Shown piece after piece: positions 1-34,981 of a stretch of DNA of 34,981 bases (its first letter is position 1; each line of letters starts with the position of its first letter). The notes under the pieces are model-generated. The model was not told where the DNA came from. It did not search any database and saw only the letters and a list, made by a program, of their open reading frames with translations. The stretch is from Ruminococcus sp. (GTDB lineage Bacteria > Bacillota > Clostridia > Oscillospirales > Ruminococcaceae): the NCBI GenBank assembly GCA_021770655.1, contig JAETQO010000021.1:1-34981 (forward strand), given 5' to 3'. The position numbers and the translations under genes are program-made.

Positions 1-432
1 TGCTAACTCAAGGCAATTTGACAGTCCGTTAATCCCGCAATCCGTTTTGCTATTATTACACAATGTTCCGCCTTTGCCACCAATTTCTCATTCAACAATA
101 GTCCGTCTGGCTGTTTCCTCCGACTTTGCTGTAACCGCCTGTGAATTGTATGGGACGGCGTTATCGACGTCCCGCAAAACCCGTAGGAAGTAATGTTATT
201 CTAAACAACGTTCTTACTTTCTCAACAATTCCTTATTCCTCGTTCATCATTTATAACTATAACTCTCCCAAATCGTAAAGTCAATTTTCAAAATATCAAA
301 TCTGGAAAAGACGGTATTATGTTTAAATTACAATAGTTATCCGTATATCTTCCCCGCTGTAGGTTGGGGAAGATATACAAAAACAAGCTCTATCTGTGAA
401 AATTGATTTCCGTGCTCCACAAAATCAAAAGC
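1..432. other. Gene-free left edge with a perfect hairpin and a translatable minus-strand remnant
   Basis: No convincing gene lies here. A perfect 13-bp inverted repeat (343-355 with 366-378, 10-nt loop) is present but lacks a T-tract on either strand, so it is not a clear terminator. A shorter GGGACG/CGTCCC hairpin lies near 150-174. On the minus strand, about 35 codons between stops (approximately 210 down to 100) read ...FLRVLRDVDNAVPYNS..., and the same frame after a stop stays open to base 1. This looks like a decayed interspersed repeat or gene remnant rather than a functional gene; that is inference. Confidence 0.4.
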
Positions 433-461
433 TTGACAATATAATTCGGTTGTGATATAAT
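433..461 (+). promoter_or_regulatory. Consensus sigma-A promoter of the thi operon
   Basis: A TTGACA box (433-438) and a TATAAT box (456-461) are separated by exactly 17 bases, a perfect match to the vegetative consensus. Transcription would start near 468, just ahead of the TPP riboswitch. Confidence 0.9.
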
Positions 462-486
462 TTGATTAGATAATAATTTAAATTTG

Positions 487-571
487 CAGGGGGACTTTGC
501 GGATAACGCAAGGTTGAGAAGGCTAAAACCTGACCCTTAGAACCTGGCGGTTAAAACCGGCGTAGGAAGCA
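487..571 (+). promoter_or_regulatory. TPP riboswitch (THI element)
   Basis: The conserved THI-box landmarks occur in order: a G-rich 5' strand (about 489-493), UUGAGA (variant of CUGAGA, near 514-519), ACCCUUAGAACCUG (about 532-545) and GGCGUAGGAAG (about 559-569). It sits between a consensus promoter and thiD and is followed by an intrinsic terminator, so binding of thiamine pyrophosphate most likely terminates transcription of the thi operon. Confidence 0.93.
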
Positions 572-584
572 ATGCCTGATAAGA

Positions 585-613
585 TAGCCTCCTGCCCATG
601 CAGGGGCTTTTTG
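585..613 (+). terminator. Riboswitch-controlled intrinsic terminator
   Basis: A GC-rich stem (AGCCTCCTGC with GCAGGGGCT, CCAT loop) is followed directly by TTTTTGTTTTTT. Its position between the TPP aptamer and the thiD start fits an expression platform. Confidence 0.85.
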
Positions 614-647
614 TTTTTTGGAAATTTCCGAAAAGAAAGGATAAAAA

Positions 648-1454
648 ATGAAAAAATGTTTGACCATAGCAGGCTCCGACTGTTCAGGAGGAGCGGGAAT
701 ACAGGCTGATCTGAAGTCTTTCTCTGCCAATTTGACCTACGGAATGAGCGTTATAACCTCTGTCGTTGCAGAGAATACAAGCAGAGTCATCTCAGTATAC
801 AACGTTCCCGTATGCGAAATAGAAAAGCAGATCGACACGGTTTTCGAGGATATAACCGTTGACGGCGTAAAGCTTGGAATGCTTCCCACCGCAGAGATAA
901 TCTCCGCAGTCGCAGATAAGCTTTTGCGGTATAAGCCCGAATTTATCGTCTGCGATCCCGTTATGGTAGCTACCAGCGGCGATTCTCTTAGCGAGGACGG
1001 AACAGTTTCGGTAATGAAAAAAAAGCTTTTCCCGATAATCGACCTGCTTACACCTAACATTCCCGAAGCCGAAGCGATAAGCGGCGTGAAGATAAACGGT
1101 ATCGACGATTTTGATAAAGCCGCCGAGGTCATTATGTCAATGGGTGTGAAAAATCTCCTGCTGAAAGGCGGTCACTTCAAAGGCGACTGTATCGACGTTC
1201 TGTATTCACAGGATAAGGACGAAGCCGTTTTCTTTTGTGAGGAACGTGTGGATTCGCAGAACACTCACGGCACAGGCTGTACGCTTTCGTCTGCAATAAC
1301 AGCCAATCTTGCCAACGGAATGACTATGGAAAAAGCAGTCGAGCAGGCAAAGCGCTACGTCACTGCCGCAATAAGGGAATCCTTTACCGTCGGCAAAGGC
1401 CACAGCCCCGTAAATCACTTCTATGACTATTATAATCTGAAAGGAATCAAATAA
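648..1454 (+). CDS. thiD: Hydroxymethylpyrimidine / phosphomethylpyrimidine kinase ThiD
   Basis: ThiD phosphorylates 4-amino-5-hydroxymethyl-2-methylpyrimidine (HMP) and then HMP-phosphate to HMP-diphosphate, the pyrimidine half of thiamine. The 268-residue length is normal. The N-terminal [19 protein letters not shown] segment is the family's substrate-binding signature; KGGH and the C-terminal [13 protein letters not shown] loop (anion hole and catalytic region of ribokinase-like kinases) are also present. The ATG at 648 follows GAAAGG at a proper distance. It is the first gene after the TPP riboswitch, and its stop nearly abuts thiC, so it belongs to the same transcript. Confidence 0.95.
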
Positions 1455-1455
1455 T

Positions 1456-2769
1456 ATGAGAAATTATGCAACGCAAATGGAAGCGGCAAAAAAGGGTATC
1501 GTTACTCCCGAAATGGAAACTGTCGCAAAGAAAGAAAATATGGACGTAAACGAGCTTATGTCCCGTGTGGCAAAGGGCGTGGTAGCTATCCCTGCCAACA
1601 TCAATCATAAGTCGCTTTCCGCCGAGGGTATCGGAAGCGGACTTAAAACCAAGATAAACGTAAACTTAGGTATCTCCGGCGACGCCAAGAATTACGATAT
1701 CGAAATGCAGAAAGTTGATATAGCTATAAAGTTCGGCGCAGAGGCAATTATGGATCTGTCCAATTACGGAAAGACCAATACTTTCCGAAAAGAGCTTGTG
1801 GAAAAATCACCGGCAATGATAGGCACGGTCCCGATGTATGACGCTATCGGCTATCTCGATAAGGATCTGCTCGAAATTTCCGCACAGGATTTTCTCAGAG
1901 TAGTAAAGGCCCACGCTGAAGAGGGCGTAGACTTTATGACCATTCATGCAGGAATAAACCGCCGCGCCGTTGAGGCTTTCAGGCGTGAGGGCAGAAAAAT
2001 GAATATCGTTTCCCGCGGCGGCTCACTGCTGTTTGCGTGGATGATGATGACAGGCAACGAAAACCCGTTCTATGAGTATTATGACGAGGTTTTGGATATT
2101 CTCAGAGAGTATGACGTAACTATCTCTCTGGGCGACGCTCTCCGTCCCGGATGTCTTGCCGACTCTTCCGACGCAGGACAGATCTCGGAGCTTATCGAGC
2201 TGGGCAATCTCACCAAGCGCGCATGGGAAAAGGACGTTCAGGTAATGGTCGAAGGACCGGGTCATATGGCAATGAACGAGATCGCCGCAAATATGACAAT
2301 GGAAAAGAAGATTTGTCACGGTGCGCCGTTCTATGTACTCGGACCTCTGGTTACCGACATCGCTCCGGGATATGACCATATCACCTCCGCTATAGGCGGA
2401 GCGATAGCCGCGGCAAACGGAGCAGACTTCCTCTGCTATGTTACCCCTGCCGAGCATCTCAGACTTCCCGACGTGGACGACGTCAAGGAGGGTATCATCG
2501 CCAGCAAAATAGCCGCTCATGCCGCAGACATCGCCAAGGGTATCCCCGGTGCAAGAGATATTGACGACAGAATGGCGGCGGCACGTCATAAAATGGATTG
2601 GGAAGAAATGTTTGATATAGCTATCGACGGAGAGAAAGCAAGAAGATTTTTCGAGCAGACCCCGCCGTCGGACAGACATACCTGCTCAATGTGCGGCAAA
2701 ATGTGCGCCGTAAGAACCACCAATATGATCCTTGAAGGCAAGGAAGTCAAGTTCTGTACCGAGAAATAG
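1456..2769 (+). CDS. thiC: Phosphomethylpyrimidine synthase ThiC (short form)
   Basis: ThiC is a radical-SAM enzyme that rearranges aminoimidazole ribotide to HMP-phosphate. The 437-residue protein is the short form without the long N-terminal extension of proteobacterial and Bacillus ThiC. Visible family segments include [30 protein letters not shown] and [21 protein letters not shown]. The C-terminal cluster-binding motif reads C-SM-C-GKM-C (CX2CX3C), one residue tighter than the CX2CX4C of E. coli and B. subtilis; this may be normal for the short subfamily. The start follows an AAAGGA and lies 1 base beyond the thiD stop, implying co-translation. Confidence 0.95.
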
Positions 2770-2802
2770 CGTCATCAGCCTTCGGGCTTATGATAAGGAA
2801 AC

Positions 2803-2865
2803 GCTGATCAAATCAAATTTGTCCCGCTTAAATTAGGAAACTCATGCGGTGCTGCATTGATCAGC
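2803..2865. repeat. Palindromic intergenic repeat, family A, short copy
   Basis: A 63-bp unit bounded by GCTGATCAA and TTGATCAGC. Its internal blocks (AAATCAAATTTG, CCCG, GAAACTCATGCGG) match the reverse complement of the copies at 7498-7579 and 24212-24287. It lies between thiC and the thiW leader. Confidence 0.7.
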
Positions 2866-2885
2866 ATATCCTGAAGAATGTAATG

Positions 2886-3055
2886 TATAAGAGGAGCGTC
2901 TTATAAACTTTTTCCGAAAAGTATTCAGCGAGGGAACCCGTGTTTCGGGGTGAGAGGGTGCAATGGAGTATCGACCGAAAAAACACGACAAGCCGCAGAT
3001 AAATCTGCCTGCGGCTGAGAGTGCCGCTGAGTATGTTATCTTTTTCCTCAGCGGC
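2886..3055 (+). promoter_or_regulatory. Structured leader upstream of thiW, unclassified
   Basis: The thiC-thiW gap (about 310 bases) contains consecutive pairings: TATAAGA/TCTTATA (2886-2905), a long-range CGTGTTTCGG (2939-2948) with CCGAAAAAACACG (2975-2987) enclosing GTGAGAGGGTGC, AGCCGCAG/CTGCGGCT (2991-3016), and GCCGCTGAG/CTCAGCGGC (3023-3055). The last ends 12 bases before the thiW SD. It lacks the TPP-aptamer landmarks. A regulatory or RNA-processing role is inference. Confidence 0.4.
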
Positions 3056-3079
3056 GCGGAAAGATGCGGAGGAATAAAG

Positions 3080-3601
3080 ATGAAAAAGACAAACATTCAC
3101 AAACTGGTATTTGCGGCTGTTCTGGTCGCCGTTGCTGTTGCAGGTTCACTGGTGTCGTTCCCTATCGGCGCCTCAAAATGCGCACCCATTCAGCACCTCG
3201 TAAACATTATAGGCGCAGTATTTTTAGGACCGGCATGGGCTGTGGGCGTCGGCTTTACAGCGGCTCTCCTGAGAAATCTTCTGGGGCTCGGCTCTCTGCT
3301 TGCTTTCCCCGGCTCAATGGTGGGAGCGTTCGTGGCAGGTATGCTCTATAAGTACATCAGAAAGCTTCCTGCGGCATACATAGGCGAGCTTGTGGGAACT
3401 TCCGTTTTCGGAGGATTGCTGGCATATCCCGTGGCAAGATTCCTTGTAGGCTCTCCTGCGGCGGCGATAACGGTGTACATACTTCCGTTTTTCGTAAGCT
3501 GTGCAGGCGGAACGATACTTGCGATAGTTATTGTTACCGCTCTGAAAAAAGCTAAGGTGTTTGATCGCTTTTTAGGCTATGCAAAGGAGGCGGAGGCGTA
3601 A
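3080..3601 (+). CDS. thiW: ThiW family thiazole transporter S component (ECF type)
   Basis: ThiW is the predicted substrate-binding membrane subunit of an energy-coupling-factor transporter for the thiazole precursor of thiamine. The 173-residue protein is almost entirely hydrophobic with about five membrane helices. It carries the family-typical VSFPIGASKCAPIQHLVN segment and the FLGPAWAVGVGF and FPGSMVGAF loops. The ATG at 3080 has an ideal SD (GGAGGA, 3068-3073). The frame is open back to an ATG at 2963, but that extension is hydrophilic, unlike the family, and overlaps strong hairpins. No EcfA/EcfT genes are here, so a shared module elsewhere is inferred. The stop overlaps the thiM ATG by one base. 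Confidence 0.88.
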   Translation: MKKTNIHKLVFAAVLVAVAVAGSLVSFPIGASKCAPIQHLVNIIGAVFLGPAWAVGVGFTAALLRNLLGLGSLLAFPGSMVGAFVAGMLYKYIRKLPAAYIGELVGTSVFGGLLAYPVARFLVGSPAAAITVYILPFFVSCAGGTILAIVIVTALKKAKVFDRFLGYAKEAEA

Positions 3602-4419
3602 TGGAAAACATTCTTGAAAACTGCTGTAGGGCGGCGGATAAGGTAAGAGAGCGTTGTCCGTTGGTTCACTGTATAACCAATTATGTTACCGTGAACGATG
3701 TGGCAAACTGCATTCTGGCTGTCGGCGCTTCGCCTATAATGGCAGACGATATTGCCGAGGCGGCAGATATAACGTCTATTTCCAAAGCGCTGGTCATCAA
3801 TATGGGTACGCTCAATGCACGAACTGTCGAGTCTATGATCGCCGCAGGCAAAAAAGCGAACGAGATAGGCGTGCCCGTGGTTTTCGATCCTGTCGGTGCA
3901 GGCGCGTCTTCATTCAGAAACGAAACCGCCAAAAGGATACTTGAAAATGTTAAGATAGCGATACTTAGAGGAAATCTTTCGGAGATGTCCTATCTTGCAG
4001 GCTTGGAAGTATCCACAAAGGGCGTTGATACCTCCGAGGCGGACGAAAAAAACGATCCCGTTTCCGTTGCAAAGAAAACAGCCGCAAAGTACGGCTGTGT
4101 GGCGGCGATAACAGGAGCTGTTGATACCGTTACGGACGGCGAAAGGGTGACGAGGATATATAACGGACACCCCTATCTTTCAAAGGTAACGGGAACAGGC
4201 TGTATGACTACAGGACTGGTAGGTTCTTTTGCCGGATCGGACATTGATATGTATACCGCCGCCACAGCAGGCATAGCTTGTATGGGTATCGCAGGCGAGA
4301 TAGCTTATGAAAAGTGCGGACATATAGGTTCGGGAAGCTTTCATATAGCCGTTATAGACGCCGTAAGCTCAATGAACGGAAAGCTTTTTGCCGAAAAAGC
4401 AAGGCTTGAAGAAAAATAG
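3601..4419 (+). CDS. thiM: Hydroxyethylthiazole kinase ThiM
   Basis: ThiM phosphorylates 4-methyl-5-(2-hydroxyethyl)thiazole with ATP, the salvage entry of the thiazole half of thiamine. The 272 residues are full length. Recognisable segments are PLVHCITNYVTVNDVANC, GASPIMADD, VFDPVGAGAS, LRGNLSEM and the C-terminal KVTGTGCMTT loop with the catalytic Cys. The ATG overlaps the thiW TAA (TAATG), and AAAGGAGGCGGAGG precedes it, so translation is coupled to the transporter. Pairing with ThiW fits import followed by phosphorylation of thiazole. Confidence 0.95.
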   Translation: MENILENCCRAADKVRERCPLVHCITNYVTVNDVANCILAVGASPIMADDIAEAADITSISKALVINMGTLNARTVESMIAAGKKANEIGVPVVFDPVGAGASSFRNETAKRILENVKIAILRGNLSEMSYLAGLEVSTKGVDTSEADEKNDPVSVAKKTAAKYGCVAAITGAVDTVTDGERVTRIYNGHPYLSKVTGTGCMTTGLVGSFAGSDIDMYTAATAGIACMGIAGEIAYEKCGHIGSGSFHIAVIDAVSSMNGKLFAEKARLEEK

Positions 4420-4435
4420 AGTTGAATTTTTTGAC

Positions 4436-4470
4436 TTTAGTGGTATCGGAGTAATCGTGATGCCACTAAA
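4436..4470 (+). other. Intercistronic hairpin after thiM
   Basis: TTTAGTGGTATC (4436-4447) pairs with GATGCCACTAAA (4459-4470) over 12 bp with one wobble. Only TTT follows, so it would be a weak terminator at best. It may reduce or process expression of the two downstream genes. Confidence 0.5.
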
Positions 4471-4502
4471 TTTGCCTGAACCTAAAAAAGGAGAAGAGAA
4501 AA

Positions 4503-4973
4503 ATGACGGTAAGATTCGCGTGTGAAAAGGATATTCCTCAGATGAACAGCCTGCTTACCCAGGTCAAAGAAGTACATCGACAGGGCAGACCCGATCTTTT
4601 CAAGGCGGGTACGAATAAGTATACCGACGAGGAGCTGAAAGAGATACTTGCGGACGATTCCAAGCCGATATTTGCGGCGGTGGACGATAACGACGTTATG
4701 TGCGGCTATGCGTTCTGTATGTTTAAAGAGCATAAGAACGATAATGTTTTGACGGATATAAAAACGCTGTATATCGACGACCTTTGCGTAGACGAAAACC
4801 GCAGAGGACAGCATATAGGCTCACTGCTCTTTTCCGCAGTAAAAAAGTTTGCAGCCGAACAGGGCTGCTATAACGTTACTCTGAATGTCTGGGAGTGTAA
4901 CCCGTCGGCAAGAGCGTTTTATGACTCTATGGGAATGACTCCCTATAAAACTGGTATGGAAGTTATTTTGTAA
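4503..4973 (+). CDS. GNAT family N-acetyltransferase
   Basis: A 156-residue single-domain acetyltransferase. The acetyl-CoA binding motif A is visible as LYIDDLCVDENRRGQHIGSL (R/Q-x-x-G-x-G/A type loop), followed by the motif B segment NVTLNVWECNPSARAFYDSMG. The substrate is unknown. The start has a strong SD (AAAGGAGAAG). It lies between thiM and thiE in the same direction, so it is probably co-transcribed with thiamine genes; whether it acts on a thiamine intermediate cannot be told from sequence. Proteins of this kind often acetylate amines or ribosomal protein termini. Confidence 0.85.
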   Translation: MTVRFACEKDIPQMNSLLTQVKEVHRQGRPDLFKAGTNKYTDEELKEILADDSKPIFAAVDDNDVMCGYAFCMFKEHKNDNVLTDIKTLYIDDLCVDENRRGQHIGSLLFSAVKKFAAEQGCYNVTLNVWECNPSARAFYDSMGMTPYKTGMEVIL

Positions 4974-4991
4974 TTGTAAGAGGGCGAAAAA

Positions 4992-5645
4992 ATGGACAAA
5001 TCAAAAACAGACTATACGCTTTATCTCTGCACCGACCGCGGACTTATGTCCTGCGATACTGTCGAGCAGTCGGTGGAGGAAGGAATAAAAGGCGGCTGTT
5101 CGGTAATTCAGCTCAGGGAAAAGGATTGCTCCTCAAGAGAGTTCTATGAGCTTGCCGTAAGGGTGAAAAAGATCACGGACAGCTATGATGTGCCGCTTAT
5201 AATAAACGACAGACTGGACATCGCGCAGGCTGTGGACTGTGCAGGCGTTCATCTCGGACAGAGCGATATGCCCTGCACCGAGGCAAGAAAAATACTCGGT
5301 GCGGATAAGATAATCGGCATATCTGCGGCGACTCTTGACGAGGCAGTGAAAGCGCAGGCGGACGGAGCTGATTATATCGGCGTCGGCGCAATGTATCAGA
5401 CGAACACAAAGACCGATGCAAGAGCGGTCACAAAGGAACAGCTTGCAGAAATAAGAAAGGCTGTCGATATTCCCATAGTGGTCATCGGAGGGATAAATCT
5501 CAGAACATTACCCGATTTCAAAGGAATGAACATTGACGGCGCCGCAGTAGTTTCAGCAGTGGTCGCTCAGCCCGATATAGAAAAAGCAGCAAAAGAAATG
5601 CGAAACGCGATTGAGAAATTTGTAATTAACGGAATAGGTATTTAG
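4992..5645 (+). CDS. thiE: Thiamine phosphate synthase ThiE
   Basis: ThiE condenses HMP-diphosphate with thiazole phosphate to thiamine monophosphate. The 217-residue TIM-barrel protein shows LYLCTDRG, VIQLREKD, LIINDRLDIA, GVHLGQSD, IGISAATLDEA and the phosphate-binding ADYIGVGAMYQTNTK and VVIGGINLRT loops. It begins 18 bases after the acetyltransferase gene with an AGAGGGCG SD. It is the last gene of the riboswitch-controlled operon; no classic terminator follows, only a hairpin array. Confidence 0.95.
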   Translation: MDKSKTDYTLYLCTDRGLMSCDTVEQSVEEGIKGGCSVIQLREKDCSSREFYELAVRVKKITDSYDVPLIINDRLDIAQAVDCAGVHLGQSDMPCTEARKILGADKIIGISAATLDEAVKAQADGADYIGVGAMYQTNTKTDARAVTKEQLAEIRKAVDIPIVVIGGINLRTLPDFKGMNIDGAAVVSAVVAQPDIEKAAKEMRNAIEKFVINGIGI

Positions 5646-5687
5646 AAAAAGCTTTAGTAACTGCCAAAGAGGTAAAAAGAGCGGGGT

Positions 5688-5768
5688 CAAGCGACGCGAT
5701 TGCCGCTTGCGGGTCAAGGGCAGAGCCCTTGTGGAGTTTGAGGCAAAGCCTCAATCGGCGATAGCCGA
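5688..5768. repeat. Array of four consecutive small stem-loops
   Basis: Between thiE and pyk (about 410 bases without a gene) four palindromes follow each other: CAAGCG/CGCTTG (5688-5709), CAAGGGC-AGA-GCCCTTG (5715-5731), TTGAGGC-AAA-GCCTCAA (5738-5754) and TCGGC-GATA-GCCGA (5755-5768). Three have loops of only 3-4 bases. It resembles a REP-type intergenic element and could stabilise the 3' end of the thi transcript (inference). The rest of the gap holds a family B repeat and the pyk terminator. Confidence 0.65.
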
Positions 5769-5878
5769 CAAGGCGCAGAGCAATGAAAAAGCAGAACGGC
5801 AATAGTAAATCATTGCAGAGGTTTTGATAGAACATAAATACTGCGCCGTTATATCTTTATCCTTTATCTGATTATCCT

Positions 5879-5917
5879 CGCAAAGAGCGAAGCGATTTTG
5901 CGACACGGCTCAATTTG
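5879..5917. repeat. Short interspersed repeat, family B, copy 1
   Basis: The sequence CGCAAAGAGCGAAGCGATTT TGCGACACGGCTCA is closely matched at 23525-23561 after dapL. CGCAAA and TTTGCG can pair, giving a small hairpin. Confidence 0.55.
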
Positions 5918-6001
5918 TCGATAAACATAGGTTTATCAAAAAAAATAAAAAGCCGGCATTTTAAGTAGTGGCTGAATAGAACCCTTTGTATATTTGCGCA
6001 T

Positions 6002-6041
6002 AAAAAATCGAGCCTTGACAGCATTTTTGCCGTCAAGGCTC
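6002..6041 (-). terminator. Intrinsic terminator of pyk
   Basis: On the minus strand GAGCCTTGACGGC pairs with GCTGTCAAGGCTC (arms 6029-6041 and 6010-6022), followed after two bases by TTTTTT (6002-6007). It lies just after the pyk stop. Confidence 0.88.
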
Positions 6042-6055
6042 GTTCTTTGCTGATT

Positions 6056-7474
6056 TTATGCTCTCTCAACCTTAAGCAGATTAGTCGTTCCGCTCATACC
6101 GAGAGGAACACCGGCAGTGATAACAACAAGATCGCCCTTTTTCAGATAACCCATCTGTACCGAAACGTCAAGCGCGTGACGGATAAGTTCGTCCGTGCTT
6201 GTCTTTTCTTCAATAAGTCCCGCTCTTATACCCCAGGACAAATTAAGCTGATGACAGGTCGTAAGATCAGTGGTAAGCGCAATTATCGGACAGTTCGGTC
6301 TGAACTTTGAAAGGGTTCTCGCCGTCGTTCCGCCCTTTGTCACAGTAAGGATAGCCGCCGCGTTCAGATCGTGAGCGGTCGTTACCGTCGCATGGGAAAT
6401 AGCGTCCGTTATAGTAGGATTCTCCACGTCTGAACGCTTTTTGAATCTGCCGATGTAATCAATATCCTTTTCCGTGGTCTCGGCAATAAGACTCATAGTC
6501 TTTATCGCCTCAACAGGGAATTTTCCTGCGGCAGTCTCGCCCGAAAGCATTATCGCCGAAGAACCGTCGTAAATAGCGTTCGCCACGTCTGTTATCTCCG
6601 CTCTGGTAGGACGTGGGCTGGAGATCATGGATTCAAGCATCTGCGTAGCTGTAATAACATTTTTTCCTGCATTGTATGCCTTTCTGATAAGCTCCTTCTG
6701 AATAGCAGGGATCTGCTCAAAAGGAATCTCAACGCCCATGTCGCCTCTTGCCACCATTATTCCGTCTGCCGCCTCAAGTATCTCGTCAATGTTCGCAACG
6801 CCCTGAGCGTTTTCTATCTTAGCGATTATCCTCGGGTTGAACCAGCCCAGGCTCTGAGTAAATTTTCTGAGATAAATAACGTCCGCGCCCGTCCTTACGA
6901 ATGAAGCGGCAATATAATCAAATCCCATTTTTGCACCGAATTCCAGATCCGCCATGTCAGCGTCCGAAATGTACGGCATAGAAAGATTTACGTCCGGAAT
7001 ATTTATTCCCTTGTGGTCGGAAACAACGCCGCCGTGGATTATCTCACAAACAATGTCCGTGCTGTCGACTCTTACAGCCTTCAGCTCGATGACGCCGTCG
7101 TTGATAAGGATCCTCGTTCCGACCGAAACGTCCTTGGGAAGCTGTGGGAAAGTAATGGAACAGATCGTTTCGTCGCCCTCTACCTCTCTGGTTGTCAGCG
7201 TAAAGGTGTCTCCGTCCTTTATAGTTACCGGCTTGTGATCCTTGAAATCCTTAAGCCTTACCTCAGGACCCTTCGTGTCCAGCAGTGTAGCCACGTTTAC
7301 CCCCAGTTCGTTCCTGAGCCTGCTGATTGTCTCAAACCTCTTCTTATGAACGCTGTGGTCGGAGTGTGAAAAGTTGAATCTTGCCACGTCCATACCGTTC
7401 TTCATAAGCTCTCTCATAATGTTTTCGTCATCAGTAGCCGGTCCGATAGTGCATACGATCTTGGTTTTTTTCAT
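6056..7474 (-). CDS. pyk: Pyruvate kinase
   Basis: Converts phosphoenolpyruvate and ADP to pyruvate and ATP, the last step of glycolysis. The 472-residue length matches the compact form without the extra C-terminal PEP-utiliser domain of Bacillus. Visible motifs: N-terminal KTKIVCTIGPAT, RFNFSHS, LDTKGPEVR, the active-site lysine block IIAKIENAQG, MVARGDMGVEIP and the ITATQMLESM helix. The ATG at 7474 has AGGAGAG at correct spacing; the frame extends nine codons further up without a better start. A consensus promoter lies about 140 bases upstream, with a palindromic repeat in the intervening leader. It supplies pyruvate for the pyruvate formate-lyase locus nearby. Confidence 0.96.
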   Translation of the reverse strand: MKKTKIVCTIGPATDDENIMRELMKNGMDVARFNFSHSDHSVHKKRFETISRLRNELGVNVATLLDTKGPEVRLKDFKDHKPVTIKDGDTFTLTTREVEGDETICSITFPQLPKDVSVGTRILINDGVIELKAVRVDSTDIVCEIIHGGVVSDHKGINIPDVNLSMPYISDADMADLEFGAKMGFDYIAASFVRTGADVIYLRKFTQSLGWFNPRIIAKIENAQGVANIDEILEAADGIMVARGDMGVEIPFEQIPAIQKELIRKAYNAGKNVITATQMLESMISSPRPTRAEITDVANAIYDGSSAIMLSGETAAGKFPVEAIKTMSLIAETTEKDIDYIGRFKKRSDVENPTITDAISHATVTTAHDLNAAAILTVTKGGTTARTLSKFRPNCPIIALTTDLTTCHQLNLSWGIRAGLIEEKTSTDELIRHALDVSVQMGYLKKGDLVVITAGVPLGMSGTTNLLKVERA

Positions 7475-7497
7475 AATTACTCTCCTGTTCTTAGGAT

Positions 7498-7579
7498 GCA
7501 CTGATTAAAGCGAAGCGTATCAAATTCAGCCGCGTGAGTTTCATTGTTTGAACGGGGCGAATTTGATTTAATCAGTGCT
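7498..7579. repeat. Palindromic intergenic repeat, family A, in the pyk 5' UTR
   Basis: An 82-bp element with perfect 12-bp terminal inverted repeats (GCACTGATTAAA and TTTAATCAGTGC) and further inner pairing of ATCAAATTC with GAATTTGAT. It lies between the pyk promoter and start codon, so it is transcribed as a large hairpin. Copies occur at 24212-24287 and, inverted and shorter, at 2803-2865. Confidence 0.8.
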
Positions 7580-7615
7580 TCCCTTATTATCTTATTTTAA
7601 ACGCTTTTTAAATTA

Positions 7616-7644
7616 TTATACCTTAAATCATAATAGCCGTCAAG
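7616..7644 (-). promoter_or_regulatory. Sigma-A promoter of pyk
   Basis: On the minus strand TTGACG (7644-7639) and TATAAT (7621-7616) are 17 bases apart. The predicted leader to the pyk ATG is about 135 bases and includes the family A palindrome. Confidence 0.8.
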
Positions 7645-7683
7645 GGATTTATGTATAATTTATGTAAAATCATGCTTTAGGAT

Positions 7684-7714
7684 AAAAAACAGCCTGCGCA
7701 TACAGCGCAGACTG
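7684..7714 (-). terminator. Intrinsic terminator of the lipoprotein gene
   Basis: On the minus strand CAGTCTGCGC pairs with GCGCAGGCTG around a 5-base loop, followed by TTTTTT (7689-7684). It lies 15 bases past the lipoprotein stop. Confidence 0.85.
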
Positions 7715-7728
7715 TAAAATATATTATC

Positions 7729-8520
7729 CTATGATTCCAATACAAAAAAGCACATATCGTCACCATTAAAGCCAAGCTTTTCAACTTCATTGACTATTGC
7801 TTCCTTGTCGCTTTCGTCTTCAATGGTAAAATTCAGTCCGTTTTCCCTGTCCTCAGGAACCTCGCAATAAGCATAAAGCCCGGATAGTTCATTGTCAGAA
7901 TTCAGAACGCTGAACAGTCCCCACTGAGTCTGCGGCTTATCTGAGCCGTAATCGATAGCCTGAAAGTTTTCTTGCTCATCGCCGAAGTAAATATAAATAT
8001 CCCCGAAGCCGTCCAGCGTAAGATACTCCTCTAAAGCCCTGAGCTTGTCGGTATTTTTCAGTTCTATATTTATCTGCGCCGTTTCATTTACCCTTTCCGG
8101 CTGAATCATCTCAACGCTTTCGATGTTGAACCTCTCCTTGTACTTCTCCAGACTTTCACAAAGCAAAGAAGATTTTTCATCAACCATTACAGGCTGAACA
8201 GTAACATCCGTCTTTGAAACGTCAAAGCCACTCTCTTTCAGCGCCTCGGATAAAGTTTCTATGTCTTTATCATTAACAACATTTATGAGCAATCGGTCGC
8301 CGATATACGAGCAGTTTGTAATATTGTATTTTTCCGAATTATCCTCTGCAAATTCTTTTATCAGTTTCAGATCAGCCTCAGCCTCCGACTCCGACTCAAC
8401 AGCCTTATAGGAATTACTTTCATAAGCATCCGATCCTGCCTTGTTATCTTTACTCTTATTGCAGGAACACATCAGTAAAACAGCCGCGGACAGAAAACCT
8501 ATGACTAATATTTTTCTCAT
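7729..8520 (-). CDS. Putative lipoprotein with repeated alpha/beta modules
   Basis: I do not recognise a named family. The 263-residue protein begins with a lipoprotein signal peptide (MRK, hydrophobic stretch, then LMCSC, with Cys20 the likely lipidated residue) and an acidic Ser/Glu-rich linker. Two clear modules of about 60-70 residues follow (roughly 50-108 and 112-180): a helix, NI..(C/V), a beta strand with alternating I/L, then a helix ending in GF. A third, partial one closes the protein. The same architecture occurs in the lipoprotein at 15197-16009, suggesting paralogues. The start has AAAGGAGC. It is monocistronic, with its own promoter far upstream and a terminator. Function unknown; extracytoplasmic location is inferred. 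Confidence 0.75.
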   Translation of the reverse strand: MRKILVIGFLSAAVLLMCSCNKSKDNKAGSDAYESNSYKAVESESEAEADLKLIKEFAEDNSEKYNITNCSYIGDRLLINVVNDKDIETLSEALKESGFDVSKTDVTVQPVMVDEKSSLLCESLEKYKERFNIESVEMIQPERVNETAQINIELKNTDKLRALEEYLTLDGFGDIYIYFGDEQENFQAIDYGSDKPQTQWGLFSVLNSDNELSGLYAYCEVPEDRENGLNFTIEDESDKEAIVNEVEKLGFNGDDMCFFVLES

Positions 8521-8825
8521 ATATTGCTCCTTTCTGAATCCGAAGTTAATAACAGTACGGGAATGATAAACTCCATCCCTTTTCGAGATGAAACGGATTC
8601 GACAGCTTTAAATGTAGGTGCATCATTTTGTTTCTGATAATTTTTTAGGAAAAGGTGCTGGCGTTCGACCGGCGGATCACAGCATTTAGTATATTTTTTA
8701 CTTTTGGGAAGATTTTCAACTTGCAGTTCAATTAAAACGCAATCAGCTCCGTAAGTCTTTCAAAGTTATCAAAGTTAATAAAGATACTTCCAACTAAATT
8801 ATATCCCATTTGAAGAAAATGTCAA
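8521..8825 (-). promoter_or_regulatory. Promoter and long leader of the lipoprotein gene
   Basis: On the minus strand TTGACA (8825-8820) and TATAAT (8803-8798) are 16 bases apart, a strong promoter. That leaves a 5' untranslated leader of about 270 bases before the ATG at 8520. I recognise no riboswitch or other known element in it, and it contains no convincing small gene. Confidence 0.65.
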
Positions 8826-8923
8826 TGCATATATTTAACAAATTATATCGATGTTTTTGTACTTTTCTACAAAAAAATCTTCCAATATCATATTTGTTTG
8901 TCATAAAAATAGCTTTTAAGCTA

Positions 8924-8952
8924 TTGACAAACTATTATAAATGTGGTATACT
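8924..8952 (+). promoter_or_regulatory. Sigma-A promoter of aroF
   Basis: TTGACA (8924-8929) and TATACT (8947-8952) are separated by 17 bases, about 65 bases before the aroF ATG. No T-box or other attenuator is visible between them. Confidence 0.85.
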
Positions 8953-9016
8953 TTAGTACATAAAAGCTTAAAAGCATTAAAGCAAACAAATTTCTAATGA
9001 AAGAGGCGTAAATAAA

Positions 9017-10030
9017 ATGATTATTATTCTTAATGAAAAAGCTACAAAGGACGACGTTCAGGGGCTTGTAAGCGATCTGATGAAGCAGGGACTTAAAACA
9101 AATATTTCCGAGGGTTCACATACTACTATCGTAGGAATTATCGGTGATGTAACAGCGCTTGACATCGATAACATCAAGGGTTCAGACTTTGTTGAGGACG
9201 TAAAGAGAGTGACCGAACCGTATAAAAAGGCTAACAGAAAAATGCACCCGGCTGATTCAATGATAAAGGTAACCGATGACGTTACTGTCGGCGAGGGCAT
9301 TTTCAATGTTATCGCAGGACCTTGCTCTGTTGAAACTGAGGAGCAGATAATCGAAGTTGCGGAGGACGTAAAGAAGAGCGGAGCAACCATGCTCAGAGGC
9401 GGCGCATTCAAGCCCAGAACTTCGCCGTACTCGTTCCAGGGTCTTGCAGGCGAGGGTCTTAAGCTTTTGCTTGAAGCTAAAAAAGCAACCGGACTTCCTA
9501 TTGTAACCGAGCTTATGAATCTTGAGCATCTCGATATGTTCGCAGACGTAGACGTAATTCAGATAGGCGCAAGAAATATGCAGAATTTCGACCTTCTCAA
9601 AGAGGTGGGTAAGTGCAAAAAGCCGATACTTCTGAAAAGGGGGCTTGCAAACACTATCGAGGAATGGCTCATGAGTGCCGAGTACATTATGGCGGGCGGC
9701 AACGAGAACGTTATCCTTTGTGAAAGAGGTATCCGTACCTTTGAAACTGCAACAAGAAATACTCTGGACATTTCGGCTGTTCCGATGCTGAAAAAGCTCA
9801 CACATCTGCCTGTTATCATAGACCCGAGTCATGCGACTGGACTTTCGTGGATGGTAGCGCCCCTTGCCAAAACAGCGGTAGCCGCAGGTGCGGACGGACT
9901 TATGATCGAGGTTCATAACAATCCTGCAAAGGCGCTCTGCGACGGCGCTCAGTCGCTCAATCCCGTACAGTTTGACGAGCTTATGCAAGACATCAAGCGC
10001 CGGGTAGCATTTGAAGGCAAGCGTTTTTAA
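9017..10030 (+). CDS. aroF: 3-deoxy-7-phosphoheptulonate synthase (type I-beta, with N-terminal regulatory domain)
   Basis: Condenses phosphoenolpyruvate and erythrose 4-phosphate to DAHP, the first step of aromatic amino acid synthesis. Residues 1 to about 75 form the ferredoxin-like N-terminal domain used for feedback control in this subfamily. The barrel follows, with VIAGPCSVE, MLRGGAFKPRTSPYSFQG, the QIGARNMQNF segment, LLKRG and the metal-binding IDPSHATG. The 337-residue length is typical of Thermotoga/Bacillus-type enzymes. The SD is modest (AGAGGCG). Its TAA stop lies inside the start of a family C repeat. Gene symbol follows common usage; aroG or aroA(G) could equally be assigned. 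Confidence 0.93.
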   Translation: MIIILNEKATKDDVQGLVSDLMKQGLKTNISEGSHTTIVGIIGDVTALDIDNIKGSDFVEDVKRVTEPYKKANRKMHPADSMIKVTDDVTVGEGIFNVIAGPCSVETEEQIIEVAEDVKKSGATMLRGGAFKPRTSPYSFQGLAGEGLKLLLEAKKATGLPIVTELMNLEHLDMFADVDVIQIGARNMQNFDLLKEVGKCKKPILLKRGLANTIEEWLMSAEYIMAGGNENVILCERGIRTFETATRNTLDISAVPMLKKLTHLPVIIDPSHATGLSWMVAPLAKTAVAAGADGLMIEVHNNPAKALCDGAQSLNPVQFDELMQDIKRRVAFEGKRF

Positions 10031-10179
10031 TTCGGGTCGCAGTGTACTTCGTAAGGGTACGACTCAGCCCTCTTTTCTTAATTCGGGTCGATAGGTACTT
10101 CAAGGATTTACGACTCAGCCCTCTTTCCTTAATTCGGGCTGAGTCGTTACTCCCAGAAGTACCTTGCACCCCGAATTAA
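10024..10179. repeat. Family C repeat cluster (two direct and one inverted unit)
   Basis: Two direct units start with TTAATTCGGGTCG (10028 and 10079), run through GTACTTC, and end in GACTCAGCCC. A third, inverted unit runs from GGGCTGAGTCGTTACTCC to CCCCGAATTAA (10137-10179). Outer direct and inverted units can pair as a long hairpin. The aroF stop codon is formed by the first bases of unit 1. The same family recurs at 16095-16450 upstream of carA. The rest of the aroF-eno gap shows no other element. Confidence 0.8.
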
Positions 10180-10230
10180 AAAAACGAATTAAAAAGGAAA
10201 AATTGGGTATATTAGTCATATACTTTTTAA

Positions 10231-11532
<1,302 letters not shown>

Positions 11533-11570
11533 AAGAAGTGTTGCAAAGAAGTAATATTTTTGTCACTCCC

Positions 11571-11599
11571 TTGACTTTGATATGCAAATATGTTACTAT
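11571..11599 (+). promoter_or_regulatory. Sigma-A promoter of the pfl locus
   Basis: TTGACT (11571-11576) and TACTAT (11594-11599) are 17 bases apart, 71 bases before the pfl ATG. Confidence 0.7.
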
Positions 11600-11670
11600 T
11601 TAAGTATACGATAGGCATATGACTTTTTATATGCTCTATTCGATTTTTAGTATGCAAGGAGAGCAAAAAA

Positions 11671-13746
11671 ATGGAAAGACAGTTTTATGAGGAATGGGAA
11701 GGCTTTAAACCGGGAAGATGGTCAAGCACTTCTATAAATCTTCGTGATTTCATTCAGAAGAACTTCACTCCCTATGACGGTGACGAAAGCTTTCTCGCAG
11801 GTCCTACCGAGGCTACCAATAAGCTTTGGGAGCAGGTCATGGAGCTTTCAAAGCAGGAGCGCGAGGCGGGCGGCGTTCTCGATATGGATACAAAGATCGT
11901 TTCGACGATAACCTCTCACGGTCCTGGCTATCTTAATAAAGACCTTGAGAAAATTGTTGGTTTTCAGACAGACAAGCCTTTTAAGCGTTCTCTTCAGCCT
12001 TTCGGCGGTATCAGAATGGCAATGAACGCCTGCGAGCAGAACGGATATACTGTTGATCCGGAAGTTGTAAAGATTTTTACGGATTACAGAAAAACGCATA
12101 ATCAGGGCGTTTTTGACGCATACACTCCCGAAATGAAGCTGGCAAGACACGCCGCTATCATCACGGGTCTGCCGGACGCTTACGGTAGAGGAAGAATTAT
12201 CGGAGACTACAGAAGAGTTGCTCTTTACGGTATAGATTATCTTATTGAAGATAAGAAGGAACAGCTTGCGACATCGCTTGTAAGAATGACTTCAAAGAAC
12301 ATCAGACTTCGCGAGGAGCTTGCGGAGCAGATCAGAGCGCTGGGCGATCTGAAAAAGCTGGGCGAAATTTACGGCTATGATATTTCCCGTCCTGCAAAGA
12401 ACGCAAAGGAAGCAATTCAGTGGCTTTATTTCGGCTACCTTGCCGCTGTTAAGGAGCAGAACGGCGCGGCTATGTCCCTTGGAAGAACCTCGACGTTCAT
12501 TGATATTTATATTCAGAGAGACATTGAGAGGGGAATCCTTACCGAAGAAGAGGCGCAGGAGTATATCGACCACTTCATTATGAAGCTCAGACTTGTTAAG
12601 TTTGCGAGAACTCCCGAATATAATGCGCTGTTCTCCGGCGACCCGACATGGGTAACGGAATCTATCGGCGGAGTTTCTATTGACGGCGTACCGATGGTAA
12701 CAAAGACTTCGTTCAGATACCTCAACACGCTGAACAATCTGGGGCCTGCTCCTGAGCCGAATCTTACGGTTCTCTGGTCTACAAAGCTTCCGACAAACTT
12801 CAAGAGATTCTGCGCTAAGATGTCGATAAAGACGTCGGCTATACAGTATGAGAACGACGATCTTATGAGAGTTACTCACGGCGACGATTACGCTATCGCC
12901 TGCTGTGTATCCTCTATGAGAATAGGCAAGGAAATGCAGTTCTTCGGTGCAAGAGCAAATCTTGCCAAGTGCCTGCTTTATGCAATAAACGGAGGCGTTG
13001 ACGAAAGACTTAAAATTCAGGTAGGCCCTAAGTACAGACCCGTTACAGGCGATTATCTTGATTACGACGACGTTATGTCCAAGTATGACGATATGATGGA
13101 ATGGCTTGCGGGACTTTATGTAAACACTCTGAACGTTATCCATTATATGCACGATAAATACTGCTACGAAAAGGTTCAGATGGCTCTGCATGACAGAGAT
13201 GTCAAGAGGTACTTTGCAACGGGAATTGCGGGACTTTCGGTTGTTGCCGATTCGCTTTCCGCTATCAAGTACGCTAAGGTAAAGTGTATAAGGGACGAGG
13301 ACGGTATCGTTACGGATTACGAGGTCGAGGGAGATTTCCCGAAATACGGAAACAACGACGACCGTGTTGACAAGATCGCCGTCAATATCGTAAGAAGCTT
13401 TATGGACAAGATAAGAAAGCACCATACCTACAGAGACGGTGTTCCTACGATGTCTATTCTTACCATTACTTCAAACGTTGTTTACGGAAAGAAAACCGGT
13501 TCTACTCCGGACGGAAGAAAGATCGGTGTGCCTCTTGCTCCGGGAGCTAACCCGATGCACGGCAGAGATACGCACGGTGCGGCGGCTTCGCTGTCTTCTG
13601 TAGCTAAGCTTCCGTTCAGACACGCACAGGACGGAATTTCAAACACATTCTCCATAATCCCTGACGCACTCGGCAAGGACGATCAGGTATTTATGGGCGA
13701 TCTTGACATTGAGAGCATTGCAAAGGAGCTTAACGATGGGGTTTAA
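11671..13746 (+). CDS. pflB: Formate C-acetyltransferase catalytic subunit lacking the glycyl-radical domain
   Basis: Pyruvate formate-lyase cleaves pyruvate with CoA to acetyl-CoA and formate. This 691-residue ORF aligns by eye with the catalytic barrel: [11 protein letters not shown] near the N-terminus, MPFGGI-like [24 protein letters not shown], the adjacent catalytic Cys411-Cys412 in [29 protein letters not shown] and [17 protein letters not shown]. It ends after [20 protein letters not shown]..., just where family members continue into the C-terminal glycyl-radical domain (RVSGYA). That domain is encoded separately at 14046-14297. The next ORF begins 11 bases before this stop with its own SD. 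A clean in-frame TAA and SD-bearing downstream ORFs argue against a sequencing error. Confidence 0.93.
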
Positions 13747-13963
13747 CGTAAAAAAGGATGAGGACGAATCTCAGGTAAACGAGCTTGTTGAAATGATAGA
13801 CAGACTTATGGAAAACGGCGGCGGACATCTTACCGTTGATGTGGACGAGACCGCTGAGGGACTTAATGTAAAAACCTACAGCACCTCAGACTGCGGCTGT
13901 GACGGAAAAACCGCCTGCTGCCAGCCGACCGAGGAGGACGCTGTTGACGGCGGAGACGAATAG
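13736..13963 (+). CDS. Small PFL-associated protein, degenerate radical-domain-like with Cys-rich tail
   Basis: A 75-residue ORF whose ATG overlaps the pflB stop by 11 bases; AAAGGAG lies 7 bases upstream, so translation is coupled. Its segment [20 protein letters not shown] followed by LTVDV parallels [20 protein letters not shown] followed by LNVNV of the radical protein downstream, that is, the helix and first strand of the PFL C-terminal domain. It then diverges, has no RVSGYA loop, and ends in an acidic tail with a Cys cluster ([11 protein letters not shown]). It cannot carry the glycyl radical. A scaffold, metal-binding or assembly role is possible but unproven. I do not recognise a named family. 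Confidence 0.75.
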
Positions 13964-13983
13964 TATCGGAACTTTACGGGAGA

Positions 13984-14010
13984 GGGAAAGTCATGAAAAA
14001 AGACTTTCCC
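13984..14010 (+). other. Intercistronic hairpin in the pfl operon
   Basis: GGGAAAGTC (13984-13992) and GACTTTCCC (14002-14010) form a perfect 9-bp stem with loop ATGAAAAAA. There is no T-tract, so an RNA-stability or processing role is more likely than termination. It could let the small radical subunit be made at a different ratio from the core. Confidence 0.6.
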
Positions 14011-14045
14011 GGCGAATCCCGAAAACAAAGAAAGGAAATGATCTT

Positions 14046-14297
14046 ATGGCAAACTTTGAACCGAACGAAGCACAGGTAGACAATCTGATCGGACTGCTTG
14101 ACGGTTACGCTGAAAAGGGCGGACACCACCTTAATGTAAACGTACTTAACAGAGAAACTCTTCTCGACGCTCAGGCTCATCCTGAAAAATATCCGCAGCT
14201 CACTATAAGAGTATCGGGCTATGCCGTTAATTTTGTAAAGCTTACAAAGGAACAGCAGGACGATGTTATTTCGAGAACCTTCCATAGTAGTTTGTGA
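14046..14297 (+). CDS. Stand-alone glycyl-radical domain of pyruvate formate-lyase
   Basis: An 83-residue protein that is essentially the C-terminal radical domain of Pfl[41 protein letters not shown], then RVSGYAVNF with Gly58 as the predicted radical site, and [12 protein letters not shown] at the end. Family knowledge: PflA abstracts a hydrogen from this glycine. E. coli GrcA (YfiD) and a phage T4 homologue are spare parts that replace a damaged domain. Here the core enzyme has no domain of its own, so this protein should be obligatory for activity. The start has AAAGGAAATG; longer in-frame ATGs upstream cross the hairpin and lack support. It lies 82 bases after the small Cys-rich ORF. Confidence 0.92.
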
Positions 14298-14336
14298 TGT
14301 TTTTTGATGTTTATTACTTATGATTGATTTTGCAGC

Positions 14337-14370
14337 AGCGGACGGTCGGGAGCCGTTCGCTGTTTGTTTT
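14337..14370 (+). terminator. Intrinsic terminator between the radical subunit and pflA
   Basis: AGCGGACGG (14337-14345) pairs with CCGTTCGCT (14353-14361), followed by GTTTGTTTT. It probably limits read-through into pflA. Confidence 0.7.
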
Positions 14371-14390
14371 ATCTGAAAGGAAGGATCTTT

Positions 14391-15143
14391 ATGGAGGGCT
14401 TTATACATTCTACCGAAAGCTTCGGTACTGTTGACGGGCCGGGGATAAGGTTTGTTATATTTTTTCAGGGCTGTCCTATGAGATGCCTTTACTGTCACAA
14501 TCCCGATACATGGAGGATCGGTGCGGGGGAAAGGCGGACGGCTGAAAGTCTGTTGGAGGAATACGACTCTGTAAAAGAATTCATGCGCGGCGGAGGAATA
14601 ACCTGCACGGGAGGCGAGCCGCTTTTACAGCTTGATTTTGTGACGGAGCTTTTTGAAAAGGCTTACGGCAGGAATATACACACCTGTCTTGACACGTCGG
14701 GGATAGTTTTTACGCCTGATGACACGGAAAAGTTTGAGAGGCTTTGCGGGGTCACCGACCTTGTTATGCTGGACATAAAGCACATTGACAGGGAGAAACA
14801 CAAAAAGCTGACGGGGCATTACAATGACAACATTCTTGCTTTTGCAAAGTTTCTTTCCGATCGAGGCGTTCCGATCTGGATAAGGCACGTTGTTGTACCG
14901 GGGATAACCGACAGAGATGAGTTTTTATTCCGTTTGGGAGAATTTTTGGCGGAGCTTAAAACGCTGAAGGCTCTGGACGTTCTGCCTTATCACACAATGG
15001 GAAAGGTCAAGTATGAACAGCTTGGGATTGAATATCCTTTAGGCGACACGCCGCCGCTGGAAAAGTGCGAGGCGGTGAGGGCGAGAGATGTTATTATGAG
15101 AGGGCTGAAAAGCGAACTGTTAAAACGGAAGAATAAGGGCTGA
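14391..15143 (+). CDS. pflA: Pyruvate formate-lyase activating enzyme PflA
   Basis: A radical-SAM enzyme that installs the glycyl radical on pyruvate formate-lyase. The 250-residue protein has the CX3CX2C cluster motif as C28-PMR-C32-LY-C35, preceded by FGTVDGPGIRFVIF and followed by HNPDTW, all typical of PflA. GGGITCTGGEPLLQ, LDTSG and DLVMLDIKH are further SAM-binding landmarks. The ATG at 14391 follows GAAAGGAAGG. Its substrate here is expected to be the free 83-residue radical protein, alone or docked on the core. It is separated from the core operon by a terminator and ends in a strong one. Confidence 0.95.
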   Translation: MEGFIHSTESFGTVDGPGIRFVIFFQGCPMRCLYCHNPDTWRIGAGERRTAESLLEEYDSVKEFMRGGGITCTGGEPLLQLDFVTELFEKAYGRNIHTCLDTSGIVFTPDDTEKFERLCGVTDLVMLDIKHIDREKHKKLTGHYNDNILAFAKFLSDRGVPIWIRHVVVPGITDRDEFLFRLGEFLAELKTLKALDVLPYHTMGKVKYEQLGIEYPLGDTPPLEKCEAVRARDVIMRGLKSELLKRKNKG

Positions 15144-15150
15144 TATGTGA

Positions 15151-15186
15151 AAATCCCGGCTTTTTGCTAAGCCGGGATTTTTTGTG
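15151..15186 (+). terminator. Intrinsic terminator of pflA
   Basis: AAATCCCGGCTT (15151-15162) and AAGCCGGGATTT (15169-15180) form a 12-bp perfect stem, and the T-run continues to 15184. It lies between convergent genes and may work in both directions. Confidence 0.92.
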
Positions 15187-15196
15187 TGTAATTAAT

Positions 15197-16009
15197 TTAT
15201 TCGTAGAACCGGTATTCTTCACCTGCTATCGAGATCGGTATCTGCATAGTGCTGACAAAGGCTGTATCTTTGATATGCGTTAAGAGGTCGTCAAGCTTTG
15301 AGTCGTCTGCAAGGTCGATCCGTAACGCTTCGACTCCCGATGAGGTCGGCGGAGAAACATATTCTATATCTGTGATATTATAGTTGTCCTTATTGCTTTC
15401 AAGGTGTGTGCAGAGAGTTTCCACTATTCCGTTGACTCTGATACCGCCGCCGAATTTTATATCGGTTGCTGAAAGATCAACATTGCAGTCTGTAAGCAGG
15501 TTTTTCAGTTCATCTACATTATGCTCGTAACAGACATATATTTCTACTTTGTCATCTGATCTTGATGAGGAGGAAAAACCGAAATCATATCCTATATCAC
15601 AAAGCTTGCTGACAAGGTTCTGAATCATTACCGGGTCTGAAATTACCGTGTCGCTGACAGGCAGGTCCTCGCTTGGCTCGATTCTTTCGGTGTGGACGTC
15701 CGCAAGGTTCTCGTTTAGCCCTTTTATCTCAAGATATGATTTTATGCGCAGGACGCCGTCATAGTCTGGGACGGTAACGTCAAGATATGTGTCGCGGTTC
15801 TCTATGGAAATTATAGCAAATTCGGTCTTTTTACTTTCAAGGACTGTTTGAATATTTTCAAGATCGTTCTTTTCAGGATTGCTGTCTGTAGACCCAGTCG
15901 AGGCTGGCTGTACAGTACTGCTGGAAATCGGTGATGATTTATCAGAGCATCCTGCAAGGCAAGCGGTGGTCATAAGTACTGCAAGCATTAATAATACAGC
16001 TTTTTTAAT
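15197..16009 (-). CDS. Putative lipoprotein with repeated alpha/beta modules, apparent ATT start
   Basis: No named family recognised. From an ATT at 16009 the product is 270 residues and starts (M)KKAVLLMLAVLMTTACLAGC, a textbook lipoprotein signal with lipobox LAGC (Cys21). AAGGAG lies 9 bases before the ATT. The first ATG (15988) has no SD and would remove the two lysines, leaving an uncharged signal. Between an upstream in-frame stop (16030-16028) and that ATG there is no ATG, GTG or TTG. After a Ser/Thr-rich linker come three modules of about 60-70 residues with helix-strand-strand-helix character, similar to the lipoprotein at 7729-8520. Function unknown. Confidence 0.75.
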   Translation of the reverse strand: MKKAVLLMLAVLMTTACLAGCSDKSSPISSSTVQPASTGSTDSNPEKNDLENIQTVLESKKTEFAIISIENRDTYLDVTVPDYDGVLRIKSYLEIKGLNENLADVHTERIEPSEDLPVSDTVISDPVMIQNLVSKLCDIGYDFGFSSSSRSDDKVEIYVCYEHNVDELKNLLTDCNVDLSATDIKFGGGIRVNGIVETLCTHLESNKDNYNITDIEYVSPPTSSGVEALRIDLADDSKLDDLLTHIKDTAFVSTMQIPISIAGEEYRFYE

Positions 16010-16062
16010 AGTTTTGTTCTCCTTATTTTAATACGATTTGGTTATATTTATATTCCAACTTT

Positions 16063-16091
16063 ATTATATCATACAATTTACACAAAAGCAA
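16063..16091 (-). promoter_or_regulatory. Sigma-A promoter of the second lipoprotein gene
   Basis: On the minus strand TTGCTT (16091-16086) and TATAAT (16068-16063) are 17 bases apart, about 54 bases before the apparent ATT start. Confidence 0.65.
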
Positions 16092-16094
16092 GTC

Positions 16095-16359
16095 TTTTTA
16101 ATTCGGGTCGCAGTGTACTTCAGGAAGTAGAAACTCAGCCCGAAGATTAGGCCTGCGGTGGTTTTTCTATAGCATTAAACCGTACGAAATCTGCTTGGTG
16201 GTTCTTATTTTACGCTGTTGTATATTTGAGTTACTTACAACGCAGCATAAGAATCATCAAATGGACTCTGTACGGTTTAATGCTATGGAAAAGACCACAC
16301 AAGCGAGATCTTCGGGCAGAGTAGTTACTCCTTGAAGTACCTATCGACCCGAATTAAAA
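16095..16359. repeat. 265-bp near-palindromic element (family C outer arms)
   Basis: The element reads as one long imperfect hairpin. Outer arms are family C units (TTTTTAATTCGGGTCG at the left, CGACCCGAATTAAAA at the right). The middle arms pair perfectly over 16 bp (TAGCATTAAACCGTAC 16170-16185, GTACGGTTTAATGCTA 16270-16285). Inner arms 16195-16222 and 16236-16260 also pair, around a 13-base loop. No ORF is inside. It resembles a miniature inverted-repeat element. Together with the partial copy next to it and the carA promoter it accounts for the roughly 500-base gap before carA. Confidence 0.8.
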
Positions 16360-16361
16360 GA

Positions 16362-16450
16362 ACGGTTTAATGCTATGGAGAAGTTAATGCAAGCGAGGTC
16401 TTCGGGCGGGAAAAGTTACTCCCTGCACTACCTTGCGACCCGAATTAAAA
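16362..16450. repeat. Second copy of the right arm of the family C palindrome
   Basis: From ACGGTTTAATGCTATGG to CGACCCGAATTAAAA this 89-bp stretch repeats the right half of the element just before it, including GCAAGCGAG.TCTTCGGGC and GTTACTCC. It ends 18 bases before the carA -35 box. Confidence 0.75.
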
Positions 16451-16467
16451 AAATTGTGTTAAAACCC

Positions 16468-16496
16468 TTTACAAGGATTTTTATTTGTGGTATAAT
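16468..16496 (+). promoter_or_regulatory. Sigma-A promoter of carA
   Basis: TTTACA (16468-16473) and TATAAT (16491-16496) are separated by 17 bases, placing the transcript start near 16503, some 34 bases before the GTG start. Confidence 0.8.
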
Positions 16497-16536
16497 AGTA
16501 ATCGTAAAAATTTGCGTTAAAAAGGAGGAGCTTATA

Positions 16537-17616
16537 GTGCAGAAGGCATATCTGATTTTGGAAAACGGTACTATATTCGAGGGTAAAAGCTTCGGCGCGG
16601 CGGGAGAAGCTATCGGCGAAATTGTTTTTACAACGGCTATGACAGGTTATCTCGAGACACTTACCGACCCTAGTTACTACGGACAGATCGTTGTTCAGAC
16701 ATTCCCGTTAATTGGTAATTACGGCGTTATTCCCAGTGATTTTGAAAGCGGTTGTCCTCATGTTAAAGCTTATATTGTAAGAGATTGGTGTCAAGAGCCC
16801 AGCAACTTCCGTTGTGAGGGTGATCTTGACACTTTTTTAAAGAAGAACAACATTGTGGGATTGTACGGTATCGACACCCGTCAACTCACTAAGATCGTTC
16901 GTGAATCGGGCGTTATGAACGGCAAGATCGTACCGGAGGGTTCAAGCTTCGGCCTTACGGATCTGAAAAATTACACCATTGTTGACGCGGTGAAGAACAC
17001 GACCTGCGATAAGGAACAGGTTTTTACTCCTGAGGGAGAGGTAAAGAGAAAGGTCGTTCTTTATGATTTCGGCGCTAAGCACAACATTGGAAGAGAGCTT
17101 GTCAAGAGGGGCTGTGAGGTTACGGTAGTTCCGGCTTACACCAAGTTTGAGAGGGTAATGGAGTTTGCTCCGGACGGAATTATGCTCTCAAACGGACCGG
17201 GAGATCCTGCGGAGAACGTTGAGATTATCGAGGAGCTGAGAAAGCTTTCGGAGAAGAAGATACCGACCTTTGGAATTTGTCTGGGTCATCAGCTTCTGGC
17301 GCTTGCTCACGGGGCTAAGACGCACAAGCTGAAATACGGTCACAGGGGAGCTAATCAGCCTGCGGAGAACACGGAGACGGGAAGAGTTTACATTACTTCT
17401 CAGAATCACGGCTATGCGGTTGAGAATGACTCTCTTCCTGAGGGCGAGGCAAAGGTGCTTTATGTGAACGCCAACGACGGTACCTGCGAGGGTGTAAGAT
17501 ACCTGAACGAGCCTGCTTTTTCCGTACAGTTCCATCCTGAGGCCTGCGGCGGTCCGCACGACACCGATTTTCTGTTCGATGAATTTATTTCTTTGATAGA
17601 TAACAACAAGAAGTAA
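16537..17616 (+). CDS. carA: Carbamoyl-phosphate synthetase small subunit CarA
   Basis: Glutaminase subunit that passes ammonia to CarB for carbamoyl phosphate, the precursor of arginine and pyrimidines. The 359 residues include the N-terminal CPSase_sm domain (FTTAMTGYLETLTDPSYYGQ, IDTRQLTK) and a class I glutamine amidotransferase domain with the nucleophile Cys248 in FGICLGHQ and the C-terminal FHPEA. The start is the GTG at 16537, seven bases after GGAGGAG. The frame is open 54 codons further upstream, but that part translates repeat and promoter sequence. The gene is separated from carB by an insertion element rather than adjacent as usual. Confidence 0.95.
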   Translation: MQKAYLILENGTIFEGKSFGAAGEAIGEIVFTTAMTGYLETLTDPSYYGQIVVQTFPLIGNYGVIPSDFESGCPHVKAYIVRDWCQEPSNFRCEGDLDTFLKKNNIVGLYGIDTRQLTKIVRESGVMNGKIVPEGSSFGLTDLKNYTIVDAVKNTTCDKEQVFTPEGEVKRKVVLYDFGAKHNIGRELVKRGCEVTVVPAYTKFERVMEFAPDGIMLSNGPGDPAENVEIIEELRKLSEKKIPTFGICLGHQLLALAHGAKTHKLKYGHRGANQPAENTETGRVYITSQNHGYAVENDSLPEGEAKVLYVNANDGTCEGVRYLNEPAFSVQFHPEACGGPHDTDFLFDEFISLIDNNKK

Positions 17617-17630
17617 TAATTGCATACAAG

Positions 17631-18210
17631 TGAGGAGTGAGGAGTGAGGAGTGAGGAATTGCCCGCTTTGTTACTTCTGTGGTTAAAATGACCGATATAC
17701 TCCGAATTGATTTATTATTGGTGAAGTATGGAAAATGAATATTCGTTTGCTTACAGTTATCATTTTGGGAAAAATCCTATAGTTAGCAAAAGCTTTGCTT
17801 TTGCGCTCAGAATCGTCAAGCTGTATAAATATCTGTGCGATGAGAAGAAAGAATATGTTATGTCAAAACAGATTCTGAGAAGCGGAACAAGCATTGGCGC
17901 AAATGTTGCTGAGGCTGAGTGTGCGGTGAGCCGCAAGGACTTTCGCTCGAAAATGTATATTGCTTTTAAAGAGAATGTTGAAACAATGTATTGGCTTGAC
18001 CTGTTGGCGGCATCTGAATATTTGACAGAAGAACAGTATCATTCAATTCAGCTCGACTGCATGGGATTGAAAAAAGATATTGTCTTCGATAATAAAATCA
18101 ATGAGCGGTGAAGAATAAACTGCTCATAAAATACAGGAGGACTGGACGGGTGCAGTGCTTACGGAAGTAGATGAGGGGAAAATTCCTCATTTCTCACTCC
18201 TCATTCCTCA
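17631..18210. mobile_element. Insertion element with 30-bp terminal inverted repeats carrying a four-helix-bundle gene
   Basis: The left end (17631-17660) is a run of TGAGGAG units ending GAGGAATT; the right end (18181-18210) is its inverted copy AATTCCTCATTT... with 27 of 30 positions matching. The only gene inside is the IVS-type four-helix-bundle protein. No transposase is encoded and no target duplication is obvious. The insertion sits between carA and carB, in the operon's own orientation and without a strong terminator. Mobility is inferred from structure. Confidence 0.7.
17728..18111 (+). CDS. Four-helix bundle protein (23S rRNA intervening-sequence protein family)
   Basis: A 127-residue all-alpha protein. 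The SKSFAFALRIVKLYKYL helix, the SKQILRSGTSIGANVAEAEC core and SRKDFRSKMYIAFKENVETM...WL are the hallmarks of the IVS/four-helix bundle family (TIGR02436-like), first found in intervening sequences of bacterial 23S rRNA and related to the Avd accessory protein of retroelements. The biochemical role is unknown; nucleic-acid binding has been suggested for relatives. The SD is weak (GGTGAAGT). It is the sole gene of an inverted-repeat-bounded insertion between carA and carB. Confidence 0.88.
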   Translation: MENEYSFAYSYHFGKNPIVSKSFAFALRIVKLYKYLCDEKKEYVMSKQILRSGTSIGANVAEAECAVSRKDFRSKMYIAFKENVETMYWLDLLAASEYLTEEQYHSIQLDCMGLKKDIVFDNKINER

Positions 18211-18239
18211 TTAACTATTACAGAAAGGATTGAATTTAA

Positions 18240-21200
18240 GTGCCTTTAAATAAAGATATTAAGCGAGTTCTTGTTATTGGTTCGGGTCCGATCGTTATCG
18301 GACAGGCGGCTGAGTTCGACTATGCCGGAACACAGGCTTGCCGTGCGCTCAAGCAGGAGGGGCTTGAGGTCATTCTTATCAACTCAAACCCGGCTACAAT
18401 TATGACGGATAACGCTATGGCGGACAAGATATACATCGAGCCGCTTACTCTTGAAACTGTCAAGAGAGTTATCAAGAAGGAACGTCCTGACAGTCTGCTT
18501 TCTACGCTGGGCGGTCAAACGGGTCTTACGCTTTCGATGCAGCTTGCTAAGGAGGGTTTCCTTGACAAGTACGGCGTTAAGCTCCTTGGCGCGAATCCTG
18601 AGACTATCGACAAGGCTGAGGACAGACAGATGTTCAAGGACACTATGGAGTCTATCGGACAGCCCTGCATTCCTTCAAAGGTCGTAAACACTGTCGAGGA
18701 CGCTGTTGATTTTGCCAATCAGCCGGGTATCGGTTATCCGCTTATCATCAGACCTGCGTTTACTCTCGGCGGTACGGGCGGAGGAATCGTAAATAATGAG
18801 GAAGAACTGAAGGAGATCACAAGAAACGGTCTTTATCTTTCTCCTATTACTCAGGTGCTTGTTGAGAAGTGCATTGCGGGCTGGAAAGAGATAGAGTTCG
18901 AGGTTATGAGAGACGCAAAGGGCAACGTTATCACTGTTTGCTCTATGGAGAACTTCGATCCCGTGGGCGTACATACGGGTGATTCTATCGTTATCGCTCC
19001 TGCGGTAACCCTTGCGGACAAGGAATATCAGATGCTTCGTTCGGCAGCTTTGAAGATCATCGATACACTGAAAGTAGAGGGCGGCTGTAACTGCCAGTTT
19101 GCGCTTAATCCGGACAGCTTTGAATATGCCGTTATCGAGGTAAACCCGAGAGTTTCGCGTTCTTCTGCACTGGCGTCAAAGGCGACGGGTTATCCTATTG
19201 CAAAGGTTGCGGCTCAGATCGCTATCGGATACACGCTGGACGAGATAAAGAACGCTGTTACGGGCAAGACTTACGCTTGCTTTGAGCCGGCGCTTGACTA
19301 TGTTGTAGTTAAACTGCCTAAGTGGCCTTTCGACAAGTTCGTTTATGCTAAGCGTGAGCTTGGCACTCAGATGAAGGCTACCGGTGAGGTAATGGCTATC
19401 GGTTCGACTTTCGAGCAGGCTATTATGAAGGCGGTAAGAGGTGCGGAGATCGGTCACGACTGTCTTATTTCTCCGAAAATGGTGGACCTTGACGACAAGA
19501 CTATCCATGACAGGCTTTACGACTGCACGGATGAGAGACTTTTTGTTGTATACGAGGCGCTGAGAAGAGGAGTGACCGTTGACGAGATACACGACATTAC
19601 GAAGATCGACGAATGGTTCCTTTACAAGCTATGCAAGCTTATCGACATGGAGAAAAGACTTGCAGATGATTTTAACAACGATACTTATATCGAGGCTAAG
19701 AAGATCGGTTACACCGATAAGGTGATCGAGAAGATCACAGGCAAGAAGATCGAAAAGCCTGCTCACGCCGTATTCAAAATGGTTGATACCTGTGCGGCTG
19801 AGTTTGCGGCTCAGACTCCTTATTTCTACTCTACATATGACAATGAGGACGAGGCAAGCGAGTTTATCGCAAGCAAGGGTCCCGACAGAAAGACGGTTAT
19901 CGTATTCGGTTCGGGTCCTATCAGGATCGGACAGGGTATCGAGTTCGACTACGCTTCGGTTCACTGCGTATGGGCTTTGAAGGAAAAGGGCTATGATGTT
20001 GTTATCGTAAACAACAACCCGGAGACGGTTTCTACAGACTTCGATACTGCGGACAGACTTTATTTCGAGCCTCTTACAGACGAGGACGTAATGAACATTA
20101 TCAGAGTTGAAAAGCCTGTGGGCGTTGTTGTGGCGTTCGGCGGACAGACGGCTATCAAGCTTACAAAGCATATGTCTGAGAACGGAGTAAACATTCTTGG
20201 CACGCCTCCTGATTCTATCGACGCGGCGGAGGACAGAGAGAGATTTGACGAGCTGCTTGAACAGCTGAAGATAAAGCGCCCTCAGGGCTTTACGGTAATG
20301 ACCTGCGACGAGGCTCTTGAGGTTGCCAACAAGATACACTATCCTGTACTTATGAGACCTTCCTATGTTCTCGGCGGACAGAACATGATAATTGCGTTCA
20401 ATGACGACGACATAAAGGAATACATGGCTATCATTCTCGATCAGGGTATCGAGAACCCTGTGCTTATCGACAAGTATCTTATGGGCACGGAGCTTGAGAT
20501 AGACGCTATATGCGACGGCGAGGATATTCTTATTCCGGGCATTATGGAGCATATCGAGAGAACGGGTATCCACTCGGGCGACTCGATAGCGGTTTATCCT
20601 GCATGGAACGTTTCGGACAGCCTTATCGACAGGATAATCGAATGCTCTAAGAAGCTTGCAATTTCCCTTAACACAAAGGGCCTTGTGAATATTCAGTACA
20701 TCGCTTACAATGATGAGATATATGTAATCGAGGTAAATCCCCGTTCTTCGAGAACTATTCCGTACATTTCAAAGGTAACGGGTGTTCCTATGGTCGATCT
20801 GGCTACTAAATGTATGCTGGGTGAAAAGCTCAGGGATATGGGCTACGGTACGGGTCTTTACAGAAATTCCCCGTATGTTGCCGTTAAGGTGCCTGTATTC
20901 TCCTTTGAAAAGCTTATCGGCGTTGACAATCATCTCGGTCCTGAGATGAAGTCTACGGGCGAGGTGCTTGCGGTTTCAAGCTCCCTTGAAGAATCGCTGT
21001 ACAAGGGCCTTACTGCCGCAGGCTACAAGCTTGGCAAAAAAGGCGGAGTATTTATCACGGTGAGAGACGCCGACAAGAGCGAGATACCGCACACGGCTAA
21101 GCTGTTTTCCGATCTCGGGTTCAAGATATACGCTACGCAGGGAACTGCAAACGTTCTTCACGAGCACGGTATCCAAGCGGAGACGGTAGCTAAGATACAC

Positions 21201-22295
21201 GAAAACGAGAGCAACAACACGCTTACTCTTATCGAGAGCGGAAAGATCGCTTATGTTATCTCTACTTCATCAAAGGGCAGGATACCTACAAGAGATTCTG
21301 TTAAGATAAGAAGAAAGACGGTTGAATGGAACATTCCTTGTCTTACCTCTATAGACACTGCCAACGCTATTGCGGCCTCTATCAGAAGCAAGTACACTGA
21401 GGAGACTACGGAGATCGTTGACATCAACAACATGAGAACCGAAAAACAGAATATTGAGTTTACCAAAATGCAGGGCTGTGGAAACGACTATATTTACTTT
21501 AACTGCTTTAATCAGAGAATTGACAATCCCGAGGGACTTGCGCTCAATCTTTCCGACAGACATTTCGGTATCGGCGGCGACGGTGTGATACTTATATGCA
21601 GATCGAAGGTCGCGGACGCTAAGATGAGAATGTTCAATCTGGACGGTTCAGAGGGCAAGATGTGCGGAAACGGCATAAGATGCGTTGCAAAGTTCATGAG
21701 GGACAACGGCATTGTGGATAAGGACGAGATGGAGATCGAGACCTTGTCGGGAATAATCAAGGTTTCGCTTATACGTCATTACGGCGAGGTAAACGGCGCT
21801 ACGGTAAACATGGGCAAGGCTATTCTTGCGCCGAATCTTATTCCTGTTGATCTTGAGCCTGATAAGAACGGCAGGGTAGTTGACAGAAAGGTCAATATTG
21901 CCGGAACTGATTATAATGTTACCTGCGTATCCATGGGTAATCCTCACGCAGTGGTATTTATGAACAATGTGGACGCACTGGACATTGACAAGGTAGGTCC
22001 TCAGTTTGAACACGATAAGGTATTCCCGGAGAGGGTGAATGCCGAGTTTATCAAGGTCATTGACGATCATACTCTGAAAATGAGAGTATGGGAGAGAGGT
22101 TCAGGAGAGACATGGGCCTGCGGAACGGGCGCCTGCGCTGCTGCTGCGGCGGCTGTGCTGAACGGTTACTGCAAGAAGGATACGGACATTATGGTAATGC
22201 TAAAGGGCGGCAATCTGAAGATACGCTACACCGACGACGCCGTTTATCTGACGGGTGACGCTGTAACGGTATTCTCGGGTCACATTGTAATGTAA
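18240..22295 (+). CDS. carB-dapF: Fusion of carbamoyl-phosphate synthetase large subunit and diaminopimelate epimerase (CarB-DapF)
   Basis: A single 1351-residue frame. Residues 1-1064 are a complete CarB: the first ATP-grasp half (VLVIGSGPIVIGQAAEFDYA, GGTGGGIV, VIEVNPRVSRSSALASKATG), the second half (VIVFGSGPIRIGQGIEFDYA, PSYVLGGQ, VIEVNPRSSRTIPYISKVTG) and the C-terminal MGS-like allosteric domain (about 935-1055). From Met1065 the sequence is a full DapF of about 287 residues: FTKMQGCGNDYIYF, NLSDRHFGIGGDGVI, KMCGNGIRC with catalytic Cys1142, MGNPHAV, and WACGTGACA with the second catalytic Cys1294. No stop or strong internal SD separates them. DapF interconverts LL- and meso-diaminopimelate; dapL follows directly. 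Start is GTG at 18240 after AAAGGA. Confidence 0.95.
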   Translation: MPLNKDIKRVLVIGSGPIVIGQAAEFDYAGTQACRALKQEGLEVILINSNPATIMTDNAMADKIYIEPLTLETVKRVIKKERPDSLLSTLGGQTGLTLSMQLAKEGFLDKYGVKLLGANPETIDKAEDRQMFKDTMESIGQPCIPSKVVNTVEDAVDFANQPGIGYPLIIRPAFTLGGTGGGIVNNEEELKEITRNGLYLSPITQVLVEKCIAGWKEIEFEVMRDAKGNVITVCSMENFDPVGVHTGDSIVIAPAVTLADKEYQMLRSAALKIIDTLKVEGGCNCQFALNPDSFEYAVIEVNPRVSRSSALASKATGYPIAKVAAQIAIGYTLDEIKNAVTGKTYACFEPALDYVVVKLPKWPFDKFVYAKRELGTQMKATGEVMAIGSTFEQAIMKAVRGAEIGHDCLISPKMVDLDDKTIHDRLYDCTDERLFVVYEALRRGVTVDEIHDITKIDEWFLYKLCKLIDMEKRLADDFNNDTYIEAKKIGYTDKVIEKITGKKIEKPAHAVFKMVDTCAAEFAAQTPYFYSTYDNEDEASEFIASKGPDRKTVIVFGSGPIRIGQGIEFDYASVHCVWALKEKGYDVVIVNNNPETVSTDFDTADRLYFEPLTDEDVMNIIRVEKPVGVVVAFGGQTAIKLTKHMSENGVNILGTPPDSIDAAEDRERFDELLEQLKIKRPQGFTVMTCDEALEVANKIHYPVLMRPSYVLGGQNMIIAFNDDDIKEYMAIILDQGIENPVLIDKYLMGTELEIDAICDGEDILIPGIMEHIERTGIHSGDSIAVYPAWNVSDSLIDRIIECSKKLAISLNTKGLVNIQYIAYNDEIYVIEVNPRSSRTIPYISKVTGVPMVDLATKCMLGEKLRDMGYGTGLYRNSPYVAVKVPVFSFEKLIGVDNHLGPEMKSTGEVLAVSSSLEESLYKGLTAAGYKLGKKGGVFITVRDADKSEIPHTAKLFSDLGFKIYATQGTANVLHEHGIQAETVAKIHENESNNTLTLIESGKIAYVISTSSKGRIPTRDSVKIRRKTVEWNIPCLTSIDTANAIAASIRSKYTEETTEIVDINNMRTEKQNIEFTKMQGCGNDYIYFNCFNQRIDNPEGLALNLSDRHFGIGGDGVILICRSKVADAKMRMFNLDGSEGKMCGNGIRCVAKFMRDNGIVDKDEMEIETLSGIIKVSLIRHYGEVNGATVNMGKAILAPNLIPVDLEPDKNGRVVDRKVNIAGTDYNVTCVSMGNPHAVVFMNNVDALDIDKVGPQFEHDKVFPERVNAEFIKVIDDHTLKMRVWERGSGETWACGTGACAAAAAAVLNGYCKKDTDIMVMLKGGNLKIRYTDDAVYLTGDAVTVFSGHIVM

Positions 22296-22321
22296 ATTGC
22301 ACAAGATAAGGAGTGTTTATT

Positions 22322-23524
22322 ATGCCAACGATCAATGAAAATTTTTTGAAGCTTGAGAAGAATTACCTCTTCATCAATATTGCCAAGAAGGTAAACGCTT
22401 TTACTGCCGCTCACCCGGACGCCGATATTATCAGAATGGGTATCGGCGACGTTACTCAGCCTATCGCTAAGTGCGTTGTTGAGGCGATGAAAAAGGGCGC
22501 TGACGAAATGGGCGTTAAGGAGACTTTCAAGGGTTATGAGGACAGCGGAACAGGTTATGATTTTCTGAAAGAGGCTGTTGCCGGTTACTACAAGAGCTTT
22601 GGTGTTGACATTCCCGCCGACGATATAAGGATCAACGACGGTGCGAAGTCGGACTGCGGAAACATTGTCGATATTTTCGGAAACGACAATGTGGTGCTTA
22701 TTACCGACCCTGCATATCCCGTATATGTTGATACTAACCTTATGAGCGGCAGAACGGTTATTTATGCCGATTCAAACGAGGAGAACAGCTTTGCGGCTAT
22801 GCCTGATGAGAATGTAAAGTGCGATCTTATTTATCTTTGCTCGCCTAACAATCCGACGGGTTCGGTTTACACCAAGGATCAGCTCAAGGTCTGGATAGAT
22901 TATGCAAAGAAGAATAACGCTGTTATTATTTACGATTCGGCGTATGAGGCGTTCATCACTGAGGAGAATGTTCCGAGAAGTATATTTGCGGTAGAGGGTG
23001 CGAAGGAGTGCGCAATTGAGATGTGCTCGCTTTCAAAGACTGCCGGATTTACGGGAATGAGATGCGGTTATACGGTTATTCCTCACGAGCTGACTGTTAA
23101 GGCCTCCGACGGAAGTGAGGTTTCCGTATCACAGATCTGGGGAAGAAGAGAAGGCTCTAAGTTCAACGGCGTTTCTTATCCTGTACAGTGTGCGGCCGCG
23201 GCGGTGTTCTCTGAAGAGGGAATGAAGCAGACAAGGGCTAACATTGAATATTATCAGCAAAATGCGAGAGTAATCGCCGCCGCACTTGACGAGATCGGAA
23301 TCAAGTACACGGGCGGAAAAAACTCGCCTTACATCTGGCTCAAGTGTCCGAACGATATGGGCTCATGGGAATTTTTCGACCTTTTGCTTGAGAAGGCTAA
23401 CGTTGTCGGAACACCGGGAGCGGGATTCGGAAAGAACGGCGAGGGCTGGTTCAGACTTACGGCGTTCGGCGATAAGGACAGAACAGTCGAGGCAATGGAG
23501 AGAATCAAAAAGCTGTTGAAGTAA
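22322..23524 (+). CDS. dapL: LL-diaminopimelate aminotransferase DapL
   Basis: A PLP enzyme that converts tetrahydrodipicolinate directly to LL-diaminopimelate, bypassing acylated intermediates. The 400-residue protein shows NYLFINIAKKV, RMGIGDVTQPI, GYEDSGTGYDFL, DPAYPVYVDTN, LCSPNNPTG, YDSAYEAFI and the cofactor-binding Lys239 in SLSKTAGFTGMRCGY. The ATG at 22322 is 8 bases after AAGGAG; a GTG at 22313 overlaps that SD and is less likely. It starts 27 bases after the carB-dapF stop, so the epimerase domain and this enzyme give consecutive steps to meso-diaminopimelate for lysine and peptidoglycan. Confidence 0.95.
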   Translation: MPTINENFLKLEKNYLFINIAKKVNAFTAAHPDADIIRMGIGDVTQPIAKCVVEAMKKGADEMGVKETFKGYEDSGTGYDFLKEAVAGYYKSFGVDIPADDIRINDGAKSDCGNIVDIFGNDNVVLITDPAYPVYVDTNLMSGRTVIYADSNEENSFAAMPDENVKCDLIYLCSPNNPTGSVYTKDQLKVWIDYAKKNNAVIIYDSAYEAFITEENVPRSIFAVEGAKECAIEMCSLSKTAGFTGMRCGYTVIPHELTVKASDGSEVSVSQIWGRREGSKFNGVSYPVQCAAAAVFSEEGMKQTRANIEYYQQNARVIAAALDEIGIKYTGGKNSPYIWLKCPNDMGSWEFFDLLLEKANVVGTPGAGFGKNGEGWFRLTAFGDKDRTVEAMERIKKLLK

Positions 23525-23561
23525 CGCAAAGCAGCGGAGCGATTTTGTGACACCGCTCATG
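23525..23561. repeat. Short interspersed repeat, family B, copy 2
   Basis: CGCAAAGCAGCGGAGCGATT TTGTGACACCGCTCATG begins right after the dapL stop and matches the stretch at 5879-5917. Confidence 0.5.
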
Positions 23562-23579
23562 AAAGCATATAAACATAAA

Positions 23580-23619
23580 GCGTGGGGAAATCCAAACGGG
23601 AATTTCCACACGCTTTTTT
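23580..23619 (+). terminator. Intrinsic terminator after dapL
   Basis: GCGTGGGGAAAT and ATTTCCACACGC pair around a short GC-poor loop, followed by TTTTTT. It closes the car-dap operon. Confidence 0.88.
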
Positions 23620-23726
23620 ATTGGCTGTACCGCACGACCCGTAAGGGCATTTGTTCATTACGGAAACTGCAAAAATACGGTAATTAGCAGGTTTGTGTAA
23701 TGAAAATGCCTTGTTAGGTATTGCCG

Positions 23727-24077
23727 TTACATATTGCCCAGACCGAAGCTTATTGAAAGCGCCGAATTGACGGCGGACATCGAGTTTACGTCAAGTGTAC
23801 CCATTTTTTCCTTCAGCCTTTTTTTGTCCAATGTACGGATTTGTTCAAGAAGAACAACAGAATCCTTCGCAAGACCGCAGGTTCCGCCGTTGACCTCTAT
23901 GTGCGTCGGAAGCTTTGCTTTTTCACGCTGGCTGGTGATAGCCGCGGCGATGACCGTTGGGGAATGCTTGTTGCCTACGTCGTTCTGTACTATCAGTACC
24001 GGCCGCATTCCGCCTTGTTCCGAACCTACCACAGGACTCAGATCCGCATAATAAATATCGCCCCTGTGTACCGTCAC
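23727..24077 (-). CDS. mazF: MazF/PemK family endoribonuclease toxin
   Basis: A 116-residue sequence-specific mRNA interferase (EndoA/NdoA type). Family landmarks: [19 protein letters not shown] at the N-terminus, [29 protein letters not shown] and [17 protein letters not shown]. The GTG at 24077 is chosen because AGGAG lies 8 bases upstream; the frame continues three codons to another GTG. In Firmicutes the gene usually follows an antitoxin or alanine racemase gene. Here the 450 bases upstream contain only a family A palindrome and the mrp promoter on the other strand, with no visible antitoxin. Confidence 0.92.
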
Positions 24078-24416
24078 TTGTAACACTCCTATTCTTCAGG
24101 CGCTCGCCCTGATTTGCAAGCGGAGTACCGTTTGCCTGTACCTATTATTCCCATATATAAGCGTTTTAATCAACGTTCTGTTTTTGGCCGACAAAAAAGT
24201 TTCAGGAATGAGCTGATTATAGCGAAGCGTATCAAGTTCCACCGCGTGAGTTCCATGTTTGAACGTGGCGAATTTGATTTAATCAGCGCCTTCTTGGCTT
24301 TTGTCGGGGAGTAATCGGACTGAGTGGTGCAGGGCTGTTATATTTTATGCAGGTGGGCGCGCGGCGGTGAAAATGAGCGGTGCGGCCTTTGGCAGATTTC
24401 ATACCTTTTTACTCGG
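24078..24416. other. Gene-free stretch between mazF and mrp
   Basis: It contains a family A palindrome (24212-24287) and the mrp promoter region at its right edge. Neither strand shows an ORF resembling a MazE or ribbon-helix-helix antitoxin. A mazF promoter was not clearly identified. Confidence 0.5.
24212..24287. repeat. Palindromic intergenic repeat, family A, copy 3
   Basis: A 76-bp copy from GCTGATTA to AATCAGC. It shares AGCGAAGCGTATCAA, CCGCGTGAGTT, TGTTTGAACG and GGCGAATTTGATTTAATCAG with the copy at 7498-7579. Confidence 0.78.
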
Positions 24417-24445
24417 TTGACTTATGGTCGGGGTAGTGGTATACT
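24417..24445 (+). promoter_or_regulatory. Sigma-A promoter of the mrp gene
   Basis: TTGACT (24417-24422) and TATACT (24440-24445) are 17 bases apart; the start codon is about 80 bases downstream. Confidence 0.75.
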
Positions 24446-24533
24446 GATATAATATGATATGTATGGCGGTGCCGGTCAAGGGCGGATTGCGGATCTGTGC
24501 GGTATTGCCTTGATACGGAAAGGAATGATCATA

Positions 24534-25361
24534 ATGAGCGAGGAGTGTAATCACAACTGCGAAAGCTGTTCCGCTAACTGTTCGGAGAGGAGCAGAGAGA
24601 GCTTTCTGGAAAGTCTTAATCCTGCAAGCAGTGTGAAAAAGGTTTACGCTGTAATGAGCGGAAAGGGCGGAGTAGGAAAATCCTTGGTGACAAGTATGCT
24701 TGCCGTACTTGCGCAGAGAAACGGTCTGAGGACTGCCGTTCTTGACGCGGATATTACGGGTCCGTCTATACCGACGGCTTTTAACATTCACGAAAAGGCA
24801 CAGACTGATATGTATGGTATTATTCCGGCGAAGAGCAAGACGGGGATAGATGTGATGTCCTTGAATCTGCTGCTTGAAAACGAGACCGATCCTGTGGTAT
24901 GGAGAGGTCCTGTTATTGCGGGAGCGGTCAAGCAGTTCTGGACGGACGTTGTATGGAAGGACATAGACGTTATGTTTATAGATATGCCGCCGGGAACGGG
25001 CGATGTTCCGCTTACCGTTTTTCAGTCTATTCCTGTTGACGGTATCGTAGTGGTGACTTCGCCGCAGGAGCTTGTTTCCATGATAGTTGAAAAGGCTGTC
25101 AACATGGCTGATATGATGGATATTCCTGTGCTTGGCATTGTGGAAAATATGTCCTATTTTGAATGCCCCGACTGTCACAAGAGACATAGCATTTACGGTG
25201 AAAGCCACATTGAGGACATTGCGGAGAAATTCGGTATCAATGCGGTTTCGAGGATACCTATCGATCCGAAGCTTTCCGCTGCCTGCGACGCGGGTCTTAT
25301 CGAGCTTTTCGAGGGCGACTGGCTTGACGGACTGTTAAATGAGCTTACGGAATTTTTATAA
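24534..25361 (+). CDS. Mrp/NBP35 family iron-sulfur carrier ATPase
   Basis: A P-loop ATPase (ApbC/Mrp/NBP35) thought to bind and transfer Fe-S clusters. The 275-residue protein has an N-terminal Cys cluster (C5, C9, C12, C16) as in NBP35-type members, the deviant Walker A GKGGVGKS (43-50), DADITGPSIP, the FIDMPPGTGD switch, and the C-terminal FECPDCHKRH with the cluster-binding CXXC. The ATG at 24534 is 9 bases after GGAAAGGA; the frame is open 25 codons upstream without support. It is followed after 18 bases by the GyrI-like gene, probably in one transcript. Confidence 0.93.
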   Translation: MSEECNHNCESCSANCSERSRESFLESLNPASSVKKVYAVMSGKGGVGKSLVTSMLAVLAQRNGLRTAVLDADITGPSIPTAFNIHEKAQTDMYGIIPAKSKTGIDVMSLNLLLENETDPVVWRGPVIAGAVKQFWTDVVWKDIDVMFIDMPPGTGDVPLTVFQSIPVDGIVVVTSPQELVSMIVEKAVNMADMMDIPVLGIVENMSYFECPDCHKRHSIYGESHIEDIAEKFGINAVSRIPIDPKLSAACDAGLIELFEGDWLDGLLNELTEFL

Positions 25362-25379
25362 GAACGGACGGGAGCGAAA

Positions 25380-26012
25380 ATGGCTTTTGATTACAAGAAA
25401 GAATACAAGGAATTTTATATGCCTAAAAACAAGCCCTGTATTGTGAATGTACCGCCGATGAATTATATTGCTGTTCGGGGCGAGGGGGATCCTAACGTTG
25501 AGAACAGCGAGTACAAGCAGTCCATAGGACTTTTATACGGCATTGCTTTTACCGTTAAGATGAGCAAGAAGGGCGGAAGGCAGATAGATGGGTATTTTGA
25601 CTATGTGGTTCCTCCGCTTGAGGGTTTCTGGCGGCAGGAGGGCGCTGACGTCATAGACTACTTGCACAAGGAAAATTTCAAGTTTATTTCGGTAATAAGG
25701 CTTCCCGATTTCGTCACAAAAGAGGATTTTGAATGGGCTGTTGCAGAGGCTGAAAGGAAAAAGAAAACGGACTTTTCCAAGGTAGAATTTCTTTCGGTGG
25801 ACGAAGGGTTATGCGTTCAATGTATGCACATCGGAGCATATGACGATGAGCCTGCGACGGTGGCGCTTATGGACGAATACATTTCCGAGCATGGGTATGC
25901 AAATGATATTACGGACGACAGGCTTCATCACGAGATATATCTCAGCGATGCAAGGAGAGTTGCGCCGGAAAGGCTTAAGACGGTTATCAGACATCCGATA
26001 AAGAAAATATAA
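25380..26012 (+). CDS. GyrI-like small-molecule-binding domain protein
   Basis: A 210-residue stand-alone GyrI-like (SHS2, effector-binding) protein. Starting MAFDYKKEYKEFYMPKNKP, it has the family's VPPMNYIAVRGEGDPN opening, YGIAFTVKMSKKG, DYVVPPLEGFW, FKFISVIRLPDFV and CMHIGAYDDEPATVALMDEY segments, and ends HHEIYLSDARRVAPERLKTV..HP. Relatives bind or hydrolyse small hydrophobic or electrophilic compounds; the ligand here is unknown. It lies directly after the mrp gene and ends at a strong terminator. Confidence 0.85.
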   Translation: MAFDYKKEYKEFYMPKNKPCIVNVPPMNYIAVRGEGDPNVENSEYKQSIGLLYGIAFTVKMSKKGGRQIDGYFDYVVPPLEGFWRQEGADVIDYLHKENFKFISVIRLPDFVTKEDFEWAVAEAERKKKTDFSKVEFLSVDEGLCVQCMHIGAYDDEPATVALMDEYISEHGYANDITDDRLHHEIYLSDARRVAPERLKTVIRHPIKKI

Positions 26013-26053
26013 AAATGACTGCCGCACATTTTGGTATGTGCGGCAGTCATTTT
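26012..26053. terminator. Bidirectional intrinsic terminator
   Basis: A perfect 18-bp stem (26012-26029 with 26036-26053) with a 6-base loop, A-rich on the 5' side and T-rich on the 3' side. It separates the convergent GyrI-like and CmpB-type genes and should stop transcription from both. Confidence 0.92.
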
Positions 26054-26066
26054 GTATAAAATCGGT

Positions 26067-26831
26067 TTATTTTAATTTGGTTGTGATTGTGTTCAGGCTG
26101 TCGGCGAGTCCGTTCGGGAGATCTTTATAATGCTCCTCTGTTCTGATCTCGCAGACGAAAAAAACTGTGGCGTTATAGGCGTAGTCGGTTATGCCTTTGC
26201 CCTGATTGGGGTGTGATTTGGAGTAGACCATATCACAGCAGAAAAGGGTGACAAGCACTATACAGGCGGTAAGCTTTGCTTTAAAGGAAAGCTTTTTCAG
26301 CAGGTCGTCAAAGAACGGCGCCATGATATAGATGCCCACACAGCCTGCAAAGCCGAAGATCAGCACTCCTTCAAGACATATTCTTCCGTTGATGTTGCAG
26401 AAGTAGCCTGTATAGTCCCAGTATTTCATATGCTTGAAGGTTTCAAGATACCAGCTTGTGGCATACTCTACCACTGAGCATATCAGTATTACAAGGAAAA
26501 AGGTTGTGACGTGGCGGTCTATGAATTTTTTGAGCAGGATTATTCCGCACACTCCGCCGAAGCCGTATATCGGAAGCCACGGACCGAACATTGTGCCTCG
26601 GTTTACGAAAACTCCGTCCTCGACGACGTGTATACCGACCTCCCATATCCAGCCGATAAATGAGAATATGAAAAACAGCAGGATATATGTCATAACCGTA
26701 TAATTTCTGTGATAGTCGCGGTGGACTATTGTTTTATTGGCAAAGCGGCTGAAGTGCGACTGCCTTCCGGCGGCAAGACCGGGGTATTGTTCAAAGCTTC
26801 TGAGGTCGTCTAAGGTAAGGGCTTTTTCCAT
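26067..26831 (-). CDS. Putative ABC-transporter type IV / CmpB family membrane protein
   Basis: A 254-residue integral membrane protein. After a soluble N-terminal segment of about 45 residues there are about five or six hydrophobic helices. The first carries the family signature FIFSFIGWIWEVGIH, followed by NRGTMFGPWLPIYGFGG and VVEYATSWYLE, all typical of the CmpB-type family (PF06541). Members are called putative ABC permeases, but no ATPase is encoded nearby. Its ATG overlaps the TAA of the upstream DUF975 gene by one base with GGAGGTGA as SD, so the two are translationally coupled and probably act together in the membrane. Confidence 0.82.
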   Translation of the reverse strand: MEKALTLDDLRSFEQYPGLAAGRQSHFSRFANKTIVHRDYHRNYTVMTYILLFFIFSFIGWIWEVGIHVVEDGVFVNRGTMFGPWLPIYGFGGVCGIILLKKFIDRHVTTFFLVILICSVVEYATSWYLETFKHMKYWDYTGYFCNINGRICLEGVLIFGFAGCVGIYIMAPFFDDLLKKLSFKAKLTACIVLVTLFCCDMVYSKSHPNQGKGITDYAYNATVFFVCEIRTEEHYKDLPNGLADSLNTITTKLK

Positions 26832-28108
26832 TATTCATCACCTCCGGCCGTTGTTTCGTCATCGCCGACGTCGGCGGTGCAGACGGTTTTAAATCTTACT
26901 ATATCGGGATTTTCTCCCTTTGCTACAGCTTCCTCTGTCATAAGCTCTTCAAGGAAGTCAAGGTCGAGAAGCTTATCGTTAAGCTCCTCGCTGTAGAGAA
27001 GCTTATTCTTTATTGCCTCGCGGCGGAGTCTGAGATAGACTTCCGTGTCTATCGCGGTTTTATAGGGGTTACTGAAAAGTATGCCCACGATACCGAATGA
27101 GACAGATGAGAGGACAGTCCAGCCCAGCATTGAAAGGTCTATCTTGAAAAGCTCCCACTTATGCCCTTTGGTCATATACCTTGAAAGTGTTATAGCCTTT
27201 TTGGTTTTTATATTGGGGTTTTCAGCGCATATGAACGGTATCATTGAATAGGAATAATACTTTATGGGGATAGCTACGATCGTAAGGAACCAGAGAGTCT
27301 GATAAATATTTGCAACGAACATAGTTTTTGCGGGGTGAAGAGTACGCTCACGAAACAGGAAACCAAGACGTCCTGTTCTGGTTTTTTTGTAAGTATGGTT
27401 TTCAAGGAAAAAGCGCCTTTCGCATACCAGCAGAATGTTTACTATGAAAATCGTAAAAAACAAGGTGAAAAGGAAATATGCAAAGGAAACTATGGTATCC
27501 CATGTGGCTTTTCTGCCAAGCACGTTTGAAACTGCTGTGAGGAATGAAAACTGGTATGAATTGCTTTTGGTCATGTTGTCAAAATATGAGGCGGCAGAGG
27601 CGGTAAGTCCGTTTAGCCGCTTGTTCAGATAGGACTCGGCTTTTTCCTTTGCGGTACGGCTGAAGTCAAAGGTGTCGGCGAGGGCTTCAAGGTTGGAACT
27701 GCTTCCGGACGATCCGAAAAAGGTTACTTCCTTTGAATTAAGGCCTTCCACGCCGTAGCGTTTATATTCTTCCATCCATCTGGTAACGGCGTCGGGGTTG
27801 TCGATGTTCCATTTATCGCTTACTTCTTCGGCGGTAAGCTCGTTTTTGATCATATCCTCAAGGATATCTTCCTTATCCTCGGCGTCGTATTTCAGGTCGG
27901 CGACATGGGTGTTGTCGTAGCTTGATACCCCCTGAAAGGTGGAACCGTATTCGCCTGAAATAAACACCATTATAAAACAGACGGCGATACAGGCGATATA
28001 GTTTCGTTTTACCCTCAGCTTTGCGGCGGTTTTAAGATGCTTGCGGGGAATCTTCTCTTTTTCCGCGGGCATTTTTCCGCCCTTATTTGGCTGTTCGTTT
28101 TTACTCAT
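26831..28108 (-). CDS. DUF975 family membrane protein with an inserted HTH-like segment
   Basis: A 425-residue membrane protein. The second half matches DUF975 by eye: IPIKYYSYSMIPFICAENPNI, KKAITLSRYMTKGHKWELFK, DLSMLGWTVLS, GIVGILFSNPYKTAIDTEVYLRLR. There are about four membrane spans (near 37-52, 205-230, 275-295 and 320-345). Between the first and second lies an unusually long soluble stretch. In it, residues about 90-124 (LTAEEVSDKW...GVEGL) look like a transposase-type helix-turn-helix. If the basic N-terminus is cytoplasmic, this part would face outward. The start has GGAGAAAG and the stop overlaps the CmpB-type gene. Function unknown. Confidence 0.78.
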   Translation of the reverse strand: MSKNEQPNKGGKMPAEKEKIPRKHLKTAAKLRVKRNYIACIAVCFIMVFISGEYGSTFQGVSSYDNTHVADLKYDAEDKEDILEDMIKNELTAEEVSDKWNIDNPDAVTRWMEEYKRYGVEGLNSKEVTFFGSSGSSSNLEALADTFDFSRTAKEKAESYLNKRLNGLTASAASYFDNMTKSNSYQFSFLTAVSNVLGRKATWDTIVSFAYFLFTLFFTIFIVNILLVCERRFFLENHTYKKTRTGRLGFLFRERTLHPAKTMFVANIYQTLWFLTIVAIPIKYYSYSMIPFICAENPNIKTKKAITLSRYMTKGHKWELFKIDLSMLGWTVLSSVSFGIVGILFSNPYKTAIDTEVYLRLRREAIKNKLLYSEELNDKLLDLDFLEELMTEEAVAKGENPDIVRFKTVCTADVGDDETTAGGDE

Positions 28109-28147
28109 TTCTTTCTCCGTTCATAATTTTACTGTCATACTTTGGCA

Positions 28148-28203
28148 CAAAAAAACCGATCACTGTGCACGTTGGAGTGTGACAGCTTTTCTGCCGTATC
28201 GGT
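28148..28203 (-). terminator. Leader intrinsic terminator upstream of the DUF975 operon
   Basis: On the minus strand ACCGAT (28203-28198) pairs with ATCGGT (28160-28155), enclosing GGCAG-AAAAG-CTGTC and CAC...GTG helices, and is followed by TTTTTTT (28154-28148). It lies between the promoter near 28300-28327 and the start codon at 28108, so it looks like an attenuator. The signal it senses is unknown. Confidence 0.6.
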
Positions 28204-28298
28204 CAAGTTTTATTTGGCTGTCGGCAGTATTTCAATTCAACCTTATATAAGGCGTAAAAAAATTACGCTGCAATTCGACCGTAATTGTCATATCAATA

Positions 28299-28327
28299 AT
28301 TATATCTTTATTTCGACATATTGTCAA
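28299..28327 (-). promoter_or_regulatory. Consensus sigma-A promoter of the DUF975 operon
   Basis: On the minus strand TTGACA (28327-28322) and TATAAT (28304-28299) are separated by 17 bases, a perfect consensus. The leader to the ATG is about 185 bases. The remaining sequence to spoVAD (28328-28507) shows no other gene, and I could not assign a sporulation-sigma promoter with confidence. Confidence 0.82.
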
Positions 28328-28507
28328 CAATTATTTTCACATTGTAAGAACAAATTAAGATATTTATGTGAATTTAGAATTTATTTCCGTTTTGATTTTG
28401 TAAAAATGTGCATGAAAAATTTAGGGCGGACGACGGCGCTTTTTGCATAAATCGCAGGAAACGGCAGAAAATATATTCAAAGTTAAAAATCGAAAGGAAG
28501 GATTTGA

Positions 28508-29521
28508 ATGGCTCAGAATGCAACAAAGATAATGAACAATCCGCCGTCGGTGATCTCTTCGGCGGCTGTTGGCGGATGTAAGGAAAACGAAGGCCCTTTG
28601 GGTGATTATTTTGACAAGATAAACGACGATCCTTATTTTACTACGGATACTTTTGAAAAGGGAGAGAGCCAGCTCCAGAAACAGGCGATCATACACGCGC
28701 TCAGCAAGGCACAGCTTGAGCCGAAGGACATCGGGGTATTATTCGGAGGAGATCTGCTCAATCAATGCGTGGGAACGACCTACGGGATAAGGACATTTGA
28801 GATGCCCTTTCTGGGCATATACGGAGCCTGTTCGACCATGGCGGAGGGATTGCTGCTGGCGTCTCTGTTCGTGGACAGGAAGATATGCGACAAGGCAATG
28901 GCGGTCACCTCGTCTCATTTCTGCACTGCCGAGAGGCAATACAGGTTTCCCCTCAACTACGGCGGACAGCGGACTCCCACATCTCAATGGACTGCCACGG
29001 CTTCGGGAGCGCTGGTGGTGTCCTACACGGATCAGGCGCCCTACGTCAGAGCCTGTACTATTGGCAAGATCGTAGATATGGGCGTAAGCGACGCAAACAA
29101 CATGGGTGCGGCGATGGCGCCGGCGGCTTTTTCGACCATAAGCACATTTTTTACCGACACGGGAATGAAGCCGGAGGATTTTGATTTTATCGTTACGGGC
29201 GACCTCGGAAAGGTGGGAAGCAGGATACTGTGCGAGCTTTTTGAACGTGAGGGGATCAATATCCGTGATAATCACAAGGACTGCGGAATGATGCTTTATG
29301 ATTTTGACGAGCAGGACATTCACGCGGGAGGAAGCGGCTGCGGCTGTGCGGGCAGCGTACTTTGCGGATATTTTCTTCCTAAGCTCAGGGCGGGGGAGAT
29401 AAAGAACATTCTGTTTGCCGCGACGGGTGCGCTGATGTCTCCGACGGTAAATCAGCAGGGGGAGTCTATCCCTTCAATTTCTCATCTTGTATGGCTTTCT
29501 CACGAAAGCGGAAGGGAGTAG
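28508..29521 (+). CDS. spoVAD: Stage V sporulation protein AD
   Basis: SpoVAD belongs to the SpoVA channel that moves dipicolinic acid into the forming spore and binds it. The 337-residue thiolase-fold protein shows LFGGDLLNQCVGTTYG, FLGIYGACSTMAEGLLLAS, VTSSHFCTAERQYRFPLNYG, PTSQWTATASGA, VDMGVSDANNMGAAMAPAA and a C-terminal SGCGCAGSVLCGYFLPKL, all characteristic. GAAAGGAAGG precedes the ATG. It is followed after 3 bases by spoVAE. The usual upstream spoVAC is not adjacent, so it is either elsewhere or absent. Forespore expression is expected from family knowledge, not shown by the sequence. Confidence 0.95.
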   Translation: MAQNATKIMNNPPSVISSAAVGGCKENEGPLGDYFDKINDDPYFTTDTFEKGESQLQKQAIIHALSKAQLEPKDIGVLFGGDLLNQCVGTTYGIRTFEMPFLGIYGACSTMAEGLLLASLFVDRKICDKAMAVTSSHFCTAERQYRFPLNYGGQRTPTSQWTATASGALVVSYTDQAPYVRACTIGKIVDMGVSDANNMGAAMAPAAFSTISTFFTDTGMKPEDFDFIVTGDLGKVGSRILCELFEREGINIRDNHKDCGMMLYDFDEQDIHAGGSGCGCAGSVLCGYFLPKLRAGEIKNILFAATGALMSPTVNQQGESIPSISHLVWLSHESGRE

Positions 29522-29524
29522 GAT

Positions 29525-29881
29525 ATGGAATATTTATGGGCGTTTATAATCGGCGGCCTTTTTTGCGCGGTGGGACAGGTGCTGATAGATTTCACTAAGC
29601 TTACGCCGGCAAGGATACTTGTGGCGTATGTAGTGGGCGGAGTAATACTCGGTGCGTTGGGTATTTACAAGCCGTTGATAGATTTTGCGGGAAGCGGCGC
29701 AAGCGTACCGCTGACGGGATTCGGTTATCTCCTTTACAAGGGCGTAAGGGAGCAGGTAGACAAGATAGGCTTTCTTGGGATATTTACGGGAGGACTGACC
29801 GCTTCGGCGGCGGGGATAACGGCGGCTATGCTGTTTGCGTTTATAATGTCCTTCTTTTTCAGGAGCAGTACGAAGAAATAG
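29525..29881 (+). CDS. spoVAE: Stage V sporulation protein AE (SpoVAEb type)
   Basis: A 118-residue membrane subunit of the SpoVA dipicolinate channel. Three to four hydrophobic segments are visible, with family stretches FIIGGLFCAVGQVLIDFTKL, PARILVAYVVGGV, LTGFGYLLYKGV and GGLTASAAGITAA. It begins 3 bases after spoVAD, so it is co-translated. A terminator-like hairpin lies about 140 bases downstream. Confidence 0.93.
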   Translation: MEYLWAFIIGGLFCAVGQVLIDFTKLTPARILVAYVVGGVILGALGIYKPLIDFAGSGASVPLTGFGYLLYKGVREQVDKIGFLGIFTGGLTASAAGITAAMLFAFIMSFFFRSSTKK

Positions 29882-29897
29882 CTTTTAATGTGTAATT

Positions 29898-30005
29898 AAG
29901 GCAACACCGCACAACTACCGCCTAACGGCTTTGTGTACGTCTAACTTGCCAATTTTCCGTCATCTTGCACAGAAACTCCTTGAAAGACGCAAGTATTCCT
30001 GCGTC
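29898..30005. repeat. Candidate interspersed element after spoVAE
   Basis: The stretch from AAGGCAACACCGCAC to GACGCA...TGCGTC contains a 6-bp hairpin (29986-30005). A 26-base section (29978-30003) matches about three quarters of positions in the MITE-like element upstream of queH (31297-31322). No complete second copy is in the window. Confidence 0.35.
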
Positions 30006-30023
30006 GTTTCCAAATTTTAATCG

Positions 30024-30042
30024 AAAGCGCTATGGCGTTTTT
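30024..30042 (+). terminator. Probable terminator of spoVAD-spoVAE
   Basis: AAAGCGC and GCGTTTT form a short stem with loop TATG, followed by further Ts. It ends just before the -35 box of the next gene. Confidence 0.5.
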
Positions 30043-30043
30043 G

Positions 30044-30072
30044 TTGACAAATCAAATGATATGTTTTATAAT
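30044..30072 (+). promoter_or_regulatory. Perfect sigma-A promoter of the P-loop gene
   Basis: TTGACA (30044-30049) and TATAAT (30067-30072) have exactly 17 bases between them. Confidence 0.85.
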
Positions 30073-30109
30073 TGCTAATAAGAAAAATCGGAATTTGGAG
30101 AAGAAATCT

Positions 30110-30589
30110 ATGGCTAAGGTTTTTATGATGTGCGGAAAGCTTTGCAGTGGTAAGAGTACATATGCTAAAGAAATCAGCGAGAAATATAATGCCGTAATTC
30201 TTTCAGTTGATGAAATCACACTTGCATTGTTCGGACAAGGCGCAGGAGAAAAACATGACTGCTATGTTGAAAAAACAGAAACATATTTATATGATAAATC
30301 TCTTGAAATCATTGGTTCAGGAATCAATGTTGTATTAGATTGGGGGTTCTGGACTGCAAAAGAACGTGAATATGCGAGAAAATTTTATTCATCAAACGAT
30401 ATTGATTATGAGTTTCATTATATAGATATTGATTCATTTGAATGGTTAAAACGATTGCAAAAGAGAAATCGAGATGTACTCGAACATAAATCAAATGCGT
30501 ATTATGTCGATGAAGGTCTTGCAGAAAAGTTTATGACTGTTTTTGAAATTCCAAGTAAAAATGAAATTGATGTATGGGTGAGCAAGTAA
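30110..30589 (+). CDS. AAA-type P-loop kinase-like ATP-binding protein
   Basis: A 159-residue nucleotide-binding protein of the AAA_33/zeta-toxin-like kinase group. The Walker A loop is CGKLCSGKST (around residues 8-17), followed by ILSVDEITLALFG (the acidic substrate/Mg site), VVLDWGFWTAKEREYAR (Walker B-like) and an Arg-rich lid LKRLQKRNRDV. The substrate is unknown. The ATG at 30110 follows GGAGAAG; an ATG 26 codons upstream overlaps the promoter. The gene is clearly richer in A and T than its neighbours and has its own promoter and terminator, suggesting recent acquisition. It has no obvious partner such as an epsilon antitoxin. Confidence 0.8.
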   Translation: MAKVFMMCGKLCSGKSTYAKEISEKYNAVILSVDEITLALFGQGAGEKHDCYVEKTETYLYDKSLEIIGSGINVVLDWGFWTAKEREYARKFYSSNDIDYEFHYIDIDSFEWLKRLQKRNRDVLEHKSNAYYVDEGLAEKFMTVFEIPSKNEIDVWVSK

Positions 30590-30615
30590 AATTCTGTTTA
30601 TATGAATAAGATAAT

Positions 30616-30664
30616 AATTCGTCCGAAAGCAGTTTGTCATAATCGCTTTCGGGCGGAATTTTTT
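30616..30664 (+). terminator. Intrinsic terminator of the P-loop gene
   Basis: AATTCGTCCGAAAGC (30616-30630) pairs with GCTTTCGGGCGGAATT (30645-30660), allowing one bulge and a wobble, followed by TTTT. Confidence 0.8.
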
Positions 30665-30769
30665 ATGACTTGGTGAAAGCTGAATGAAAATCCTGTGAAA
30701 TTTGATAAAAGTTAATAATCAGTTTATATTTATCTGCTATAATCCCCCATAAAGAAAAGAGGTTGCAAT

Positions 30770-31174
30770 ATGAACGGATTTATGTATAAATTATCGAGAT
30801 TTTTTCAGGGCAGATACGGAATTGACAAGCTGTTTTACGGGATATGCGGCGTTGCGGTGGCAGTTAGTGCGGCTAATTTGTTTGTGCGCTCGATCTGGTT
30901 ACAGCTTCTGGTATACGCTTTGCTTATTCTGGCGGTTGCAAGGTCGCTTTCACGGAACTGCCGGAAGAGGTGTGCGGAAAATCAGAAGTTCTTATCGCTT
31001 TTCGGGGGTATCACAAAAAAGTTTTCGCTTATTCGCCGCAGATTCAAGGACAGAAAAACGCACGTTTACTGCAAATGCCCGTCCTGCAAAAAGAACCTGC
31101 GCTTACCTAAGGTGAAGGGGGAGCATACGGTGTGCTGTCCGAACTGCAAAAACAAATTCGGAATGAAAATATAG
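30770..31174 (+). CDS. Small membrane protein with C-terminal zinc ribbon
   Basis: A 134-residue protein of unknown function. Two hydrophobic helices (about 22-38 and 42-58) are followed by a basic linker and a C-terminal zinc-ribbon with CPSC (103-106) and CPNC (123-126). The MJ0042-like spacing suggests metal binding. The start has AAGAGG; a TATAAT (30738-30743) lies upstream, but the -35 box is poor. It could be a membrane-anchored regulator or simply a small structural protein. Confidence is high that it is a gene, low for any role. Confidence 0.75.
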   Translation: MNGFMYKLSRFFQGRYGIDKLFYGICGVAVAVSAANLFVRSIWLQLLVYALLILAVARSLSRNCRKRCAENQKFLSLFGGITKKFSLIRRRFKDRKTHVYCKCPSCKKNLRLPKVKGEHTVCCPNCKNKFGMKI

Positions 31175-31230
31175 CTGTCGGTCTTGCACTGCCGCTTTCT
31201 GTATGATATACTATTATATAAGTTTAGTAT

Positions 31231-31389
31231 ATTGCTCCCCCAACTAACTCTTGAACCTTTATGCTAGTCCGGCGAACGAAACTCGTCGTTAAAAAGCCTT
31301 GCAATGCACGAGTATTACTGCGACTTTTTGCCTTGATTTTCGTCCGTCGTCCGTCGCATAAAAATTCAATAGTTAATTGGGGGAGCAAT
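31231..31389. mobile_element. MITE-like element upstream of queH
   Basis: A 159-bp element with 34-bp terminal inverted repeats (31231-31264 and 31356-31389) that match at 30 of 34 positions and begin ATTGCTCCCCCAA. It has no convincing gene; an ORF running from inside it into queH is incidental. Its right end lies 7 bases from the queH SD, so the element could supply or alter the queH leader. No target-site duplication is obvious. Confidence 0.75.
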
Positions 31390-31401
31390 AACAGCGAGGT
31401 G

Positions 31402-32070
31402 ATGGATTTGCAGAAGATAAATTATCAGAAAAAGCTTGACGGGATAATAGATGATGCGGTGAAAAGCGGTGTGACTCCTACTTTGCTGCTGCACAGCTGC
31501 TGTGCGCCGTGTTCGTCCTATGTACTGGAGTATTTATCCCGATACTTTAAAATAACATTGCTTTACTACAATCCCAACATTTACCCTGAAGAGGAGTACA
31601 CGAAAAGAGTTTGCGAGCAGAAAAGGCTTATTTCGGAGCTTCCTGTTGTAAACAAGGTGGATTTTATCGAGGCGGGCTATAATGAGAAGGAATTCTTTGA
31701 TGCTGTTAAAGGCTTGGAGGATATGCCGGAGGGCGGTGAACGCTGTTTCAGGTGTTACAGACTGAGGCTTGAAAAGGCGGCGGAACTGGCGGCAAAGGGC
31801 GGTTTCGATTATTTTACCACGACTTTGTCCATTTCACCTTACAAGAATGCGGCTAAGCTTAATGAGATCGCGGAGGAGCTTGGCGGGATCTACGATGTCA
31901 AGGCACTGCCTGCGGATTTCAAGAAGCGCGAGGGATATAAGCGCTCTATCCAGTTATCTGCCGAATACGGGCTTTACAGACAGGATTACTGCGGGTGCGT
32001 GTTTTCAAAGAGAGCAAGGGAAAAAGAAATGAATGAGCGGCGATCGGACATTTATGTTGATAACGGATAA
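31402..32070 (+). CDS. queH: Epoxyqueuosine reductase QueH
   Basis: QueH (formerly DUF208) reduces epoxyqueuosine to queuosine in tRNA anticodons, replacing QueG. The 222-residue protein carries the Cys pairs of the family: LLLHSCCAPCSSYVLEYL near the N-terminus, ERCFRCYRLRLEKAA in the middle and YCGCVFSKR near the C-terminus; PNIYPEEEY and TTTLSISPYKN are also typical. The SD is GAGGTG (31396-31401), touching the ATG at 31402. The TTG at 31408 has better spacing and may be the true start. The long upstream open frame reads through a MITE-like element and is not family-like. Confidence 0.92.
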   Translation: MDLQKINYQKKLDGIIDDAVKSGVTPTLLLHSCCAPCSSYVLEYLSRYFKITLLYYNPNIYPEEEYTKRVCEQKRLISELPVVNKVDFIEAGYNEKEFFDAVKGLEDMPEGGERCFRCYRLRLEKAAELAAKGGFDYFTTTLSISPYKNAAKLNEIAEELGGIYDVKALPADFKKREGYKRSIQLSAEYGLYRQDYCGCVFSKRAREKEMNERRSDIYVDNG

Positions 32071-32207
32071 TGATAAGCTTAATGCTACACCTCAAATTGA
32101 TTAATATTAATACAATTGTTTATATAAAATTAAGAACGTCAAAAAAACAATGTGCAAAATTGTTGAATCTGCATAAAACAATGTGACAAATTTGTGAAAA
32201 ACGTTAA

Positions 32208-32236
32208 TTGAAAATTTGTTTGTTGTGTGTTACAAT
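32208..32236 (+). promoter_or_regulatory. Promoter of surface protein gene 1
   Basis: TTGAAA (32208-32213) and TACAAT (32231-32236) are 17 bases apart. The same TTGAAA-N17 arrangement and upstream TGTGCAAAATT and TTTGTGAAAA blocks precede surface protein gene 2. Confidence 0.75.
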
Positions 32237-32252
32237 GAAATTACAATTTATA

Positions 32253-32284
32253 TTGAGGAGATATCGCTCAATATCTATTGAATA
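32253..32284 (+). promoter_or_regulatory. Conserved 32-base leader, copy 1
   Basis: This 5' UTR segment is identical to 33794-33825. It can fold as TTGAG...CTCAA or alternatively as GATAT...ATATC, and it contains GAGGAG that could mimic an SD. It ends 23 bases before the start codon. Confidence 0.6.
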
Positions 32285-32307
32285 TATTTAAATTGGAGGA
32301 TTTTCAA

Positions 32308-33588
32308 ATGAAGGTTTCTAAGATTTTGGCCGGAATGTCGGCTGCTGCTATTGCTGCTTCCGCTATGTCACTTGTTTCCTTTGCTGCAGATCCAGTAGCT
32401 CTTTCTGCTGATCTGAGCGGTGGAACAGTATCTCTTATTGATGAACTTAATGAAGACGGTTCTGTTAAGACACAGGGTGTTCTTACAGGTTCAGGAGTTG
32501 CTTTAACTGATGTTTACGGCATTGACTTCAATGTAACAGTAGGCGCTGATACAGCTGCTGCTATTGAAGCAGGCGAATGGGTAGGCGGCGGAATTGGTTA
32601 CAACTCTGATTCCACAGGTTGGGCTTCCACAGAGTGGTCTTTCCAGGATGGTGTTAAGCCTGTTACTGGCGTAAAGGCTGATGACGGTTCTTATGATTTC
32701 GTACTCAAGGGTGATGCTGCTGCATTTGCTGATACAGATACATTTGCACAGGTATGGCTCCAGAACTGGTCAACTTCAGACTTCACGTTCAATGCTGTTA
32801 CTCTCCTTGGCAAGGACGGAAACGCTATCGCTGTTATCACAAACGCTTCAGCAGGCGTTAAGGATGTTGAGTTGACACCTGACAACTGCAACTTCAATGC
32901 AGAGGCTAATGTCTTCTATCTTTTCGGAGACGCTTCTAAGGGTGAGGGCGGATATTTTGAGACCGCTGAGGACCTTGCTGCTGCAAACGTTACAGCTGTT
33001 ACTTTTGTTCTGAACATTGACGACGCTGCTGTTGAGGCCGGCGATTGGATCGGCGGCGGAATTGGTTTCAATTCTGAGACAACAGGTTGGGAGAGCCACG
33101 AGTGGACTACACAGGCTTTCGCAACTGACGAAGAGGGTAACTATGCTGACGCAGACGGCGACGGACTTGCTGACAGAGTTAAGGAGTGCTGCGTTCAGAA
33201 GATCGCTGACGGTAAGTATGCTTATACTGTTGTAGCTGACGCTTCTATCTTCTCTGCTACTGATACATATGCTCAGGTTTGGCTGCAGGATTGGTCTAGC
33301 GGAACAGTCACACTTGACAGCATCATTCTTAATCCAACAACTGTTTATGCTAACCCTGAACAGCCTAAGATTGAGACACCTGTAGAGTCTGAGCCTGTTT
33401 CCGAGGTTGATTCCAAGGATCCTACAGATTCCAAGGATGTTGATTCCAAGGCTACAGATTCCAAGGCTACAACATCTTCTAAGGCTGCTAACAATGCTGC
33501 AAACAAGAACCCAAGCACAGGCGCTGCTGCACTTGCTGCTGTAGGCGTTGCACTATTGCAATATTCATATTTTTATTATTTATTGTAG
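32308..33588 (+). CDS. Secreted surface protein with duplicated carbohydrate-binding-like module and NPSTG tail
   Basis: A 426-residue exported protein. A signal peptide (about 1-27, ending SFAAD) is followed by two copies of a beta-rich module (about 62-170 and 213-343) sharing GEWVGGGIGYNSDSTGW / GDWIGGGIGFNSETTGW and TFAQVWLQNWS / TYAQVWLQDWS. The aromatic pattern resembles carbohydrate-binding modules; this is inference. A Ser/Lys/Asp-rich linker with DSK repeats leads to NPSTG (401-405) and a hydrophobic segment, a sorting-signal-like end. The last 10 residues (LQYSYFYYLL) lack the basic tail such signals normally have, and the underlying DNA turns AT-rich exactly where a 116-base repeat ends. 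The ATG at 32308 has GGAGGA. Confidence 0.85.
   Translation: MKVSKILAGMSAAAIAASAMSLVSFAADPVALSADLSGGTVSLIDELNEDGSVKTQGVLTGSGVALTDVYGIDFNVTVGADTAAAIEAGEWVGGGIGYNSDSTGWASTEWSFQDGVKPVTGVKADDGSYDFVLKGDAAAFADTDTFAQVWLQNWSTSDFTFNAVTLLGKDGNAIAVITNASAGVKDVELTPDNCNFNAEANVFYLFGDASKGEGGYFETAEDLAAANVTAVTFVLNIDDAAVEAGDWIGGGIGFNSETTGWESHEWTTQAFATDEEGNYADADGDGLADRVKECCVQKIADGKYAYTVVADASIFSATDTYAQVWLQDWSSGTVTLDSIILNPTTVYANPEQPKIETPVESEPVSEVDSKDPTDSKDVDSKATDSKATTSSKAANNAANKNPSTGAAALAAVGVALLQYSYFYYLL
33439..33554. repeat. 116-bp exact direct repeat, copy 1
   Basis: It encodes the VDSKATDSKATTSSKAANN...NPSTGAAALAAVGVA region of surface protein 1 and is identical to 34866-34981, which reaches the window end. 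Beyond 33554 the coding sequence becomes unusual. Confidence 0.9.
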
Positions 33589-33748
33589 TGATATTATCTT
33601 ATGAAAATATATTAACATGACATTTTGCACAAATATTTTCGCATAAACCCGTGTTGAAACCCTTTTCATTTTACATTCAACGCTGAAATCTTGTGCAAAT
33701 TTGTGCAAAATTAACAATTCGGCTTGATAAGTTTGTGAAAATGGTTTA

Positions 33749-33777
33749 TTGAAAATATTTTTTTATTATGTTAAAAT
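33749..33777 (+). promoter_or_regulatory. Promoter of surface protein gene 2
   Basis: TTGAAA (33749-33754) and TAAAAT (33772-33777) are 17 bases apart, paralleling the promoter of surface protein 1. Confidence 0.72.
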
Positions 33778-33793
33778 ATAAATACAGTATATG

Positions 33794-33825
33794 TTGAGGA
33801 GATATCGCTCAATATCTATTGAATA
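33794..33825 (+). promoter_or_regulatory. Conserved 32-base leader, copy 2
   Basis: Identical to 32253-32284 and at the same distance from its start codon, with the same hairpin options. Confidence 0.6.
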
Positions 33826-33848
33826 ATATTAATATGGAGGAAATTCAA

Positions 33849-34981
33849 ATGAAGATTTCTAGAATTTTGGCCGGAATGTCGGCTGCCGCTTTGGCTGCTT
33901 CTATGATGTCAATGGCTTCTTTTGCTGCTGACGAAGCGGCTTTCAAGGGAACTAAAACCATGAGCGATTCCAGTTGGTGGACGCAGGAAGCTCTCACGGT
34001 AACGGATCTTATCGGCGATACTGCACCAGAGGATGTTTCAGAAATTAAATTTACAGCTGATACTGAGTTTAATTTCGGTTATAACAGCAATGAGATAACC
34101 GGTAAGAATAATGATGGCACTGATAGCTACTGGAAGCAGAGCACAGGAACTGAATTTTCAGTTTCCGGTGATGACATTAACTGGGATGCGGAAGTGTATT
34201 ATGCTTGTTTTTCACTTTCTAAAGGCGACGGTGTAGAATACACAATTAACTGGGAAGTTTATACGGATAATTCCGATGATCCTATCAGCGGCGGTAACAC
34301 CGTTGATCTCAGCGCTTATAAGAAGCAGGTAAATCTTGAACTTACCGGTGAGGGCCGTTCCGTTTCTGATAGCGGTAAAGTAAGAATCAATATTAAGCAC
34401 CCTTGGGCTGGTGATGCAGATAAGGCTGCATTCAATCTTGCTGATGACTGGTCTCCTCTTGGAAATGTAGACGCAGTTGCAATTACAGTTGATATTTCAA
34501 ATGTTACCGATGCTTTCACAGCATATCCTTGCTTCTCTGCAGGTATTGAAGGCGGTGTAGGTTATTGGGATGCTTCTGATAAGAACCCTGCTGTTACAGT
34601 AAATGCTGACGGTACATATACTTTTCTTGTAACATTTGATTCACCGCTTGAGTATGATGCAGAGTTTATGTTTATCGATGTTGCTACTGATCTTGCAGGT
34701 ACGGATGGAGAAGACCCTGCGGTTAAGATGTCTGTTAAGAGTGTAGTTGCACTTAACAAGGAAGACAAGATTGAGTCCAACGTTGATTCTGATCCTTCTT
34801 CTGATGTAAATTCTGATCTTTCTTCCGATGTTGAATCTAAAGTTATTTTAGAGTCCGCTTCTAAGGTTGATTCCAAGGCTACAGATTCCAAGGCTACAAC
34901 ATCTTCTAAGGCTGCTAACAATGCTGCAAACAAGAACCCAAGCACAGGCGCTGCTGCACTTGCTGCTGTAGGCGTTGCACT
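33849..34981 (+). CDS. Secreted surface protein 2 (partial, runs off the window)
   Basis: The frame from the ATG at 33849 (GGAGG upstream) stays open to the last base, giving at least 377 residues. The signal peptide MKISRILAGMSAAALAASMM and leader are nearly those of surface protein 1. The mature part differs: FKGTKTMSDSSWWTQEALTV, two beta-rich stretches (about 30-145 and 155-310), no Cys-dense motif. It then has an SD/DSK-type linker and the same AANKNPSTGAAALAAVG end. The WWTQ... opening suggests a carbohydrate-binding role but I cannot name a family. The real C-terminus is outside the window. Confidence 0.85.
   Translation, partial: MKISRILAGMSAAALAASMMSMASFAADEAAFKGTKTMSDSSWWTQEALTVTDLIGDTAPEDVSEIKFTADTEFNFGYNSNEITGKNNDGTDSYWKQSTGTEFSVSGDDINWDAEVYYACFSLSKGDGVEYTINWEVYTDNSDDPISGGNTVDLSAYKKQVNLELTGEGRSVSDSGKVRINIKHPWAGDADKAAFNLADDWSPLGNVDAVAITVDISNVTDAFTAYPCFSAGIEGGVGYWDASDKNPAVTVNADGTYTFLVTFDSPLEYDAEFMFIDVATDLAGTDGEDPAVKMSVKSVVALNKEDKIESNVDSDPSSDVNSDLSSDVESKVILESASKVDSKATDSKATTSSKAANNAANKNPSTGAAALAAVGVA
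34866..34981. repeat. 116-bp exact direct repeat, copy 2 (window end)
   Basis: Identical to 33439-33554. The window stops at the same base where copy 1 loses the repeat, as expected if a contig broke at the repeat edge. Confidence 0.85.

Follow-up and report, generated by a model that had tools for sequence, protein, structure and literature searches.

Pyruvate formate-lyase (PFL), a central fermentation enzyme that usually consists of a single chain, is a main pyruvate route in gut anaerobes, and oxygen destroys its glycyl radical. In a 34,981-nucleotide stretch of Ruminococcus sp. DNA (assembly GCA_021770655.1, contig JAETQO010000021.1; here called the window), a PFL gene stops ahead of the domain that should carry this radical, and a separate small gene downstream encodes such a domain. 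How might a PFL operate when its radical domain is a different protein, and what could take the place of the missing covalent attachment? A sequence-only reading of the window had proposed that the radical domain is always supplied in trans, so that activity needs assembly of a core with an exchangeable subunit. This would allow quick repair after oxygen damage and expression of the radical part in excess. The features of the locus are collected in Table 1.

Table 1. Features of the split pyruvate formate-lyase locus, in window coordinates
Feature	Position	Strand	Description
pflB core	11671..13746	+	691 aa; stop TAA 13744-13746; split-type tail
AAAGGAG	13722..13728	+	Shine-Dalgarno-like site for ORF2; within the core's final codons, 7 nt ahead of the ATG
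ORF2	13736..13963	+	75 aa; half radical domain (residues 10-38), C53/C61 motif, acidic tail; lacks RVSGY
Hairpin GGGAAAGTC/GACTTTCCC	13984..14010	+	perfect 9 bp; in ORF2-grcA3 spacer; z -2.1
grcA3	14046..14297	+	83 aa; ATG 14046; RVSGYA; Gly58 (codon 14217-14219)
Terminator-like stem	14334..14364	+	upstream of pflA; scan at chance level
pflA	14391..15143	+	PFL-activating radical SAM enzyme; TIGR02493

A core and a radical subunit in separate genes

Judged by its profile matches, the core is a true PFL chain that ends ahead of the glycyl-radical domain, as the sequence-only reading had claimed. It scores 1135.1 bits against TIGR01255 (cut-off 994.2), covering positions 1-667 of the 744 in the profile, and PF01228 aligns to it at positions 2-51 of 106 only, the remainder lying in the separate ORF. 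C411 and C412 (codons 12901-12906) form the catalytic Cys-Cys pair, and cysteine fills both of these columns in all 107 split rows and all 19 fused rows. The chain is 95% identical to the core of Ruminococcus bicirculans 80/3, and a model of another relative's core (L101) has the E. coli PFL fold as its best Foldseek match, with 62% identity. Homology to E. coli PFL stops near residue 681. The core tail motif F.G[DE][LI] occurs in 93 of 109 split loci and in none of 21 fused loci.

The 83-residue protein was also correctly recognized as the missing domain. It scores 165.3 bits against the GrcA3 model NF038360 (cut-off 158) and contains RVSGYA. The GrcA/YfiD model TIGR04365 gives 99.9 bits, under its cut-off of 170, and matches at positions 66-126 only; GrcA3 lacks the N-terminal extension of the YfiD type. 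The stretch of about 300 bases that separates the core from the radical gene had been taken for a gap but holds ORF2, so that the gene order is core, ORF2, GrcA3, PflA. The pflA gene adjoins grcA3, and its product scores 292.7 bits against TIGR02493 (cut-off 231.75).

A second intact PflB elsewhere in the genome would have marked this locus as a decaying paralogue, and profile searches with PF02901 and PF01228 found no second full-length PFL in the 2.66-Mb draft, which is 99.8% complete. Nor was there a full-length PFL in this draft for GrcA3 to rescue. PF02901 matches two frames, namely the core and an 837-residue frame on contig C48. The latter was considered as a second PflB and rejected; it falls below the cut-off of every NCBIfam model matched, is adjoined by its own activase, and is another glycyl-radical enzyme. 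The remaining two PF01228 matches (C13 and C71) are missed by PF02901 and presumably represent anaerobic ribonucleotide reductases, which they resemble. These profiles found no PFL radical domain other than GrcA3 in the genome, which supports the conclusion that the domain is supplied in trans.

Distribution and history of the split enzyme

Genome contigs were searched with the core as query, and the best 80 loci were collected. In agreement with the expectation that cores ending at this point would be accompanied by small adjacent ORFs, 76 of these cores stop in the same region, and a separate radical ORF is present in 74 of the 76 split stretches (all except L108 and L111). The other four are fused (L121, L122, L137 and L140). 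Since the loci were selected for their similarity to a split core, the proportion of 76 in 80 should not be taken as a population rate. A sequencing error at positions 13744-13746 had been named as a possible origin of the core stop, and it is ruled out by conservation of the split across relatives.

In the window's family, 125 of 197 genomes match the core at E 1e-100. The split occurs in 32 of these, each of which was checked at its locus. The core match of 85% in G076 runs into a contig edge, and that of 73% in G122 is fused. Matches of 70% or less are listed as full-length frames or fragments, and all 16 that were checked in sequence are fused. No second PFL row at E 1e-100 exists in any of the 32 family genomes with a split core; two rows occur in only two of the 197, neither of them split. 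The claim that the radical domain is always supplied in trans is supported for this genome and for the 32 split-core genomes of its family. It is too sweeping for the group, where at least three genomes of another family (G677, G711 and G724) have a free-standing match together with a long-frame match, and where two fused enzymes lie inside the split clade.

Counted irrespective of split or fused form, PF02901 matches occur in 27 of 29 genomes of the genus. The GrcA3 model is exceeded in 2 of 398 genomes sampled across the phylum and in 70 of 200 genomes in the family of G418, a family that includes Blautia sp. An81 (whose core at L179 repeats that at L104). Split loci are found in Ruminococcus, Blautia, Lacrimispora, Claveliimonas, Catonella, Beduini and Massilimicrobiota, and further examples occur in Olsenella, Gastranaerophilales and a Spirochaetales metagenome-assembled genome.

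In a FastTree phylogeny of 129 cores, the split rows all fall into a single clade (support 99) that also encloses two fused rows. One of these (L137) lacks the cysteines. The other (L144) is a 799-residue frame that consists of core, a cysteine tail (IFIGCDNC) and radical domain. Both are read as re-fusions. They could also be assembly joins, and L144 sits on a long branch.

A second GrcA3 is present in eight genomes. It lies on a different contig, with no core across about 3 kb upstream; the copy at L198 is less sure, as its contig measures 5.4 kb. Inspection by eye of the neighboring frames points to presumed genes for Crp/Fnr-like regulators at L213, L220 and L198, for a thioredoxin, also at L213, and for a rubrerythrin at L225, and no gene of these three kinds was seen among the frames inspected around the other four orphan copies. 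These second copies fit a separately regulated replacement subunit. They may lend circumstantial support to the quick repair and excess expression that had been proposed for the radical part.

ORF2 and the cysteine arm

ORF2 is conserved under purifying selection among relatives. Eleven pairs of near relatives were chosen for dN/dS calculations. The ratio is 0.08-0.14 in the seven pairs with dS below 1, and 0.04, 0.05 and 0.13 in three pairs (including the window and L062) whose dS near 3 makes these values rough. Altogether, ORF2 yields a ratio below 0.15 in ten of ten computable pairs, with one of the 11 not computable, and core, ORF2 and radical gene all remain well below 1 where the ratio can be computed. 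By these measures, ORF2 is a genuine gene.

No Pfam or NCBIfam model matches ORF2 above its cut-off, and Pfam gives only scattered weak matches to 37 members. The program hhalign aligns ORF2 residues 10-38 with GrcA3 residues 7-35 (probability 94.5, E 7.5e-8, 29 columns), and NF038360 itself matches 28 of the 37 members weakly. The shared region is a half-domain made up of a helix and an HLxVxV strand. In place of the glycine loop, the window's ORF2 has C-x7-C-x-x-P. The pattern C-x(4-14)-C-x(1-2)-P is present in 65 of 66 ORF2 frames, SGY is present in none of the 66, and D22, C53, C61 and P64 are invariant in 37 aligned sequences. The gene order core, ORF2, radical gene is kept in all 66. On these alignments, ORF2 is best described as half of a radical domain that has no glycine, bears a cysteine motif and derives from the radical domain.

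Both the missing glycine of ORF2 and its overlap with the core would be expected of a decaying or mis-assembled locus in which ORF2 and ORF3 are remnants. This explanation is scarcely credible given that more than 100 loci have a separate core and radical gene, that all three genes evolve with dN/dS well below 1 where computable, that the split cores form one clade on the tree, and that this is the sole PFL found in the genome. The overlap also raises the idea of a programmed frameshift at the core stop that joins core and ORF2. ORF2 begins 11 nucleotides inside the core, in the +1 frame, and reads across the core stop, with a Shine-Dalgarno-like site upstream. But the overlap is not conserved, and fusion by frameshifting is rejected on this ground: many relatives start ORF2 past the core stop, often with a Shine-Dalgarno-like site of its own, and an ORF2-like gene lies apart from the core in three genomes. 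Such a mechanism is very improbable.

Most split loci have either ORF2 or cysteines in the core tail. A first set of 130 loci (L032-L161, the window included) comprises 109 split and 21 fused loci. Among the split loci, 66 have ORF2, 38 have a cysteine tail, five have neither and none has both. The core tail is free of cysteine in all 66 loci with ORF2, and the 38 without ORF2 carry at least two cysteines in the tail, for example, DCACCEPN, DCSNGACGTPTLFEGLD or DKGCCED. Cysteine spacing varies in these tails, 20 of the 38 fitting C-x(0-6)-[AC]C-x(1-2)-P.

A second sample of 54 loci was selected solely for a free-standing GrcA3. It consists of 39 of the 41 first GrcA3 rows of the G418 family, one further copy, and both copies of seven two-copy genomes. 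Of its members, 46 have a core, and these divide into 24 with ORF2, 21 with a cysteine tail, one with neither and none with both; without three cores that repeat the first set, the figures are 24, 18, one and none. The HMM that detected ORF2 was built from 53 first-set members; the second set is therefore a test of the rule and not of the detector. When 108 distinct split loci are pooled with the 43 new ones, 89 have ORF2 with a cysteine-free tail, 56 have a cysteine tail, six have neither and none has both. The counts in both sets are unchanged under a second rule for cutting the core tail.

Some loci with neither element can be described further. In G111, G190 and G177, an ORF2-like gene is present elsewhere in the genome (the match in G177 is weak, E 1.2e-5). 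L111 stops at a contig edge, the sole match in the genome of L088 is the radical gene itself, and L195 has neither element within the fetched stretch.

Because ORF2 and the cysteine tail alternate across the loci examined and never occur together there, split PFL appears from its sequences to have a conserved cysteine arm that is either fused to the core or free as ORF2. Parsimony counts 12 switches between the two states. Six independent pairs, taken on the starred, well-supported branches of the tree, are all opposite (sign test, p = 0.031), and the same test over all rows, including fused and 'neither' rows, gives a median p of 0.0625.

The two forms were also compared for RNA structure ahead of the radical gene. 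From 107 stretches, 36 outside 25-400 nucleotides were left out, and four 'neither' stretches were folded and not counted. A hairpin with z below -2 is found in 22 of the 67 folded intergenic stretches, comprising 10 of 40 with ORF2 and 12 of 27 with a cysteine tail. The hairpin in the window is a suggestive candidate for an mRNA processing or stability element, and is graded no higher because L062, the nearest relative of the window, shows nothing similar (z -0.7). An Rfam search of positions 11000-15300 returned no match at gathering scores, and promoter and terminator scans of the window revealed no excess over chance (four terminator-like sites versus 3.8 expected).

Possible roles of the arm and known counterparts

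We consider it fairly probable that the locus encodes a multi-subunit PFL, the only PFL found in this genome, whose arm is a leash or recognition element for activation of GrcA3 by PflA. GrcA3 would dock into the core, and its Gly58 would receive the radical from PflA. The radical would then move to the cysteine pair of the core, as in ordinary PFL. To reach PflA, the radical domain would have to swing out of the core, and an unattached domain would be lost at that moment. Whether tethered to the core or docked by way of the ORF2 half-domain, the arm could serve as a non-covalent leash that holds GrcA3 and presents it to PflA. In the ORF2 form, the half-domain would thus be a docking device that substitutes for covalent attachment. 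In E. coli, oxygen cleaves PFL at its radical glycine, and the part that is lost is made good by YfiD. A cut of the radical protein in the split enzyme would cost only a subunit of about 9 kDa, which could then be replaced.

A substitute for the E. coli recognition and leash element is expected here because core homology ends so early and GrcA3 has no YfiD-type N-terminus. According to one study, removal of residues 696-733 from E. coli PFL makes YfiD binding undetectable and lowers activation 32-fold, and turnover once activated is unharmed (PMC8683613). The homology of the split core to E. coli PFL ends even before this truncation point. What the split enzyme has gained and conserved is the arm, alongside the F.G[DE][LI] motif of the core tail. 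The C-terminal part common to ORF2 and the core tails consists of the cysteine motif only. Since this shared part lacks the strand that coincides in part with the recognition element of E. coli, the leash reading fits the half-domain better than it fits the cysteines. AlphaFold models of ORF2 (pLDDT 57) and of the tail of one relative's split core (below 50) are of low confidence, so they predict no docking site.

A leash alone leaves the cysteines unexplained, and for this reason another explanation is retained as a possible, if rather doubtful, one. The arm may be a redox safety device whose cysteine pair, upon departure of GrcA3 or entry of oxygen, fills the vacated socket, quenches a glycyl or thiyl radical by hydrogen-atom transfer and is later re-reduced. 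What the two forms have in common is indeed a cysteine pair (two invariant cysteines and a proline in ORF2, a pair in 38 of 38 tails), the docking site of the radical domain could also accept the ORF2 half-domain, and some second GrcA3 copies lie near the presumed thioredoxin, rubrerythrin and Crp/Fnr-like genes. The variable cysteine spacing of the core tails argues against such a device. Elements of both proposals can be combined, more tentatively than the leash reading itself, in a stable three-component enzyme. Here, an accessory part made of the half-domain and a redox-active cysteine pair would occupy the socket or leash position and control loading, activation and safe discharge of GrcA3, and this part would have moved repeatedly between tail and gene.

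It is unlikely that the arm binds a metal or an Fe-S cluster that tunes thiyl-radical formation. Glycyl-radical enzymes do have known small Fe-S partners, as in benzylsuccinate synthase, and the small subunit of 4-hydroxyphenylacetate decarboxylase holds an Fe-S cluster. But each ORF2 chain offers just two invariant cysteines, and a PDB profile search with ORF2 found no match to a solved small subunit; the structure model is too poor for fold comparison. Split-specific cysteines of the core were examined as further ligands and rejected, as the sole candidate, C434, is cysteine in 107 of 107 split rows and also in 4 of 19 fused rows.

A split architecture may let gut anaerobes swap only the oxygen-sensitive piece of their PFL. 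The permanently separate radical subunit offers a natural experiment on docking, activation and repair of the radical domain, and the arm is a testable counterpart of the E. coli 'recognition element'. A change of annotation is suggested: such PFLs should not be called truncated, and GrcA3 is here a subunit and more than a spare part. An oxygen-repairable PFL may also become usable in the engineering of formate assimilation.

Several known systems share parts of this arrangement. Benzylsuccinate synthase and 4-hydroxyphenylacetate decarboxylase likewise have small, cysteine-containing partner subunits, which carry a cluster-binding set of cysteines. These subunits have no sequence match to ORF2, which appears to stem from the radical domain. 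The split class II ribonucleotide reductase of Pseudomonas aeruginosa is reported as another two-chain radical enzyme, but a different enzyme with a different cofactor (PMC4520616). PDB entries 38la and 38lb, named 'Formate acetyltransferase', contain no chain that matches ORF2 or GrcA3. Chain 38lb_A is near the Olsenella split core, has a tail cysteine pair (ECDMCE) in the aligned part and is absent from the matches to the radical domain; from its sequence, it resembles an Olsenella-type split core.

The radical subunit of the window passes NF038360, a family whose name, autonomous glycyl radical cofactor, suggests a repair cofactor and which does not extend to the core or ORF2. YfiD/GrcA is likewise a free-standing radical domain, with a duplicated beta strand (PDB 6owr; PMC8683613), and GrcA3, like it, is predicted to require a core for activation. 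YfiD rescues damaged full-length enzyme and has a disordered N-terminus of about 60 residues; in the window's genome, a full-length enzyme was looked for and not found, and GrcA3 lacks such an N-terminus. Literature matches listed in the search include no description of split PFL, GrcA3 or ORF2, with subscription journals mostly outside its scope. Fused E. coli PflB (PDB 2pfl/1h16) shares with the split enzyme its core fold and sequence, catalytic cysteine pair, dedicated PflA and radical-domain sequence. In the window, by contrast, the radical domain is separate, the core has a new C-terminal tail, and ORF2 is without counterpart. The catalytic chemistry and the name of the radical subunit (NCBI GrcA3) are known, ORF2 is unreported within the searches made, and what is new is the subunit architecture.

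Residue 434 of the core and a deviant gene order

All 107 split cores, whose radical domain is a separate gene product, carry a cysteine at residue 434, 22 residues C-terminal to the catalytic pair, whereas 4 of 19 fused enzymes do. One locus, L195 (G722:C48), has the deviant gene order core-pflA-grcA3; neither ORF2 (the half radical domain with a cysteine motif) nor a Cys tail was found within the fetched stretch.

Relocated ORF2 and additional GrcA3 genes

ORF2 resides away from the pfl operon in two loci, L024 (G190:C37) and L025 (G111:C47), and in both genomes the core and GrcA3 (stand-alone radical subunit) genes are still adjacent at another place. In L024, the one of these loci whose neighbours were read, the adjoining gene is presumably deoxycytidylate-deaminase-like. 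A second GrcA3 copy lies away from a core in eight loci (L213, L214, L217, L218, L220, L223, L225 and L198). Over their 75 C-terminal residues, these copies share between 59 and 74 identical positions with the operon copy. Genes that we take, by eye from sequence, to be Crp/Fnr-like, thioredoxin or rubrerythrin genes are close to four of the eight.

Other genes of the window and its genome

The genome encodes a second glycyl-radical enzyme (L007) with its own activase. It scores below every curated cut-off among the NCBIfam models matching it, and its neighbour presumably resembles N-acetylmannosamine-6-phosphate epimerase. The window also contains a single 1351-aa frame, which we assume joins a carbamoyl-phosphate synthase large chain to an apparent diaminopimelate epimerase.

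Positions of features (window coordinates except L007)
Feature	Position	Strand	Location
Core Cys434 codon	12970-12972		
Stable hairpin	13984-14010	+	between ORF2 and radical gene
1351-aa frame	18240-22295		
L007	G000:C48:31186-33384		

Hairpins upstream of the radical gene

Stable hairpins occur in about one-third of the folded intergenic stretches between core or ORF2 and the radical gene, from other loci and the window, and are commoner in Cys-tail loci than in ORF2 loci. A hairpin 5' of this gene could raise the mRNA level of the radical subunit.
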